From NCBI RefSeq assembly GCF_913055165.1, contig NZ_CAJXJS010000013.1, positions 1 through 64,000 of the forward strand: a stretch of 64,000 nucleotides of DNA. The letters are read 5' to 3'. The notes under the pieces are model-generated. The model ran no database searches, had not been told where the DNA came from, and was given only the letters and a program-made list of their open reading frames with translations. This document shows, piece after piece, positions 1 to 64,000 of this stretch (position 1 is its first letter; the number at the start of each line of letters is the position of its first letter). A program made the translations under genes and the position numbers. The DNA comes from an uncultured Devosia sp. (GTDB lineage Bacteria; Pseudomonadota; Alphaproteobacteria; Rhizobiales; Devosiaceae).

Positions 1-2700
1 CGCCCCGGCGGGACGTCGCGTGGGCCTTCGCGCTCGACCGTGGTCGTGGAAAAACGCACCCGCGTGGTGCCCAAGCCAGGCGGCCAGCCGGGCATGGGTG
101 GCGCCCGTTCGGGTGCACCGGGTGGCCAGGGCGGTCGTCCGCAGGGTCGACCCATGCAGCAGCAGAACCGCGCCCCGCTCGGGCTGAGCGCCGCCGAAGC
201 CGAAGCCCGCCGTCAGGCGCTGGCCCTGGCTGGTGCCCGCCAGGCCGAAGACAAGGAGCGTTTCGCCGCCGAAGAAGCCCGCCGGATCGAGGATGAGAAT
301 CGCCGGCGGCAGATTCGCGAAGAAGCGGCTCGCGCTGAAGAAGAGCGCGCCAGGGCCGAGCAGGTCCGGCAGGCCGAAGAAGCCGCCGCGCGCAGTGCCG
401 AGCCCGAACAGGAAGCCCCTGCCCCGCGTGAAGATTATGTGCCGGCCAGCCAGCGCAATCCCGGCCCGTCGGCCGTGCGCACCGTGTCGGGCCGTCCCGG
501 TCAGGCCAACCGGCCGCAGCGGGCTGAGCGCCCTGCCGGCCGTCCCGGCGAAGGCGAGCGTGGCCCCCGTCCGGCCGGCGATCGCCGCCCCGCAGCGGGT
601 GGTGCCGCACGTCCTGCCGGAGAACGCCGTCCGGGCGCCGGCATGTCCCCGATCGGGAATGTGCCTCCTGCCCCGCCGAGCGAAGCCGATGGCCGCCGCA
701 CCCGTACCGGTGCACCCCAGCATCGCCCGACCACGGCCGCGGAACTGGAAAATGCCCGCCGCGCCAGCCGTGCGCAGCCCGAGCGCCCGTCGCGGCGCGG
801 CGCCGATGATGGCTCGTCGCGCGGCCGCCTGACGGTTGCCAGCGCCACCACGGAAAGCGATCGCGATCGCGGCCCGTCGCTGGCCGCCATGCGCCGTCGT
901 CGCGACAAGAAGATGGGCCGCAACCAGCAGGATGCGCCCAAGCTGAGCCGCGAAGTGATCATTCCCGAAGTCATCACGGTGGGCGAGCTGGCCAACCGCA
1001 TGGCCGAGCGCTCGGTAACCGTCATCAAGATGCTGATGCAGCAGGGCGAGATGGCCAAGATCACCGATGTGATCGATGCCGATACGGCCGAGCTGATCGC
1101 CACCGAACTGGGCCACACCGTCAAGCGCGTCAGCGAAGCGGACGTCGAAGAAGGTCTGTTCGACCTGCCCTCCGACGACAAGGCCGAGGATCTGGCCGAT
1201 CGTGCCCCGGTCGTGACCATTATGGGTCACGTCGACCACGGCAAGACGAGCCTGCTCGACGCCATCCGCGAAGCCAATGTCGTCAGTGGCGAAGCCGGCG
1301 GCATCACCCAGCATATCGGCGCCTATCAGGTCGAAAAGAACGGCAACAAGATCACCTTCCTCGACACCCCGGGCCACGAGGCGTTCACCGCCATGCGTGC
1401 CCGCGGCGCCCAGGCGACCGATATCGCGGTTCTGGTGGTGGCGGCCGATGACGGCGTCATGCCGCAGACCATCGAATCCATCAAGCACGCCAAGGCGGCC
1501 AATGTGCCGATCATCGTGGCCATCAACAAGATGGATAAGCCCGAGGCCAATCCGCAGCGCGTCCGCACCGAACTGCTGCAGCACGAAGTCTTCGTGGAAT
1601 CCATGGGCGGCGATGTGCTCGACGTGGAAGTCTCGGCCAAGACCCAGGCGGGTCTGGACAAGCTGCTTGAGACCATCCTGCTGCAAGCCGAAGTGCTCGA
1701 ACTCAAGGCCCCCCATGACGGGCGGGCCGAGGGTCTGGTCATTGAAGCCAAGCTCGACAAGGGTCGCGGCGCCGTGGCCACCGTGCTGGTTCAGCGCGGT
1801 ACGCTCAAGGTCGGAGACATCGTGGTGGCCGGGACCGAAATGGCCCGCGTCCGCGCGCTGATCAATGACCAGGGCGAGCAGGTCAAGGAAGCCGGTCCCT
1901 CCGTGCCGGTGGAAGTGCTGGGCTTCTCGGGTGTGCCGAGCGCCGGTGACCGCTTCTCGGTCGTCGAAAGCGAAGCGCGTGCCCGCGAAGTCACCGAATA
2001 TCGTCAGCGCGCCATCCGCGAAAAGACCGCCGGTGGCGGTGCCACCAGCCTTGAGCAGATGATGAACCAGCTCAAGGCCTCGGGCATTTCCAAGTTCCCG
2101 CTGGTCATCAAGGGCGACGTGCAGGGTTCGGTGGAAGCCATCGTGGCTTCGCTCAACAAGCTCTCGACCGAGGAAGTCTCGGCCCAGATCCTGATGAGCG
2201 GCGTGGGCGGCATCACCGAAAGCGATGTCACCCTGGCCTCGGCTTCGAACGCCATCATCATCGGCTTCAATGTCCGTGCCAACAAGCAGGCGCAGGACCT
2301 GGCCACTCGCGACGGCATCGAAATCCGCTATTACAACATCATCTACGACCTCGTGGATGACGTGAAGAGCGCCATGTCGGGCCTATTGGCGCCGGAACGC
2401 CGGGAAACCTTCATCGGCTACGCCAAGATCCTGGAAGTCTTCCAGATCACCAAGGTCGGCAAGGTCGCCGGCTGTCAGGTCACCGAAGGCATCGTGGAAC
2501 GCGGTGCCGGCGTGCGCCTCCTGCGCGACGACGTGGTCATCCACGAAGGCAAGCTCAAGACGCTCAAGCGCTTCAAGGACGAAGTCAAGGAAGTGGCCGT
2601 CGGCCAGGAATGCGGCATGGCCTTCGAAAACTACGAAGACATCCGTGCCGGCGACGTCATCGAATGCTTCCGCGTCGAGACCGTCCAGCGCTCGCTGTAG
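1..2700 (+). CDS. infB: Translation initiation factor IF-2 (5' end outside window)
   Basis: GTPase that brings initiator fMet-tRNA to the 30S subunit and promotes subunit joining. The reading frame is open from base 1 and 899 residues are visible, so the true start lies upstream. The first 300 or so residues are a charged Arg/Ala/Glu-rich linker typical of alphaproteobacterial IF-2. An IF2_N domain follows (about bases 960-1130). The G domain carries GHVDHGKTS (about 1228), DTPGHEAF (about 1361) and NKMD (about 1522). Beta-barrel domains and the C-terminal tRNA-binding domain follow. A strong hairpin terminator lies 24 bases after the stop, so rbfA and truB, the usual downstream partners, do not follow here. 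Confidence 0.98.
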
Positions 2701-2723
2701 GTGCTACGCAGCTGGAAAAATTG

Positions 2724-2754
2724 AAAAGGGCGCGGAACAATCCGCGCCCTTTTT
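2724..2754 (+). terminator. Rho-independent terminator of infB
   Basis: A GC-rich stem (GGGCGCGG / CCGCGCCC) with a short AACAAT loop is preceded by an A run and followed by TTTTT. It lies 24 bases after the infB stop, a textbook intrinsic terminator. Confidence 0.9.
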
Positions 2755-2780
2755 GCTGAGCGGGTCACCATTATTGAACC

Positions 2781-3965
2781 TTACCCCAGGGCCTGAACTG
2801 CCAACTGCAACAAGCCGACGGCACCGCCAATGGTACTGACAATTATGATCGCCTCCCAGAGCCGGGCCTGCCATTTGAGCCTCGCATGTAAACCCCAAAC
2901 TTTCAAAGTTTCAGGGGCACCAAAATAGACGGTGAATCCGCGTCTACGTACAGTGACAAGAGAAATGTTTTCGTGACCGATCATCTCCCTGTTCTTGGAG
3001 AATGCCACAAGGCCAAACGGTCCCTGGAATTCTGCTACCGAAAGTATCTTGGATAAAGCTGCTCGGCTTTCGGCAATGGTTTGCATGTGACTCTGTTCAA
3101 GTGCGGCAACTGCTTGTGAAATAACATGCATCGCCAGCACCGATGACAGGGATACTTCCTCTCCTGCGTCATCTTTGCCTAAAATTTCCTGTAGGTATTG
3201 TTGCACGATTGGATTGTAGTCATCGTACTTGATGTCACAGACCAATGTAGTTCCAACAGCGGAGTGGCGCAGATAATTGCGGTTTGAACCAAATGAATAA
3301 ATCGGTGAGGGTAGCCGTCGTGAGCGCAGTTGCTCAATCAACCAGGTAGACTCATGGCTCGGAGCACAAATAACGACTGGGTGGCGTCCGGTGTCCATCG
3401 GTATGTCGACCTGCCCTATACTAAAGGTGACGTGATTGAGGTGGAAGTCTAGGTCGGCTGCTGCCTTGGTTAGATCGTCAAGTAAACCGGACGCATAGGA
3501 GTCTGGATGATCATCAAGGCTAAAAACCGTCAGATCGCGGCCACTGACGGTTTGCTGAATAAATCGCAAAAGGATCATGACCCGCCTGAAGTCAGGCGTG
3601 GTCACGCGGAATAGTTCGTTTTGATGTGGCCCCAGCAATGCCGTACGTGTTGCAAAGGACAGAATGAAGGGCACTTTGGCAAAGTCTGGGTGATTGGCAA
3701 TCACTCCAGCGCAGGCGGAGTCGGAAGGTCCCACAATGGCCAAAGCACCAGCGCTAAGGCACCGACGAACGGCGTCGGCTACCAGTGATGGTTCGGAGCG
3801 ATCATCCTCAATTACGAGCTCGACCGGCCGCCTTTGGCCCGTCAGGGCCTTACCGGTTTCCCAGGTGAGATACTTTTCTAGAGAGGTGACAATACCGAGC
3901 CCTTGACGCTTACGCTGTCCAGTTAGTGGTGCCACTACTCCGATCTTAACAGGAGTGCCGCTCAG
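2781..3965 (-). CDS. Periplasmic-binding-protein-like receptor, signal-less, C-terminal membrane anchor
   Basis: The fold resembles the leucine/isoleucine/valine-binding family (Peripla_BP_6): an opening KIGVVAPLTG, then VGPSDSACAGVI and a second lobe. No signal peptide is visible. The C-terminus has one hydrophobic helix (about residues 369-390) preceded by basic residues, so the ligand-binding part probably faces the cytoplasm. The first conventional start, GTG at 3935, would delete the first beta strand of the fold. I prefer CTG at 3965, which overlaps the stop of the upstream acetyltransferase gene as CTGA and gives 394 residues. No ATG, GTG or TTG lies between the upstream in-frame stop and 3935. 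Base composition is lower in GC than the neighbours, suggesting transfer. There is no ABC permease nearby, so a transport role is unlikely; a sensor role is inference. A frameshift separating one fused protein is the alternative. Confidence 0.7.
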   Translation of the reverse strand: MSGTPVKIGVVAPLTGQRKRQGLGIVTSLEKYLTWETGKALTGQRRPVELVIEDDRSEPSLVADAVRRCLSAGALAIVGPSDSACAGVIANHPDFAKVPFILSFATRTALLGPHQNELFRVTTPDFRRVMILLRFIQQTVSGRDLTVFSLDDHPDSYASGLLDDLTKAAADLDFHLNHVTFSIGQVDIPMDTGRHPVVICAPSHESTWLIEQLRSRRLPSPIYSFGSNRNYLRHSAVGTTLVCDIKYDDYNPIVQQYLQEILGKDDAGEEVSLSSVLAMHVISQAVAALEQSHMQTIAESRAALSKILSVAEFQGPFGLVAFSKNREMIGHENISLVTVRRRGFTVYFGAPETLKVWGLHARLKWQARLWEAIIIVSTIGGAVGLLQLAVQALG

Positions 3966-4408
3966 GGCAGAGCTCGAGAATAGATTAGCGTTTTAGGAGT
4001 CTCTAGAAGCACTGTGTAGCCGTGTCTTTCGTAAAAGGATCGAGGGTCGCGTTTTGGAAGCAGGGTCTCATATAATTGGCTATTGCTCAAGATCATCGCG
4101 GAGAACCCATCCACGATTGCGGCCTGATGAACCAATCGGATGAGTTCAGAGCCAATTCCAAGGTTGTGTTGCCTATGGTCGACATAAATATTGCAGAGTT
4201 CCAGCACATCAGGAGCAAAACTATTGGAATAGCAGAACCCGACTAGAGTGTTGCCAAGCGTCGCTTTGAAGGCGGGGTAGTCCGATGCGAGATGGGCGAT
4301 GCGGGCGGCCGTTTGGCCGGTGCGCATATAGCCGCGATAGAGCGCTAGGACATCTTCTGCGTCGTTCCCCGTCATTGGCGAGAAAAAAACATTGTGGTGG
4401 TTAGACAT
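3962..4408 (-). CDS. GNAT family N-acetyltransferase
   Basis: A 148-residue GCN5-related acetyltransferase, the usual single-domain length. Motif A is visible as DHRQHNLGIGSELIRLV (about residues 77-93), the acetyl-CoA pyrophosphate loop, preceded by the strand VLELCNIYV and followed by FYERHGYTVLLE near the C-terminus. The acceptor is unknown. It is the first gene of a two-gene unit: its TGA stop overlaps the probable CTG start of the receptor-like gene, implying coupled translation. The ribosome-binding site is weak. Base composition is lower in GC than the flanking housekeeping genes, as in its partner, so the two probably arrived together. Confidence 0.85.
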   Translation of the reverse strand: MSNHHNVFFSPMTGNDAEDVLALYRGYMRTGQTAARIAHLASDYPAFKATLGNTLVGFCYSNSFAPDVLELCNIYVDHRQHNLGIGSELIRLVHQAAIVDGFSAMILSNSQLYETLLPKRDPRSFYERHGYTVLLETPKTLIYSRALP

Positions 4409-4459
4409 AGCGCACTCAATTCAAAAGCAGTCGAGCACCAACATAAACCGTAACGGTGC

Positions 4460-4498
4460 AAAGAAAAGGCCCGCCTCCAATGCTGGAGAGCGGGCCTT
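4460..4498 (-). terminator. Terminator of the L,D-transpeptidase gene
   Basis: On the minus strand the inverted repeat AAGGCCCGC / GCGGGCCTT is followed by TTTTCTTT. It lies about 65 bases after the stop of the L,D-transpeptidase gene and upstream of the acetyltransferase gene, insulating the two. Confidence 0.75.
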
Positions 4499-4562
4499 GG
4501 TGTTGCCGGGAGCGGGTGACTACGGTGGGGGTCCGCCGCCGGCAATTTCTTGAAACTGAGGT

Positions 4563-5258
4563 CTACACCACCGGGGTGAAACCCGGCGTCGCCACCAGGC
4601 TCCCTGGCGTACCATTGATCACCGTGACGCGCGCGCCGACCGGCACGCGGGCATAGAGATCGATGATGTCCTGGTTCATCAGCCGGATGCAACCCGAGGA
4701 GACATTGGTGCCGATGGTATAGGGCTCTGTGGTGCCGTGAATGCGAAACAGAGTGTCGCGGCCATTCTTGTAGAGATAGAGCGCACGGGGACCCAAGGGG
4801 TTTTCCGGGCCCGGACCCATGCCGCCGGCATAGGGTCCGTAGCGCTCCGGCTCGCGCTCGATCATGGATTTGGTCGGGGTCCAGCGCGGCCAGACGGCCT
4901 TGCGGCCAATGGTGGCCTCGCCGCGGAACACCAGGGCCTCGTCCTTGCCCACGCCGATGCCGTAGCGCAGGGCGCGATTGTTCTCCATGACGAGATAGAG
5001 GTAGTGCGCCGGCGTGTCGACCACCAGCGTGCCGGGCCGTTCGGAGGTGTAGTAGGGCACTTCCTGGCGCCACCATTTCGGATCGACGCGCCGCAGATCC
5101 ATGGCGGCGACCGGATAGGGCTCGCCCGGCACCGGTCCATACATGCGCAGATAATAGGGATCGATGACCGGTTCCTGCACCACGGGCTGACGCGTGGTGG
5201 AACAGGCCGAAAGGGCAGTGGCGCTGAGGCCAAGCAGGAACAGGCGGCGGGAAATCAA
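4563..5258 (-). CDS. L,D-transpeptidase (YkuD domain) lipoprotein
   Basis: Cross-links peptidoglycan 3-3 or attaches outer-membrane proteins to peptidoglycan in the periplasm. The 231-residue protein begins with an export signal ending in LSATALSAC, a lipobox with Cys near residue 19. The YkuD catalytic domain fills the C-terminal half, with HGTTEPYTIG and then SSGCIRL (catalytic Cys about residue 188), the hallmark His...SxGC(I/V)R motif. Many paralogues of this family exist in rhizobia, so the exact substrate cannot be assigned. It stands alone with its own terminator. Confidence 0.93.
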   Translation of the reverse strand: MISRRLFLLGLSATALSACSTTRQPVVQEPVIDPYYLRMYGPVPGEPYPVAAMDLRRVDPKWWRQEVPYYTSERPGTLVVDTPAHYLYLVMENNRALRYGIGVGKDEALVFRGEATIGRKAVWPRWTPTKSMIEREPERYGPYAGGMGPGPENPLGPRALYLYKNGRDTLFRIHGTTEPYTIGTNVSSGCIRLMNQDIIDLYARVPVGARVTVINGTPGSLVATPGFTPVV

Positions 5259-5402
5259 AACAACAACCTCAAGGCAGACGGGAGAAAGCGGACGCCGGGC
5301 ACGTCACGCTATTGAGTAACGCTTGGTGGCCTTAACGTGGCACCAATGGGGCCGTTCCTCGCCGCAATGTGATGGATGAGGCGCTGTGGTGCAAAGGACA
5401 CA

Positions 5403-5957
5403 CTAGTGCTCCGCCAAATCGCTGACGGCGGCAATGACCGCGTCGGCCGCCCCTGCCGCCTGGTGGTCGATGCCAGGCAGTATCTGCACCTGGGCGTTGG
5501 GCAGCAGGGCCTTGTAGCGCTTGGGATGGTCGGCTGGCACCACCTCATCCCTGTCGCCCTGCAGGATGACGAGCCGGGCCAAATCGACCAGTTTTTCGGA
5601 CGCGTCTTCAGGCAGGCTGAAGCTCTCCATTTCCCAATCGGGTGCGCCCCAGAAGGGTGCCGCCACCACGATCACGCCTTTCAGGTTCACCGGCACTCCC
5701 AGCCGCGCCAGGCCTTGAAGCGCGATTGAACCGCCGAGGGAATGACCGACAATGATCAGATCATGCTCGATGCCCGTCACCTCTGACTCGAAAGCGGCCA
5801 GCCAGAACTCGGCCTTGGGATCATCGGGGTCCGGCATTTGCGGGGCCTTGAAGTGAATGCCCGAGGGCAGTCGGGCCTCCAGCGCCTCGCGGAGCCGGCT
5901 GCTGCCCTCGCCCTGATCCTGGGCGCCGGCGCTATGGATGAAGAGCACTGTGGTCAT
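5403..5957 (-). CDS. Small alpha/beta hydrolase (RBBP9/YdeN-like)
   Basis: A 184-residue serine hydrolase of the compact RBBP9/YdeN type. The nucleophile elbow is GHSLGG (about residues 70-75), the acid is in GDRDEVVP, and the histidine is in GIDHQAAG near the C-terminus, a complete triad. No signal peptide is seen, so it should be cytoplasmic. It lies downstream of the pnp terminator and is probably transcribed alone. The substrate is unknown. Confidence 0.88.
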   Translation of the reverse strand: MTTVLFIHSAGAQDQGEGSSRLREALEARLPSGIHFKAPQMPDPDDPKAEFWLAAFESEVTGIEHDLIIVGHSLGGSIALQGLARLGVPVNLKGVIVVAAPFWGAPDWEMESFSLPEDASEKLVDLARLVILQGDRDEVVPADHPKRYKALLPNAQVQILPGIDHQAAGAADAVIAAVSDLAEH

Positions 5958-6020
5958 GGTGGGTCCCCTGCAACTGCTCCATCAACGCCGGCCGGCCCGC
6001 TTCCGGTTCCACCAGCCCCG

Positions 6021-6052
6021 TAAAAGAGAAGGCCCGGATCACTCCGGGCCTT
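6021..6052 (-). terminator. Terminator of the rpsO-pnp unit
   Basis: The inverted repeat AAGGCCCGGA / TCCGGGCCTT is followed on the minus strand by TCTCTTTTA, 28 bases after the pnp stop. Confidence 0.75.
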
Positions 6053-6080
6053 CCGCATTCGTGTGGTCAAGAAGCCTGCC

Positions 6081-8225
6081 TTACTCGGCAGCGTCTTCCT
6101 TGGCTTCCTTGGCAATTTCCTTGCCGGTCTCCTGGTCGACGACCTTCATGGAGAGGCGGACCTTGCCGCGCTCGTCAAAGCCGAGCAGCTTGACCCAGAC
6201 CTTGTCGCCTTCCTTGACCACGTCGGTGGTCTTGGCGACGCGCTGATCGGCCAGCTGGGAGATATGCACCAGGCCATCCTTGGCGCCGAAGAAGTTGACG
6301 AAGGCGCCGAAGTCGGCGGTCTTGACGACCGTGCCCTGGTAGATGGCATTGACTTCCGGCTCGTCGGTGATCGAGCGGATCCACTTGATGGCGGCTTCGA
6401 TCTGCGACCCATCCGAGGAGGAAACCTTCACGGTGCCGTCGTCTTCGATGTTCACCTTGGCGCCGGTCTTTTCCACGATTTCGCGGATGACCTTGCCGCC
6501 GGTGCCGATCACTTCGCGGATCTTGTCGGTCGGGATCTTGAGGGTCTCGATGCGCGGGGCGAATTCGCCCACTTCACCGCGGCTCTCGGCCAGGGCCTTG
6601 GCCATTTCACCCAGAATGTGGATGCGGCCGTCCTTGGCCTGGGCCAGGGCCTGCTTCATGATCTCTTCGGTGATACCGGCGATCTTGATGTCCATCTGGA
6701 GGGAGGTGACACCGTCTTCGGTGCCGGCCACCTTGAAGTCCATGTCGCCCAGGTGATCTTCGTCACCCAGGATGTCGGACAGCACGGCGAACTTGTCGCC
6801 TTCCAGGATCAGGCCCATGGCGATACCGGCCACCGGCTTCTTCATCGGCACGCCGGCATCCATAAGCGCCAGCGAAGTGCCGCAGACGGTTGCCATCGAG
6901 CTCGAGCCATTGGACTCGGTGATCTCGGAAACCACGCGGATGGTATAGGGGAATTCCTCGATCGAGGGGCGGATCGGGTTGATGGCGCGCCAGGCGAGCT
7001 TGCCATGACCGATTTCGCGACGGCCGGGCGAACCCATGCGACCCGCTTCACCGACCGAATAGGGCGGGAAGTTGTAATGCAGCAGGAAGTTTTCCTTCTT
7101 GGTGCCTTCCAGGCTATCGATGAACTGCTCGTCTTCAGCCGTGCCGAGGGTGGCAACGACCAGCGCCTGGGTTTCGCCGCGGGTGAAGACGGCCGAACCA
7201 TGGGTGCGCGGCAGGACACCGACTTCGGCCAGGATCGGGCGGACAGTCTTGGTGTCGCGGCCGTCGATGCGGCTGCCGGTATCGAGAATGTTCCAGCGCA
7301 CGATCTTGGCCTGGAGGTTGTGCACCACTTCGCCCAGATCTTCCTTGGAAACTTCGCCCGCTTCGATCTTGGCGGCAAAAGCCTCCTTGACCTTGGCATT
7401 GGCGGCGTCCACGGCGGCATAGCGCGCCTGCTTGTCGGTCAGCTTATAGGCAGCACGCAGGTCGGCTTCGGCCAGTGCCAGGACTTCCTTTTCCAGATCC
7501 GAATAATCCGGAGCGGCAAAGTCGCGCGGTTCCTTGGCGGCCAGTTCGGCCAGCTTGATGATGGCCTCGATCACCTGGGCTGAGGCCTTGTGGCCGAACA
7601 TCACGGCACCCAGCATCACCTCTTCGGAAAGCTCCTTGGCTTCCGATTCCACCATCAGCACGGCGTCGGCGGTGCCAGCCATGACAAGGTCGAGCTTGGA
7701 ATCCGCACGGCGGTCGACCGGCAAGTTGAGGACATATTCGCCGTCGACATAGCCCACGCGGGCGGCGCCGATCGGGCCCATGAAGGGCACGCCCGAAATG
7801 GTCAGGGCGGCGGAAGCAGCGACCATGGCCAGAACGTCCGGATTGTTCTCCATGTCGTGCTGGAGCACGGTGACGATGACCTGGGTCTCGTTCTTGTAGC
7901 CATCGGGGAACAGCGGGCGGATCGGGCGATCGATCAGGCGGCTGGTCAGCGTCTCGTTTTCGGTCGGACGGCCTTCGCGCTTGAAATAGCCACCCGGGAT
8001 CTTGCCGGCAGCGAAGTATTTTTCCTGGTAGTTGACGGTCAGCGGGAAGAAGTCCTGGCCCGGCTTGGGCGACTTGGCGCTGACAACGGTGGCGAGCACG
8101 ACGGTCTCGCCCAGAGTGGCGAGCACAGCGCCATCGGCCTGGCGAGCCATCTTGCCGGTTTCGAGCGTCAGGGGCTGGCCGCCCCAGTTGAGCTCGACCT
8201 TGTGGTGATCAAACTTGATCGACAT
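6081..8225 (-). CDS. pnp: Polyribonucleotide nucleotidyltransferase (PNPase)
   Basis: A phosphorolytic 3'-to-5' exoribonuclease of the RNA degradosome. The 714 residues match the usual length. Two RNase PH domains are seen, with [21 protein letters not shown] early and [10 protein letters not shown] in the second. KH ([11 protein letters not shown]) and S1 ([19 protein letters not shown]) domains follow, with an acidic C-terminal tail. The start is the ATG at 8225, giving the canonical [16 protein letters not shown] and preceded by GGAAAG; in-frame extension upstream is not PNPase-like. It lies downstream of rpsO on the same strand, as in many bacteria, with a 303-base leader that may carry processing or autoregulatory structure. 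Confidence 0.98.
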
Positions 8226-8528
8226 CTTTGTTCGTCTTTCCATTCTGCCGGAGGCGCGGGAACGCGGGGCCAGGCTAGCTCCCCACGAACGTCTCCGGTG
8301 TGCCCGCACTCGACGTCGCACCCATGTGCACGCCGGCTCAAAATCAGGCACGGGTTCATGTCTGGCACAGACAGAACATGGACAAGACAATGAGCCTCTC
8401 CAGCAGCGGAAGAAGCCGATAATCCTGCCATGCTCCGGCAATGCCGGCCTATGGCGCCGGGTTTTCCGGCATGCCCCAAAAGGGCAACCGGCGCGGAAGG
8501 CCTGGCCTCCCGCGCCGGAAAGCGTCTG
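8226..8528 (-). other. rpsO-pnp intergenic leader (no gene)
   Basis: I find no protein-coding or tRNA-like content in these 303 bases. They hold a perfect GC-rich hairpin just after rpsO and GC-rich segments nearer pnp. In E. coli the equivalent region contains a terminator and an RNase III autoregulatory site. An analogous role here is inference from gene order. Confidence 0.5.
8488..8518 (-). terminator. Hairpin downstream of rpsO (partial terminator or processing site)
   Basis: Nine-base arms CCGGCGCGG / CCGCGCCGG begin about 10 bases after the rpsO stop on the minus strand. The following bases (TTGCCCTTTTGG) are only partly U-rich, so it may attenuate rather than fully stop transcription into pnp. 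Confidence 0.55.
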
Positions 8529-8798
8529 TTAGCGACGCAGGCCGAGCTTTTCGATCAGCGTCTTGTAGCGGTTCTCGTCCACGCGCTTGAGGTAGTCGAG
8601 AAGCGAACGACGGGTCGACACCAGCTTGAGCAGGCCACGACGGGAATGGTTATCCTTGTTGTGGCCCTTGAAGTGCTCGGTGAGGTTCGAAATGCGCTCG
8701 GACAGGATCGCAACCTGAACTTCCGGCGAACCGGTATCGTTCGGCTTGGTGGCGTATTCCTGGATGAGCTGCGTCTTGCGTTCAGCAGTGATCGACAT
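8529..8798 (-). CDS. rpsO: 30S ribosomal protein S15
   Basis: Binds the central domain of 16S rRNA early in 30S assembly. The 89 residues are the exact family length, with the hallmark [16 protein letters not shown] and [20 protein letters not shown] segments. The ATG at 8798 follows an AAGGA site; longer in-frame sequence upstream is not S15-like. It precedes pnp on the same strand. The 205 bases upstream hold no gene and must carry its promoter. Confidence 0.98.
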
Positions 8799-9003
8799 CG
8801 GGCATATCCTTTCGATAGAGGAGGATGTTGGTCGCCCCAGCCGGGATGTCGTCCAGGAGGGGCCATGACTGTGCAGGATCGGGGGCAAATGCCCCAAAAA
8901 TCCGGCTGGCGCTGCTATAGGGCAAACAGGGTGCAAAAGCCAGAATTTATTGGAGGCGCGCATCTGGCCTGGCGAGAGGCCGCAACACAAGGCCCGACCA
9001 GAG

Positions 9004-10707
9004 TTATGGTGACATCGGTTCGTCCGGCCGCGCGGCGGCAAATTCGGGGTCGAGGGCGCTGAGCGGGACGGCAAATATCCACTCCACGCCATCCTCATGG
9101 ACCTCCCTCCGCACCTGCGCTCCCAGGGACCCGCCGACCATGGTGCGCAGCACGATCGTGCCAAAGCCGGAGCCTTCGCCGACCACCAGCTTGCGCCCCA
9201 GATGCTCGCGCCAGCAGATGGATAGGGTGTCGGCGCTGCTTTGCCAATTGAGCTCCACCCGGCCCTCGGCTGCTGCAAAGGCGCCATGGCGAGTGGCATT
9301 GGTGGCCAATTCGTGCAGGGCCATGCCGAGGATCTGTGCGCCCTGCGGGTTGATGCGGATATCGGGACCCTCAATCGACAACCGGCTCTCTTCGGCCGGG
9401 CGGAACGGGGCCAGTTGCTGGTCGACGAGGTCGGCCAGCATCACACCGGCCCGGCCATGGGCGAGCAGCAGGTCGGTTGAGCGTGCCAGCCCCATGATGC
9501 GCCGCTCGAGCGCCGCCACATAGGTCGGGATATCGCTGGCGCCGCGGGCCGTCTGCTTGGCCATGGCAGCGATCACCGCCATCTGGTTTTTGGAGCGATG
9601 CGCCAATTCGCGCATCAGGAAGCGGATGTCCCTGTCGGCGGTCTGGCGCTGCTCGGACGCTTCGCCCAGCGCCTCGGATATCTCGGCGATTTCCGAAACC
9701 GGATAGGTGCGCGGATAGACCGCCTCGCCGCGGCCGAGACGCGCCGCGTCGAGGCGCAGGCCCTGCACCGAACTGCCGATGCGGCGGGCGATCAGCGCGG
9801 CCACGCCCGAAGCCAGGAGCGCGATCAACACGCCCCAGACGCCCAATTGCATCACCGATTCCTGCAAGGGCCGCTGCACCTGGCCAGCCGACGCCCAGGC
9901 AATGATGCGCCAACCGGTATAGCCCGAACGCCATTCGGCCGTGACCACGCGGTCGCCATTCCATTGCTCCTGCGCCCAGCTATCGCCAGCGTTCTCCTCG
10001 AGGTCCTGCCGAATGGGCAGGATGGACCCGATTTCGAGATTGGATTGTGCCGTGGCGGCAATGACCGCGTTATTGGTATCGACCAGAGCCGCATGCCATC
10101 CTTCTGGCAGTTGGCGCGATTGCAGGGCCGGAACCAGATTGCGCGCATTCTGGGTCATGGCCACCAGCCGCACCGGCTCGACGCCGGTCACCGGGAGCCA
10201 GACATTGAACACATAGGTTTGCGCCACCTGCCCGAAGAACAGCGGGGAGATGGTGGCCACGCCGCGTTCGATCGCGCTGATTGCCGTTTCGGGGTCAGAC
10301 GAGTGCCCGAGTTCGTCGCCATAGTCGACCCGGGTGTTGAGCAATTGCTGGAAATTCTCGTCGACTGCGATCAGATAGGAGCCGCTTCCCGCCAGAGCGC
10401 TCAATGACCGGTCGTGAAAAGCGGCGAGATCGCCTTCTTCCAGGGCCTGGCTGGTGGAGAGGACGCGCAGCGTCGTCGCCATGCCACTGATTTCGCGGTC
10501 CACCGACTGGCCCATGGCCTGGACCGTGGCATTGGTGAGCGCTGCCAGAACACGTTGCTGGGAATCGTTGAAGCTATTGAGCAGCACCAGCGCCACCGCC
10601 AGGGCAGGAACGAGAATGGCAAGCACCAGGGCGATGAGATAGACTGCTATCGGGCGGCCACGCTGCGTCGCCGCCACAGTCCCTCTTTGGACCATTCTGT
10701 CCGTCAT
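9004..10707 (-). CDS. Membrane sensor histidine kinase, HWE/HisKA_2 type
   Basis: 567 residues. A first membrane helix (about 20-43) and a second (about 285-308) flank a roughly 240-residue extracytoplasmic cache-like sensor. A short HAMP-like linker leads to the phosphoacceptor [16 protein letters not shown] (His about 370). The N box is [13 protein letters not shown] (about 462), and WREHLG (about 497) is the Trp-x-Glu signature of the HWE family. Such kinases often feed the PhyR general stress response, but no response regulator lies beside it, so it is an orphan here. The ligand cannot be read from sequence. Confidence 0.9.
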
Positions 10708-10759
10708 CTCGCCCCAGCTTTCCTTGCCTGCGCCGCCCTCTTTAGCGGGCGCGGGTTAC

Positions 10760-10954
10760 TCAATACTTGGCACTTGCATCACTGGCCGGGAAGCTCTCGT
10801 CCACCGCTTCGTCGGTCTCATCCCAGCTTGCGGGCTGGTCGGCCATTTCCTCCGGACCGGCATTGCGCACCTGAACGGGAGAATCCTTGGGCCCGGGCTT
10901 GCGCCCATTCCGCAGGGCGGCGGCCTGATCGGATTTTTGTTTGTTGTCAGTCAT
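10760..10954 (-). CDS. Small acidic hydrophilic protein, 64 residues
   Basis: The start is the ATG at 10954 with AAGGA upstream. The protein is highly polar, with no membrane or signal segment. Its C-terminus, [17 protein letters not shown], matches a motif recurring at the end of many small uncharacterised proteobacterial proteins (DEAxxESFPASD). The function is unknown and it is likely disordered. It is divergent from miaB and lies downstream of no obvious operon partner. Confidence 0.65.
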
Positions 10955-11048
10955 CGAGATGCATCCTTCTGCGCGAGTACAACACCGCAGAAGCGCCCGA
11001 GGTTGCAGGGCATGGCATCTAACTTCAGGCTCTGGTAAACAGCGCCGC

Positions 11049-12458
11049 ATGAACGAGACTGCAAGCAGCCCCCGGACCGCGCAAAAGCGCGTCTTCATCA
11101 AGACCTATGGCTGTCAGATGAATGTCTATGACAGCGACCGCATGGCCGATGCATTGGCCCCGCACGGCTATATGCCGACCCAGGAGATCACCGAGGCCGA
11201 TCTGGTCCTGCTCAACACCTGCCATATCCGCGAAAAGGCCAGCGAGAAGGTGTTTTCCGAGCTGGGGCGGCTGAAGGAATTGCAGGGCGAAAAACGCGCC
11301 GCCGGTGGCGACATGATGATCGGCGTGGCCGGTTGCGTGGCCCAGGCCGAGGGCGAGGAAATTGCCCGGCGCGCCCCGGTCGTTGACATGGTCTTTGGGC
11401 CCCAGGCCTATCACCGCCTGCCCGACATGCTGGCCCGGGCCGAGGCGAACCGGCATATGCATCCGGCGCTCAAAAAGGCCGTGATCGATACCGACTTCCC
11501 CGAGGAAGACAAGTTTGCCCACCTTCCCGCGGCAAGGAAGGAAGCCACCATTGCCCGCGGGCTGACGGCGTTTCTGACCGTGCAGGAGGGCTGCGACAAG
11601 TTCTGTTCCTTCTGCGTGGTGCCCTATACCCGCGGCGCCGAAGTCAGCCGCCCGGTGGCCCAGGTGCTCGACGAGGCGCGCCGCCTGGTCGATGCCGGGG
11701 TCAAGGAAATCACCCTCCTGGGCCAGAATGTAAACGCCTATCACGGCACCGATGCCGCCGGGCGGGATGTGGGGCTGGGGGAACTCTGTTTCCTTTTGGC
11801 CGAAATCCCGGGCCTCGAGCGCCTGCGCTACACCACCAGCCATCCGCGCGACATGGATGACGGCCTGATCGCCGCCCATCGCGACCTGCCCTTGCTCATG
11901 CCCTATCTGCACCTGCCGGTGCAGTCCGGCTCGGATCGCATCTTGAAGGCCATGAACCGCAAGCACACGGCGGCCAAATACCTGGCCCTGATTGAGCGCA
12001 TCAAGGCCGCCCGGCCCGACATGGCGCTGTCGGGCGATTTCATCGTCGGCTTCCCGGGCGAGACCGATCAGGATTTCGAGGACACGCTGACCATCATCCG
12101 CGAAACCGGCTATGCCTCGGCCTTCTCGTTCAAATACTCCACCCGCCCGGGCACGCCCGGCGCGACCCTGGGCGACCAGGTCGACGAAGCCATCAAGTCC
12201 GAGCGGCTCTATCGCCTGCAGGAGCTGGTCAACAAGCAGACCGCCGACTTCCACGCTTCCTGTGTCGGCAAGACGCTGCCCGTGCTTATCGAGCGCGTGG
12301 GCCGCATGCCCGGCCAGGTCGGCGGCCGGTCGCCCTATCTGCAGGCCGTGCACCTGGAAGGCTCGACCGATCTCATCGGCGCGATCCATGAGGTTGAAAT
12401 CATCGGTACCAGCACCAATTCGCTCGAAGGGCGGCTGGTGCGGGCCGTGACGGCTTAG
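11049..12458 (+). CDS. miaB: tRNA-2-methylthio-N6-dimethylallyladenosine synthase
   Basis: Radical-SAM methylthiotransferase that modifies i6A37 of tRNAs reading UNN codons. The 469 residues fit the family. The N-terminal UPF0004 domain has the auxiliary-cluster cysteines in [15 protein letters not shown] and AGCVAQ. The radical-SAM cluster motif is CDKFCSFC (about residue 182), and a TRAM domain ends the protein. The start is the ATG at 11049 (MNETASSPR); the upstream in-frame stretch overlaps the divergent gene and is not conserved-looking. miaB normally heads miaB-phoH-ybeY-corC, but here 650 extra bases separate it from phoH. Confidence 0.97.
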
Positions 12459-12490
12459 CCTTACCGCAGGTATGTTCAAAGGGTCAAAAA

Positions 12491-12793
12491 ATGCAGTCCG
12501 ATGAAGAAATTATGCTCAGTCGAGTACAATCCGAGACATTGGGCGCGCTACTTTCCATCCAGTCATATCGAGAGATCGCGCCAGCTTATTTTGACCGGCT
12601 AAGGGCGGCGGTGCTCGATGCAGTTGCATTTTTTGGCCAAGAGCCAACGATACCTGAGGCGCTATTTGAAGAACTAGCGGGTGCGGAACGTACGTTGCGA
12701 AACGAAGCTACCGCTTTTCCGGGTAGGACTGTCGCATGCGTTGACATGGCCGACTGGCTGGCAGAGCAGCGAAAACTTATCCGGTCGCTGTAG
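12491..12793 (+). CDS. Hypothetical protein, 100 residues
   Basis: The ATG follows AAAGGG at good spacing. The protein looks soluble and mostly helical, with acidic patches and no signal or membrane segment. I do not recognise the family. GC content is clearly lower than in flanking miaB and phoH, suggesting a later insertion into an otherwise conserved operon. Both its reality and its function are uncertain. Confidence 0.55.
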   Translation: MQSDEEIMLSRVQSETLGALLSIQSYREIAPAYFDRLRAAVLDAVAFFGQEPTIPEALFEELAGAERTLRNEATAFPGRTVACVDMADWLAEQRKLIRSL

Positions 12794-12797
12794 CATC

Positions 12798-12908
12798 CTC
12801 AACTCCCAACTCGCGCTCACCACAGCCCAGCCGCCAAGGCCCATCCTGCCGCTGCCGGCAGAAGCGCAGCGGCGCGTGGCTGAGGTGTTGGAACGGATGC
12901 AGGGGTAG
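12798..12908 (+). pseudogene. Possible C-terminal remnant of a DapA-family enzyme
   Basis: One frame reads as a plausible protein tail, PPRPILPLPAEAQRRVAEV and then LERMQG before TAG. It resembles the C-termini of dihydrodipicolinate synthase-like enzymes (RPPLxPLPxxxRxxL). Nothing upstream in this frame continues the family. The resemblance is short, so confidence is low. Confidence 0.25.
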
Positions 12909-12952
12909 CTAACGCGTGTCGTGGCTTGCCCTTCGAGCCCAGCTCTCATGGC

Positions 12953-13009
12953 CTTGCCGCCTCAAATCGCTCCGCTGGAGCGATTCGCGCCCTTGGCGAC
13001 GGCGGCAAG
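12953..13009. repeat. Nested inverted repeat upstream of phoH
   Basis: The outer arms CTTGCCGCC (12953-12961) and GGCGGCAAG (13001-13009) enclose perfect inner arms AATCGCTCC / GGAGCGATT (12965-12985). RNA from either strand could fold into a long hairpin. There is no U tract, so it is not a typical terminator. It could be a palindromic interspersed repeat or a processing structure. Confidence 0.6.
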
Positions 13010-13108
13010 CGTCACAATATTGCTACAGACAACGAACCCAAATCAGCCTAGCCTCGTTGTGGTCAGGGCGACGCGCTCCGCGGCGCCCCATTCGGGAGCC
13101 GAGAAAGT

Positions 13109-14182
13109 TTGAGCAGGCACTTGCCACCCACCGCCGATAACGCCCTCGCATCGCAACTCGAACTCGCCTTTGAAGATAATCGCCTGGCTGCCCAGCTCTA
13201 TGGCGACTTCGACCAGAACCTCGCCCTTATCGAACAGCGCCTTGCCGTCAGCGCCACGCCGCGCGGCAATCATGTGCTTTTGAAGGGTGCGGCTTCCAAG
13301 GTCGATCAGGCGCGCCGGGTGCTGGAATCGCTCTATGCCGGCCTTGAAGAGGGCCGCAGCATGGACATTGCCGATGTCGATGCGGTGATCCGCATGATCG
13401 AGACCGAGGACAGTCAGCTGACCCTGCCCACGCTGGAACGCAAGGGCAAGGTGCGCATGGCCCAGATCGCCACGCGCAAGTCGACCATTGTCGCCCGCAC
13501 CCCGGCGCAGGACGCCTATATGCGCGCCATGGAGCGGAGCGAACTGGTTTTCGGCACTGGCCCCGCCGGTACCGGCAAGACCTATCTGGCGGTCGCCCAT
13601 GCTGCCAGCCTGCTCGAGCGCGGCGACATCAACCGGATCATCCTTTCGCGCCCGGCGGTGGAGGCCGGCGAGCGCCTCGGCTTCCTGCCCGGCGACATGA
13701 AGGAGAAGGTCGATCCCTATCTCCGCCCGCTCTATGATGCGCTTTACGACATGATGAAGCCCGAAAATGTCGAGCGCTGCATCACCTCGGGCATTATCGA
13801 GGTGGCCCCGCTCGCCTTCATGCGCGGCCGCACGCTCGCCAATGCCGTGGTCATTCTCGACGAGGCGCAGAACACCACATCCATGCAGATGAAGATGTTC
13901 CTCACCCGCCTGGGCGAGAACTCGAAAATGATCGTCACGGGCGACCCCAGCCAGGTCGATCTGCCGCGCGGCGAGAAATCGGGGCTGGTCGAGGCGATCA
14001 AGCTGCTGGACGGCGTCGAGGGCGTGCATATCTCGCGCTTCGGCGACAAGGACGTGGTGCGCCACGCGCTTGTGGGGCGGATCGTTCGGGCCTATGAGCA
14101 GGACGCCGCGCGCCGCCTCGCCGAAAAGGACGGGGACAGGGAAGGCCTGGCGCGGACACTGGGCACCCTGCCCCGGAGTTGA
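13109..14182 (+). CDS. PhoH-like ATPase
   Basis: Cytoplasmic P-loop ATPase of the PhoH/YbeZ family, linked to RNA metabolism and partnered with YbeY. The 357 residues fit the family. An N-terminal KH-like region is followed by Walker A GTGPAGTGKT (about residue 149) and Walker B VVILDEAQNT (about 248). The start is TTG at 13109, behind GGGAG; no nearby in-frame ATG retains the conserved AFEDNRLAAQLYGDFDQNL region. Its stop overlaps the TTG start of ybeY. Confidence 0.95.
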   Translation: MSRHLPPTADNALASQLELAFEDNRLAAQLYGDFDQNLALIEQRLAVSATPRGNHVLLKGAASKVDQARRVLESLYAGLEEGRSMDIADVDAVIRMIETEDSQLTLPTLERKGKVRMAQIATRKSTIVARTPAQDAYMRAMERSELVFGTGPAGTGKTYLAVAHAASLLERGDINRIILSRPAVEAGERLGFLPGDMKEKVDPYLRPLYDALYDMMKPENVERCITSGIIEVAPLAFMRGRTLANAVVILDEAQNTTSMQMKMFLTRLGENSKMIVTGDPSQVDLPRGEKSGLVEAIKLLDGVEGVHISRFGDKDVVRHALVGRIVRAYEQDAARRLAEKDGDREGLARTLGTLPRS

Positions 14183-14670
14183 ACCCCAAGCCGATGCCGT
14201 CCTCGCCCCCCCTGGAAGTTGCTGTCATCCGCAATGCGGATGGCTGGCCCGATCATTTCGACGCCCTGGCCGAACGGGCAGTGCTGGCCGCCCTGGCCGG
14301 TGCTAGGCCCAAGATCAAGGGCGCGGCCGAGATTTCGGTGCTGCTCACTGACGATGAGGAGCAACGCGCGCTCAATGCGCAATGGCGCGGAAAAGACAGC
14401 TCCACCAATGTGTTGAGCTTTCCACAGATTGAACCGTTCGCGCCCGTCATGGGGTTGCTGGGGGATATTACCCTGGCGCGTGAAACGCTGGAGCGGGAAG
14501 CGGCCGATCTGGGCAAGAGTCTCGACCATCATTTCACCCACCTTATGGTGCATGGCTTTCTCCATATTTTAGGGTATGATCACCTTGATGAGGCCGAAGC
14601 CCTTCAAATGGAGGGGCTGGAAACCAAGATATTGGCCGGGCTGGGGATAGACGATCCCTATGCTGATTGA
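14179..14670 (+). CDS. ybeY: Endoribonuclease YbeY (rRNA maturation factor)
   Basis: Metal-dependent endoribonuclease needed for 16S 3'-end maturation and ribosome quality control. The zinc signature HFTHLMVHGFLHILGYDH (about residues 116-133) is complete. The TTG at 14179 overlaps the phoH stop as TTGA, implying coupled translation; the alternative ATG at 14194 would remove five residues. It is followed after 86 bases by the corC-like gene. Confidence 0.95.
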   Translation: MNPKPMPSSPPLEVAVIRNADGWPDHFDALAERAVLAALAGARPKIKGAAEISVLLTDDEEQRALNAQWRGKDSSTNVLSFPQIEPFAPVMGLLGDITLARETLEREAADLGKSLDHHFTHLMVHGFLHILGYDHLDEAEALQMEGLETKILAGLGIDDPYAD

Positions 14671-14756
14671 TCTCTGGCCATGGAACCCCAGCACTTCGGG
14701 GGCTTTTCCGGTCTCATAGGACAACAGAAGCCGCTGTTTTCAGCGGCACGAGATGA

Positions 14757-15794
14757 ATGAACGATAGCGACAGTAGGGCCCTCCGGGTGGCCGAAAACCC
14801 CGAACCTCCCTCTAGTCCCGCCCCCGCCGCGCCGCGGGGGCCGAGCCTGTGGCACCGCATCCGCAGCCTGATGGCGCGGACCACGGTGTCCCTGCGCGAC
14901 GATCTGCAGGTCGCGCTCGAGGAAAGCGGCAGTCCCGAGACAGCCGATTTTTCCGAAAGCGAGCGGCTGATCCTGCAAAATGTCCTGAAGCTCTCCAAGG
15001 TGTCGATCGACGACGTCATGGTGGAGCGCTCGGACATCCAGGCCGTGCCATCCGACATCAATCTGGGGACCCTGTTGGCGCGCTTCCGCCAGGTGGGGCA
15101 TTCGCGCCTGCCGGTCTATGAGGATGGGCTCGACAACATCGTGGGCTTCATCCACATCAAGGATGCGCTGCAAAAGATCACCGAGCCGGTAACCGATCCT
15201 GAAAAGGAGGTGCCGGTCAAGCTGCTCTCCACCGCTCTCCGGCAGAAGATCGGCAAGCTGGGCATCCTGCGCAAGGCCATGTTCGTGCCCACCTTCATGC
15301 CGGCAGCAGACCTCCTGCAATCCATGCGCGCCAGCCGCACCCATATGGCGATCGTGGTCGACGAATATGGCGGCACAGATGGCCTCGTCACCATCGAGGA
15401 TCTGCTCGAAGCCGTGGTGGGCGAGATCGAGGACGAACACGACGTCACCGAGGCAGCCCTGATCCGCAAGGTTGGCGAGGACGTTTATGTCGCCAATGCC
15501 CGCGCCGAGCTTGAAGACGTGCAGGCCTTGATCGGCCCCGATTTCGACCCGGGCGAGCACGCCGAGGATGTCGACACGATCGGCGGGTTGGTCTTCGACC
15601 TGGCGGGCCATGTGCCCAAGCGCGGCGAACGGATCAACGGCATCAAGGGCTTCGAATTTGAAGTGCTGGCCGCCGATAGCCGCCGCGTCAAACGCCTGCG
15701 CATTCACCGCAAGCGGGCCGAAGAGATCGTCGCCGTCGAACCCTTGGCCATCACCGACCAGCGCCCGCTGCTGGAGAACCAGGCGGCGGAGTAG
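14757..15794 (+). CDS. CBS-domain hemolysin-family protein (CorC/TlyC-like)
   Basis: 345 residues without membrane helices: two CBS domains (about residues 90-210, including DVMVERSDI and VDEYGGTDGLVTIEDLLEA) and a C-terminal CorC_HlyC domain (about 235-325). Family members are implicated in magnesium and cobalt efflux. It sits in the conserved order phoH-ybeY-corC. The apolipoprotein N-acyltransferase gene lnt that often follows is absent; a palindromic repeat and an inverted dehydrogenase gene follow instead. Confidence 0.93.
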   Translation: MNDSDSRALRVAENPEPPSSPAPAAPRGPSLWHRIRSLMARTTVSLRDDLQVALEESGSPETADFSESERLILQNVLKLSKVSIDDVMVERSDIQAVPSDINLGTLLARFRQVGHSRLPVYEDGLDNIVGFIHIKDALQKITEPVTDPEKEVPVKLLSTALRQKIGKLGILRKAMFVPTFMPAADLLQSMRASRTHMAIVVDEYGGTDGLVTIEDLLEAVVGEIEDEHDVTEAALIRKVGEDVYVANARAELEDVQALIGPDFDPGEHAEDVDTIGGLVFDLAGHVPKRGERINGIKGFEFEVLAADSRRVKRLRIHRKRAEEIVAVEPLAITDQRPLLENQAAE

Positions 15795-15820
15795 GTTTCG
15801 AGCCATCCCACAGGGCAAAT

Positions 15821-15975
15821 CTCTCCAGTGGAGAGGTTTGAGGCGAGAAGGCCGCGAGACCTATGGTCGAGTGGCAGCTCGAACGGCGCTAAGCCGCTAA
15901 CGCATGGGGCACCCAACCCTTGATCCCTCCCCCTCTGTGGGAGGGAGAGGGAATGAGGGTGGGGTGACTGGACGA
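15821..15975. repeat. Intergenic palindromic repeat element (copy 1)
   Basis: Contains CTCTCCAGTGGAGAG and, further on, TCCCTCCC / GGGAGGGA (15924-15946) with flanking GAGGGTGGGGTGA. The same CTCCC...GGGAG plus GAGGGTGGGG design recurs near 22900 and 31250 and in short form near 50085. It lies between convergent genes. Confidence 0.65.
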
Positions 15976-15978
15976 AAC

Positions 15979-18894
15979 CTACCGGCTCGCCCATTCCAGC
16001 AGGCTCGCCAGGCTGACAAAGGGCACCCCCGACCGCTCGGATAGTCCCGAGGCGCAGGTGGACACTGTCGACACACCCAGTTCGCACCCCTCGGGAATGT
16101 CGTTCCCCACCCGCCGCGTCGCATGGGCGTTGAGTTCGGGCAGGAACAGGCCTCTGTCCCCGGCATAGCCGCAGCAGGTGATTGAGGCGAGCACGGCGAC
16201 CCTGTCGGCGCAGGCCGCGGCCACGGCCTCGGTGGCGGGCTGCTCGGCCAGCCGCTGGGCGGAGCAATTGTGGTGCACGGCCACGACCGCCAGCTTCTGC
16301 GACACGGTCAGCTTGGGCAGGACATGCTGCGCCAGGAATTGGGCGGAATCGGTCACGACCGCATCCCCTGGAAACTCCTTGAGATGCTTGGCGCAGGTCG
16401 AGGCATCGGTCACCACGCTCAGCCGGCCAGCATCGGACAGGCTCGAGAGTTCAGCCTTGAGCTCTCCACCGACCCTTTGCGCTTCCTCGGGAAACCCCTT
16501 GGACTGGAACGGTTGCCCGCAGCACTGGCCATTGAGCTTTTCCGGCACGATCACGTCATAGCCGGCTCGCTCCAGCAGCCGGACCATGGCCGCCGGGGTA
16601 TCAAGCAGCTCATGCGGGGTTTTCGGCGCGCCAAACATGCGGCTGGGACAGGCCGGGAAATAGACGACGCTCGGACGCCCCGCCTGGGTGATCGGGACCG
16701 GAAAGCCGGTCCGGCGTGGGTCCTGCCGATTGTCTCGGACCTTGGGCGCGCCCGGTCCGTGATGCAGCGCCCGCGATACCCGCGGCACCCTGTTGCCGGT
16801 CACCCGCCGCGCCGTATCGGTGATCGCCTCGAGCGCAGGCGCGGGGATGATGGTGCGGGCGGCATCGGCCAACGCGACCCCGCCACGCATCGCGGCTTCG
16901 ACTGCACCGCGATGATCGGCGGCAAAGCGGGCCGCCGAATGAGCCATGCCACCGCGTCGCCGGGCGCGCTCGCCCATGATCATGGTGCCGGTCTCGATCC
17001 CAACTGGGCATCTGAGCGAACACAAATTGCACGCCGCGCAGGTGTCCATGCCGGCATATTGGAAATCGGCTTCGAACCGCGCCAGCCGCGCCGGGTCCTC
17101 TCCGGTTTCGCGCAATCGCGCCCGCTCGCGGGTCACGGCAATGCGCTGACGCGGGGTCAGGGTCATATGATGGCTGGGGCAGGCTGGCTCGCAGAAACCG
17201 CATTCGATGCAAAGATCGACCAGTTCGTCGGCCAGCGGCATGACCTTGAGGTTCTTGATGTGAATTTTGGGGTCGTCATTGAGCAGGACGCCCGGATTGA
17301 GCAGCCGTTCCGGGTCGAAGATGGCCTTGATCCGGTGCATCAGGGCGTAGGCCTTGGCGCCCCATTCAGCTTCCACAAAGGCCGCGATGGCGCGGCCGGT
17401 GCCATGCTCGGCCTTGAGCGAGCCGCCATAGCGCACCGAGACCAGATCAGAAAGCTCGCGATTGAAGCGGTCGAACTTCTCGGCCGCCCCTGCCTCGGCG
17501 AAATTGTCACTCATCTGGAAGTGAAGATTGCCTGCCAGCGCGTGGCCAAAGATGATCGCATCCTCGTAGCCATGGGCGTCCAGCAGGTTCCGCATGTCGA
17601 TGACGAAGGCGGCAAGTTGCTCGATCGGCGCAGCCACGTCCTCGGTGAGCATGGCGGTGCCCTTGGGCCGCGCGGCGCCACCCGAGGCAAAGAACCCCTT
17701 GCGAATGTCCCAAAGGGCATGGCTGCGTCCCATGTCCGTGGAGAGATCGATATGGGTAGCCCCATGGCGTCTCAGCAAATCTTCGGCCTTGGCCACCTCA
17801 GAGGCCAGGGTGGTCGCGTCGGGGGCCGTGACATCGATCAGCACCGCCGGCGAAGTGTCCGTCAGCCAGGGCAGGAGCGGCGCCATGGGCGGCAGATGCT
17901 CAACCGTCGCCAGCGCCCGGCGCTCGATATATTCGGCCGCGGTGATGCCGGTGGTCACCTGCACCCCGCCATTGGCCATCTCGATAATGGCCCGGCCCGC
18001 CGATTGCGGATCGGGGAAGGGAATGAGCCCGGTCGCCTTGAAGGGATGTTCGGGCACGGTGTTGTAGGTGACTTCGGAGACGAAGCCGAGCGTGCCTTCC
18101 GAGCCGACCATGAGGTGGATCAGGATGTCGAGCGGATCGTGGTAGTCGACCAGGGCATTGAGCGAATAACCCACTGTGTTCTTGATCCGGTACTTCCGGC
18201 GGATCAGCGCCACCAGCTCGGCATCAGCCATCACCTCGTGATGCAATTGATGCAGGGCCTCAAGCATGCCGGCATGACTGGCGCGGAACGCGTCGCAACT
18301 GGCCTTGTCGCCCGAATCCAGCATGGTGCCGTCGGTCAGCACGATCCTCAGACGCGCCATGGTGTGATAGGTGTTCTGCGCCACCCCGCAGCACATGCCG
18401 GAAGAATTATTGTTGACCACGCCGCCGATCTTGCAGGTGGCCTGGCTTGCCGGGTCGGGGCCAATTTTCCTGTCAAAAGGCTTGAGGGCCCTGTTGGCCT
18501 CCGCCACGATGATCGCCGGCCCCAGCGTGATCTGGTCAGCGCCGGGGTGGATATCGAGCTTGCGCCAGCCATCGCCGAGCACCGCCAATACACCATCGGT
18601 CACCGCCTGACCCGAAAGCGAAGTGCCGGCCGCCCGGAAGGTCACCGGCAGGCCCTCGGCGCGCGCGGCCTTGAAGACGGCACGAACCTCGTCCTCCGAA
18701 TTGACAAAGACCACCACGGCCGGGATCAGCCGGTAGGAGCTGGCATCGCCGCTCCAGGCATAGGTCATCAGTGGGTCGGTGTGGATCGCGCCGGCAAGCT
18801 GGCTCCTGAGGCGGGCGGCAACGCGCTCACCGGCCGCCAGGCGATCAGGAGCGGGAGCATGGGGCTGTAGGGATGAGGCGACGGCTTGCTGCAT
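15979..18894 (-). CDS. FAD/4Fe-4S D-lactate dehydrogenase-type oxidoreductase (Dld-II-like)
   Basis: 971 residues joining two modules. The N-terminal FAD-binding half (FRAAGTSLSGQAV about residue 90; GGVVNNNSSGM about 155) and a FAD-oxidase C domain are followed by two ferredoxin motifs, CIECGFCEPACP (about 560) and CAACNLCSLRCPVG (about 618). Two cysteine-rich CCG motifs end the protein (CCGQPF about 790, CCGYAGDRG about 908). This architecture is that of membrane-associated respiratory D-lactate dehydrogenase Dld-II and related 2-hydroxyacid dehydrogenases. The substrate is inferred: D-lactate most likely, D-2-hydroxyglutarate possible. A TAACTAACATGTTAG palindrome sits right before the ATG, suggesting TetR- or GntR-type repression. 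Confidence 0.9.
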   Translation of the reverse strand: MQQAVASSLQPHAPAPDRLAAGERVAARLRSQLAGAIHTDPLMTYAWSGDASSYRLIPAVVVFVNSEDEVRAVFKAARAEGLPVTFRAAGTSLSGQAVTDGVLAVLGDGWRKLDIHPGADQITLGPAIIVAEANRALKPFDRKIGPDPASQATCKIGGVVNNNSSGMCCGVAQNTYHTMARLRIVLTDGTMLDSGDKASCDAFRASHAGMLEALHQLHHEVMADAELVALIRRKYRIKNTVGYSLNALVDYHDPLDILIHLMVGSEGTLGFVSEVTYNTVPEHPFKATGLIPFPDPQSAGRAIIEMANGGVQVTTGITAAEYIERRALATVEHLPPMAPLLPWLTDTSPAVLIDVTAPDATTLASEVAKAEDLLRRHGATHIDLSTDMGRSHALWDIRKGFFASGGAARPKGTAMLTEDVAAPIEQLAAFVIDMRNLLDAHGYEDAIIFGHALAGNLHFQMSDNFAEAGAAEKFDRFNRELSDLVSVRYGGSLKAEHGTGRAIAAFVEAEWGAKAYALMHRIKAIFDPERLLNPGVLLNDDPKIHIKNLKVMPLADELVDLCIECGFCEPACPSHHMTLTPRQRIAVTRERARLRETGEDPARLARFEADFQYAGMDTCAACNLCSLRCPVGIETGTMIMGERARRRGGMAHSAARFAADHRGAVEAAMRGGVALADAARTIIPAPALEAITDTARRVTGNRVPRVSRALHHGPGAPKVRDNRQDPRRTGFPVPITQAGRPSVVYFPACPSRMFGAPKTPHELLDTPAAMVRLLERAGYDVIVPEKLNGQCCGQPFQSKGFPEEAQRVGGELKAELSSLSDAGRLSVVTDASTCAKHLKEFPGDAVVTDSAQFLAQHVLPKLTVSQKLAVVAVHHNCSAQRLAEQPATEAVAAACADRVAVLASITCCGYAGDRGLFLPELNAHATRRVGNDIPEGCELGVSTVSTCASGLSERSGVPFVSLASLLEWASR

Positions 18895-18901
18895 AATGCG
18901 T

Positions 18902-18915
18902 AACTAACATGTTAG
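18902..18915. promoter_or_regulatory. Palindromic operator before the D-lactate dehydrogenase gene
   Basis: CTAACATGTTAG (18904-18915) is a perfect 12-base palindrome embedded in GTAACTAACATGTTAG, 9 bases upstream of the start codon. The left arm GTAACTAA is shared with the operator-like palindrome at 21667. The regulator is inferred; the TetR protein encoded between the two sites is the obvious candidate. Confidence 0.5.
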
Positions 18916-19001
18916 CCCTGCAAAGGGGAGAGAATTTTGTGCGGTGCCAGTGACCGCGCCTGGTCGCTTCTGCCGTCGATTCAGCGCGATGAATTGTTCC
19001 A

Positions 19002-19067
19002 AAGATATATCTTGATACTGCGCCAAACAGCACCAATCTCCTAAGGCCAAGGGCTTTGCGATATATC
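19002..19067. promoter_or_regulatory. Twin GATATATC operators for the PadR gene
   Basis: AAGATATATCTT (19002-19013) is a perfect palindrome. A second GATATATC core (19060-19067) lies just before the padR ribosome-binding site GGAG (19069). ATAT-rich palindromes of this kind are known targets of PadR-family regulators such as YqjI, so autoregulation is likely. Confidence 0.6.
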
Positions 19068-19080
19068 TGGAGACAGACTG

Positions 19081-19782
19081 ATGAGCTACTGGAAGAATGG
19101 CGAGCCGAACTGGCGGCAATTCGAACGCATGGCGCGGCGCGGCTGGGGCCGCATGCAGCGCATGGCCGATGAGGAATTCGGCAATATGGGTGGCAATTTC
19201 CGCGTTGGGCGGATGCTGGCCTCGGGCGATCTGAGGCTGGTGGCGCTCTATTTCATCGACCAGCAGCCGCGCCACGGCTATGACCTGATCAAGGCGGTGG
19301 AAGAGCGGTCCAATGGCGTTTATTCGCCCAGTCCCGGCATCGTCTATCCGGCGCTGACCTATCTCGAGGAGGCCGGCTATGTCACCTCGGCCCCGGACGG
19401 CAACAAGAAGCTCTACACCATCACCGATGAGGGCCGGAGCCATCTTGAGGATAATCGCGAGGCCGTTGCCTCGACCCTGGATTTCCTGGCCCGCACCGGC
19501 GAGCAGATGAACCGCTTCCGGGAGTTCGTGAAGGCCGACTGGCCGTTCTCGGGCGACCCCGAAAATGGCAATGTGCCGCCCCATTGGGGTGAACGCGAGG
19601 CCGAACCCGACCGTCCCATGCACGACGCGGCTCCCGAACTGGAAGCGGCGCGCAAGGCGCTCAAGGACGCGATCAAGAAGGCGCGCAAGGGCAGTGCCGA
19701 CCAGCAGCGTCGCGCCGCCGAAATTCTGCGCCGGGCGGCCTCGGAAGTGGGTGGTTTGGGCGAAGACGACATAGACATCTGA
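19081..19782 (+). CDS. PadR family transcriptional regulator
   Basis: 233 residues. A PadR winged helix (about residues 50-130) carries GDLRLVALYFIDQQPRHGYDLIKAVEE, SPSPGIVYPALTYLEEAGYV and KKLYTITDEGR. It is preceded by a 45-residue extension rich in Arg, Trp and Met, and followed by a C-terminal helix rich in Lys and Ala. The extension recalls YqjI-type PadR proteins, though it is not His-rich. Two GATATATC palindromes cover its own promoter. No transporter or reductase target is adjacent on this strand. Confidence 0.92.
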   Translation: MSYWKNGEPNWRQFERMARRGWGRMQRMADEEFGNMGGNFRVGRMLASGDLRLVALYFIDQQPRHGYDLIKAVEERSNGVYSPSPGIVYPALTYLEEAGYVTSAPDGNKKLYTITDEGRSHLEDNREAVASTLDFLARTGEQMNRFREFVKADWPFSGDPENGNVPPHWGEREAEPDRPMHDAAPELEAARKALKDAIKKARKGSADQQRRAAEILRRAASEVGGLGEDDIDI

Positions 19783-19872
19783 GGCGCAGCCTTTAAAGGC
19801 CTCTTCGCCCGTTCATCTTGGTGGTCCTGGCCCACCTCCTGGCCTCGGCAAGGCCCGGAGGTGCCCGCCGCG

Positions 19873-20562
19873 TCACGTGCCCGGCTTGGTGCGCAGGAAG
19901 TCCAGCACCATCTGCACCGCATGCGCCTCCCGCTCCTGCACCATGTTGACGCTGGTCAGGTCACGCTCGAAGATCACCGACAAGGTCGCCGTGTTCGACA
20001 CGTAGAAAAAGCCCAGCGCGGCGACCGATATGTAAAGCTGCACCGGGTCGACATCGCGGCGGAAAACGCCTGCGGCCGCGCCGCGCTCGATGATCGCGGC
20101 GATCTGCCCGACCAGTGGCGAATGCAATGCCTTGATGTCCGGCAAAGTCTTCAAGAACCGCGCATTCTCAATGTTTTCCGTGCCCAGCAGGCGCGGAAAC
20201 CAGGGATTGGCGAGGAAGTGCCGGAAGGTGAAGCGCACCAGCCGATCCATGGCCTGGACCGGGTCATACTGGTCCAGGCTCAGCGCCCGTTCGCCCTGGC
20301 GGATTTCCTGATAGGCATCGAGCAGCACCGCCCGATACAGGTCCTCCTTGTTCCCAAAGTAGTGGTAGAGCAGGCGCTTATTGGCGCCGGCCCTGTCGGC
20401 AATGGCATCCACCCGCGCGCCCTCGAAGCCCCGGTCAGCGAACTCCACCCGTGCCGCCGCAAGGATGGAGGCCTTGGTCTTGACCGAGTTGCGGGGGCGC
20501 TTTGCGGGCTCGGCTTTGCGCCGAGGCGTCTCCAAGACAGCGGGTGAAGAGGAATCTGGCAC
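19873..20562 (-). CDS. TetR/AcrR family transcriptional regulator
   Basis: 229 residues. After a 27-residue basic leader, the TetR helix-turn-helix spans about residues 28-75 (ILAAARVEFADRGFEGARVD, IADRAGANKRLLYHYFGNKE). A ligand-binding C-terminal domain follows, with HFLANPWFPRLLGTENIEN. The start is GTG at 20562. It lies between the D-lactate dehydrogenase gene and the sugar operon, whose upstream regions share a GTAACTAA palindrome arm. Control of either is a guess from position. Confidence 0.9.
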   Translation of the reverse strand: MPDSSSPAVLETPRRKAEPAKRPRNSVKTKASILAAARVEFADRGFEGARVDAIADRAGANKRLLYHYFGNKEDLYRAVLLDAYQEIRQGERALSLDQYDPVQAMDRLVRFTFRHFLANPWFPRLLGTENIENARFLKTLPDIKALHSPLVGQIAAIIERGAAAGVFRRDVDPVQLYISVAALGFFYVSNTATLSVIFERDLTSVNMVQEREAHAVQMVLDFLRTKPGT

Positions 20563-20843
20563 TATTGGACCCCGCCGGTATGGCCTTGAAGACGGTCAGC
20601 AAGAAGGATGCAAATAACAGCGGTGGCAGGCCGGGTAAAGAATGGGCCGAAACGCCAGGCGCCGCCCGCAGCCAAGTATGCTGAAACCGTTCGTCTGCTT
20701 CTCGGCGGGCAGCTTGCGGTCCATGCCAGGGAGAGTCAAGGCAGATGTAACTGAACGGTGATCTAAGTCGTTCACGAGAGGATATGAAATTACGGTGGTA
20801 CTGTGCGACATCGTGGTGCGACCTAAGGACTGGAGCCGAGTGC

Positions 20844-21589
20844 ATGGAAATGGATATCGGTCGCTTGGCCATCATGACGCTGGCGCTGGGGGCAGGCGCC
20901 ATCGTCAAGGGCGCGACCGGCATGGGGTTGCCGCTGGTGGCGCTGCCGGTGCTGACCACAGTCTTCGGGTTGCAGCATGCCGTTGGCCTGATGTGCGTGC
21001 CGCTGATCTTCACCAATGCCTGGCAGGTCTGGCGCTTTCGCGCCTCTGCACGGGATGACCGCATGGCCTTCCTGCCGCTGTTTCTCGCCGGTGGCGCAAT
21101 CGGGATCGGGCTGGGTACCTGGGCACTGACCAGCCTGCCGGAGCGGGCTCTGGTGCTGACCCTGGGCATAATCCTTCTGGGCCATGTCGCGCTCAAGCTG
21201 ATGGCGTCGCATTTCGTGTTGGGCCGATCCTCGCGCGGCGGGTGGGGCCACTGTTCGGCATGGGGGGTGGCATCCTCCAGGGTGCCACCGGTATTTCTGC
21301 GCCGATCGGCGTCACCTTCATTCACGCCATGGCCATGGAGCGGGACGCCCATGTCTTTGCTGTCTCAGCCATGTTCCTGCTCTACTCGGCGGTGCAGCTA
21401 CCCGCCCTGGCAGTGGCCGGGGTGATGCAGGGGCAGTGGCTGCTCGAGGGCATTCTGGCGCTCATTCCCATCCTGATCTTCATGCCGCTGGGCCAGGCCA
21501 TCGCCGGCAAGCTGAGCCGCAAGGCCTTCGACCGGATGATCCTGGTCTTTCTCGGCGTGATCGGGCTCAAGATGGTGATCGGCCTCTAG
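20844..21589 (+). pseudogene. TauE/SafE family membrane exporter, frameshifted
   Basis: The first part (from the ATG at 20844: LALGAGAIVKGATGMGLPLVALPVL) and the second (from about 21222: ARRVGPLFGMGGGILQGATG) together form one complete TauE/SafE permease of about 248 residues with its two homologous halves. They lie in different frames. One missing base in the GGGCC run at about 21220-21226 explains the break and would restore LGPILARRVGPLFG. The rest of both halves is intact, so this is a very recent mutation or a sequence error. Family members export sulfite, sulfonates or organic acids. Confidence 0.8.
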
Positions 21590-21666
21590 CGGTCTTCCGC
21601 TCCCCGCCTTTTTGCTCAACCAACGCATCCTGCGCTTGACGGGGGCCGGCGCGCTCATATAGGTAA

Positions 21667-21682
21667 GTAACTAATCAGTTAC
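21667..21682. promoter_or_regulatory. Palindromic operator of the sugar operon
   Basis: GTAACTAATCAGTTAC has six-base arms GTAACT / AGTTAC around AATC, ending 30 bases upstream of the oxidoreductase start. The left arm, GTAACTAA, is shared with the site before the D-lactate dehydrogenase gene. Confidence 0.55.
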
Positions 21683-21712
21683 ACTGAATGCTGCGGCTTG
21701 GGAGGTTTTCGA

Positions 21713-22864
21713 ATGGCAGAGCAACGGCTTGGCATCATCATGCATGGCGTCACCGGACGCATGGGTTACAACCAGCACCTGGTGCGCTCGATCCTGGCGA
21801 TCCGCGACCAGGGCGGCATCATGCTGAAAAATGGCGACCGGCTTGTCGTCGATCCGATCATTGTCGGGCGCAATGCCGATAAGATGCAGGCTCTGGCCAA
21901 AAAGCATAATATCGCGCGTTGGAGCGACGATCTGGATGCGGCCTTGGCCAATCCCGACGACGCCATTTTCTTTGATGCCGGCACCACGTTGATGCGCGCG
22001 GGCCTGCTCGAGCGCGCCCTGGCCGCCGGCAAGCATGTCTATTGCGAAAAGCCGACCTCGGACGATCTCGAAGTTGCGGTGAACCTGGCCAAGACGGCCC
22101 GTGCCTCGGGCCTCAAGCATGGCGTGGTGCAGGACAAGCTGTTCCTGCCGGGCCTCCAAAAGATCAAGATGCTCAAGGACAGCGGCTTCTTTGGCAAAAT
22201 CCTCTCGGTGCGCGGGGAGTTTGGCTATTGGGTGTTCGAGGGCGACTGGCAGAAGGCGCAGCGCCCGAGCTGGAACTATCGCAAGAATGATGGTGGCGGC
22301 ATCATCCTCGATATGCTGTGCCACTGGCGTTATGTGATGGATAATCTCTTCGGCGAAGTGCAGGCGGTTTCGTGCCTGGGCGCCACCCATATTCCGCAGC
22401 GCGTCGATGAACAGGGTAACACTTTCAATTGCGACACCGACGACGCCGCCTATGCCACGTTCCAACTCGAGGGCGGCATCATCGCCCAGATCAATTCGAG
22501 CTGGACCACCCGCGTGCGCCGCGATGATCTGGTCACCTTCCATGTCGATGGCACGCATGGTTCGGCCGTTGCGGGCCTCCACAAATGCTGGACCCAGCAT
22601 CGCGTCAACACGCCCAAGCCGGTGTGGAACCCCGACCAGCCGCAGACCATGAACTTCTTCAACGATTGGGAAGAGGTTCCGGACAATTGGCCCGCAGACA
22701 ATGGCTTCAAGGCCCAGTGGGAGATGTTCCTGCGCCACGTCGCCGAGGACGCCCCCTGGCCCTATGGGCTGGAAGCCGGTGCCAAGGGCGTGCAGCTTGC
22801 CGAGCTTGGTTTGAAGAGCTGGGCCGAACGCCGCTGGCTGGATGTGCCCAAGCTGGAGTTTTGA
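21713..22864 (+). CDS. Gfo/Idh/MocA family oxidoreductase
   Basis: NAD(P)-dependent dehydrogenase for a sugar, polyol or inositol-like substrate. The 383 residues fit the family. The Rossmann segment is LGIIMHGVTGRMGYNQHLV. HVYCEKPTSDDLEVAVNLA (about residues 108-126) carries the conserved EKP catalytic motif, and the C-terminal alpha/beta domain contains SWNYRKNDGGGIILDM. The ATG at 21713 follows GGGAGG; an upstream in-frame codon at 21698 lacks a ribosome site. It is the first gene of a three-gene unit. Confidence 0.9.
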   Translation: MAEQRLGIIMHGVTGRMGYNQHLVRSILAIRDQGGIMLKNGDRLVVDPIIVGRNADKMQALAKKHNIARWSDDLDAALANPDDAIFFDAGTTLMRAGLLERALAAGKHVYCEKPTSDDLEVAVNLAKTARASGLKHGVVQDKLFLPGLQKIKMLKDSGFFGKILSVRGEFGYWVFEGDWQKAQRPSWNYRKNDGGGIILDMLCHWRYVMDNLFGEVQAVSCLGATHIPQRVDEQGNTFNCDTDDAAYATFQLEGGIIAQINSSWTTRVRRDDLVTFHVDGTHGSAVAGLHKCWTQHRVNTPKPVWNPDQPQTMNFFNDWEEVPDNWPADNGFKAQWEMFLRHVAEDAPWPYGLEAGAKGVQLAELGLKSWAERRWLDVPKLEF

Positions 22865-22875
22865 TGGCGGGCCGC

Positions 22876-23010
22876 AAGGCCCCCTCACCCGGCCCCCAAG
22901 GGGGCCGACCTCTCCCCCAAAGGGAGAGGTGTCGCCCGACCCGTCATTGTGCCCTCTTCACCTCTCCCTTGGGGGAGAGGTCCGTGCGTAGCACCGGGTG
23001 AGGGGGCCTT
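22876..23010. repeat. Intergenic palindromic repeat element (copy 2), inside an operon
   Basis: Perfect 17-base arms AAGGCCCCCTCACCCGG (22876-22892) and its complement (22994-23010) enclose two further hairpins of the form ACCTCTCCC...GGGAGAGGT. The whole element looks mobile or repeat-derived and fills the gap between the first two genes of the sugar operon. Confidence 0.8.
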
Positions 23011-23024
23011 TCTTGGAGGCCTTG

Positions 23025-24194
23025 ATGCCGACCATCAACCTGCCCAATCCCGACCGATCGGTCACGCCCTATACATTGACCGGCGATCCGATCCCCTTCG
23101 TCAAATTCAAGGCAACGGATTTTCCGCGCATCGCCTATTCGGCAGCCCATGTCGTGGCTGATCCGCTGGCCAGCAACGACCCCTGGCTGACCCCGGCCAT
23201 TGACTGGGACACGACGCTCAAATTCCGCCACCGCATGTGGGATCTGGGCCTTGGCGTCGCCGAGGCCATGGATACGGCCCAGCGTGGCATGGGTCTCACC
23301 TGGACCGAAGCGCAGGAGCTGATCAAGCGCTCCCAGGCCGAAGCGCGCACCCGCGACGACGGCCTGATCGCCTATGGCGCAGGCACCGATCATCTGACGC
23401 CCGGCCCCGATGTCAGCATCGACGACATTTTGAAGGCCTATGACGAGCAGGTCGGCTTTGTCGAAGGGGAGGGCGGCCGCGTCATCCTGATGGCCAGCCG
23501 TGCCCTCGCTGCCGCTGCCAAGTCGCCCGACGATTATGCCCGCGTCTATGGCCACGTCCTCTCCCAGGTGAAGCAGCCTGTGATCATGCACTGGCTGGGC
23601 GAGATGTTCGACCCGGCCCTGCAGGGTTATTGGGGCGATATCGACCACGACAAGGCGATGGAGGTCTGTCTCGACGTCATCGCCGCCAATGCCGACAAGG
23701 TCGATGGCATCAAGATTTCGCTTCTGTCCGCGGAAAAGGAAATTGCCATGCGGCGGCGCCTGCCGGCCAGTGTGAAGATGTATACGGGTGACGACTTCAA
23801 CTATGCAGAGCTGATCGCCGGCGACGAGCAGGGCTATTCCCATGCCCTGCTCGGCATTTTCGACGCCATCGCACCCGCCGCCTCGGCGGGCCTGGCGGCC
23901 TTGGGTCGCGGCAACAAGGCAGAATTCTTCAACATTCTTGAGCCGACAGTCCCGCTCAGCCGCCATATCTTTGCGGCCCCCACCCGCTTCTACAAGACCG
24001 GTGTCGTCTTCCTCGCCTATCTTAATGGGCTGCAGGACCATTTCGCCATGATCGGCGGGCAGCAGTCGACGCGTTCGCTGCAGCATCTTGCTGAACTTTT
24101 CCGTCTCGCCGACAAGGCACGAGTTCTGGCCGATCCCGACCTCGCCGCCCAGCGCATGGAGGCCGTTCTCGCCGTCCATGGAGTTTCCGCATGA
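23025..24194 (+). CDS. Dihydrodipicolinate synthase-family protein (DUF993)
   Basis: 389 residues, a TIM-barrel aldolase-like protein of the DUF993 branch. It is longer than DapA (about 290), with the extension at the N-terminus. Visible segments include GLIAYGAGTDHLTP, QPVIMHWLGEMFDPALQGYWG and KVDGIKISLLS, whose Lys (about residue 235) is the candidate Schiff-base residue. The start is the ATG at 23025 behind TTGGAGG. It overlaps the next gene by four bases (ATGA). The reaction is unknown; the context implies cleavage of an oxidised sugar or keto-sugar made by the upstream dehydrogenase. Confidence 0.88.
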   Translation: MPTINLPNPDRSVTPYTLTGDPIPFVKFKATDFPRIAYSAAHVVADPLASNDPWLTPAIDWDTTLKFRHRMWDLGLGVAEAMDTAQRGMGLTWTEAQELIKRSQAEARTRDDGLIAYGAGTDHLTPGPDVSIDDILKAYDEQVGFVEGEGGRVILMASRALAAAAKSPDDYARVYGHVLSQVKQPVIMHWLGEMFDPALQGYWGDIDHDKAMEVCLDVIAANADKVDGIKISLLSAEKEIAMRRRLPASVKMYTGDDFNYAELIAGDEQGYSHALLGIFDAIAPAASAGLAALGRGNKAEFFNILEPTVPLSRHIFAAPTRFYKTGVVFLAYLNGLQDHFAMIGGQQSTRSLQHLAELFRLADKARVLADPDLAAQRMEAVLAVHGVSA

Positions 24195-25018
24195 GCGCCG
24201 ATACCGTCATTTCGCTGAACCTGGCGACCACCCGCCCGCAATGGGGCTTTGCCGAAGCCGTGGATGGCTGTCTGCGTGCGGGTGTCACCGCCATCTCACC
24301 CTGGCGCGACCAGATCGAAGCCATTGGGCTCGATGAGGCCGCCCGCATTGTCCGGGAGAACAAGCTCCGCGTCACCGGTGTCTGCCGTGGCGGCATGTTC
24401 CCCGGCGTCGACGCCGCTGACCGGCAAAAGCGGATCGATGACAATTTGAAGGCTATCGACGAGGCAGCAGCGCTCAATGCCGATTGCCTGGTGCTGGTGG
24501 TGGGTGGCCTGCCGGGATCATCAAAGGACCTGCCCGGCGCTCGCCAGCAAGTGACCGACGGCATTGCCGCCATGCTGCCCCACGCCAAGGCCTCGGGGGT
24601 GAAGATCGCCATCGAGCCCTTACATCCTATGTATGCGGCCGACCGCGCCTGCGTGAACACGGTCGATCAGGCGCTCGATATCTGCGAAATGCTCGGGGAA
24701 ACCGTGGGCGTGGCGCTCGATGTCTATCACATCTGGTGGGACCCGAACCTTGCCAATGCCATTGCCCGGGCAGGGCGGATGAAGCGCATCTTTGCCCATC
24801 ACATCTGCGACTGGCTGGTACCCACCAAGGACATGCTGCTGGACCGCGGCATGATGGGGGACGGGGTCATCGACTTGAAGGGCATCCGCAGGATGATCGA
24901 GGATGCCGGCTTCCATGGCCCTCAGGAGGTGGAAATATTCAGCCAGGACAATTGGTGGAAGCGACCAGGTGACGAGGTGCTGCAGGTGATCAAGGAGCGG
25001 GTCGCGGCGGTCTGCTGA
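24191..25018 (+). CDS. Sugar phosphate isomerase/epimerase family protein
   Basis: 275 residues, a xylose-isomerase-like TIM barrel (AP_endonuc_2). Metal-ligand-type segments include VKIAIEPLHPMYAADRACV (Glu about 143), VGVALDVYHIWWDPN (Asp and His about 180) and ending GFHGPQEVEIFSQDNWW (Glu about 240). It is translationally coupled to the DUF993 gene and is the last gene of the operon, closed by a strong terminator. Probably it isomerises or epimerises an intermediate of the same unknown pathway. Confidence 0.9.
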   Translation: MSADTVISLNLATTRPQWGFAEAVDGCLRAGVTAISPWRDQIEAIGLDEAARIVRENKLRVTGVCRGGMFPGVDAADRQKRIDDNLKAIDEAAALNADCLVLVVGGLPGSSKDLPGARQQVTDGIAAMLPHAKASGVKIAIEPLHPMYAADRACVNTVDQALDICEMLGETVGVALDVYHIWWDPNLANAIARAGRMKRIFAHHICDWLVPTKDMLLDRGMMGDGVIDLKGIRRMIEDAGFHGPQEVEIFSQDNWWKRPGDEVLQVIKERVAAVC

Positions 25019-25039
25019 GGCAAGCCGTTGCGTTCAACA

Positions 25040-25069
25040 AAAAGCCCCGGACCGCAGTCCGGGGCTTTT
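25040..25069. terminator. Bidirectional terminator
   Basis: AAAAGCCCCGGA / TCCGGGGCTTTT with a six-base loop lies between the sugar operon (+) and the DUF2147 gene (-). A and T runs on both sides let it serve both strands. Confidence 0.9.
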
Positions 25070-25085
25070 GCATGGCGCCTGCCGA

Positions 25086-25469
25086 TCAGGACATGCGCTG
25101 ATATTCGATGCTGGAACACAGCAGCTGGCAGCCGGTCAGCTTGATGGTGTCGGGACCGGTCAGCTCGACAATGGCCTTGGCATTGGTGCCGTTGAGCGCG
25201 ATCTGACCTTCCCAGGTGCCGGGAGCGGTCTGCTCGGCCTTGACGACCTGCTGGTTCACATAGGCCAGGTTTTCTTCGGTGCGGCTGTCGCCCTGAATAT
25301 CGTTCAGCGTTCCGCAAAGCTGGGTGCCGTCACCGCACAGACGGAAGGTGAAGGTGGTGCCCCAGCGGTCCTGCCAGACGCCAGCGGGATCGGCGGCGGA
25401 TTGTCCAATAGCAGGCGCGGCGAACGCGGCCGCTACAGCGGCAGCGGCAAGAAAAGTCTTCAGCATCAT
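25086..25469 (-). CDS. Secreted DUF2147-like protein
   Basis: 127 residues with a clear signal peptide (LKTFLAAAAVAAAFAAPAIG, cleavage near residue 22). The mature part begins with a DUF2147-type strand, DPAGVWQDRWGTTFTFRLCG. The four Cys could form two disulfides in the periplasm. DUF2147 is a lipocalin-like family of unknown function. The ATG at 25469 has GGAG seven bases upstream, better than the codon just before it. Confidence 0.8.
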   Translation of the reverse strand: MMLKTFLAAAAVAAAFAAPAIGQSAADPAGVWQDRWGTTFTFRLCGDGTQLCGTLNDIQGDSRTEENLAYVNQQVVKAEQTAPGTWEGQIALNGTNAKAIVELTGPDTIKLTGCQLLCSSIEYQRMS

Positions 25470-25585
25470 CACAATGCTCCATCAATTGTCGCGCCCGGCC
25501 AGGGAGGGGGGCCTTGCGCGAATGCTTCGATTTCAAAATGCCCTGATGGGCCAACGCCGCACCCGCGCAAACTGTTGCGCAAATG

Positions 25586-26779
25586 TTACCGGCGAAATGT
25601 CGCAGCCAGTTCGATGTGACTGGACCAGGCGAACTGATCCACGGCTACTAGGTCACTCAACATGAACCCTGCCTGAACAAGCAGGGCGGCGTCTCTGGCA
25701 AAGGTCTTCGGGTCACACGCCACCATCACCACATGGGCGATACGGGAAGCGGCGATTTCCTTGACCTGGGCCTCTGCGCCAGCCCGCGGAGGATCGAGCA
25801 CTATCGTGTCAAAATTGAGTTCAAAGCGGGTGAGGGGATCCCGGAACAGGTCGCGGGTCTTGGCGGTGATGGTCTTTAGACCCTTGGTGTGCCGTGCTGC
25901 CTTGTCGAGGGCCGCAATGCCGGCCCGGTCGCTATCGGCGGCATAGACCGGAGCGATTTCGGCCAGTCGCAAGGCGAAGGGACCGATGCCACAGAAAAGA
26001 TCGGCGATGGATTTGGGCTTGCCCACGGCCCCAAGCACATAATCGGACAGCACCTGCTCGGCCTCTGCGGTTGCCTGGAGGAAACTGCCGATGGGCAGCT
26101 CGACTTCGGAGCGCCCCATGGTCACGGTGGGCTGCTGGCGCAGCAGGATCATTTCTCTTTCGAGCGCCAACCGGGCCAGACCCAGCTCATTGGCGAGCGG
26201 CACCAGCTTCTCGGCGCTAAGGCCCTTGGGCGCCTTGCGAATGCCAACATCAATGCCGGCATTGGTAGCGGTGACGCTTATGTCGCATTCGCCAACTGCT
26301 GCCCCCAGCGCTCGGGCGATGTCGGGCGCCCGCTTGAGTTGCGGCACCAATATGGGACAGGCATCCAGATCGAGCAGCTCGTGGCTCCTGAGGCGCATAT
26401 AGCCGGCGCCGTCCCGGCGCGCATGTAGGGTCGCGCGCCGCCGCCCCTTGCCATGGGCCAGGACAAACCGGGTCACCCCGGCCTCGATCCCCACCTGACG
26501 CAGTGGCGCTTCGACCAGCCCGGACTTGAAGGCGGCGTAGCTTGGTGCATCCATATGTTGCAGCTGACAGCCACCGCAGATGCCGAAATGGGGGCACAAG
26601 GGTTCAATGCGATTTGGCGCAGCGCTCAGCAGCTCGACCAGCGCGCCGCGATTGCCATCGACCGTTATCGCAACCCGCTCGCCGGGCAGAGCAAAGGGCA
26701 CAAAGACGCGCTGCCCCCCAATGGTGGCTACGCCTTCGCCTTTATGGCCGAGTGTCTCGATAGTGGCGGTGATGGTCAT
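25586..26779 (-). CDS. 23S rRNA (uracil-5-)-methyltransferase RlmD/TrmA-family enzyme
   Basis: 397 residues. An N-terminal TRAM domain is followed by an iron-sulfur cysteine cluster CPHFGICGGC (about residues 61-70). The SAM-binding motif is ADLFCGIGPFALRLAE (about 260), the substrate loop is LDPPRAGAEAQVKEIA, and the catalytic Cys is in VACDPKTFARD. This is the RumA/RlmCD group that methylates uracil C5 in rRNA. The exact target uridine cannot be read. It follows nfuA on the same strand. Confidence 0.93.
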   Translation of the reverse strand: MTITATIETLGHKGEGVATIGGQRVFVPFALPGERVAITVDGNRGALVELLSAAPNRIEPLCPHFGICGGCQLQHMDAPSYAAFKSGLVEAPLRQVGIEAGVTRFVLAHGKGRRRATLHARRDGAGYMRLRSHELLDLDACPILVPQLKRAPDIARALGAAVGECDISVTATNAGIDVGIRKAPKGLSAEKLVPLANELGLARLALEREMILLRQQPTVTMGRSEVELPIGSFLQATAEAEQVLSDYVLGAVGKPKSIADLFCGIGPFALRLAEIAPVYAADSDRAGIAALDKAARHTKGLKTITAKTRDLFRDPLTRFELNFDTIVLDPPRAGAEAQVKEIAASRIAHVVMVACDPKTFARDAALLVQAGFMLSDLVAVDQFAWSSHIELAATFRR

Positions 26780-26801
26780 TGCCGGAGCCCCGATAGACAG
26801 A

Positions 26802-26825
26802 AGCCCGATGATTGCTCATCGGGCT
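26802..26825 (-). terminator. Hairpin between nfuA and the methyltransferase gene
   Basis: AGCCCGATGA / TCATCGGGCT with a four-base loop lies after the nfuA stop. The run after it is only moderately U-rich on the minus strand (TTCTGTC), so termination may be partial. Confidence 0.5.
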
Positions 26826-26852
26826 CCCGGCTTGCTGCTTAGCTGGTTTATG

Positions 26853-27419
26853 TCAGACTTGCTGGACGGCTTCTACGCCGGGCACGAAGTGCCGCAGCAG
26901 ATTTTCAATGCCATTCTTGAGCGTGGCCGTAGAAGACGGGCAGCCGGAACATGCACCCTGCATGTGCAGGAACACCGTGCCTTCCTTGTAGCCCTTGAAG
27001 ATGATGTCACCGCCATCCATGGCCACGGCAGGCCGCACGCGGGTGGCCAGAAGCTCCTTGATCACTTCGACCATCTCCTTGTCTTCGTCCTCGAAGAACT
27101 CATCGACTTCATCGAAATCGACGGGATTGGCGTCGCCCTGGGCCAGTACCGGCTTGCCGGACAGGAAGTGATCCATGATCACGCCGAGAATGGCGGGCTT
27201 GATATGCGCCCAGTTGGTATCGTCCTTGGTCACCGAGATGAAATCGGATCCCAGGAACACCCCGGTGACGCCGGAAATGGCGAACAGCCCAGAGGCCAGC
27301 GGCGATATCGCAGCGGTCTCGGGGGAGCGGAAGTCGCGCGGCTCGCCGACCAGCACTTCGCGCCCCGGAAGGAACTTCAGGGTCGCCGGATTGGGCGTGG
27401 CTTCGGTCTGGATGAACAT
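26853..27419 (-). CDS. nfuA: Fe-S cluster carrier protein, NfuA/Nfu1-type
   Basis: 188 residues, the alphaproteobacterial/mitochondrial Nfu1 form. An N-terminal Nfu_N domain (MFIQTEATPNPATLKFLPG, FDEVDEFFEDED) precedes a C-terminal NifU domain whose CSGCPSS motif (Cys about 160 and 163) holds a 4Fe-4S cluster shared between two subunits. It delivers clusters to targets such as lipoyl synthase and aconitase. A TTAGAA-N3-TTCTAA iron-control box lies 26 bases upstream of the ATG, which suggests repression by Irr under iron limitation. Confidence 0.95.
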   Translation of the reverse strand: MFIQTEATPNPATLKFLPGREVLVGEPRDFRSPETAAISPLASGLFAISGVTGVFLGSDFISVTKDDTNWAHIKPAILGVIMDHFLSGKPVLAQGDANPVDFDEVDEFFEDEDKEMVEVIKELLATRVRPAVAMDGGDIIFKGYKEGTVFLHMQGACSGCPSSTATLKNGIENLLRHFVPGVEAVQQV

Positions 27420-27444
27420 GGGCGTTTCCGCTGAATCGATACGA

Positions 27445-27459
27445 TTAGAATGTTTCTAA
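27445..27459. promoter_or_regulatory. Irr-type iron control element (ICE box) upstream of nfuA
   Basis: TTAGAATGTTTCTAA is a perfect TTAGAA-N3-TTCTAA inverted repeat followed by AA, the core of the rhizobial Irr-box. It is 26 bases from the nfuA start and about 75 from the divergent MAPEG gene. Confidence 0.75.
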
Positions 27460-27533
27460 AATAGACTTTTGGTCTGCCAGCGCAAGGGCAATAATGCTAT
27501 CGGTCGCGGGTTCGTCATCGAGGCCATCATCTC

Positions 27534-27944
27534 ATGTCCGTCGAGCTCTGGACCTTATTCGGCGCCATGATCCTGGGGCTGGTGCATCTGAGTGCCGCCT
27601 CTTTCAGCTTCAAGGCCCAGGTGGGCAACCGCTATACCGTTGGCGCCAGGGACGAAAACCTGCTTCCCACGGGCGTCGCGGCCCGGCTGGACCGCGCCCA
27701 GCGCAATTTCCTCGAGACCTTTCCGATCTTTGTGGCCGCCGTGCTGACCCTTGAGCTGCTGGGTGGAGCGGGCGGTTGGCTCAGCATTGCTGGCAGCGTG
27801 CTCTACCTCAGCTGCCGCTGCCTCTATCTGCCGCTTTATGCCCTTGGCCTGCCCTGGGTGCGCACCTTCAGCTGGAACGCTGCCACCGCTGGGCTGGCGC
27901 TGGTCATGGTGGCGATTGCGCTCAAGGCGGCCGGAGGCGGGTAA
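27534..27944 (+). CDS. MAPEG family membrane protein
   Basis: 136 residues with four predicted membrane helices, the MAPEG arrangement. The conserved NRYTVGARDE and then LDRAQRNFLETFPIFVAA lie after the first helix, with WVRTFSWNAA before the last. The family includes glutathione-linked detoxification enzymes in eukaryotes; the bacterial role is unclear. It is divergent from nfuA and ends at a bidirectional terminator. Confidence 0.87.
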   Translation: MSVELWTLFGAMILGLVHLSAASFSFKAQVGNRYTVGARDENLLPTGVAARLDRAQRNFLETFPIFVAAVLTLELLGGAGGWLSIAGSVLYLSCRCLYLPLYALGLPWVRTFSWNAATAGLALVMVAIALKAAGGG

Positions 27945-27986
27945 TGTGTCCGCCACTCGAGCATAGCGCTCATGGCCTGCTGCGCT

Positions 27987-28011
27987 AAAATCTCCCCGCC
28001 GGGGAGATTTT
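27987..28011. terminator. Bidirectional terminator between convergent genes
   Basis: AAAATCTCCCC / GGGGAGATTTT with a GCC loop is a perfect 11-base stem with A/T ends on both sides. It separates the MAPEG gene (+) from the stress-protein gene (-). Confidence 0.9.
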
Positions 28012-28024
28012 CCCTGCGGGACGC

Positions 28025-28498
28025 TTAGCAGATCGCGATGACCTCTTCATCGCTCATACGGCCCGGCACGATGGTCAGGGGAATGGGCAACACATTGGCG
28101 CGGGCTGCAAAGTGGGTCACCAACGGGCCCGGACCTTCCGGTGACTTGGAGGCCGCCAGGACCAGAATGGCGATGTCGTGGTCCTTGTCGATGACCCGCT
28201 CGATCTGTTCCGGGCCATTGCCCTCGCGGATCACCGATTCGGCGCGCACTTCGCCGATTTCCTTGATGCGGGCCATGCGCCGGTCGAGATTGCGTTCCGC
28301 CTCCTCAACCGCCTCGGCCCGCAACACGTCCTCTACACCCAGCCCGATGAATTCGGGCTGAGGGATCACCGTCATGAGGACCACCGTGCCACCGGTCCGC
28401 TTGACGCGCCAGGCGGCAAAGGTGAGAGCCCGGTCGCATTCCTCGGTCTCGTCGATGACCACGAGAAATTTGCGCTTGTATTCGACCTGCGAAACCAA
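28025..28498 (-). CDS. Universal stress protein (UspA family)
   Basis: 157 residues with one Usp domain: KFLVVIDETEECDRAL at the start (beta1 and the nucleotide-binding Asp), and SPEGPGPLVTHFAARANVLPIPLTIV near the end in place of the usual GxxGSVS loop. It may or may not bind ATP. The start is TTG at 28498, six bases after a strong GGAGG. It follows trpS by 18 bases and is probably cotranscribed. Confidence 0.9.
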   Translation of the reverse strand: MVSQVEYKRKFLVVIDETEECDRALTFAAWRVKRTGGTVVLMTVIPQPEFIGLGVEDVLRAEAVEEAERNLDRRMARIKEIGEVRAESVIREGNGPEQIERVIDKDHDIAILVLAASKSPEGPGPLVTHFAARANVLPIPLTIVPGRMSDEEVIAIC

Positions 28499-28516
28499 GA
28501 GCGCCTCCGAATTCTC

Positions 28517-29557
28517 TTAACGAATGAAGCCGATGATAGAACGAACCTGTTTCATTGTCTCTTCGGCAATGGCACCGGCCCGTTCGCCGCCGTCGCGCAG
28601 CACAGCATCAATGGTTTCCGGATCGTCGAGCAAGCGGCGCATTTCGTCGGCCATTGGTGCCAGGACGGCAACAGCGAGATCAGCCAGCGCCGGCTTGAAC
28701 TTGCCCCAGCCCTGACCGCCGAACTCAGCAAGAACCTCGCCCTTGGTCCTGTCGCTGAGGGCGGCAAAGATGCCCACCAGATTGTCGGCCTCGGGGCGTT
28801 CCTTGAGACCATCGACGTCATGCGGAAGCTCGGCCGGGTCGGTGGTGGCCTTTTTGATCTTCTTGGCAATGGCATCGGCATCGTCGAGCAGGGAAATGCG
28901 CGACTGGTCGGACGGGTCCGACTTGCTCATCTTCTTGGTGCCATCGCGCAGGCTCATGATGCGGGTGGCGGGCCCGGCGATCAGCGGCTCGGTGATGGGA
29001 AAGAACTGGCCCTCATCGGTTGGAACGCCCTGGGCAGCGATGGAGGCGGCATAATCGTTGTTGAACTTGGCGGCGATGTCGCGCGTCAGTTCCAGATGCT
29101 GCTTCTGGTCATCGCCCACGGGCACGTGGGTGGCCTTGTAGAGCAGGATATCGGCAGCCATCAGCGAGGGATAGGCAAACAGGCCCAGCGAGACGTTTTC
29201 GCTGTTCTTGCCGGCCTTGTCCTTGAACTGGGTCATGCGGGCCATCCAGCCCATGCGCGCCACGCAGTTGAACACCCAGGCCAGTTCCGCATGCTGCACG
29301 ACCTGGGACTGGTTGAAAACGATGGAGCGCTTCGGGTCGACGCCAGCGGCGATGAAGGCGGCCGCCACTTCGCGGGTGGCGCGCCTTAAGGCATCGGGCT
29401 CCTGCCAGACGGTGATGGCATGCATGTCGACCACGCAATAGATGGTTTCATGCGTGTCCTGCAGCGGCACGAACCGGCGGATGGCGCCGAGATAATTGCC
29501 AAGGTGCAGATCGCCAGATGGCTGGATACCGGAAAAGACGCGGGGGCTGAACGTCAT
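28517..29557 (-). CDS. trpS: Tryptophan-tRNA ligase
   Basis: Charges tRNA-Trp. The 346 residues match class I TrpRS. The HIGH-like signature is in [18 protein letters not shown] (about residues 9-26), and KMSKSDPSD lies at about 205. ATP- and tryptophan-pocket segments include [10 protein letters not shown]. It lies in the conserved order mutS-glnD-murJ-trpS, 70 bases after murJ with a small hairpin between. Confidence 0.97.
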
Positions 29558-29588
29558 GATGCCCTTCAGTGAATAGTCGAGAAATCAG

Positions 29589-29609
29589 GCGCCCGTTCTA
29601 TACGGGCGC
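29589..29609 (-). terminator. Hairpin between murJ and trpS
   Basis: GCGCCCGT / ACGGGCGC with a five-base loop lies about 20 bases after the murJ stop. The following TGATTTCTC is weakly U-rich, so it may only attenuate readthrough. Confidence 0.4.
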
Positions 29610-29627
29610 GGCCGAGAATGGAACCGG

Positions 29628-31187
29628 CTAGCGGCGCTTCAGGCGCCCCAGCAATTGTCTCAGGTTCTGCGTACCGCTGACATGGACAAGGGTGAAGTAG
29701 ATCAGCACTCCAAAGCCAATCAGCGCGGCCAGCACCCCGGCCTGATGCCAGAGCGGCACGCCGGTGGCCAGATGCGCGACACCGCGATCGGCCAGGAGCC
29801 ACAGCGCTCCGCCCATGACCAGGCTGATGGCTGCAATGGCCAGCTGCGCCCGCCATTGCAGCCAGGTCAACCGGAAACTCCCACGCAGCGCCAGCGTGCT
29901 GCCGAGCAGAATGACATTGATCCAGGCCGATGCCGCCGTGGCGATGGCAATGCCGACATGCTGCAGGCTTGGGAACAGCCAGAGCGAGATGGCGATATTG
30001 GCCGCGACGCTGACCCCGGCATAGATGGTCGGCGTCAGCGTGTCTTCACGGGCGAAAAACCCAGGTTGCAACACGCGAATGAGCACATAGGCCGGCAGGC
30101 CCGTCGAGAAGGCCATCAGGGCATCGGCGGTTTGCCGGGTCGCCAGGGCGTCAAAAGCACCGCGCTCGAACAGTACCCGCACGATCGGTTCGGCGAGAGC
30201 GATCAATGCGATGGCGGCCGGCATGGTCAGCAGCATGGACACGAACAGCGCCTGGTCCAGGCTGGCGCGGGCCTCGAGATCGCGGCCGCCTTTCAGGTGC
30301 CGGCTCAATTCGGGCAGGAGCACCGTGCCGATAGCGATGCCGATAATGCCGAGCGGCAGCTGGTAGAGCCGGTCGGCATAGGACAGGACGGAAATGGCGT
30401 TGTCGGCGCCCGAGGCGATGATGGTGCCCACGAAAATATTGATCTGGGTGATTCCACCGGCGAGGATTGCCGGCACGGCGAGCATCCAGAACCGGCGCAC
30501 TTCGGGATCGAAGCGCGGCAGGCGGAACTGCGGCCGGAACCCGGTGCGTTCAATGGCCACCCAAACCAGCACCAGTTGGGCCACGCCGCCCGCCATGGTG
30601 GCAGCGGCGACCCATAGGGTAGCGTCGGCAGGCGCCTGCACCCAGAAGGAGGCCAGCGGCACCAGCATCGCGATATTGACGATATTGAGCAGCACGGGCG
30701 CAAAAGCGGCTGCGAAGAACTGTCCCAGTGTATTGAGAATGGCGCCATAGGCCGCCATCAGCGACATGCAGGCCAGGTATGGGAACATGATCCGGGTGAG
30801 CAGCACGGTCAGCTCGAACTTGGCCGGGTCGTCCACAAAGCCGGGCACGAAGGCCAGCATGATCTGTGGCATGAAGATTTCGGCCAGAATGGTCACGGCA
30901 ACAAGAACCAGCACCAGCCAGCTCATGATGCGTGCGGCCAGCAATTTCGCTCCCGCCTCGCCCTGGTTTTCCAGCGCCCCGGAGAACATGGGCACGAAGG
31001 CGGTGTTGAAGGCGCCCTCGGCAAAGAGGCGCCGGAACAGGTTGGGAAAGCGGAAGGCGGCAAAGAAAGCGTCAGCCGCCGGGCCGGTGCCCAACACCGC
31101 TGCCATCAAGGCGTCGCGGACGAAGCCGGCGAGGCGGGAGAGCAGGGTGAGTGAGCCCACGGAAACGAAATTGCGGAAGAGGCTCAT
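29628..31187 (-). CDS. murJ: Lipid II flippase MurJ
   Basis: Moves lipid II across the inner membrane for peptidoglycan synthesis. The 519 residues form about 14 hydrophobic helices. Hallmark N-terminal segments are LLSRLAGFVRDALMAAVLGTG (here and elsewhere split by short loops) and FPNLFRRLFAEGAFNTAFVP, with the conserved Arg residues of the central cavity. It follows glnD on the same strand but is separated from it by a palindromic repeat. Confidence 0.96.
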   Translation of the reverse strand: MSLFRNFVSVGSLTLLSRLAGFVRDALMAAVLGTGPAADAFFAAFRFPNLFRRLFAEGAFNTAFVPMFSGALENQGEAGAKLLAARIMSWLVLVLVAVTILAEIFMPQIMLAFVPGFVDDPAKFELTVLLTRIMFPYLACMSLMAAYGAILNTLGQFFAAAFAPVLLNIVNIAMLVPLASFWVQAPADATLWVAAATMAGGVAQLVLVWVAIERTGFRPQFRLPRFDPEVRRFWMLAVPAILAGGITQINIFVGTIIASGADNAISVLSYADRLYQLPLGIIGIAIGTVLLPELSRHLKGGRDLEARASLDQALFVSMLLTMPAAIALIALAEPIVRVLFERGAFDALATRQTADALMAFSTGLPAYVLIRVLQPGFFAREDTLTPTIYAGVSVAANIAISLWLFPSLQHVGIAIATAASAWINVILLGSTLALRGSFRLTWLQWRAQLAIAAISLVMGGALWLLADRGVAHLATGVPLWHQAGVLAALIGFGVLIYFTLVHVSGTQNLRQLLGRLKRR

Positions 31188-31194
31188 GGGTAGC

Positions 31195-31335
31195 TCACCC
31201 CCACCCTAGCTTCGCTGCGGCCATCCGGCCGAGCTGCGCTACTCTCCCCACAAGGGGGAGGGAGGCGTTGAACCCCGGCGCTTCAACCCTGCGCCTCCCT
31301 CCCCTTGATGGGGAGGGAATGAGGGTGGGGTGGGA
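31195..31335. repeat. Intergenic palindromic repeat element (copy 3)
   Basis: CTCACCCCCACCCT (31195-31208) pairs with AGGGTGGGGTGGG (about 31322-31334). The interior holds CTCTCCCCACAAGGGGGAG and CCTCCCTCCCCTTGATGGGGAGGGA. The design matches the elements near 15900 and 22900. It lies between glnD and murJ inside an otherwise tight cluster. Confidence 0.75.
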
Positions 31336-31369
31336 CCACGCACACCAAGTTCGCGGTTCCCACAATGCC

Positions 31370-34180
31370 TCACCCATTGACCACCTTCTTGTCCTGCGCC
31401 TTGTCCTCGCTGGGCCGCTTGAACACCGCCATCAGCACATCGTGGATCTTTTTTTGCCGCGATTTGACGTGGATTTTCTGGCCGGTGAGATCGGTGACGT
31501 AGAAAACGTCCACGGCCTTTTCGCCATAGGTGCCGATATGGGCTGAGCCGATGGTGAGGTTGAGATCGGAAATCTCCCGGGTCAGCGCATAGAGCAGACC
31601 GATGCGGTCGAGGCCCGACACCTCGATGACCGTGAACTTCTCCGAAATGGCATTGCTGACCGAAACCTGCGCCGGCAGGCTGAACGGCCTGAGGCGCTTG
31701 TTGTGACGGCTTTCCTTGCCCAGATCGATCAGCACCTGCCGCTTGCCCTGAAGCAATTGCTTGACGGTATCAATGATGCGGGTAGCGCGCACCTTTTCGT
31801 CCTCATCTGAGGTGAAGGAGCGTTTCAACCGGAAGGTGTCGATCGCCCTTCCGTCGCGGGTCGAGAAAATCTGCGCGCCGATGATCGAGGCATCCTGCAT
31901 GGTGCAGGCACCAGCGATCAGCGAGAGCAGCCGCGGATGGTCGGGTGTATAGAAGCTGACCTCGGTAATCCCCTCAAAAGCCTTGACCCGGATGGAGCCG
32001 GCAAAGGGCTGATCGGTGCTGTCGGCACTGCGGATCATCCGGGCGTGCTCGAGCTGCAATTCGGGCTCGGCGCGCAACCAATAGTGGTCGTAGTGCCGGG
32101 CCGTATAGGCTTCGATGTCGGCCGGCGCCCAACCCGAAAGGGCTTCGGTCAAGGCCTTGCGGGCCTCGTTGACGCGATCGGACTGGCTCACCTGGCTATG
32201 CCCCCCGGAGAGCAGGGGCTCGGTGGCGAAATAAAGGGCGCGCAGCAGCGAACCTTTCCAGCCGGTCCAGGTGCCCGGTCCGACCGCCCGGATGTCGCAA
32301 GCGGTGAGGATCATCAGCAGCGCCAGGCGCTGCGGCGACTGCACCACGTCGGCAAAGCTCTTTGCGGTTTCAGGGTCCTGGATATCGCGGGCCTGGGCGA
32401 TCTCGCTCATGAGCAGATGGTATTCGATCAGCCAGGAGACGGTGTCGGTTTCGGCCTCGGTCAACCCGAACCGCGGACAGAGCTTTTTCGCGATACGGGC
32501 GCCGGCAATGGAATGATCTTCCGGCCGCCCCTTGGCGATGTCGTGCAGGAACAAGGCCACATAGAGCAGGCGCGTGTCGTTGAGCTGCGGGAGGAGCTCA
32601 TGGGTGAGGGGCAGTTCGTCGCGCAGCCCACCATTGGCGATCTGGGCCATGACGCCGACGGCACGGATCAGATGTTCGTCCACTGTATAATGGTGATACA
32701 TGTTGAACTGCATCAGGGCGACGATCTTGCCGAAATCGGGGACGAACTTGCCCAGAACCCCGCTCTCGTTCATCTGCCGCAGAATGCGCTCGACATAGTT
32801 GGCGCTGGTCAGGATGGTGAGGAAATGCGCATTGGCCTTGGGGTCGTTGCGCAGCTTGTTGTCGATCAGCCTGAGGCTGTCGCGGATGACCTTGATGGCG
32901 TCTGGGTGGAACAGCAATTCCTCGCGACCGGCCACCATGAAGGCGCGGATGAGATTGACCGGATCCTTCTCGAACACGTCGGGCCCGGCAATATTGAGCC
33001 GCCCGGTATCGATGATGAAGGCGGTCTCGCCCTTGATCTTGGATTTGCCGGAACGGAAGGGGGCGAGCACGCGCCCGACCAGGTCCATGTCCTTGGCGTG
33101 GTGGAATTCCAGGCTCGCGCAGATGATGCGGGTGAGGTCCCCGACATCCTTGGCGACCAGAAAATAGCGCTTCATGAAGCGCTCGACGCCCAGCATGCCG
33201 AGCCGCTCGGCATAGCCCATGCGATGGGCCAGTTCGGGCTGCATGTCGAAGGTCAGTTTTTCGTCGGCGCGGCCGGTGATGAAATGCAGGTGGCACCGGA
33301 CCGCCCAGAGAAAATCCTCCGCGCGCGAGAACAGACGATATTCGGCCGCCGAGAGCACACCCTTGCCCACCAGCTCCTGGCTGGTGCGGACGGAAAAGAA
33401 GTACTTGCCGATCCAGAACAGCGTGTTGAGGTCCCTCAGGCCGCCCTTACCGTCCTTGATATTGGGCTCAACCACATAGCGGGTATTGCCCATCTGCTTG
33501 TGCCGTTCATCACGCTCGGCCATCTTGGCGGCAATGAACTCGGGGCCCGTCTTGGGCATGATCTCGGATTCGAAGCGATGGGTGAGCTGGTCATAGAGCC
33601 CCTTGTCGCCGGTGAGAAACCGCGCTTCGAGCGTTGCGGTGCGCACGGTCATGTCGGCGCGGGCCATGCGGATGCATTCGTCCACCGAACGTACGGCGTG
33701 GCCAACCTTCTGGCCGAGGTCCCAGAGCATATAGAGAATATATTCGGTGACCTGTTCGCCCCAAGGCGTTTGCTTGTAGGGCAGGATGAAGAGCAGATCG
33801 ATATCCGATCCCGGCGCCAGCGTGCCACGGCCATAGCCGCCAACGGCCGACAGCGCGATGGCCTCGGCGCCGGAGGGATTGTCGACCGGATAGACGCGCA
33901 TGGTGGCAAAGCGGTGCACGGCGATGATGATCTCGTCCTGTGCCGCGCACAGATTCTGGGCGCAACGCGTACCCTTGCCGTTGGCAACAAGCTCGGCCTC
34001 GGCGCTTGTGCGGGCATCAGCCAGGGTCTGGCGGATATGGGCCAGCACCAGCGCACGGGCATTGGGCGAGCGGGCCGGCTCATCGCCCACAAGGGCATCG
34101 AACTCTGCCAGCAGCATATCGGCGGTCTTGAGCGCGAACTGTGCCTTTTTGGGCCGGGCCTCAGCTTCGACGAGCGTCAT
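31370..34180 (-). CDS. glnD: Bifunctional PII uridylyltransferase/uridylyl-removing enzyme
   Basis: Nitrogen sensor that uridylylates PII proteins when glutamine is low and removes UMP when it is high. 936 residues: a nucleotidyltransferase domain with [19 protein letters not shown] (about residues 109-127), a linker, an HD domain with [12 protein letters not shown] (about 540), and two C-terminal ACT domains (about 745-830 and 855-930) that bind glutamine. Its start overlaps the 3' end of mutS by 20 bases, so the two are cotranscribed. Confidence 0.97.
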
Positions 34181-36872
34181 CGCGGATTTTCTTTAGTTGG
34201 TAGAGCGCTTCGATAGCCTTCAGGGGTGTCATCTCATCGGGACGAATGGCGTCGAGCGCTTCATGGATGGGATCCTTGCCCTTCGATGCCGGGGCCGGCT
34301 GATGGGCAAAGAGCGGCAGATCGTCTAGCACGCTGGCCTTCTGGCTGGAAGAGGCGGTACCGGCCGAGCGCTGTTCGAGTAGATCAAGAACCTGTTTGGC
34401 GCGGGCAATGACCGGTTCGGGCAGGCCCGCCAGGCGCGCCACCTGAATGCCATAGGAGCGGTCGGCGGCGCCGGGCCCCACTTCGTGCAGGAACACCACC
34501 TCGCCCTCCCATTCGCGCACCTTCATGGTGACATTGGCGACGCGAGACAGGGTTTTAGCCAGCGCGGTCAATTCGTGGAAATGCGTGGCGAAGAGGGCCC
34601 GGCAACCGGTGGTTTCATGCAAGGCTTCCACGGCGGCCCAGGCGATGGAGAGGCCATCGAAGGTGGCGGTCCCACGCCCGATCTCATCCAGAACCACCAG
34701 GGAGCGCCGGGTGGCGCGGTTGAGAATGGCGGCGGTTTCCACCATTTCGACCATGAAGGTTGATCGGCCATGGGCAATATCGTCGCTGGCGCCGACGCGC
34801 GAGAACAGCCTGTCCACCACCCCGATATGGGCGCTGTCGGCCGGCACGTAGCAACCCATCTGGGCGAGAATGGCAATCAGCGCGTTCTGCCGGAGGAAAG
34901 TCGACTTACCCCCCATATTGGGGCCCGTGACCAGCCAGAGGGCCCCGCCGCCGGCCTCTTCGCTTCCCGAGAGATCGGCATCATTGGCAACAAAACTCTG
35001 GCCCTCGGCCTTGACCATCAACTCCACGACAGGATGACGACCGCCGGAAATGGCAAAAGCAAGGCTGTTGTCGACGATCGGGCGGCAATAGCCGCGCGTG
35101 GCGGACACTTCGGCGAGAGCGGCGGTCACATCGAGCTCGGCCAAGGCATCGGCAAGTCCCTGCAACTGGCTGGTGCGCGCCAGGGTCTCCTGGCGCAACC
35201 GGGCAAAGATGGCCAGCTCGATTTCGAGCGCCGCGTCCTGCGCCCGGGCGATGCGGCCTTCCAGTTCGGCCAGCTCGGTGGTGGTAAAGCGCATGGCGTT
35301 GGCCAGCGTCTGACGATGGATGAAGCTCTCCCGAAAGGGGGCTTCGAGCAGTTTCTGGCCATGGGCAGCCGGCACCTCGACGAAATAGCCGAGCACACCA
35401 TTGTGCTTGATCTTCAAGGACCGCACATCGGTCTCGTCCATCAGCCGGGCTTGGAGCGCCGCCACCACAGCGCGGGTCTCGCGGCCCAGCGCGCGTTCCT
35501 CATCGAGCTTTGCGTCATAGCCGGCGCGCACGAAGCCGCCGTCACGATTGAGCAGCGGCAACTCATCATCCAGCGCCACCGCCAATTCGCTGGCAAGCAG
35601 CTGTGGCGCGGCGCCAAGGGTTTGCGTCAGGCCATCCAGTATGCTGGGCAAGTCGGATTGTGCGCGCAGATGCTGCGCCAGCTCCAGAGCGGCACCCACA
35701 GCCTTGCCAATGGCGCTGAGATCGCGCGGGCCGCCACGCTCCAGGGCGAGGCGCGACAAGGCACGGGCCAGATCGGGCACGGATTTGAGGTCCTGGCGCA
35801 GGCGGCCCCGCAACAACGTATCCTCGACGAGCCGGGCTACAGCATCGAGCCGATCATTGATCGGCCCGGCGGCGCATAAGGGGGCGGCCAGCCGGCCCGC
35901 CAGCAGGCGGGCACCGGGCGCGGTGGCGGTCAGGTCGATGGCCTGGCGGAGCGAGCCCCGCGCCTGGCCGCGCTGGGTCTGCAGTATTTCAAGGCTTGCC
36001 CGGGTCGCAGCATCAATGGCCATGCCCGCGGCTTCATCGGTGCGGGGCGGCCGCAGCGGCGGATGGCGGCCCTTCTGGCTCTCACTGACATAGGCGACCA
36101 GCGCCCCCAAAGCCGCTCTTCCAGCACGGGAAACAATGGTGGGGTCGAACTGATCATCCGCAAAACTCTGCCGCAGGCGTGGCATGGCTGCTTCGCTGTC
36201 AACCAACTCCGGGGCGATGGCCGAAGCAATGCCCGCCCAGGACGGCGCGAATAGATGCCGCTCGACAAGGGCTGCTCGCGTCGCTTCGGTCAGCAGCAGT
36301 TCGGCCGGGGCGATGCGGGCCATCTCGTCGGCCAGCTGGGCCGCGGCCAGATCGCAGACAAAGGTCTCGCCGGTCGAAATATCGGCCCATGCCAGGGCAA
36401 AGTCGGTATCGCCATGACGCACCATAGCCAGTGCGGCCAGATAATTGGCCGAGCGGGCATCGAGATGATCGTCTTCGGTCAGCGTGCCGGGGGTCACCAG
36501 ACGCACGACATCGCGCCGCACCACCGATTTGGAACCGCGCTTCTTGGCTTCGGCGGGGTCTTCCATCTGCTCGCAGATGGCCACGCGGTGACCCAGGCGG
36601 ATCAGCTTGTTGAGATAATCATTGGCGGCGTGGATGGGCACGCCGCACATCTGGATATCCTCGCCCAGATGCTTGCCGCGCTTGGTGAGCACGATGCCCA
36701 AGGCGACGCTGGCGATCTCGGCGTCCTCGAAGAACAGCTCGTAGAAATCGCCCATGCGATAGAACAGCAAATAGCCGGGGTTGACCGCCTTGATCTCGAA
36801 ATATTGCGCCATCATGGGCGTCAGCCCCGCAGGTGCGGGGCCGGAGGCGGCCTCGAAAGGGGTCTGGTCCAT
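34161..36872 (-). CDS. mutS: DNA mismatch repair protein MutS
   Basis: Recognises mismatches and recruits MutL. The 903 residues are slightly longer than E. coli MutS. The mismatch-binding domain has [14 protein letters not shown] (about residues 42-55), the equivalent of the Phe-x-Glu wedge. Walker A is [14 protein letters not shown] (about 645), and Walker B with the signature [16 protein letters not shown] follows. A helix-turn-helix region ([18 protein letters not shown]) and the C-terminal tail end the protein. It heads the mutS-glnD unit. Confidence 0.98.
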
Positions 36873-36927
36873 GGGCGCGGGCAGTCAGGGCTCGAAATTG
36901 ATCCCGGACCTTAGGCGGTTCGCGCAC

Positions 36928-36967
36928 AAAAACCAACCGGGTGAAACAGGTTTGCCCGGTTGGTTTT
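36928..36967 (-). terminator. Terminator of the DUF2189 gene
   Basis: AAAACCAACCGGG / CCCGGTTGGTTTT is a long stem with T-rich end on the minus strand, starting 10 bases after the DUF2189 stop. It may also act towards the plus strand. Confidence 0.85.
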
Positions 36968-36976
36968 GATCGAGAT

Positions 36977-37792
36977 TCAGGCGTCGCGGATGAGTGACAC
37001 CGGCTCCACCAGCTTGCGGTAGAGATGCCAGGTGGCGTGGCCAAGAATGGGCAGTACCACGGCCAGGCCAACAAAGAGCGGCAAGGAGCCCAGGAAGATG
37101 GCGGCCCCGACAATGACGCCCCAGGCAAAGAGCGGCACACGATTATACATCACGGCCCGGAACGAGGTTTCCACGGCCACATAGGCCCCGACATCCCGAT
37201 CAAGCATCAGTGGAAAGGCGATGACCGTGGTGCAGAGCACTACGAGCGCGAACAGGGCGCCAATGCCCGTGCCGACCGCCAGCAGGGTCATGCCCCCCGG
37301 CTGCGTCAATACCTGGGCAAGCAGGGCGTCCAGAGTGCGTGGGGGTGATGCGCCGAACAGGCTCTCATAAAGCGTCTGGGCGCTGGTGAGCCAAAGGGTA
37401 AACAGCACGAAAAGCATGGCGCCGACCGCCAGGATGCCGCCCAAGGCAGGAGAGCGCAACACGCTCATCGCATCCCGCCAGCTTGGATCCTCACCCCTTT
37501 CGAGCCGTCGCGACACCTCGTAGAGCGGCAGGGCGGCGATCGGGCCCACCAGGGCAAAGCCGCCGACCAGGGGATAGAGCAGCGTCCAGGCGTGCCAGCC
37601 ATTCATCCAGACGGTCAGGACGATGCCGATGATGGGATAGATCAGCATCAGCAGCACATAATGGCTCGGCTTGGCCCAGAAATCGGCCGCGCCACGCCGC
37701 AGCGCCTCGCCGAGATCAGCCATTGTGATCCGCCGGATTGCCGGCAAGTCGAGCTTGTCACCGACGCCGGACATGACATGCATTCGAGCCAT
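36977..37792 (-). CDS. DUF2189 integral membrane protein
   Basis: 271 residues. A short cytoplasmic N-terminus with RRITMADLGEALRRGAADFWAKPSHY precedes about six membrane helices. The DUF2189 pattern includes FALVGPIAALPLYEVSRRLERGEDPSW and MLDRDVGAYVAVETSFRAV. The start is the ATG at 37792 with GGAGGAG upstream; in-frame sequence further up overlaps metY's region and is not family-like. Function is unknown; membrane stress or cytochrome-related roles have been guessed for the family but are unproven. Confidence 0.85.
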   Translation of the reverse strand: MARMHVMSGVGDKLDLPAIRRITMADLGEALRRGAADFWAKPSHYVLLMLIYPIIGIVLTVWMNGWHAWTLLYPLVGGFALVGPIAALPLYEVSRRLERGEDPSWRDAMSVLRSPALGGILAVGAMLFVLFTLWLTSAQTLYESLFGASPPRTLDALLAQVLTQPGGMTLLAVGTGIGALFALVVLCTTVIAFPLMLDRDVGAYVAVETSFRAVMYNRVPLFAWGVIVGAAIFLGSLPLFVGLAVVLPILGHATWHLYRKLVEPVSLIRDA

Positions 37793-37896
37793 GGTCGTCA
37801 CTCCTCCACCTGATGCGGGGGTCGCAGACTGCGTGAAGCGCATGACCGGCGCGAGACGCAGGATGCGACCGCTATGACGCCATATTAGGCCTGAAA

Positions 37897-37916
37897 CCGG
37901 GGGCTGTCGCCCCCGG
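37897..37916 (-). terminator. Terminator of metY
   Basis: CCGGGGGC / GCCCCCGG with a TGTC loop, followed on the minus strand by TTTCAGG, 15 bases after the metY stop. Confidence 0.6.
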
Positions 37917-37931
37917 CTCGGCATTTTGTGA

Positions 37932-39203
37932 TCAGGCCTTGGCCAGGGCCTGGTTGATGTCGGCGATGATGTCATCGACATGTTCGATGCCCACCGAAAT
38001 GCGCACCAGGTCCTCGGACACGCCAGCCTTCTCGAGTTCCTCTGGCGAGAGCTGGCGGTGGGTGGTGGTGGCCGGATGGCATGCCAGCGATTTGGCATCG
38101 CCGATATTGACCAGACGAAGGATCATCTGCAGGGCGTCGATGAAGCGGGCTCCTGCCTCCTTGCCGCCCTGGATGCCGAAAGAGAGGATGCCCGACCCCG
38201 AGCCCCTGGAGATCTTCTGCGCCGTCGGGTGATAGGGGCTGTCCTCAAGACCGGCATAGTTCACCCAGGCTACCTTGGGGTGGCTTTTGAGGTGCTGCGC
38301 GACCTTGAGCGCATTGGCGCAATGGCGCTCCATGCGCAGCCCCAGGGTTTCAAGGCCCTGGAGGATCATGAAGGCATTCATAGGGGAGAGGGCCGCCCCG
38401 GTATTGCGCAGCGGCACCACGCGGGCGCGACCGATATAGGCCGCCGGGCCCAGCGCTTCGGTATAGACCACGCCGTGATAGGACGGATCAGGCTCGTTAA
38501 GGACGGGGAAGCGGGCCGCATTCGCCTTCCAGTCAAACTTGCCCGAATCCACGATAACACCGCCGATCGAAGTGCCATGACCGCCGATATATTTGGTCAG
38601 CGAGTGCACCACGATGTCGGCACCAAAATCGAAGGGCTTGGTCAGGTAAGGGGTGGCCACGGTGTTGTCGACGATCACCGGCACACCATGGCGATGGGCA
38701 ATCTCGGCGATCTTTTCGATGTCCACGACATTGCCGGCCGGATTGCCAATGGATTCGAGGAAGACGGCCTTGGTGTTCTCGTCGATGGCCTTTTCGAAAC
38801 CCTCGTAGTCGTCGTGATGCACCAGCCGCGTCTCGATGCCCTGGCGCGGGAAAGAGTGGACGAACAGGTTGTAGGTGCCGCCATAGAGCTGGGAAACCGA
38901 GACGATATTGTCGCCGACGCCGGCAATGGTCTGGATGGCATAGGTGATGGCCGCCATGCCCGAGGCCAGACCCAGGGCACCGATGCCGCCCTCCATCTCC
39001 GCAATCCGCGCCTCCAGAACCGCAGTCGTGGGGTTCATGATGCGGGTATAGATGTTGCCCGCCACCTTGAGATCGAACAGGTCGGCCCCGTGCTGGGTGT
39101 CATCGAAGGTGTAAGACGTTGTCTGGTAAATCGGCACGGCCGCCGCCTTGGTCGTGGCCTCCGATTCGTATCCATGATGCAGGGCGATGGATTCGAGTTT
39201 CAT
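37932..39203 (-). CDS. metY: O-acetylhomoserine aminocarboxypropyltransferase
   Basis: PLP enzyme converting O-acetylhomoserine and sulfide (or methanethiol) to homocysteine or methionine. The 423 residues fit the MetY length rather than MetB/MetC (about 385). Key segments: [34 protein letters not shown] (phosphate and substrate binding), [14 protein letters not shown], and the PLP-lysine motif [11 protein letters not shown] (Lys about 205). The 110-base leader shows no recognisable SAM riboswitch. It appears monocistronic. Confidence 0.93.
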
Positions 39204-39258
39204 TATTGGCTCCCTTTGACTCGCGGCAGCCAGACTCGCCGGTCAACCCGAAAATGAC

Positions 39259-39297
39259 AAGGCGCGGAAGAGACAAGCCGTTCTCTCCCGCGCCTTT
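39259..39297 (-). terminator. Terminator of the GH43 xylosidase gene
   Basis: AAGGCGCGG and CCGCGCCTT (with further pairing of AAGAGAC/GAGAGAA) form a long hairpin 17 bases after the GH43 stop; TTGTCATTTT follows on the minus strand. Confidence 0.7.
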
Positions 39298-39313
39298 GAT
39301 TGAGACGACGATG

Positions 39314-40936
39314 CTATTTGAGGCTGTCGATCTCGTAGCGGTCCGAAGCATCGTGCTGCGGACGATAGAGGAAATAGTCAAAGCTGGCCGGGCTCGCCGT
39401 GCCGTTGAGGTCGCTGGCCGCCATGCCGACAAAGGCGCCGGTGAAGCTGCCATGGGCCTGGTGGCCGCCACACTCGTCCGAGAGAATGGACGCATCGAGA
39501 ACCGGGCCGATAGGCTGCAGCTCCTGGCCCTCGAGGGCGTAGAAGAATTGCAGCGCCCGGCCCCGAATGGTCAATGCGAGCTTCACCTTGCCCTCATTGG
39601 GGATCTGCACCGGATCGGCGGGGAAGCGAAGATTGCCGTCGGGCCAGGAGATTTCCGAGCTCATCAGCAGGAGTTCGCGCTGCCCGTCGGAGTGGGCGGT
39701 GACGGCGAGGTAGAAAAAGTTGTAACGGCTGTAATAGGCCGTCAGACCGGCAAAGGTGCGCTCGTCGGTTGGTTTGAAATCCACCACCGTCTCGGCATCA
39801 TAGGAGAAATGCTGCTGCCGCCGGGCCACCAGCGCCTGCTCGAACCAGGAGCCGATGGATTCGCGCCCGAACAGGGTGAGCTTGCCGCCCTCGGTCGAGA
39901 AGATGCGATCGGTGTCGGGGGTGCGCAGCCACTGGAAGTCGATCGGGAGGCCCTTCTCGAAGCTGTAGCGCTGTTCGGCCCAGTATCCGGCTTCGTCGCG
40001 CGTGCCGGGCACCTCGACATGGAGGGAGGGCACCGGCCCATTCTTCACATAAAGCCAGTCGTCCTCGCCCCAATAGGCTTCCTGGATAGCGGTCTCACGC
40101 CCCAGTACGCAACGCCGCTCCTGCGTCGTCGGGCGGCCGGTCAGGTGCACGAGATAGGTCTTTCCCTCTGGGGTCTCGACAATGTCGCCATGGCCGGCGC
40201 GCTGTAGGGCTGCCAGCGGCGCATCCTTGGAAGTCAGCACATATTGATCCGGATGAGTCTCATAGGGCCCATCGATCGTGCGCGAGCGGGCGAAGGTGCA
40301 GGCATGGTCATAGGCCGTCCCGCCCTCGGCGGTGAGCAGATAGTACCATCCATTGCGTTTATAGAGATGCGGACCCTCGACCAGCTTGAGGTCGGTGCCC
40401 TTGTAGATGTTCTTGATCGGGCCGACGAGCTTGCCGGCCTTGGGGTCGAATTCCTGCAAGACGATACCGGCGAACAGCAGCGGTCGATGGCGGTGGTCCC
40501 AAGTCATGTTGACGAACCACTTCCTGCCGTCGTCGTCGTGGAACAGGCTGGGATCAAAGCCCGAGGAATTGACATAGATCGGATCGGACCAGGGGCCTTC
40601 GATATCGTCCGCCCAGACGATGTAATTGTGGGCGTCCTTGAACGAGCCGTCCTTGCGCTTGACGTCGGTGTAGACAAGCCAGAACTTCTCCCCATCATGG
40701 GTGAGGCAGGGGGCCCAGACGCCGCAACTGTCCGGATCGCCGCGCATGTCGAGCTGGCTCTTGCGGGTCAAGGGCCGCGTAATCAGCTCCCAGTTGGCAA
40801 GGTCCTTCGAATGATGGATTTGCACCCCCGGAAACCACTCGAAAGTGGAGGTGGCGATGTAATAATCGTCGCCGACGCGCAGAATCGAGGGGTCGGGATT
40901 GAAGCCGGGGAGGATGGGATTGGTCAGTTGGGGCAT
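39314..40936 (-). CDS. Glycoside hydrolase family 43 beta-xylosidase
   Basis: 540 residues, no signal peptide, so probably cytoplasmic hydrolysis of imported xylo-oligosaccharides. The GH43 five-blade propeller begins NPILPGFNPDPSILRVGDDY (catalytic Asp about 14) and includes SSGFDPSLFHDDDGRKW and KLVEGPHLYKRNGWYYL (catalytic Glu about 190). A C-terminal beta-sandwich (about 330-540) is typical of the XynB-type subgroup. The ATG at 40936 has AGGAG upstream. Adjacent xylA and xylB genes support the assignment; a dual arabinofuranosidase activity is possible. Confidence 0.93.
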   Translation of the reverse strand: MPQLTNPILPGFNPDPSILRVGDDYYIATSTFEWFPGVQIHHSKDLANWELITRPLTRKSQLDMRGDPDSCGVWAPCLTHDGEKFWLVYTDVKRKDGSFKDAHNYIVWADDIEGPWSDPIYVNSSGFDPSLFHDDDGRKWFVNMTWDHRHRPLLFAGIVLQEFDPKAGKLVGPIKNIYKGTDLKLVEGPHLYKRNGWYYLLTAEGGTAYDHACTFARSRTIDGPYETHPDQYVLTSKDAPLAALQRAGHGDIVETPEGKTYLVHLTGRPTTQERRCVLGRETAIQEAYWGEDDWLYVKNGPVPSLHVEVPGTRDEAGYWAEQRYSFEKGLPIDFQWLRTPDTDRIFSTEGGKLTLFGRESIGSWFEQALVARRQQHFSYDAETVVDFKPTDERTFAGLTAYYSRYNFFYLAVTAHSDGQRELLLMSSEISWPDGNLRFPADPVQIPNEGKVKLALTIRGRALQFFYALEGQELQPIGPVLDASILSDECGGHQAHGSFTGAFVGMAASDLNGTASPASFDYFLYRPQHDASDRYEIDSLK

Positions 40937-41073
40937 GAAAATCTCCTGCGATGGCACGAAATCGTCGTCATCTGCGTTTTGAGGGGTTGAAAGAGACATT
41001 CCATCAGTTGCCGGCCGGGCCATCTCGTCCGGACTGATCGGGAATAGAGTGAAGCGTCACAAACCGCAGGCCG

Positions 41074-42183
41074 ATGGTCCGAGCGGTCAGAGATGGAAAG
41101 AACGCCTTGGATCTGCATATTCGCGAGCTGAGCTACTGGAAGAACGTCAAGTCCAAGATGCGGCTGCAGCCCTTTGTGCATGCCGTGGAATCCAGCGCGG
41201 TGCCTATTGCCATTGCCGACCCGTTCGAGCCCGACTGCCCGCTGGTGTTCGTCAATGACGCCTTTCTCAAACTGACGGGCTATGGGGAAGACGAGGTGCT
41301 GGGGCGCAATTGCCGTTTCCTGCAGGGACCGGAAACGTGCGACGAGGATCGGCAGGCGCTCAAGGCGGCGCTGGCAGAGCGCCAGACCATCAGCCATGAA
41401 ATTCTGAACTACAAGAAGGATGGCACTCCGTTCTGGAACGAGCTGCATATGGCGCCCATGCTCGACGATGCCGGGGAACTGCTTTACTTCATCGCCACGC
41501 AGGTCGACATCACCGAGCGGGTGAACCGGCAGACAGGCCTGCAGCAGGCGCTGGACGAGCGCACCGAGGCCCTGCGCGACCAGGCGCAACGCACCCACGA
41601 CATGGCTCGCGAGATGACGCATCGGGTGCGCAATTCCCTGGCGCTGATCCAGGCCATGCTGCGCATGCAGCTCTCCAGCCTTTCGGACGACACGGCGCGC
41701 AACGCCCTGGTCGGCGCCTTGAGCCGCATTCAGGCGATCGTTGAAATCCAGCGCATCATCGAGCACGCGGAACTCGATGTGCGCATCGAGATCGGCGATA
41801 TCATCGGCTCGATCTGCGACAAGCTCGACCATATCAACCGCGCCCATGTGGTGGCCTCCGCGGACAAGATCGAGATCAGCGAGGAATTGGTGACCCCGGT
41901 GGCGCTGATCGTTTCCGAGCTGGTGACCAATGCGCAAAAGCATGCCTATGGGCCCGAAGATGGTGGCATCATTGCCGTGACGGCCCGGCGCCGGCCCGGA
42001 GCGATCGAATTGTGCGTGCGCGATGACGGACGCGGTGTGCCGGAAGGTTTTGACCCAAGGACGGTGAAGGGTTTCGGCATGAAGATGCTGATGCAGGAAA
42101 TTGCGCATCTGGACGCCACCCTGTCGGTGAGTCGGCTTGATAAAGGCAGCAGCTTCACCATCACCATTCCGCACCAGACCTGA
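41074..42183 (+). CDS. LOV-domain blue-light sensor histidine kinase
   Basis: 369 residues, soluble. A PAS/LOV domain (about residues 32-140) contains GRNCRFLQG with the photoactive Cys near residue 80 that bonds FMN, followed by NYKKDGTPFWNELHMAP and YFIATQVDIT with the signalling Gln. A HisKA_2 dimerisation domain has MTHRVRNSLALIQAM (phospho-His about 183). The ATPase carries ELVTNAQKHAYG (about 284), DDGRGVPEGF and GFGMKML. This is the arrangement of Brucella-type LOV-HK. The start is uncertain (weak site at 41074; TTG codons downstream are possible). It lies between a xylosidase and xylA, divergent from the first. Confidence 0.93.
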   Translation: MVRAVRDGKNALDLHIRELSYWKNVKSKMRLQPFVHAVESSAVPIAIADPFEPDCPLVFVNDAFLKLTGYGEDEVLGRNCRFLQGPETCDEDRQALKAALAERQTISHEILNYKKDGTPFWNELHMAPMLDDAGELLYFIATQVDITERVNRQTGLQQALDERTEALRDQAQRTHDMAREMTHRVRNSLALIQAMLRMQLSSLSDDTARNALVGALSRIQAIVEIQRIIEHAELDVRIEIGDIIGSICDKLDHINRAHVVASADKIEISEELVTPVALIVSELVTNAQKHAYGPEDGGIIAVTARRRPGAIELCVRDDGRGVPEGFDPRTVKGFGMKMLMQEIAHLDATLSVSRLDKGSSFTITIPHQT

Positions 42184-42186
42184 GAT

Positions 42187-42212
42187 CCCGGCCCCTCGAT
42201 GAAGGGGCCGGG
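42187..42212. terminator. Hairpin between the LOV kinase gene and xylA
   Basis: CCCGGCCCC / GGGGCCGGG lies between the two convergent stops. No U run follows on either strand, so it is at best a weak intrinsic terminator. Confidence 0.5.
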
Positions 42213-42223
42213 CCCAGCATGGC

Positions 42224-43531
42224 TCAGACGAACCGGTTGACCAGGTTTTCGAGATATTCCTGGCGGCCTGACCTGGGCTGCGGGTTGATGCCGTCGGCAT
42301 GGACCTTGTCGGCGATCTGAGCCAGGCTCAGCTTGCCGTCCAGGATGTCCTTGCCCATGCCGGAGGTCCAGCCGGCGTAGCGGTCATCCAGCAGCTTGTC
42401 GAACTCGCCATCCTCGATCAGCGCCGCGGCCCCCTTGAGGCCACGCGCCAGGGTGTCGAGGCCCAGAATGTGCCCATGCAACAAATCGGCGGCATCGAGG
42501 GACTGACGCCGCACCTTGGCGTCAAAATTGAAGCCGCCCTTGCCCAGGCCCCCCTGCTTGAGGATGTAGTAGAAGGCCAGCGCCATTTCGCCCGGATTGT
42601 TGGGGAAGTGGTCGGTATCCCAGCCGGACTGGAGGTCGTTGCGGTTGGCATCGACCGAACCGAGCATGCCCAACGAGGATGCCACGGCCAGCTCATGCTC
42701 GAAGGAATGGCCGGCAAGGAAGGCGTGGCCCACTTCGATGTTGCACTTGACGTCTTTTTCCAGGCCATAGCGCTGCAGGAAGCCATAGACCGTGGCGACG
42801 TCGAAGTCATATTGGTGCTTGGACGGCTCCTGCGGCTTGGGCTCGATCAGGATCTGGCCATCAAAGCCAATCTTTTTGGCGTGCTCGATGACCAGCGACA
42901 GGAAGCGCGCCATCTGGTCGGCCTCGTGACCCACCTTGGTGTTGAGCAGGGTCTCATAGCCTTCACGGCCGCCCCAGAGCACATAGTTCTGCCCGCCCAG
43001 TTCATGGGTCAATTCCAGCACATTCTTCACCTGCCCGGCGGCATAGGCGAAAATCTCCGGATCGGGGTTGGTGGCGGCGCCCGCCATGTAGCGGCGGTTG
43101 GAGAAGAGGTTCGCCGTGCCCCAGAGGAGCTTCTTGCCGGTCTGGCTCATCTTCTTGGCAAAGATGTCGCCGATCTCACGGACATTCTTGTTCGATTCGG
43201 CCAACGACGCGCCTTCGGGGGCAATGTCGACATCGTGGAAGCAATAGAAAGGCACGTCGATCAGATCGAAGAATTCGAAGGCGACTTCGGCCTTGAGCTT
43301 GGCGCCGTCCATCCCCTTGTCGAACCAGGGCCGGTCGAAGGTGCGGCCGCCGAACGGGTCGCCACCTTCCTGGGCGAAGGTGTGCCAATAGGCGATGGCG
43401 GGACGGATGTGATCTTCCATCCGCTTGCCGGCGACGATCTCGTCCTTGTTGTAGTGGCGATAGGCCAGCGGATTCTTGCTGTCCGGGCCTTCATATTTGA
43501 TCTGGGACAGGCCCTTGAAGAAATCGGTCAC
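42224..43531 (-). CDS. xylA: Xylose isomerase
   Basis: Converts D-xylose to D-xylulose in the cytoplasm. The 435 residues are the group II length. Catalytic and metal segments are seen: [13 protein letters not shown] (His about 100, Asp about 103), [18 protein letters not shown] (Glu about 231), [19 protein letters not shown] and [18 protein letters not shown]. It is the second gene of xylBA; its ATG overlaps the xylB stop by four bases. Confidence 0.98.
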
Positions 43532-44991
43532 GAAATTGCCTCCTCGATGGCGGGGTAAAGGGCGCGATAGCGCGCATATTGATCAGTATAGGCGGCCGAC
43601 AGCTTTTCGTCGGGCGCGATGGTGGTCTTGATGGCCGGCATGGACATGACCTCCAGGGGGTTGGCGCCGGTGGCCGCGCAGAGGCCGAGACGGGCGGCGC
43701 CCAGTGCGCCGCCAAAGTCGCCGTCCTCGGGCAGGGCAATCTCCATGCCGAGATTGGTGGCCAGCATTTGGAGCCAGAGGGCAGACTTGGAACCGCCGCC
43801 AACCGCCAGCAGGCGATTGATGGTGGTGCCGGCATCGGCCAGCACGCGCTGGCAGTCCCGCATGGCGAAGCTCACCCCTTCCATGACCGCCTGGGCCAGT
43901 TGCGCGGCGTCGGTGGACTGGCTGAGACCCGTAAAGGAGCCACGCGCGCCGGCATTATTGTGCGGTGTCCGTTCCCCAGACAGATAGGGCAGGAAGATGG
44001 CCTCGCCGGGCCCCTTGAACTGGGCTTCGGCCGCCGCGGACAGGTCAGCCTGTTTCTGCCCGGTGATGCGGCTCAGCCAGTTGAGGGAATCGGTGGCCGA
44101 GAGAATGACCCCCATCTGGTGCCAGGTGTCGGGAATGGCATGACAAAAGGCGTGCACGGCCCCGTCGGTATTGGGGCTGAAGCGCTCGTTGGAGACGAAG
44201 AGCACACCCGATGTCCCCAATGACACGAAGCCTTCGCCGGGCCGCACCGCACCGATACCGCAGGCAGCAGCGGCATTGTCGCCCGCGCCGCCGGCCACGA
44301 CCACGGTGCCGCTCATGCCCCAGCGCGCCATGAGATCAGGCTTCAATTGGGCCGAGACCGCCGAGCCCTCGACCAGGCGCGGCATGTGCTCGCGCTTTAG
44401 GCCGGTGACATCCAGCAAATCGTCGGACCATTGACGTTTCTGGACGTCGAGCCAGAGCGTGCCGGCTGCGTCCGACATGTCCTCGACATGTTCACCGGTC
44501 AGTAGCAGGCGCACATAGGCCTTGGGCAGCAGCACCTTTCTGATGCGCGCAAAGATGTCCGGCTCATGCTTGCGCACCCAGGCGATCTTGGGGGCTGTGA
44601 AGCCGGGCATGGCAATGTTGCCGGCAATCTGGCGCAGGGTGGGCAGGGTCGCTTCCATCTCGGCGCATTCGGCGGCCGAACGCCCGTCATTCCACAGGAT
44701 GCAGGGACGCAGAACTTCATCATTGGCGCCCAGCAACGTCGCCCCATGCATATGGCCTGACAGGCCGATGCCCTTGACCGCGGCCAATGCCGCAGCATGG
44801 CTGTGCCTGAGCTTGTCGATGGCGCCCAGAGTGGCGTCCCACCAGTCAGCAGGGTTTTGTTCCGACCAGCCTGGTTGCGGCCGCACCGGCTCGACCGCTG
44901 GCGCCGAGGCCTCGCCAATCGCCTTGCCGTTTTCGTCGATCAGCAGGGCCTTGACGCCCGAGGTGCCGATATCAATGCCAAGAAAGGTCAT
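43528..44991 (-). CDS. xylB: Xylulokinase
   Basis: FGGY carbohydrate kinase that phosphorylates D-xylulose to feed the pentose phosphate pathway. The 487 residues fit. Segments: [16 protein letters not shown] at the start, [27 protein letters not shown] (catalytic Asp) and SLGTSGVLF. It is the first gene of xylBA. The 250-base region upstream holds a hairpin and a fossil of a LacI-family gene, and beyond that the LacI regulator. Confidence 0.97.
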
Positions 44992-45053
44992 GAGGCACGT
45001 ACCTCATTTCCACCAGCGCAAAACATGCAAACGTCCTCCCTGCCCCTTGGGCT

Positions 45054-45077
45054 CACGCCGATTTCAGGATCGGCGTG
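45054..45077. repeat. Hairpin upstream of xylB
   Basis: CACGCCGAT / ATCGGCGTG with a six-base loop lies 63 bases before xylB, just past the LacI fossil. It has no U tract on the minus strand. It could be the fossil gene's old terminator or a leader structure of xylBA. Confidence 0.45.
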
Positions 45078-45081
45078 GTGT

Positions 45082-45150
45082 TTAGCGCAGATTGTCGCGC
45101 AGGAAAATCCCAATTTCAATGGGCTGTCGACCGTCTTCCTGCAAATCACG
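45082..45150 (-). pseudogene. Remnant 3' end of a second LacI-family regulator
   Basis: The frame ends RQPIEIGIFLRDNLR and stop, identical over 13 residues to the C-terminus of the intact LacI gene at 45242 (DPIEIGIFLRDNLR). Nucleotide similarity is high over about 45 bases and then vanishes upstream. This is a truncated paralogue or a partial duplication left between the regulator and xylB. Confidence 0.7.
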
Positions 45151-45195
45151 CCCGGGGAGCGATTTGAGGGAGGAAGGCATGAGAGCTTTGCTTAC

Positions 45196-45211
45196 ATGGC
45201 GCGAGCGCCAT
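45196..45211. promoter_or_regulatory. Palindrome ATGGCGC-GA-GCGCCAT
   Basis: Perfect seven-base arms lie between the LacI fossil and the LacI stop. It could be a LacI-type operator for xylBA (GC-centred) or a terminator stem; no U tract follows. Confidence 0.35.
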
Positions 45212-45241
45212 TGTTCATGCCTCAATGACATGCGCGATTTG

Positions 45242-46285
45242 TCAGCGCAGGTTGTCCCGCAGGAAAATTCCAATCTCGATCGGATCGGTGACCGTGACAC
45301 GACTGGCATCCAGTGCCAGGGCCCGGGCAGCGGCGATGACCTCGCGGATTTCGCCGTCCGGATTTTGGTCCAGGACTACGTCGATGGCGCCGCTTCTGAG
45401 CCCGGCCCGGGTGGGACCCGTCAATTCATGGGCAATGACGCGCACTGTGCCGGAACGGCTCGATTTTTCCAGCGCCGCGACCAGGCCGCCATTGCCGGCG
45501 CCCAGATTGTAGAGACCAGCCAGATCGGGGTTCTGATCCAGCAGGGCGCTGACGATGTCGGCGGTCTCGGTGCGCTCGTCATGCCCCTCGAGGGGTCCAA
45601 TGATATCGACGCGGGGAAATTCTTGGCGCAGAGCTGCAGCAAAGCCTTCCAGCCGTTCGGCGTGATCGCGCAGGTGCAGCGACCCGGCCACCACGGCCAC
45701 CTTGCCGCCCTGGGGCAGGAAGCGGCCCATCAACGAGCCGGCCGTGCGTCCGGCCGCGACATTGTCGATGCCGATGAAATTGCGCCGAGCCGAGCCGGGC
45801 AGGTCCGAGACCAGTGTCATGACCGTAACACCGCGACGGTGCGCCGCCTCGATCGCCGCAAGCACTTCGGGAGCGTCGCTGGAGACAATGACTGCGCAAT
45901 CGCATTCCGCCGCGCTGAGCTGATCCAGGCTGCGGGCGAGGGCGGCGGCATCGAAGGCCCTGATACGGCGCAGATCGAGATGGATGCGGTCCGCCAGTGC
46001 CAGCGGCGAGCGCCGGTGCACCGCTTCGGCCAGGCCGTCCATGAATTCATTGGTGCCGTCGGGGATGAAGAAGATGACCGAGAGGTCGCGGGCGCGCGCC
46101 ATCAGCGAAGCATTGAGGTCCCGGGCAAAACCCAGCTCGGCGATCGCCTGCTCGACCTTTTCGGCGGTGGCCGCACGAACCCCAGGACGGCCATTGAGCA
46201 CGCGATCCACCGTTGCCAGGGACACACCGGCGGCCCGCGCCACATCGTGGACCGTGGCCCGCCGCCTGATCGTGTCTTCGCTCAA
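45242..46285 (-). CDS. LacI family transcriptional regulator, probable xylose/xylan regulator
   Basis: 347 residues. The LacI helix-turn-helix is TVHDVARAAGVSLATVDRVLNGRPGVRAATAEKV (about residues 10-43, written here as one region), followed by a sugar-binding domain with VIFFIPDGTNEF, NFIGIDNVAAGRTAGSLM and IGPLEGHDERTETA. The start is TTG at 46285, eight bases after AGGAG; no in-frame ATG lies before the DNA-binding domain except far upstream. It is on the same strand as xylBA, with galM diverging, so it likely controls both. The inducer is inferred. Confidence 0.9.
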   Translation of the reverse strand: MSEDTIRRRATVHDVARAAGVSLATVDRVLNGRPGVRAATAEKVEQAIAELGFARDLNASLMARARDLSVIFFIPDGTNEFMDGLAEAVHRRSPLALADRIHLDLRRIRAFDAAALARSLDQLSAAECDCAVIVSSDAPEVLAAIEAAHRRGVTVMTLVSDLPGSARRNFIGIDNVAAGRTAGSLMGRFLPQGGKVAVVAGSLHLRDHAERLEGFAAALRQEFPRVDIIGPLEGHDERTETADIVSALLDQNPDLAGLYNLGAGNGGLVAALEKSSRSGTVRVIAHELTGPTRAGLRSGAIDVVLDQNPDGEIREVIAAARALALDASRVTVTDPIEIGIFLRDNLR

Positions 46286-46412
46286 ACCTGTTCTCCTGCC
46301 ATGGCCCGGTCTTCGCCTGGCCCCATCAGGGTGCGGGGCCGGCCTTGCGTCCAGCGCACAGTCCCCACACCCTGCCCAAAGGTCAAGTGTGCCGTTGCAG
46401 CCCAAGGGCAAA

Positions 46413-46420
46413 TAGCGCTA
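46413..46420. promoter_or_regulatory. Candidate LacI operator between lacI-type gene and galM
   Basis: TAGCGCTA within CAAATAGCGCTACAG has the AGCGCT centre common to LacI-family operators, in the divergent promoter region. No second copy was found before xylB or the GH43 gene. Confidence 0.35.
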
Positions 46421-46459
46421 CAGCTCCGCCCCGGAACAGACGGGATGGGGGACGCCTGA

Positions 46460-47470
46460 ATGGCAATCGCGGTTTCAACCTTCGGCGAATTCAACGGTCA
46501 GCGGGTCGATCAATTCCGATTGACCAGTGACAGCGGCGTGACGGTCGACATTATCGGCTACGGCGTGGTGGTGCGCGACTGGCGGGTGCCGGTGACAGGC
46601 GGAGAGCGATCGGTGGTGTTGGGCTTTGACGCCTTTGACGCCTATCCGGCGCATAGTCCACATTTCGGCTCGCTGGCCGGCCGGGTTGCCAATCGGATCA
46701 AAAATGCCAGTTTCACGCTGGACGGTGTGACCTATGATTTGCCGGCAAATGAGGGTTCATTGCAGCTGCACGGGGGTCCGGAAGGCCTGGGGCGCCAGGT
46801 CTGGCAGGGCCAGGCTGACAGCGCCAACAACGCCGTGCGCTTCACCCATTTCTCACCCGACGGCGCCATGGGCTATCCGGGCAATGTCAATTTCGCCGCC
46901 ACCTATACGCTCAATGGCAATCGGCTGCGGCTCGAACTGACCGCCACCACTGACCGGGCAACGCCAATAAGCCTGGTGCAGCACCAGTATTTCAACCTGG
47001 GCACCGCCGACACGGTGCTTGACCATACGATCCAGGTCAATTCGTCGGCCCATACCGAGTTGGGCGCGGATCTGGCGCCGACCGGGGCCATCCTGCCATC
47101 GGCAGGGACCATTTATGACCTCAGGCAGGCCCGCACCATGCGCGACGCCAAAGGCGCACCGGTCGACTATGATATCGGCCTGGTCCTCGATAGCGGACGA
47201 AAGACTGCTGATCCGATCGCCACGGTGGTGTCGCCCGAGCGCGATCTGACGCTCAAGCTGTGGAGCGACCGTCCTGGCGTTCAGGTCTATAACGGTGTGT
47301 GGACAGACGTGTCGGTGCCCGGACTCAACGGCAAACGCTATGGCAAGCATTCCGGCTTCTGCCTTGAAGACCAGGCCCTGGCCGATGCGGTCCACAATCC
47401 GCACTTTCCCAATGTCATCTATTCGCCCGATCGGCCCTATGGCCATTGGTGCGAATTCGAGATCGCCTGA
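46460..47470 (+). CDS. galM: Aldose 1-epimerase (mutarotase)
   Basis: Interconverts alpha and beta anomers of aldoses such as xylose or galactose. The 336 residues fit GalM. Segments: FGSLAGRVANRIKNASF, LQLHGGPEGLGRQVW (His about 98), LVQHQYFNLGT (catalytic His about 175) and HSGFCLEDQALAD (catalytic Glu about 305). It diverges from the LacI-type gene and belongs to the xylose locus. Confidence 0.94.
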   Translation: MAIAVSTFGEFNGQRVDQFRLTSDSGVTVDIIGYGVVVRDWRVPVTGGERSVVLGFDAFDAYPAHSPHFGSLAGRVANRIKNASFTLDGVTYDLPANEGSLQLHGGPEGLGRQVWQGQADSANNAVRFTHFSPDGAMGYPGNVNFAATYTLNGNRLRLELTATTDRATPISLVQHQYFNLGTADTVLDHTIQVNSSAHTELGADLAPTGAILPSAGTIYDLRQARTMRDAKGAPVDYDIGLVLDSGRKTADPIATVVSPERDLTLKLWSDRPGVQVYNGVWTDVSVPGLNGKRYGKHSGFCLEDQALADAVHNPHFPNVIYSPDRPYGHWCEFEIA

Positions 47471-47574
47471 CGGGTTCGGCCGGGTCACGACCAGCCCTGC
47501 TGACATGATCCGTCCGGCTGTTCCGCAATGCTCACGACCCTGTGATAGACGGGGGGGGCGGTGGAGGCCTGCTG

Positions 47575-48279
47575 ATGGACAAGACTGAACGGCTGTTTGC
47601 AATCATGGATGCGCTTAGGCGGCATCGGCGGCCGATTACGGCCGCGGCGCTGGCCGAAGAACAGAACGTGTCGGTGCGCACGCTTTATCGCGACATCCAG
47701 ACGTTGATTGGCCTGGGGGCGCCAATCGATGGTGAGGCCGGCGTTGGTTATATGCTGCGGCCAGGGTTTTTCCTGCCGCCCTTGATGTTCAGCCCGGAAG
47801 AGCTGGAAGCGCTGGTGCTGGGCGCGCGCTGGGTGGAAACCCAGCCCGATGACGGTCTGGGCGCCGCGGCCCGCAATGCACTGGCCAAGATTGCGACCGC
47901 CTCGCCCGAAGATTTGCGCGACCGCATCAGCGATACCGCGCTCTGGCCGGTGGCGCTGTGGGGTCAGCGCAGGCCGATTCCGGTTCTCGCCGATATCCGG
48001 CTGGCCATGCGGCAGGAAAAGGCCGTGACGATCGACTATGAGGACGAGCAGGGCCGCCCCACCAGCCGCACGATCTGGCCGGTGGGCCTGGCCTTTTACG
48101 AGGGCAAGCAGACCATTGCCGCCTGGTGCCTGTTGCGTCAGGATTTCCGCAATTTCCGGACTGACCGCATTGTCTGCCTGACCCTGACCGAGGAGCGCTA
48201 TGGCAAGCGCCGGGCCGTGCTGGAGCGCGAATGGCGCGCCAGCTGGCAGCATGACCACCATCAGGATCGCGAAACCTAG
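47575..48279 (+). CDS. YafY-type HTH and WYL-domain regulator
   Basis: 234 residues. An N-terminal HTH_11 (ERLFAIMDALRRHRRPITAAALAEEQNVSVRTLYRDI, in about residues 5-45) is followed by a WYL domain with VTIDYEDEQGRPTSRTIWPVGL and FRNFRTDRI near 200. WYL domains sense ligands such as nucleotides or DNA damage signals; the ligand here is unknown. ATG 47575 follows GGTGGAGG. It is convergent with the ScfR-like gene. Confidence 0.9.
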   Translation: MDKTERLFAIMDALRRHRRPITAAALAEEQNVSVRTLYRDIQTLIGLGAPIDGEAGVGYMLRPGFFLPPLMFSPEELEALVLGARWVETQPDDGLGAAARNALAKIATASPEDLRDRISDTALWPVALWGQRRPIPVLADIRLAMRQEKAVTIDYEDEQGRPTSRTIWPVGLAFYEGKQTIAAWCLLRQDFRNFRTDRIVCLTLTEERYGKRRAVLEREWRASWQHDHHQDRET

Positions 48280-49689
48280 TCAGGTCATGCGCGCGTAAAG
48301 ACTTTCGGGACGAATATTCTCGTCGAGCCGGAAGCGGTGATCGGCCGGGGGGTGGGCGCGCTGGCCGCACTCCATGCGCGGGCAGATGCGGCAACCGACG
48401 CCGATGGGCACGGTCTGCAGGTCGCTGGTGAGGTCGATCCCGTCCGAATAGATCATTTCCTTGGCGTGATGGATGGCACAACCCAGGCCGATGGACAGAT
48501 AGCGGCGCGGCGCGTTGTAGCGATAATCGCCCTTGGTGATGGTGCGCGCGATGCAGAAATAGCGCTGCCCGTCCGGCATCTGGCTCAGTTGCACATTGAT
48601 CCGCTCGGGCGCCAGAAAGGCCGCATAGACATTCCAGCGCGGACAGGCCCCGGAATGGCGCGGAATATGAATGCCCGAAAGTGAAAAGCGCTTGGAAATA
48701 TTACCGGCGATGTCGGTGCGCACCAGATGCAGCGGGATGCCGGAAGCGCCCTTGCGCTGCAGCGTGGTCATGCGGTGGCAGACCTGTTCGAAACTGGCGC
48801 CGAACCGCCGCCCAAGACGCTCGATATCATAGCGGTAGTCGCGGCAGGCCTTGAGGAATGGGCCATAGGGCATGATGAGCGCGGCGGCGAAATAGGCCGA
48901 CAGCACATTGCGCGCCAGCATCGGCGCGTCACCCTCGGGCAGGTCCGCGGCCGCGATGATCGCGTCCACTTCCGCCTCTGCGGCGACCTGGCCCAGATGC
49001 TGGGCGAGCAGGAAATTGGCCGTCTCAGGCGGCAGGAGGTCGGAGACCAGCAAATGCCGGCGGGCGGGGTCAAGCTGGCGCGCAATGCCATGGGGCAGGG
49101 AGGCCAGACGCACTTCCAGTCCGAAAACATTGAACAGATAGGTGCGGATCGCGCTTTCGAAGCCATCGCCTGAATTGTCGATATCGGCCCGCACCCGTTC
49201 GGCCGCGTCCTCCAGGGCTGGAAAGTGGTTGGAATTGACCTGCAGAAAATCGGAGATGGCGTCCGTGGCCAGGTGGAACGGCTCCCCTTCCCCCTGGCTG
49301 CTTGGCGCTGGCGTTCCCGCACTGGCAAGCCGATAGCGGTCATAAAGCTTGAGCACGGCGCGCGCCGCCGCCGGATTGGCCTGGGCCAGGTCCCGGATCT
49401 CGAGATTGGTCAGGTCGCTATCGGCAAAAATGTCGTCGCCGAAGGCCTCCATCAGGTCCCCGACCAGCCGGCCCTCGTCGCCATCCACCAATTCCCCGGG
49501 TTCGACGCCGAAATAGCCGGCGATGGAGAACAGCAGCGGCACGGTGACCTTGCGGCGATTGTGCTCGATCAGGTTGAGATAGCTCGGCGAGATGCCTAGG
49601 GCCTGGGCGAGGTCCGCCTGATTGAGATGCCGCTGGCGCCGCAGGCGCTTAATGCGACCGCCAATCTGGCTTTCCGCCATTTCGACCAT
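48280..49689 (-). CDS. ScfR/RamB-like short-chain fatty acyl regulator (XRE + ImmA/IrrE)
   Basis: 469 residues. An XRE helix-turn-helix (about 10-65: LNQADLAQALGISPSYLNLIEHNRRK) is followed by an ImmA/IrrE peptidase-like domain (about 180-290). In it the expected HExxH is replaced by AQHLGQVA, so it is probably a non-catalytic sensor. A C-terminal DUF2083 domain carries the cysteines CPRWN, GLGC and CRICPRMEC. RamB-like proteins regulate isocitrate lyase and propionate or acetate genes. It diverges from the aceA unit across a promoter with repeated TTTACA. Confidence 0.9.
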   Translation of the reverse strand: MVEMAESQIGGRIKRLRRQRHLNQADLAQALGISPSYLNLIEHNRRKVTVPLLFSIAGYFGVEPGELVDGDEGRLVGDLMEAFGDDIFADSDLTNLEIRDLAQANPAAARAVLKLYDRYRLASAGTPAPSSQGEGEPFHLATDAISDFLQVNSNHFPALEDAAERVRADIDNSGDGFESAIRTYLFNVFGLEVRLASLPHGIARQLDPARRHLLVSDLLPPETANFLLAQHLGQVAAEAEVDAIIAAADLPEGDAPMLARNVLSAYFAAALIMPYGPFLKACRDYRYDIERLGRRFGASFEQVCHRMTTLQRKGASGIPLHLVRTDIAGNISKRFSLSGIHIPRHSGACPRWNVYAAFLAPERINVQLSQMPDGQRYFCIARTITKGDYRYNAPRRYLSIGLGCAIHHAKEMIYSDGIDLTSDLQTVPIGVGCRICPRMECGQRAHPPADHRFRLDENIRPESLYARMT

Positions 49690-49706
49690 TTCGTCCTCCT
49701 CCGAAA

Positions 49707-49815
49707 TTTACAGACTTTACAAATCTGCTTCCGGCAATTGACCGCCGATTTACAGGTTTACTGGCGGCTCTTCCGTTATCTCTTGCATATTCGCGCACTT
49801 TGTCAAATCTTTACA
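49707..49815. promoter_or_regulatory. TTTACA repeats in the regulator/aceA divergent promoter
   Basis: TTTACA occurs at 49707-49712, 49716-49721, 49749-49754 and 49810-49815, with TTTACT at 49757-49762; the first two and the third and fifth form close pairs. These are candidate binding sites for the RamB-like regulator. Confidence 0.55.
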
Positions 49816-49837
49816 TCACCAGCAGGAGGAATTGCAG

Positions 49838-50065
49838 ATGTCCCCGATCACCGACCAACGCGACGAATACATCACCATTATTGCCCCCACCGCCAATGAA
49901 GCCATGGCGCAGTTCAAGGCGCGCGGCCTCGCTTCACAAGGCTATTCCATTGCCGGGCGTATCGGGCGTCACCAGTTCACCCTGGTGGGCGGAGAGGACG
50001 CGCAGGAGCTGTTCTCCGGCGCCGGGATGATCGCCGCCACCTTCTGCCGCAAGGTCGCTATCTAG
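49838..50065 (+). CDS. Conserved small protein upstream of aceA, 75 residues
   Basis: The ATG at 49838 has AGGAGG eight bases upstream, an excellent start. The protein is soluble with [20 protein letters not shown] and then [20 protein letters not shown], a small alpha/beta fold. No known domain is recognised. It is between the TTTACA promoter and aceA, so it is probably cotranscribed with isocitrate lyase and controlled by the RamB-like regulator. Confidence 0.75.
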
Positions 50066-50073
50066 CGACAAGG

Positions 50074-50100
50074 TTCCTTCTCCCCGCAAGGGGAGAGGGA
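50074..50100. repeat. Short palindromic repeat (copy 4)
   Basis: CTTCTCCCCGCAAGGGGAGAGG is a single-hairpin form of the CTCCCC...GGGGAG elements found elsewhere in the window, placed between the small gene and aceA. Confidence 0.55.
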
Positions 50101-50112
50101 CAGGCACAACTC

Positions 50113-50128
50113 TGCTTCACGTGAATCA
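50113..50128. other. parS-like site (copy 1)
   Basis: TGCTTCACGTGAATCA matches the bacterial parS consensus TGTTTCACGTGAAACA at 14 of 16 positions, including the invariant TTCACGTGAA core. It is intergenic, between the small gene and aceA. ParB would bind here. Confidence 0.65.
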
Positions 50129-50189
50129 TTGCCCCCACCGCCCCAAGCGGGCGGATCGGCACAGCTATGTCCAACCGAGGAGACACGAC

Positions 50190-51485
50190 ATGCTCGACAA
50201 GCCGCATCAACCCGAGACCTTCCCTGCACCGGACTATGCCCCCGACCGCTGGAAGACCATCGCCCGCACCTATACGCCTGCCGATGTGCACCGGCTCAGC
50301 GGTTCGCTACCGATCCGCCATTCGCTGGCCGAGAACGGCGCCAAGAAGCTCTGGCAATTGTTGCATTCGGAAGATTTTGTTCCCACGCTCGGGACCTTCA
50401 CTGGCAATCAGGCGGTGCAACAGGTCAAGGCCGGTCTCAAAGCCATCTATCTCTCCGGCTGGCAGGTGGCCGCCGACGCCAATTCCTCGGGCAATATGTA
50501 TCCCGATCAGTCACTCTATCCCGTTGACAGCGTGCCCTCCGTGGTTCGGCGCATCAACAAGGCGCTGCAGCGCGCCGATCAGATCCAGACCATGGAGAAG
50601 GCCGATGGCGTGACCACCACCGATCTCGATTTCTTCGTGCCCATCATCGCCGATGCCGAGGCCGGCTTTGGCGGGGCGCTCAATGTGTTCGAGCTGATGA
50701 AGGCCATGATCGAGGCGGGCGCCGCTGCTGTGCATTTCGAGGATCAGCTCGCTAGCGAAAAGAAATGCGGCCATCTGGGTGGCAAGGTGCTGGTGCCCAC
50801 CAGCCAGTTCGTCCGCACGCTCAATGCCGCACGCCTCGCCGCCGACGTCATGGGCGTGCCAACCCTGATCATGGCACGCACTGATGCCGAAGCGGCGCGG
50901 CTGATCACCTCGGATATCGACGACTATGACAAGCCCTTCGTCACCGGCGAGCGCACCGCCGAAGGCTTCTATCGCCTCAAGGGCGGACTTGATTGTGCCA
51001 TTGCCCGCGGGCTGGCCTATGCGCCTTATGCGGATCTGATCTGGTGCGAAACCAGCAAGCCAGACCTGGGCGAAGCGCGCAAATTCGCCGAGGCCATCCG
51101 CAAGCAATATCCCGAGCAGATGCTGGCCTATAATTGCTCACCGAGCTTCAACTGGGCCAAGCATATGGGCGAAGCCGAAATGGCCGCATTCCAGCGCGAG
51201 ATCGCCGCGATGGGCTACAAGTATCAGTTCATCACCCTGGCCGGCTTCCATAATCTCAGCCTCACCACGTTCGAGTTGGCCCGCAGCTACAAGCAGGACG
51301 GCATGGCCGGCTATTCACGGCTGCAGCAGGCCGAGTTTGCTGCCGAAGCCCATGGCTTCTCGGCCGTGCGGCATCAGCGCGAGGTGGGCACCAGCTATTT
51401 TGATGCAGTGTCGATGACGGTGAGTGACGGCCAGAGCGCCACGACCGCCATGGCCGAATCCACCGAAACGGCGCAGTTCCACTAG
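50190..51485 (+). CDS. aceA: Isocitrate lyase
   Basis: Glyoxylate-shunt enzyme cleaving isocitrate to glyoxylate and succinate, needed for growth on acetate or fatty acids. The 431 residues fit the short form. The catalytic Cys is in [12 protein letters not shown] (about residue 190). Other segments: [21 protein letters not shown] and [14 protein letters not shown]. The start is the ATG at 50190 preceded by GAGGAG; an upstream in-frame GTG would start inside the parS-like site. Regulation by the divergent RamB-like protein is likely. Confidence 0.98.
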
Positions 51486-51502
51486 CGATAGTCTCCCACC
51501 CA

Positions 51503-51527
51503 TGCCGGGCGGACCGTCCGCCCGGCA
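51503..51527. terminator. Hairpin after aceA
   Basis: TGCCGGGCGGA / TCCGCCCGGCA is an 11-base perfect stem with a CCG loop, 17 bases after the aceA stop. No U run follows on the plus strand, so termination may depend on other factors. Confidence 0.6.
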
Positions 51528-51593
51528 CCCTTGAAGCCAATACGCGCAAAGCGCTAGAATTTTTCCCGGTCATCATCGGGATATGCGCTTCTC

Positions 51594-52709
51594 ATGACGT
51601 CCGCCGCCAAACGCTTCGTGCTCGACCAGCTCGCAAGAGCCGACATTACCGTCGCCCCGGCACCCCAAGCCGAACTCACCATTCATGACGAGCGGCTGTT
51701 CGCCCGGCTGCTGCGAGATGGCACGCTGGGCCTGGGCGAGAGCTATATGGATGGCTGGTGGGATGCCGATGCGCTGGACCAGGTGCTGTTCAAGCTCGCC
51801 GCGGCACGCGTGCAGGATGCCTTTCCCCGCGATCTTCCGCTTATGCTCAGTCTCATCCGGGCGCGCCTGTTCAACCTGCAGCGCCTGCGCGTGCGCGAGG
51901 TCGGCGAGCGGCATTACGATATCGGCAACGACCTTTTTGAGGCCATGCTGGACCGGCGCATGGTCTATTCCTGCGGCTACTGGCCGGCCGCCGACAAGCT
52001 GGAGAAAGCGCAGGAGGCCAAGCTGGATCTCACCTGCCGCAAGATCGGCCTCGAGCCCGGCATGCGCATCCTCGACATCGGCTCGGGTTGGGGCAGCTTC
52101 CTGCACTTCGCCGCCGAACGCTATGGCATCTCGGGCCTGGGGGTGACAGTCAGCAAGGCGCAGGCAGCCTTTGCGAATGCACGGGCCGGACACCTCCCGG
52201 TCGAGACACGGCTGATGGACTATATGGATGTCTCGGATCAGTTCGATCGCGTCGTCTCAATCGGCATGTTCGAACATGTCGGCTACAAGAATTACCGCCG
52301 CTTTTTCGCTAAAGTGCGCTCGCTGCTCAAGGCCGATGGTCTTTTTCTGTTGCACAGCATCGGTGGCAATGTTTCGACCACCCATGGCGACCCCTGGACG
52401 GAAAAATACATCTTTCCCAATGGCATGCTGCCCTCCATTGCCCAGATCGGTATGGCCAGCGAGGGTCTCTTCGTCATGGAGGACTGGCACAATTTTGGTG
52501 CCGATTATGACCGGACCCTGATGGCCTGGCGGAACAATTTCGACTCCGCCTGGCCGATACTGTCTGCCCGTTACGACGATCGCTTCCGACGTATGTGGCG
52601 CTATTATCTCTCGGTCTTTGCCGCACTGTTCCGGGCACGGCAGATCAATCTCTGGCAAATCGTGCTGTCGCCCGACGGCATGCCCGGGGGTTATCGCCGG
52701 GTGAGTTGA
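51594..52709 (+). CDS. cfa: Cyclopropane-fatty-acyl-phospholipid synthase
   Basis: SAM-dependent enzyme that adds a methylene bridge to unsaturated phospholipid acyl chains at the membrane. The 371 residues fit. Segments: GESYMDGWWDADALDQVLFK, HYDIGNDLF, MVYSCGYWP, SAM motif LDIGSGWGSF (about 160), FEHVGYKNY and WHNFGADYDRTLMAW. It is monocistronic, followed by the second parS-like site. Confidence 0.96.
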   Translation: MTSAAKRFVLDQLARADITVAPAPQAELTIHDERLFARLLRDGTLGLGESYMDGWWDADALDQVLFKLAAARVQDAFPRDLPLMLSLIRARLFNLQRLRVREVGERHYDIGNDLFEAMLDRRMVYSCGYWPAADKLEKAQEAKLDLTCRKIGLEPGMRILDIGSGWGSFLHFAAERYGISGLGVTVSKAQAAFANARAGHLPVETRLMDYMDVSDQFDRVVSIGMFEHVGYKNYRRFFAKVRSLLKADGLFLLHSIGGNVSTTHGDPWTEKYIFPNGMLPSIAQIGMASEGLFVMEDWHNFGADYDRTLMAWRNNFDSAWPILSARYDDRFRRMWRYYLSVFAALFRARQINLWQIVLSPDGMPGGYRRVS

Positions 52710-52724
52710 AGCACGCAGTCGGCG

Positions 52725-52740
52725 CGATTCACGTGAAACG
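52725..52740. other. parS-like site (copy 2)
   Basis: CGATTCACGTGAAACG matches the parS consensus at 13 of 16 positions with an intact TTCACGTGAAAC core. It is intergenic between cfa and the Nudix gene, 2.6 kb from copy 1. Confidence 0.65.
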
Positions 52741-52741
52741 T

Positions 52742-52750
52742 TTATCCACA
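52742..52750 (+). other. Perfect DnaA box
   Basis: TTATCCACA equals the high-affinity DnaA-box consensus and begins two bases after the parS-like site. A single 9-mer can arise by chance; its position next to parS gives it weight. Confidence 0.5.
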
Positions 52751-52754
52751 AGCC

Positions 52755-53207
52755 TCAGAAGATCGACTGCCTGAGCGGCAGCTTGATCGGTGCCGGAAAG
52801 CCAGACTGCAAATCTGCCCAAAAGCGATCGCGCAGTATTTCGGGAAAGACATGACCCGGCGGCAGCGCGTCGCGGGTATACCAGCCGGCTTCGCTGATCG
52901 ATTCGCCTTCTGCAGGATTGGCCGACACATCGATCTCGCCGGATTCATAGTCCGCCAGGAACCAGAATTTCACCATCCGGCCCGACTGGTCAATCAATTC
53001 GTCAATATAGGCCATGGCCCGCATCTTGACCCTGACGCCCGCCTCTTCGAACGCCTCGCGCTCGGCCGCTTCATGCAGTTCCTCCCCACCTTCCACACCA
53101 CCGCCGGGACCCGCCCAGAAATCATGGATGCCGGGGCGAAGGTGGCGCACCAACAGGATGGAACTATTGCGCAGCGCCAGGACGCCAGCGGAGATGCGGT
53201 GTTTCAT
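52755..53207 (-). CDS. Nudix hydrolase
   Basis: 150 residues. The complete Nudix box GGVEGGEELHEAAEREAFEE plus AGV lies at about residues 34-56 (numbered from MKHR). The family hydrolyses nucleoside diphosphates linked to other moieties; the substrate is unknown. The ATG at 53207 is preferred; a TTG four codons upstream is possible. It is 19 bases from the comM stop and probably cotranscribed. Confidence 0.9.
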   Translation of the reverse strand: MKHRISAGVLALRNSSILLVRHLRPGIHDFWAGPGGGVEGGEELHEAAEREAFEEAGVRVKMRAMAYIDELIDQSGRMVKFWFLADYESGEIDVSANPAEGESISEAGWYTRDALPPGHVFPEILRDRFWADLQSGFPAPIKLPLRQSIF

Positions 53208-53226
53208 GAGTGGTTCCAAACAGCCG

Positions 53227-54753
53227 TCATGTAGCGCCGAAATTGAGCCGATAGCTCAGGGCCTCAGCAATATGGGGACGCGCGACCTTATCGGAGCCCG
53301 CCAGATCGGCAAGGGTGCGCGCCACCTTGAGCACCCGATGATAGGCGCGGGCCGAAAGATTGAAGCGTTCCGCCGCCTGCAGCAGCAAGGACTGACTTTC
53401 GCGATCCGGCGCCACCAGCTTTTCGATCAAGGCCGAGGGCGCTGCCGCATTGGTCAGCACCTGCGGGTGCCCGGCCTCGGCATAGCGCTCCTGCTGGCGT
53501 TGCCGCGCTGCCGCCACCCGCCTGGCCACGTCGGCGGAGCTTTCTGCGGGCGCCGTGGGCACGATCATGTCGGCGGCGGAAACCGCCAGAACATCGACGC
53601 GAATGTCGATGCGATCCAGGAAAGGCCCGGACACCCGCGCCTGATAATCGCTGGCGCAGGCGGGACCGCGCTTGCAGCTATGGCCCGGCGTGCCGGCCAT
53701 GCCGCATTTACACGGGTTCATGGCCGCGATCAGCTGGAAGCGGCTGGGGTAGGACACCCTGGCATTGGCACGCGCGATGACGGTTTCACCGCTTTCAAGC
53801 GGCTGGCGCAGGCTGTCGAGCACATTGGGCGCAAATTCGGGCAGTTCATCAAGAAACAGCACCCCATTATGCGCCAGGCTCGCCTCTCCGGGTCGCACCT
53901 TGAGGCCGCCGCCCACCAATGCCGCCATGGATGCCGAATGATGCGGGGCCCGAAAGGGCCGGCGATCCGAGAGCACGCCGCCAGCCAGTTCACCGGCAAT
54001 GGACTGGATCATGGAAATGTCGAGCAGCTCGCGTGCCGAGAGCGGCGGCAATATGGAGGGCAGGCGGGCGGCCAGCATGGACTTGCCTGCCCCGGGCGGG
54101 CCGACCATGAGCATGTTGTGTCCGCCAGCGGCCGCCACTTCCAGGGCGCGACGCGCTACGGCCTGGCCGCGAACGTCGATGAGATCGGGCAAGGCACCGG
54201 GGGCGGCCAGATGGCGGCCCGGCTGCGGCCTTGCCTGCAGCTGATGACCGGTCAGGTGGTTGACCAGGGCGATCAGGCTGTCGGCAGCGATGATATCGAT
54301 CTCCTCGCCCGCCCAGGCGGCCTCCGGACCCGAGATTTTTGGGCAAATGATCCCCATCCCCTTGGCGCTGGCGGCCATGGCTGCCGGTAGAATGCCGCCC
54401 ACATGGGCGAGCCGGCCATCAAGCCCCAATTCGCCCAGCGCCATGAAACCATCCAGGGCATCCTGCGGAATGGCGCCGAGCGCTCCCATCAGGGCCAGCG
54501 CAATGGGCAGATCGTAATGGCTGCCTTCCTTGGGCAGGTCGGCCGGAGCCAGGTTGATGGTAATGCGCTTGGGAGGCAGACCCAGCCCTGTCGCCGTCAG
54601 CGCCGCCCGCACCCGCTCGCCGCTCTCGCGCACCGCCTTGTCCGGCAGACCGACCAGCACGAGGTTGGGAAAGCCGGGGGCAATCTGGGCCTGCACATCC
54701 ACGGGCACCGCTTCGATGCCTTGAAACGCTACAGTCGTCACGCGCGTGACCAT
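53227..54753 (-). CDS. YifB/ComM-family Mg-chelatase-like ATPase
   Basis: 508 residues. An N-terminal ChlI domain (GFPNLVLVGLPDKAVRESGERV, RITINLAPADLPKEGSHYDL) precedes an AAA+ Mg-chelatase domain with Walker A VGPPGAGKSMLA (about 217) and Walker B GVLFLDELPEF, and a C-terminal helical domain with zinc-type Cys (CKCGMAGTPGHSCKRGPAC). ComM is a branch-migration helicase in natural transformation; non-transformable bacteria also have it. The start is the ATG at 54753. Confidence 0.93.
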   Translation of the reverse strand: MVTRVTTVAFQGIEAVPVDVQAQIAPGFPNLVLVGLPDKAVRESGERVRAALTATGLGLPPKRITINLAPADLPKEGSHYDLPIALALMGALGAIPQDALDGFMALGELGLDGRLAHVGGILPAAMAASAKGMGIICPKISGPEAAWAGEEIDIIAADSLIALVNHLTGHQLQARPQPGRHLAAPGALPDLIDVRGQAVARRALEVAAAGGHNMLMVGPPGAGKSMLAARLPSILPPLSARELLDISMIQSIAGELAGGVLSDRRPFRAPHHSASMAALVGGGLKVRPGEASLAHNGVLFLDELPEFAPNVLDSLRQPLESGETVIARANARVSYPSRFQLIAAMNPCKCGMAGTPGHSCKRGPACASDYQARVSGPFLDRIDIRVDVLAVSAADMIVPTAPAESSADVARRVAAARQRQQERYAEAGHPQVLTNAAAPSALIEKLVAPDRESQSLLLQAAERFNLSARAYHRVLKVARTLADLAGSDKVARPHIAEALSYRLNFGAT

Positions 54754-54836
54754 CGGCGCTGCCCCCAATTGCCGACGGCACGCTAGCAGATCACATTGGC
54801 ACCAGCAAGAACGAAGAGCGAACGAAAGATGGCCTG

Positions 54837-54882
54837 TTAACCATGCACGCTGCCACAATGGTTACCCTAAAACTCCATTAAC
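54837..54882. promoter_or_regulatory. CtrA-type sites before the GH25 gene
   Basis: TTAACCAT at 54837-54844 matches the CtrA half-site, and CTAA-N7-TTAAC at 54867-54882 matches the full CtrA consensus TTAA-N7-TTAAC with one mismatch. They are 58-103 bases upstream of the GH25 start. Confidence 0.4.
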
Positions 54883-54939
54883 CGGGCCATGTTGAATCAA
54901 AGGACAGCGTTTTCTTGTTGCGTTTGAGTGTTTTCCGTC

Positions 54940-55776
54940 ATGTCCCTGACTATCCGTCGCTCCGTCTCCGCCGCGTTTCGCGGCGCCGTTCTGAGCCTTG
55001 CCGTGGTGGCCTTGGCCGCCTGTGGCAGCATGGGCGGGCTCTATAGCGCCATTCCTGGCGATAATCGGCCCCATTCCGGTGTCGACCGCGCGCGGGGCAT
55101 GCCGATCCAGGGGATCGACGTGGCGCGCTATCAGGAGAATGTCGATTTCGCGCGCGCCCGGGCTGCGGGCACACATTTCGTCTTCATGAAGGCGACCGAG
55201 GGCAAGGACTATGTCGACCCCAATTTCCGGGTAAATTGGGAGCGGGCGCGTGAAGCCGGGATGCCGCGCGGGGCCTATCATTTCATGACCTGGTGCTCGC
55301 TGGCCTCGGAACAGGCCGCCTGGTTCACCCAGAACGTGCCCTACGACCCCAGCGCCCTGCCGCCAGTGCTTGACCTGGAGTGGAACAACCATTCGAGCTG
55401 CAAGACCAAGCCGAACAAGGCCGATGCGCTGGAAAAGATCCGCCTGATGCTGGACGTGATGGAGCGCCATACCGGCAGGCTGCCGATCATCTATACCGAT
55501 ATGAATTTCCATCGGGACATTCTGGCGGGTGAATATTTCCCCAATGCGTTCTGGCTGCGCTCGACCGCGGCAGAGCCCCATGAGCGCTACCAGAACCGGC
55601 CCTGGACCTTCTGGCAATATACCCAGACCGGGGTGGTGCCGGGCGTGCGCGGCGAGGTCGACCGCAATGTGTTCTATGGTTCGACCGAAGACTGGTTGAT
55701 GTTCCTCCATACCGGCTGCGATCCGCGCGCGATTGCGGCGCTGCAGGCCAGCGGGCGGTGCCTGCCGGCCAAATAA
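54940..55776 (+). CDS. GH25 lysozyme-type lipoprotein
   Basis: 278 residues. The signal ends in a lipobox LALAAC-like sequence (VALAACGSM, Cys about 28). The GH25 muramidase barrel includes GIDVARYQENVDF (catalytic Asp), FVFMKATEGKDYVD, GAYHF and LPPVLDLEWNN (catalytic Asp-x-Glu), ending in WTFWQYTQTG. It should cut the peptidoglycan glycan backbone in the periplasm. CtrA-type motifs upstream hint at cell-cycle control. Confidence 0.92.
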   Translation: MSLTIRRSVSAAFRGAVLSLAVVALAACGSMGGLYSAIPGDNRPHSGVDRARGMPIQGIDVARYQENVDFARARAAGTHFVFMKATEGKDYVDPNFRVNWERAREAGMPRGAYHFMTWCSLASEQAAWFTQNVPYDPSALPPVLDLEWNNHSSCKTKPNKADALEKIRLMLDVMERHTGRLPIIYTDMNFHRDILAGEYFPNAFWLRSTAAEPHERYQNRPWTFWQYTQTGVVPGVRGEVDRNVFYGSTEDWLMFLHTGCDPRAIAALQASGRCLPAK

Positions 55777-55855
55777 CCTGGCAATTTTGTCGCTATCCAA
55801 GCGCCAAGCCGCCGCATAAAGTTGCGGCGCGAGACAGCACTGGAGGGCGGCGTCA

Positions 55856-56851
55856 ATGGGCTTTTTCAATGAGTTGGGGCTCGATGGCCTCAGCGTGACC
55901 CTGATCGGGCTGGGGGTTTTGTTCGTGCTGGTGCTGTTCGCCGGCGCCAAGACGGTCCCGCAGGGCTACAATTTCACCATCGAGCGGTTCGGCAAATATA
56001 CGCGTACGCTGAAACCCGGCCTCAACCTCATCGTGCCGTTCATCGACACGATCGGCAAGAAGATGAACGTAATGGAGCAGGTGCTGGACGTGCCGCACCA
56101 GGAGGTCATCACCCGCGACAATGCCACGGTCACCGCCAATGGCGTCACCTTCTACCAGGTGCTTGATGCCGCCTCGGCCGCCTACGAGGTGACCCATCTG
56201 GAAAACGCCATTCTCAACCTGACCATGACCAATATCCGTTCCGTCATGGGCTCCATGGATCTCGATGAGCTTTTGAGCCATCGCGACGAGATCAATGACC
56301 GCGTGCTGCGCGTGGTCGATACCGCCGTATCGCCCTGGGGCGTCAAGATCACCCGGATCGAGATCAAGGATATCGATCCACCCAAGGACCTGGTCGAATC
56401 CATGGGCCGGCAAATGAAGGCCGAACGTGAGAAGCGCGCCACCATTCTGGAAGCCGAAGGGCGCCGGCAGGCTGCCATTCTCAAGGCAGAGGGCGAAAAA
56501 CAGGCGCAGGTGCTTGAGGCCGAGGGCCGCCGCGAAGCGGCGTTCCGCGATGCCGAGGCTCGCGAGCGCGCCGCCGAGGCCGAAGCCAAGGCCACCCAAT
56601 TGGTGTCCGAGGCGATTGCAGCGGGCAATGTGCAGGCGATCAATTACTTTGTCGCGAACAACTACATCAAGGCGCTGGAGAAGGTGGCGACGGCGCCCAA
56701 CCAGAAACTGCTGATGCTTCCAGTGGAAGCCTCCAGCGTTATCGGCGCCATTGGCGGCATCGCCGAGATCGCCAAGGAAACCTTCGGCACCGACAGGCCG
56801 GCCCCGGCCCGCTCCGGCCGGCCGCCCAGCAGCACATCCGGCCAGGGCTGA
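55856..56851 (+). CDS. SPFH/Band 7 stomatin-like protein (QmcA-like)
   Basis: 331 residues. One membrane helix (about 10-29) is followed by the SPFH domain (about 35-200: QGYNFTIERFGKYTRTLKPGLN, MNVMEQVLDVPHQEVITRDNA) and an Ala/Glu-rich coiled coil (about 190-250). Forms oligomeric membrane microdomain rings. It pairs with the downstream NfeD-like gene 12 bases away, the standard bacterial stomatin operon. Confidence 0.95.
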   Translation: MGFFNELGLDGLSVTLIGLGVLFVLVLFAGAKTVPQGYNFTIERFGKYTRTLKPGLNLIVPFIDTIGKKMNVMEQVLDVPHQEVITRDNATVTANGVTFYQVLDAASAAYEVTHLENAILNLTMTNIRSVMGSMDLDELLSHRDEINDRVLRVVDTAVSPWGVKITRIEIKDIDPPKDLVESMGRQMKAEREKRATILEAEGRRQAAILKAEGEKQAQVLEAEGRREAAFRDAEARERAAEAEAKATQLVSEAIAAGNVQAINYFVANNYIKALEKVATAPNQKLLMLPVEASSVIGAIGGIAEIAKETFGTDRPAPARSGRPPSSTSGQG

Positions 56852-56863
56852 CGGAGCAAATCC

Positions 56864-57313
56864 ATGCAGATCGTCAATTTCCTGGTCGAGAACGGTCCCT
56901 GGAGCTGGATCGTCGCCGGGCTGGTGCTGCTGGCGCTCGAACTGGTCTTGCCCGGCGGGTTCCTTTTGTGGATGGGCATCGCTGGCATTCTCACCGGTCT
57001 CATCACCCTGTTCCAGCCGCTCGCCTGGCCGGTGCAATGGCTGGTGTTTGGCGTGCTGTCGCTGGTCTCGATTCTGCTCTGGGTCAGGTTCACGCGTAAC
57101 CGTGCCACCCAAACCGACCGACCCTTGCTCAATGAGCGCACCGAGCATTTCATCGGCCGCGAGGTGGTGCTGGATCATCCGATCGTGGATGGATTTGGCC
57201 GCCTGACCATTGGCGACACCACTTGGCGGGTGCGCGGCCCGGATCTGCCTGCCGGGCAGCGGGTGCGCATTGTCGGGGCGGAGGGACCCGTCCTGCGCAT
57301 CGAGCCTGTCTAG
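56864..57313 (+). CDS. NfeD-like membrane protein
   Basis: 149 residues. Two or three membrane helices (about 10-80) are followed by a C-terminal OB-fold NfeD domain with TIGDTTWRVRGPDLPAGQRVRI and VEGPVLRIEPV-like end. It partners the SPFH protein encoded just upstream in membrane quality control. Confidence 0.92.
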   Translation: MQIVNFLVENGPWSWIVAGLVLLALELVLPGGFLLWMGIAGILTGLITLFQPLAWPVQWLVFGVLSLVSILLWVRFTRNRATQTDRPLLNERTEHFIGREVVLDHPIVDGFGRLTIGDTTWRVRGPDLPAGQRVRIVGAEGPVLRIEPV

Positions 57314-57375
57314 AGCATCCAGCCGGTGCTAAATCCTTGTGGCGCAAGGTCTGCACGGACTTCCTCAAGCTTTCA

Positions 57376-57383
57376 TTAACCAT
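57376..57383 (+). promoter_or_regulatory. CtrA half-site before the outer-membrane barrel gene
   Basis: TTAACCAT, identical to the motif at 54837, lies 80 bases upstream of the barrel start in a short intergenic gap. A single half-site is weak evidence. Confidence 0.3.
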
Positions 57384-57462
57384 AAGCTGCAAGGATTGGC
57401 ACCCGGCCCATGGGGCTGCGCCGGCTTTCGCATGTCTGCCGGCATGATCGGCGGAGCGGGAT

Positions 57463-58728
57463 TTGGCCCGGACAATTCGGACAGTGCTGGGAGCGATGCT
57501 GGCAGGCACGGCCCTGGCTGGCGCGGTCCTGGCCGATCCGCTCGTCATCGACGAGTCAGCGCTGGCCAATGAACGGCTGACGCCGGGCCTCTATCCGGCC
57601 GCGCCGGTTCCCGATGGCTTCGCGGTGCCGCCGGAGCCGGGTCACCCCCCCTTTGAGATCGATTGGTCCGTCGGCCTCAAGGGCAGCTATACCACCGCCA
57701 CCACCGGACAGAGCTTTGTCACCAGGCTGACCCCCGGCGTCACCGCCACGCATCAGGGCGTGAGGACCGATATCACGCTGGACGGGACGGCAGAGCTGGT
57801 GCGTGACGATGACGGCACGCTTGGAGCGACCGCCCTCGATCTCGATCTTCGGACCACCACGCGGCTTGATCGCGACACCACGCTGGGGGCCTCGGCCCAA
57901 CTCGGGCTGGCGCGCGATTTGTCCTCTACACCTGGGCTCAATCCGCTCATCATCACGCCGCCCCTGGAGGTTACGGGCGGTATGGGCGCAGAAATTGAGC
58001 GGCGGTTCGGCCATTTCAATCTGGGCCTTTCCGGCGATCTCAAACGCAGCATCTATGGCCCTACCACGCGATCCGATACCGGGGTGACGGACAATTCCAG
58101 CCAGAATGTCTGGGAGGCCGATGCCGCCCTGCGCCTGGGCTTCCAGGCAACACCGATCATCGAGGTTTTTGGCGAGGCCAGCCTGGGTCGTGATTGGTTC
58201 GACACGGCCCCTGCCAGTGGCGTCCAGACGGACGCGACCAGCCGGTCCTTGCGCGCCGGCCTCGCTGGGAACTGGAGTGGTCTGCTCACCGCCAGTGCGT
58301 CGGTTGGTGTGGGCCAGCATGACTTCGACAATGCTGCACTGTCCGACATCACCACGCAGCTCTACGATGCCAGTGTGAGCTTCGCCCCGGATCCCACGGT
58401 CAATCTCAAGGCCTCGCTGGCCACCACTGTCGCGCCCACCGGCGCCGACACGAACGGCACCGCCCGGGTGTCCCATACGGCCACTGCCGAGATCGACTAC
58501 ACCGTCAATGCCTGGCTGCGCCTGCGGGCCTCGGCCGAATGGGGCCGGTCATGGATCGAAGCCAGCACCGAGACCGAGAAGCGGCACGGGCTGGGCATGG
58601 GCGCCGACTACAAGCTGGGCCCCCACACCGCCGTTTCAGCCGATTACGGCTATGCACATCGTGACAACAGCCTCAGCGGCGTGCTGGACAGCCACACGGT
58701 CAGCCTCGGGGTCACGATCCGGCGCTGA
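57463..58728 (+). CDS. Outer-membrane beta-barrel protein
   Basis: 421 residues with a signal peptide (LGAMLAGTALAGAVLA, cleavage about residue 24), then a Pro-rich linker and about 14 or more amphipathic strands in a repeated pattern (WSVGLKGSYTTATTG, LGASAQLGLARDLS, LFGEASLGRDWF-like). The final residue region GVTIRR lacks the usual terminal Phe. It resembles the BBP2_2 outer-membrane family. The start is TTG at 57463 behind GGAGCGGGA; an ATG-only start would lose the signal. Function is unknown. Confidence 0.8.
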   Translation: MARTIRTVLGAMLAGTALAGAVLADPLVIDESALANERLTPGLYPAAPVPDGFAVPPEPGHPPFEIDWSVGLKGSYTTATTGQSFVTRLTPGVTATHQGVRTDITLDGTAELVRDDDGTLGATALDLDLRTTTRLDRDTTLGASAQLGLARDLSSTPGLNPLIITPPLEVTGGMGAEIERRFGHFNLGLSGDLKRSIYGPTTRSDTGVTDNSSQNVWEADAALRLGFQATPIIEVFGEASLGRDWFDTAPASGVQTDATSRSLRAGLAGNWSGLLTASASVGVGQHDFDNAALSDITTQLYDASVSFAPDPTVNLKASLATTVAPTGADTNGTARVSHTATAEIDYTVNAWLRLRASAEWGRSWIEASTETEKRHGLGMGADYKLGPHTAVSADYGYAHRDNSLSGVLDSHTVSLGVTIRR

Positions 58729-58738
58729 TGGCGGCCGC

Positions 58739-59623
58739 CTAGAGCTTGTCTTCGAGATCGAGCTTGCGCAGTTCCTCGATGAAACCCGGGCGGATATCGG
58801 GGCGGTCCAGGGCAAAGACCACATTGGCGGTGAGAAAGCCGAGCTTGGAGCCGCAGTCATAGACCTTGCCGCGGTACTTCACACCCGTGAAAGGCTGCTG
58901 GCCCATCAGCGACTGCATCGCGTCGGTCAGCTGGATCTCGCCACCAGCGCCGCGTGTCTGCTCAGCCAGCAGCGCGAAGATTTCGGGCTGCAGGATATAG
59001 CGGCCGGAGATGAAGAGATTGGAAGGGGCCTCCTCCCGCTTGGGTTTTTCGACCATGCCATTGATGACGAAACCTTCATCGGGCCCATCCCCGCGCACCA
59101 CCACGCCATAGGAGGAAACGTCCTCCCAGGCGCACTCCTCGACGCCGACAATATTGCCGGCCCGCTCTTCATAGGCATCCATCATTTGCTTGAGCACGCC
59201 AGGCTTGGCCTGGAAGATCATGTCCGGCAGCAGCAGGGCGAAGGGCTGGTCGCCGACGATATCGCGTGCGCACCAGACGGCATGGCCGAGGCCCAGTGGC
59301 TCCTGCTGGCGGGTGAAGCTGGTGCGGCCGGCCGAGGGCAGGTCCTTCTGCAGCTCCTCGAGCGCCTTGGTCTTGCCGCGGCTTTCCAGGGTGGCCTCCA
59401 GCTCGAACTGCCGGTCGAAGTGATCCTCGATCACGCCCTTGTTGCGGCCAGTGACGAACACGAAGTGCTCGATGCCGGCCTCGCGGGCCTCATCGACCGC
59501 ATATTGGATCAGCGGCCTATCCACCACGGTCAGCATTTCCTTGGGCATGGCCTTGGTGGCGGGAAGGAAGCGGGTTCCAAGACCGGCGACGGGAAACACG
59601 GCTGTACGGACACGTTTGGACAC
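58739..59623 (-). CDS. galU: UTP-glucose-1-phosphate uridylyltransferase
   Basis: Makes UDP-glucose for polysaccharides and galactose metabolism. 294 residues. The nucleotide motif is [22 protein letters not shown] (about residues 10-30, one region), with [25 protein letters not shown] and [19 protein letters not shown]. The start is GTG at 59623 with AGGAG upstream. It diverges from galE, a metabolic partner. Confidence 0.97.
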
Positions 59624-59732
59624 GCGATGCTCTCCTGAGTGGCATTCGGGGGATAGGCGACGTAAAGCTAAATCAACATCTGCCACATATTGTTGCAACC
59701 AAATAGCGTTACGATGTCGGGAGTTAGCGATA

Positions 59733-60719
59733 ATGAGTGTCTTGGTTACCGGGGGCGCCGGCTATATCGGCAGTCATATGGTGCTCAATCTGGCCGATGC
59801 CGGAGAGAAAATCGTCGTGCTCGACAATCTGGTGACCGGGTTCGATTGGGCCATTGATGGCCGCGCCATCTTCGAGCCGGGCAATGCCGGGGACATCGAC
59901 CGCGTGCTGGAGCTGATCGAAAAGCACGGCATTACCGAAATCATCCATTTCGCCGGCTCCATCGTGGTGCCCGAATCGGTCACCAACCCGCTCAAATATT
60001 ACGGCAACAACACCGCCACTTCGCGCAATCTGATCGAGGCGGCCGTCAGGGGCGGGGTGAAGCATTTCATCTTCTCGTCCACCGCCGCGGTCTACGGCAT
60101 GACCGGCCTGGCGCCGGTGGTGGAGGAAACCCCGCTCAATCCCATGTCCCCCTATGGCAAGAGCAAGCTGATGACCGAGTGGATGCTGGCCGACGTCGCC
60201 GCCGCCCATCCGATTACCTATGGGGTGTTGCGCTATTTCAACGTGGCCGGTGCCGATCCGCAGAAGCGCTCGGGCCAATCCACCCCCGAGGCCACCCATC
60301 TGATCAAGGTTGCCTGCCAGGCCGCCCTGGGCAAGCGCGAGAAGATGGATATCTTTGGCATTGATTATGAGACCCCGGACGGCACCTGCGTACGTGACTA
60401 TATCCATGTCAGCGACCTCATTGCCGCCCATGCGCTGCTCCTGAAACATCTGCGCGGCGGGGGCGAGAGCACCACGCTCAATTGCGCCTATGGTCGGGGC
60501 TATTCGGTGCGCGAAGTCGTTGACACGGTGCGCAAGGTCTCGGGCGTTCACTTCCGGGCCGACGAAGGCCCACGCCGCGCCGGCGACCCGGCGTCGATCA
60601 CCGCGACGGGCGAAAAGGTCCGGACCATGCTCGGCTGGGTGCCGCAGCATGATGATCTCAACGAAATCGTCGAAACCGCCTATAATTGGGAACGGCACCT
60701 GATGACGCGCAATCGCTAG
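59733..60719 (+). CDS. galE: UDP-glucose 4-epimerase
   Basis: Interconverts UDP-glucose and UDP-galactose. 328 residues. Rossmann motif [10 protein letters not shown] (about 6-15), FSSTAAVYG, catalytic SPYGKSK (Tyr about 141) and [10 protein letters not shown]. The ATG at 59733 follows GGGAG; longer in-frame sequence upstream overlaps galU antisense and is not GalE-like. It is followed ten bases later by a lytic transglycosylase gene, which suggests a cell-envelope unit. Confidence 0.97.
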
Positions 60720-60729
60720 GAGCGCATGC

Positions 60730-61929
60730 ATGCTGTATCGGCTGGGGGTAGTGATCTGGCTGGCGCTGGTTGTGCCGGCCCTGGCCCAGCCGGTCGAAGG
60801 CTTCGATGCGTTCCTGCGCGGATTTCGCGGTGAAGCCGTTGCAGCGGGCGTCAATGGCGATTTCTATGACGCCATAACAACGGGCCTGACGCCTGATCCG
60901 CGCGTTCCCGACCTGGTGGAAACCCAGCCGGAGTTCACCACCCCGATTTGGGACTATCTCGATAATCGCGTCTCGACCGGCCGCATCGACCGCGGCAAGG
61001 CGGCCATGGCGCGGCACCGTGATTTGTTTGCCGCTGTCGGTCAGGCCTATGGCGTCGACCCCTATGTGCTGGGCGCCATCTGGGGGATGGAAACCGACTA
61101 TGGCGCCGTGCTTTCCAATGACAGCCTGATCCGGCCCATCGTCCGGTCCCTGGCCACCGTCGCCTGGCATAGGCGCAGCCGTTTTGCCGAGGACAAGGCC
61201 GATTTCGTCGCCGCCCTGAAGCTGGCTGCCGCCAATGGCGGCGTATCGCCGGTCGGCTCCTGGGCCGGCGCCATTGGCCATCTGCAGGTCAATCCATCCA
61301 ACGTTCTGGCGCACGGCACCGATGGCGACGGCGACGGCCGCGTCGACCTGCACACCTCCCTGGCCGATGCCCTGGCGACCAGCGCAAACTATCTCAAGCG
61401 CTTGGGCTACCAGCCCGGGCTGGACTGGGGTTTTGAGGTCGTGGTGCCGCCAGGCTTCGACTATCTGCTGGCCAGCCGCGAGCAGTTGCGGCCGATATCC
61501 TTCTTTGCCGAGCGCGGCATAGTCCGCGTCGCCAATCGCCAATTCGCCGACCTCTCGACCCCGGTCTTTCTTTATGTGCCGGCCGGGAAAGATGGTCCGA
61601 AATTCCTGATGACCGCCAATTACCTGGTGTTCAAGGGCTATAATTTTTCCGACAGCTACGCCATGGCGGTGGCCCATTTGACCGACCGCCTCAAGGGCAG
61701 CGGCCCCTTTGTCACGCCCTGGCCACGTGGGACACAATTTCCCAATCTCGCCCAGCGCCGGGACATCCAGGCTGCGCTCAAGCAGCTGGGATATTATGAC
61801 GGGGTGATCGACGGGCGGATCGGGCCGATCAGCCAGGCCGCCTATGCCCGCTTCCAGGCCCAGCGCGGCGAGGTTGCCGATGGATTTGTGACCCGCGCCG
61901 CCCATGAAGCGCTCGCCAACGCCCTGTAG
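60730..61929 (+). CDS. Lytic murein transglycosylase, MltB type, with peptidoglycan-binding domain
   Basis: 399 residues with signal peptide (LALVVPALAQP, cleavage about 20). The SLT_2 domain spans about 25-320, with catalytic Glu in AIWGMETDYGAVLSN (about 122) and SWAGAIGHLQVNPSNVL (about 178). A C-terminal PG_binding_1 domain (about 335-395) has IQAALKQLGYYDGVIDGRIG. It cleaves the glycan strand non-hydrolytically in the periplasm. Confidence 0.95.
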   Translation: MLYRLGVVIWLALVVPALAQPVEGFDAFLRGFRGEAVAAGVNGDFYDAITTGLTPDPRVPDLVETQPEFTTPIWDYLDNRVSTGRIDRGKAAMARHRDLFAAVGQAYGVDPYVLGAIWGMETDYGAVLSNDSLIRPIVRSLATVAWHRRSRFAEDKADFVAALKLAAANGGVSPVGSWAGAIGHLQVNPSNVLAHGTDGDGDGRVDLHTSLADALATSANYLKRLGYQPGLDWGFEVVVPPGFDYLLASREQLRPISFFAERGIVRVANRQFADLSTPVFLYVPAGKDGPKFLMTANYLVFKGYNFSDSYAMAVAHLTDRLKGSGPFVTPWPRGTQFPNLAQRRDIQAALKQLGYYDGVIDGRIGPISQAAYARFQAQRGEVADGFVTRAAHEALANAL

Positions 61930-62007
61930 TAACGGGAAGGGGAGCGGCGTGGCCTTGCCCCGGCGGTGGTGATAGAAGCGGATGAACGTGCTTCGAACAG
62001 GCCTGCA

Positions 62008-63180
62008 ATGCGATTTTTCCTGGTCCTGATGGTGATGGTCATGGCGCTCGCCGGGGGCGCGCCGGTACAGGCGCAGCCTGTCTCGGATGACCGGGTGCTG
62101 GTGGCGCAAAACGAACAGCCGCGCCGGCGGACGCTGTTCGACCTGTTGTTCGGGGAAGAACCGCAGCCGGCACCACAGGTTCAGCAGACGCGGCCACGCC
62201 CCCAGGCTGCACCGGCGCCCGCCGCCCTGCCGCCCCCCAAGCCGGCAGTTGACAAGGCGACCGATGCCACGCGGCTCGCGGTCTTCGGCGATTCCCTGGC
62301 TATCGATCTGGCCAAGGCGCTGGAACGCTTCTATGCCGAGGACCCCAATCTGGTCGTCATCGGGCAGGGCGTAAGCTCATCCGGCTTCGTACGCGACGAC
62401 TATTTTGATTGGAATGCGGCCCTGCGGGAGGAAATCGCCAAGGACAGCTTCGATCTGGCAGTGGTGATCATCGGCATCAACGATAATCAGGACATCAACG
62501 CCAATGGCCAGTCCTTCGCCCCCCTGAGCGAGGGTTGGACGCAGGAATATCAGGCCCGCCTCAACGAATTTCTGGGCCAGCTGCGCGCGGCGCGCAAACC
62601 GGTGATCTGGATGGGCCTGCCGCCCATGTCACGCAGCCAGTATTCGGCGGCGATCAACCAGATCAGTTCCCTGCACAGGCTGGCGGCTTTTTCCGGCGGT
62701 GCCGAATATCTCGACATCTTCGAGCGCTTTGCCGATGGCGAGGGCAAGTATGCCGCCTATGGTCCGGATGTGAACGGGCAGAATGCGCTGATGCGCAAGG
62801 ATGACGGCATTCACTTTTCCTCGGCCGGTTCGGACAAGCTGGCTTTCTATATCAGCCAGACCATGCGCACCTTTTATCGCGGCGGCCGGGTGAGCGTGGC
62901 TGTCGTTGATCCCCTGCAGGGCACGGATGCGGCCGGCATGCTGCGCCCGCCATTTCAGGGCCTTGGCCAGATTCGCCTGTTGGAGGTAGCAGGGGCGGTG
63001 ATGCCACTTGGCCGGGTGCCGGACCGGGCCAGCGACCTTCTGACGGCCGGCAGCACTGCCACCGGTTCGCCGGGCTTCTCGCTGGAACGGCTGATCGAGG
63101 CCCCGGTGGGGCGCGTCGATGCCTTTGGCGTCGGCATCTCGCGCGAAGAGTCCTCTGCGCCTGTCAATAGCGGGCGATAG
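62008..63180 (+). CDS. SGNH/GDSL-family hydrolase (DUF459), exported
   Basis: 390 residues. A signal peptide (residues 1-22) is followed by a Gln/Pro/Ala-rich linker (about 40-85) and an SGNH hydrolase domain with AVFGDSLAIDLAKAL (Ser about 95), GQGVSSSGFVRDD, VVIIGINDNQD (Asn) and DDGIHFSSAGSDKLA (Asp, His about 270). These are the DUF459 landmarks, a family linked to cell-wall or polysaccharide O-acetyl turnover. The start is the ATG at 62008, which begins the signal peptide. Confidence 0.9.
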   Translation: MRFFLVLMVMVMALAGGAPVQAQPVSDDRVLVAQNEQPRRRTLFDLLFGEEPQPAPQVQQTRPRPQAAPAPAALPPPKPAVDKATDATRLAVFGDSLAIDLAKALERFYAEDPNLVVIGQGVSSSGFVRDDYFDWNAALREEIAKDSFDLAVVIIGINDNQDINANGQSFAPLSEGWTQEYQARLNEFLGQLRAARKPVIWMGLPPMSRSQYSAAINQISSLHRLAAFSGGAEYLDIFERFADGEGKYAAYGPDVNGQNALMRKDDGIHFSSAGSDKLAFYISQTMRTFYRGGRVSVAVVDPLQGTDAAGMLRPPFQGLGQIRLLEVAGAVMPLGRVPDRASDLLTAGSTATGSPGFSLERLIEAPVGRVDAFGVGISREESSAPVNSGR

Positions 63181-63183
63181 ACC

Positions 63184-63297
63184 TCAAAGATCGACCGCTA
63201 TGGGGCTCAGCAATTCGGACCGGGTTGCGCCCGTTCCGGCAACATTGGTGGCCATGATGGCGAAGATCAGCAGGGTCAGCGCGGCAGCCAAACGCAT
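63184..63297 (-). CDS. Small membrane or secreted peptide, 37 residues
   Basis: The ATG at 63297 has GGGAG eight bases upstream. The peptide is one hydrophobic segment (LAAALTLLIFAIMATNVA) followed by a short polar tail that ends in AVDL. It could be a single-pass membrane peptide or a cleaved secreted peptide. A perfect CtrA-box inverted repeat lies 70 bases upstream. No homologue is recognised; the good start and regulatory site argue that it is real. Confidence 0.5.
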   Translation of the reverse strand: MRLAAALTLLIFAIMATNVAGTGATRSELLSPIAVDL

Positions 63298-63364
63298 ATG
63301 GATAACTCCCATAGGTATTGCTGCAGTCATCTCTGCGCCCCAGGGCGTCTGAAGGCAAGAATAG

Positions 63365-63384
63365 CGTTAAACCTTCGTTAACGC
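63365..63384. promoter_or_regulatory. CtrA box, perfect TTAA-N7-TTAAC
   Basis: AGCGTTAA-N7-TTAACGCT carries a complete CtrA recognition sequence (TTAA-N7-TTAAC at 63367-63382) with eight-base inverted arms. It is downstream of marC and upstream of the 37-residue gene on the minus strand, so it most likely controls the latter. Confidence 0.7.
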
Positions 63385-63413
63385 TGAAAATTTTCGACAA
63401 ATCGCGGGGCTGC

Positions 63414-64000
63414 CTAGCCACCCAGCAATCCACTGGCCTTGATGCCGTCAAAGACGAACTGCACGGCCAGCGCCGCCAGCAGAATGCCGACAATCCGTGA
63501 AACCACCGAAAGGCCGGTCAGGCCCAGAAGGCGCTGAATGGGAATGGCAATCAAAAGCGTCAGCCAGCAAAGCGCCAGGATGACAACAATGGCAGCCAGA
63601 ACCAGCCAGAATTCGAAATCACTCTTGGCCCCGGTTGTCAGCAGGATCACCGCGGAAATGGCGCCGGGCCCCGCCATGAGCGGCATGGCCAGGGGGAAGA
63701 CCGAAATATCCTGGCTCTGCCGGGCTTCCAGCTCTTCCTCGCTGGTGGTGCCGGTGCCGCCTGAATGTCGCGCGAAGACCATGTCGATGGCGATCAGCAA
63801 CAGCAGCACGCCGCCGGCGGTGCGCAAGGCTGGAATGGTGATGCCGAACAGGTCCAGGATGGCATTGCCCAGGACAGCGAAGAACAGAAGGATCGCCAGA
63901 GCTACCAGCACGCCGCGGGTCGCAAAGATGCGGCGCTGGGCCGGGGTGTTGTCCTTGGTCAGGGCGGCAAAAATGAACGCAATATCGGCCACGCCGACGG
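63414..64000 (-). CDS. MarC family membrane protein (5' end outside window)
   Basis: 195 residues are visible and the frame is open at the window edge, where VGVADIAFIFAALT is the conserved region after the first helix of MarC proteins. Five further membrane helices follow, with FPLAMPLMAGPGAISAVI, the family signature. MarC-like (UPF0056) proteins are multi-pass inner-membrane proteins of unknown transport function. The GTG at 63992 would be a false internal start. Confidence 0.9.
   Translation of the reverse strand, partial: VGVADIAFIFAALTKDNTPAQRRIFATRGVLVALAILLFFAVLGNAILDLFGITIPALRTAGGVLLLLIAIDMVFARHSGGTGTTSEEELEARQSQDISVFPLAMPLMAGPGAISAVILLTTGAKSDFEFWLVLAAIVVILALCWLTLLIAIPIQRLLGLTGLSVVSRIVGILLAALAVQFVFDGIKASGLLGG

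What the first reader, a model, noticed from the sequence alone, without database searches (positions are those of the whole stretch)
2781..4408. Translationally coupled GNAT acetyltransferase and cytoplasmic ligand-binding receptor with a tail anchor
Directly seen: an acetyltransferase gene followed by a Peripla_BP_6-like gene with no signal peptide, one C-terminal hydrophobic helix preceded by basic residues, and no ABC transporter nearby. Family knowledge: such binding folds normally work in the periplasm with permeases. Inference: a membrane-attached cytoplasmic small-molecule sensor paired with an acetyltransferase, perhaps a signalling, resistance or defence pair. Lower GC than the neighbours and insertion beside infB suggest transfer as a unit.
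Basis: partly seen in the sequence, partly recalled or inferred. Interest (0 to 1): 0.75.

Follow-up and report, generated by a model that had tools for sequence, protein, structure and literature searches.

The report
Acetyltransferase paired with tail-anchored cytoplasmic receptor
Two overlapping genes, an acetyltransferase and a small-molecule receptor that seems to sit inside the cell hooked to the membrane by its tail, recur as a pair in two distantly related bacteria, which suggests a rare sensor-enzyme module.

Summary
Window 2781-4408 (minus strand) carries a GNAT acetyltransferase gene followed, with a CTGA overlap, by a type I periplasmic-binding-fold gene. The second protein has no room for an export signal and ends in one hydrophobic helix. 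GC is 51-52%, against 62-67% for neighbouring genes. The pair sits in a variable spot between infB and a YkuD gene; none of 29 same-genus loci examined shows it beside YkuD. Searches of relatives, plasmids, phages and IMG/VR found no close relative of either gene. A phylum-wide sample of 398 genomes found one true homologue, and it is the same pair: Neptunicella marina (a different class) has GNAT and receptor genes in the same order, overlapping by 29 bases. The receptors are 26% identical (E 4e-32), the GNATs 37.5% over 112 residues. The 78 other receptor-like ORFs scored look like ordinary exported binding proteins at their N-termini. A pair kept together across such divergence implies joint function. 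Most likely the receptor binds a small molecule in the cytoplasm and controls, or shares a ligand with, a GNAT held at the membrane, as AmiC controls AmiR or an ACT domain controls a fused GNAT. Ligand, acceptor, complex formation and any defence role are unproven. Only two instances were found.

The parts
3962..4408 (-). GNAT-family N-acetyltransferase, 148 aa, first gene of the pair
   Evidence: Pfam Acetyltransf_7 E 1.6e-8; homologous to the first gene of the Neptunicella pair, 37.5% identity over 112 aa, E 4e-24 (alignment)
2781..3965 (-). cytoplasmic type I periplasmic-binding-fold receptor, 394 aa if read from the CTG at 3965-3963; second gene of the pair
   Evidence: Pfam Peripla_BP_6 E 4.7e-14; model pLDDT 79.4, pTM 0.81, best PDB match 3td9 E 2.6e-20; homologue in Neptunicella E 4e-32
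3962..3965 (-). CTGA overlap of the GNAT stop codon (TGA) and the presumed CTG start of the receptor
   Evidence: sequence read on the minus strand; no ATG, GTG or TTG in frame between the previous in-frame stop and the conserved KIGVV strand
2796..2852 (-). C-terminal hydrophobic helix of the receptor (residues 372-390), presumed tail anchor
   Evidence: Kyte-Doolittle 19-residue mean 2.17; Neptunicella homologue 2.83 at its C-terminus; low model confidence here (residues 354-394)
2724..2753 (-). intrinsic-terminator-like hairpin between the convergent receptor and infB genes
   Evidence: consensus scan, 13 pairs; 3 such sites in the region against 2.4 expected from shuffles, so not significant as a class

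Best explanation
A two-protein, ligand-controlled acetyltransferase module at the inner face of the cytoplasmic membrane. Shown by sequence: two overlapping genes, GNAT first and receptor second, found as a pair in two classes; a receptor with a leucine-binding-protein fold (predicted), no room for an export signal and one C-terminal hydrophobic helix. Inferred: the receptor's two-lobed domain faces the cytoplasm, is tethered by its tail, binds a small molecule (amino-acid-like or another small carboxylate, judging only from its superfamily), and its closing on the ligand switches a GNAT docked on it, so that acetylation of a protein or metabolite depends on ligand level. It would work like AmiC-AmiR (a binding-fold protein whose ligand changes its hold on a partner) combined with AAPatA (an amino-acid-binding domain that activates a GNAT), but in trans and at the membrane.
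For: Same order and gene overlap in the window genome and in Neptunicella marina, of a different class. In six receptor searches of 151, 385, 398, 196, 303 and 317 genomes (samples that overlap in part) the strong matches were only the window's own gene and G839 = Neptunicella. Both receptors have too few residues before the domain for a signal: the open frame leaves 11 and 17 residues up to five residues into the domain, against at least 24 in 78 other receptor-like ORFs, all of which have a hydrophobic stretch there (minimum 1.09). C-terminal hydropathy is 2.33 and 2.94 against at most 1.29 in 77 of the 78, L063 being the exception at 1.99. Receptor residues: 101 of 394 identical overall, 13 of 25 in five strand-end loops that line the cleft in this fold; 3 of 349 circular shifts reach that. 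Precedents: AmiC releasing AmiR on binding acetamide (PMC5259723, passages); ACT-GNAT enzymes activated by Asn or Cys (PMC6434083, abstract and outline).
Against: Only two instances, so covariation or an interface cannot be tested. No evidence of a physical complex. The GNAT could act on a metabolite with no contact to the receptor. The CTG start is unusual. I chose the cleft loops from the model after seeing the alignment, such loops are often conserved in this fold, and with a sixth loop added the signal weakens (14 of 31; 10 of 349 shifts). The tail itself is weakly conserved (5 of 23 residues identical) and modelled with low confidence. If 25 residues of the domain are included in the hydropathy score, the paired receptors (1.26, 1.00) lie closer to the lowest of the others (1.41). 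No dedicated signal or topology predictor was available.
Confidence: 0.4

Rival explanations
1. Metabolite modification with its own sensor: the GNAT N-acetylates a small amine (an amino-acid-like toxin, antibiotic or signal), and the receptor binds the substrate or the acetylated product as a sink or sensor, with no direct control of the GNAT.
For: The weak GNAT matches in the PDB and NCBIfam include small-molecule acetylating enzymes (phosphinothricin, spermidine or diamine, aminoglycoside acetyltransferases); those in NCBIfam are far below the family cut-offs. The binding fold belongs to small-molecule binders; sporadic, accessory distribution.
Against: RimI, a protein acetyltransferase, matches about as well or better, so the substrate class is open; a sink or sensor needs no membrane tail.
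Confidence: 0.3
2. Defence or conflict module: the receptor senses an infection-linked small molecule and either releases a toxic GNAT or acts through its membrane tail.
For: Foreign composition in the window genome, variable chromosomal spot, two-gene sensor-plus-enzyme layout, rare and sporadic distribution.
Against: No PADLOC match, no defence gene identified among the neighbouring ORFs scanned, not found in phages, plasmids or IMG/VR. GNAT toxin-antitoxin families were not tested one by one.
Confidence: 0.12
3. A degenerate binding protein: an ordinary ABC-type binding protein that lost its signal peptide and landed next to an unrelated GNAT.
For: Superfamily membership is that of ABC binding proteins; odd CTG start.
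Against: A homologue in another class has the same lack of signal, a hydrophobic tail and the same GNAT partner, with near full-length similarity.
Confidence: 0.05

Closest known systems
AmiC-AmiR of Pseudomonas (AmiC: type I binding fold used as a sensor; fold and cytoplasmic location recalled)
   Same: A binding-fold protein works without a transporter and controls a partner protein encoded in the same operon (PMC5259723, passages).
   Different: The partner is an antitermination factor, not a GNAT; AmiC is soluble and belongs to Pfam Peripla_BP_5 (both recalled) rather than Peripla_BP_6.
AAPatA (ACT-GNAT) amino-acid-regulated acetyltransferases of actinobacteria (PMC6434083, abstract)
   Same: A small-molecule-binding domain coupled to a GNAT.
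   Different: There the sensor is an ACT domain fused in cis; here it is a separate, membrane-tailed type I binding fold. Regulation is not shown here.
Leucine/branched-chain amino-acid ABC binding proteins (LivJ/LivK; Peripla_BP_6)
   Same: Predicted fold and the nearest solved structures (3td9, 4gnr).
   Different: No signal peptide, a C-terminal hydrophobic helix instead, and no ABC transporter gene identified nearby.
Membrane-linked receptors with this fold (L063; L129 in a second genome of Neptunicella's genus group)
   Same: Binding domain plus C-terminal hydrophobic segments.
   Different: Those have an N-terminal signal or transmembrane segment and are larger; no homologue of this GNAT lies in the L063 locus held, and L129's neighbourhood was not scanned for one.

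Membership tests
GNAT acetyltransferase | GNAT Pfam domain above the gathering score | tested here: met
   Acetyltransf_7 35.2 bits against 27, Acetyltransf_1 30.3 against 20.7; Neptunicella 39.4 and 36.7
GNAT acetyltransferase | acetyl-CoA loop motif [Q/R]xxGx[G/A] (motif recalled) | tested here: inconclusive
   Neptunicella QNSGLG fits; the window has HNLGIG, off at the first position (read)
Peripla_BP_6 / type I binding fold | Pfam score and fold | tested here: met
   53.3 bits against 31.7; Neptunicella 31.9 against 31.7; Foldseek to 3td9, TM-score 0.71 by query length
ABC-transporter substrate-binding protein | export signal | tested here: not met
   No room for and no hydrophobic segment before the domain in either receptor, while all 78 other ORFs scored have one; hydropathy only, no signal predictor
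ABC-transporter substrate-binding protein | permease or ATPase genes nearby | tested here: not met
   None identified among the window ORFs scanned with Pfam, nor by my reading of the ORF translations of the 18 kb Neptunicella locus
AmiC-like regulator | AmiR-type antiterminator partner | tested here: not met
   Partner is a GNAT
AAPatA | ACT domain fused to the GNAT | tested here: not met
   No ACT hit at E up to 0.01; the GNAT is 148 aa alone
Known anti-phage defence system | match to a PADLOC model | tested here: not met
   0 matches for both window proteins at E up to 0.1
Tail-anchored membrane protein | single C-terminal transmembrane helix, N-terminal domain in the cytoplasm | tested here: inconclusive
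   Hydropathy and preceding positive charge fit in both; topology needs experiment

The most novel reading that the evidence does not exclude
A previously undescribed kind of signalling module: a cytoplasm-facing, tail-anchored receptor with the fold of glutamate and natriuretic-peptide receptor ectodomains gates a partner GNAT in trans, giving ligand-dependent acetylation at the membrane, and it moves between bacterial classes as a unit.
Probability: 0.3. Interest if true: 0.75.

Novelty: new variant of a known kind. Interest (0 to 1): 0.5.

Why it matters
Type I binding folds in bacteria mostly work outside the cytoplasm with transporters. A conserved cytoplasmic, membrane-tailed version coupled to an acetyltransferase would be a new way to tie small-molecule sensing to acetylation. 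The pair is small and easy to express, so the idea can be tested directly. Its extreme rarity limits its general importance.

Tried and rejected
Programmed -1 frameshift fusing GNAT to receptor: rejected as the main reading. By eye there is no slippery heptamer at GCT CTG CCC TGA, and the Neptunicella genes overlap in a different relative frame with an ATG start for the receptor. A base error or start-codon change in this assembly (123 contigs) cannot be excluded.

Searches that led nowhere: single-protein scans of genome contigs and IMG/VR for the receptor, of IMG/VR for the GNAT (33), for the two-row alignments and for the Neptunicella receptor; these depend on short exact peptide patterns and miss divergent members. 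Plasmid and phage tblastn for both window proteins and both Neptunicella proteins gave no match. With the E limit raised to 10, plasmids gave 159 and 39 records with weak matches; the 20 listed for each were ABC binding proteins, GNATs or unannotated stretches, with one row annotated as a transposase and one as an AAC(3)-XI acetyltransferase overlapping a histidine kinase. The GNAT model was poor (pLDDT 55.3) and was not used. NCBIfam gave no family for either receptor. PHROGs gave only weak acetyltransferase or unknown families for the GNATs and none for the receptors.

Literature: in the rows listed by searches (0 papers; 20 of 117,171; 10 of 21; 3 of 3; 8 of 16) I saw no paper describing such a pair; this covers only the held open-access library and those terms. 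One search was to look up aromatic-acid binding proteins and search 78 to look up Neptunicella; only listings were seen. I considered reading ligand chemistry from single cleft residues (for example, loss of the acidic residue that holds an amino group) but dropped it, because the alignment in that loop is uncertain. In an earlier score of the N-terminus the value 0 for the window receptor was a default for a stretch too short to score; one search replaces it.

Full report
What is there. On the minus strand of window 2781-4408 lie two genes. The first (3962-4408) encodes a 148-residue GNAT acetyltransferase. The second encodes a protein with Pfam Peripla_BP_6 (E 4.7e-14) and ANF_receptor (E 1.4e-8) similarity. 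The ORF list starts it at a GTG at 3935, but its first beta strand (KIGVV) lies upstream of that. The only plausible start before the strand is a CTG whose last two bases are the first two of the GNAT stop (CTGA, 3965-3962). The protein would then have 394 residues.

Export and anchor. No strongly hydrophobic stretch begins in the first 42 residues (best 19-residue mean 0.38). One lies at the C-terminus (residues 372-390, mean 2.17, net +2 charge in the 20 residues before it). A fold prediction with 31 distant relatives gave pLDDT 79.4 and pTM 0.81, with residues 354-394 below 50. Its best PDB matches are leucine-type binding proteins (3td9, E 2.6e-20, TM-score 0.71 by query length); natriuretic-peptide and metabotropic glutamate receptor ectodomains come further down (ranks 20 and 32).

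Place in the genome. GC is 0.51-0.52 against 0.62-0.67 for the neighbours, and GC3 0.53-0.56 against 0.80-0.82. A YkuD match was found in 61 of 61 same-genus genomes including this one, and loci were fetched for the best 30 matches, one of them the window's own. In the other 29 loci, none carries GNAT or receptor within 1500 bases of the YkuD gene; infB is in reach in 21 of them and pnp in 28. In the 8 without infB in reach the pair could lie further off, but a receptor search of 151 relatives, many of the same genus, found no close homologue, and neither did a GNAT search. Where infB is in reach, the infB-YkuD gap runs from about 320 to 1300 bases and holds different genes in different species: an AAA_33 protein, an Stf0 sulphotransferase, DJ-1/PfpI proteins and others (the output was cut). 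It is a variable spot, and this genome's pair is one occupant.

Relatives. Searches of 151 relatives and 385 same-class genomes found, apart from the window's own gene, only weak matches (best E 6.6e-8 and 1.9e-9). Of 398 genomes sampled across the phylum, one, G839, gave E 4.4e-32, the next best other than the window's own being 2.4e-9. G839's contig has the same length (325,043 bases) as NZ_JACNEP010000004.1 of Neptunicella marina S27-2, an alteromonad of the Gammaproteobacteria.

The second pair. In Neptunicella a 161-residue GNAT gene (L087:936-1421) is followed by a 396-residue receptor gene (L087:1393-2583, ATG start) that overlaps it by 29 bases, or 20 if the next ATG is used. The GNATs are 37.5% identical over 112 residues (E 4e-24), sharing the string FAPDVLEL.NI.V. 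The receptors are 26% identical over 369 residues (E 2e-31); the genome search match reaches residue 389. Residues from 326 on, taken alone, still match (34% over 53 residues, E 3e-5), although the last 23 residues share only 5 identities. The Neptunicella receptor also has no strongly hydrophobic N-terminus (best 0.50) and ends in a hydrophobic helix (2.83) preceded by net +4 charge. Its flanks differ from the window's: a gamma-glutamyltransferase by my reading of the translation and an M15 peptidase. Its GC (0.43 and 0.41) is only slightly below the neighbours' 0.44-0.48.

Rarity. Profiles of the two receptors found no third member among 196 genomes of G839's family, 303 of its class and 317 of the window's order; the other matches there (3, 2 and 13 genomes) are weak and partial. 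A scan of the collection of 84,980 species genomes with two short patterns from the GNAT alignment gave 94 candidate stretches and one relative, Neptunicella marina; it would miss divergent members. A second genome of the same genus group, G834, gave as best receptor match (E 7.8e-10) a different protein with what reads as a signal peptide; its GNATs were not searched. Plasmids, phages and IMG/VR gave nothing.

Control. Among the loci held, 87 ORFs matched the receptor profile at E up to 1e-4, 81 after removing duplicates; three of these are the two paired receptors (the window's twice, once truncated). The other 78 have at least 24 residues from the start of the scored region to five residues into the domain, all with a hydrophobic 15-residue stretch there (minimum 1.09). 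The paired ones have only 11 (too short to score) and 17 residues (-0.27), so there is no room for a signal. With 25 residues of the domain included the contrast is smaller: 1.26 and 1.00 against a minimum of 1.41. At the C-terminus the paired ones score 2.33 and 2.94; the others reach at most 1.29 except L063, a larger membrane protein, at 1.99. These are crude hydropathy scores.

Interpretation. A pair that keeps order, overlap, cytoplasmic receptor and hydrophobic tail across two classes at 26-37% identity is very unlikely to be chance, so I take it as a functional module (about 0.9, my judgement). The mechanism is inference. The cleft seems retained: 13 of 25 residues identical in five strand-end loops against 101 of 394 overall, and 3 of 349 circular shifts do as well; with a sixth loop it is 14 of 31 and 10 of 349. 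I chose the loops after seeing the alignment. Working precedents are AmiC, whose binding of acetamide releases AmiR (PMC5259723, passages read), and ACT-GNAT enzymes activated by Asn or Cys (PMC6434083, abstract and outline read). I therefore favour a receptor that controls, or shares a ligand with, a membrane-held GNAT. Nothing points specifically to defence.

Noticed in passing
window 2701-4562 and loci L032-L060: The gap between infB and the YkuD gene is a variable spot in this genus (about 320 to 1300 bases where infB is in reach), holding an AAA_33 protein, an Stf0 sulphotransferase, DJ-1/PfpI proteins and, in L037, a gene in a lower-GC gap (0.54) with no Pfam match.
   Followed up: partly
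L129:592-2370 and L063:1-2295: Larger proteins with the same binding fold (ANF_receptor or Peripla_BP_6), an N-terminal signal or transmembrane segment and C-terminal hydrophobic segments: possibly another class of membrane-linked receptor.
   Followed up: no
window 3965-3963: The receptor gene seems to start at CTG overlapping the GNAT stop codon; no ATG, GTG or TTG is available upstream of the first conserved strand.
   Followed up: partly
L104:9490-10077: In Neptunicella the receptor gene overlaps by 4 bases a convergent M15 peptidase gene that is itself sporadic: 3 of 30 genomes including Neptunicella have a match at E up to 1e-20.
   Followed up: partly
window 2784-3965 (profile positions 48-157): The second-best PDB sequence match to the two-receptor profile is a plant glutamate receptor (GLR3.4, 7lzh, E 1.2e-5).
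   Followed up: no
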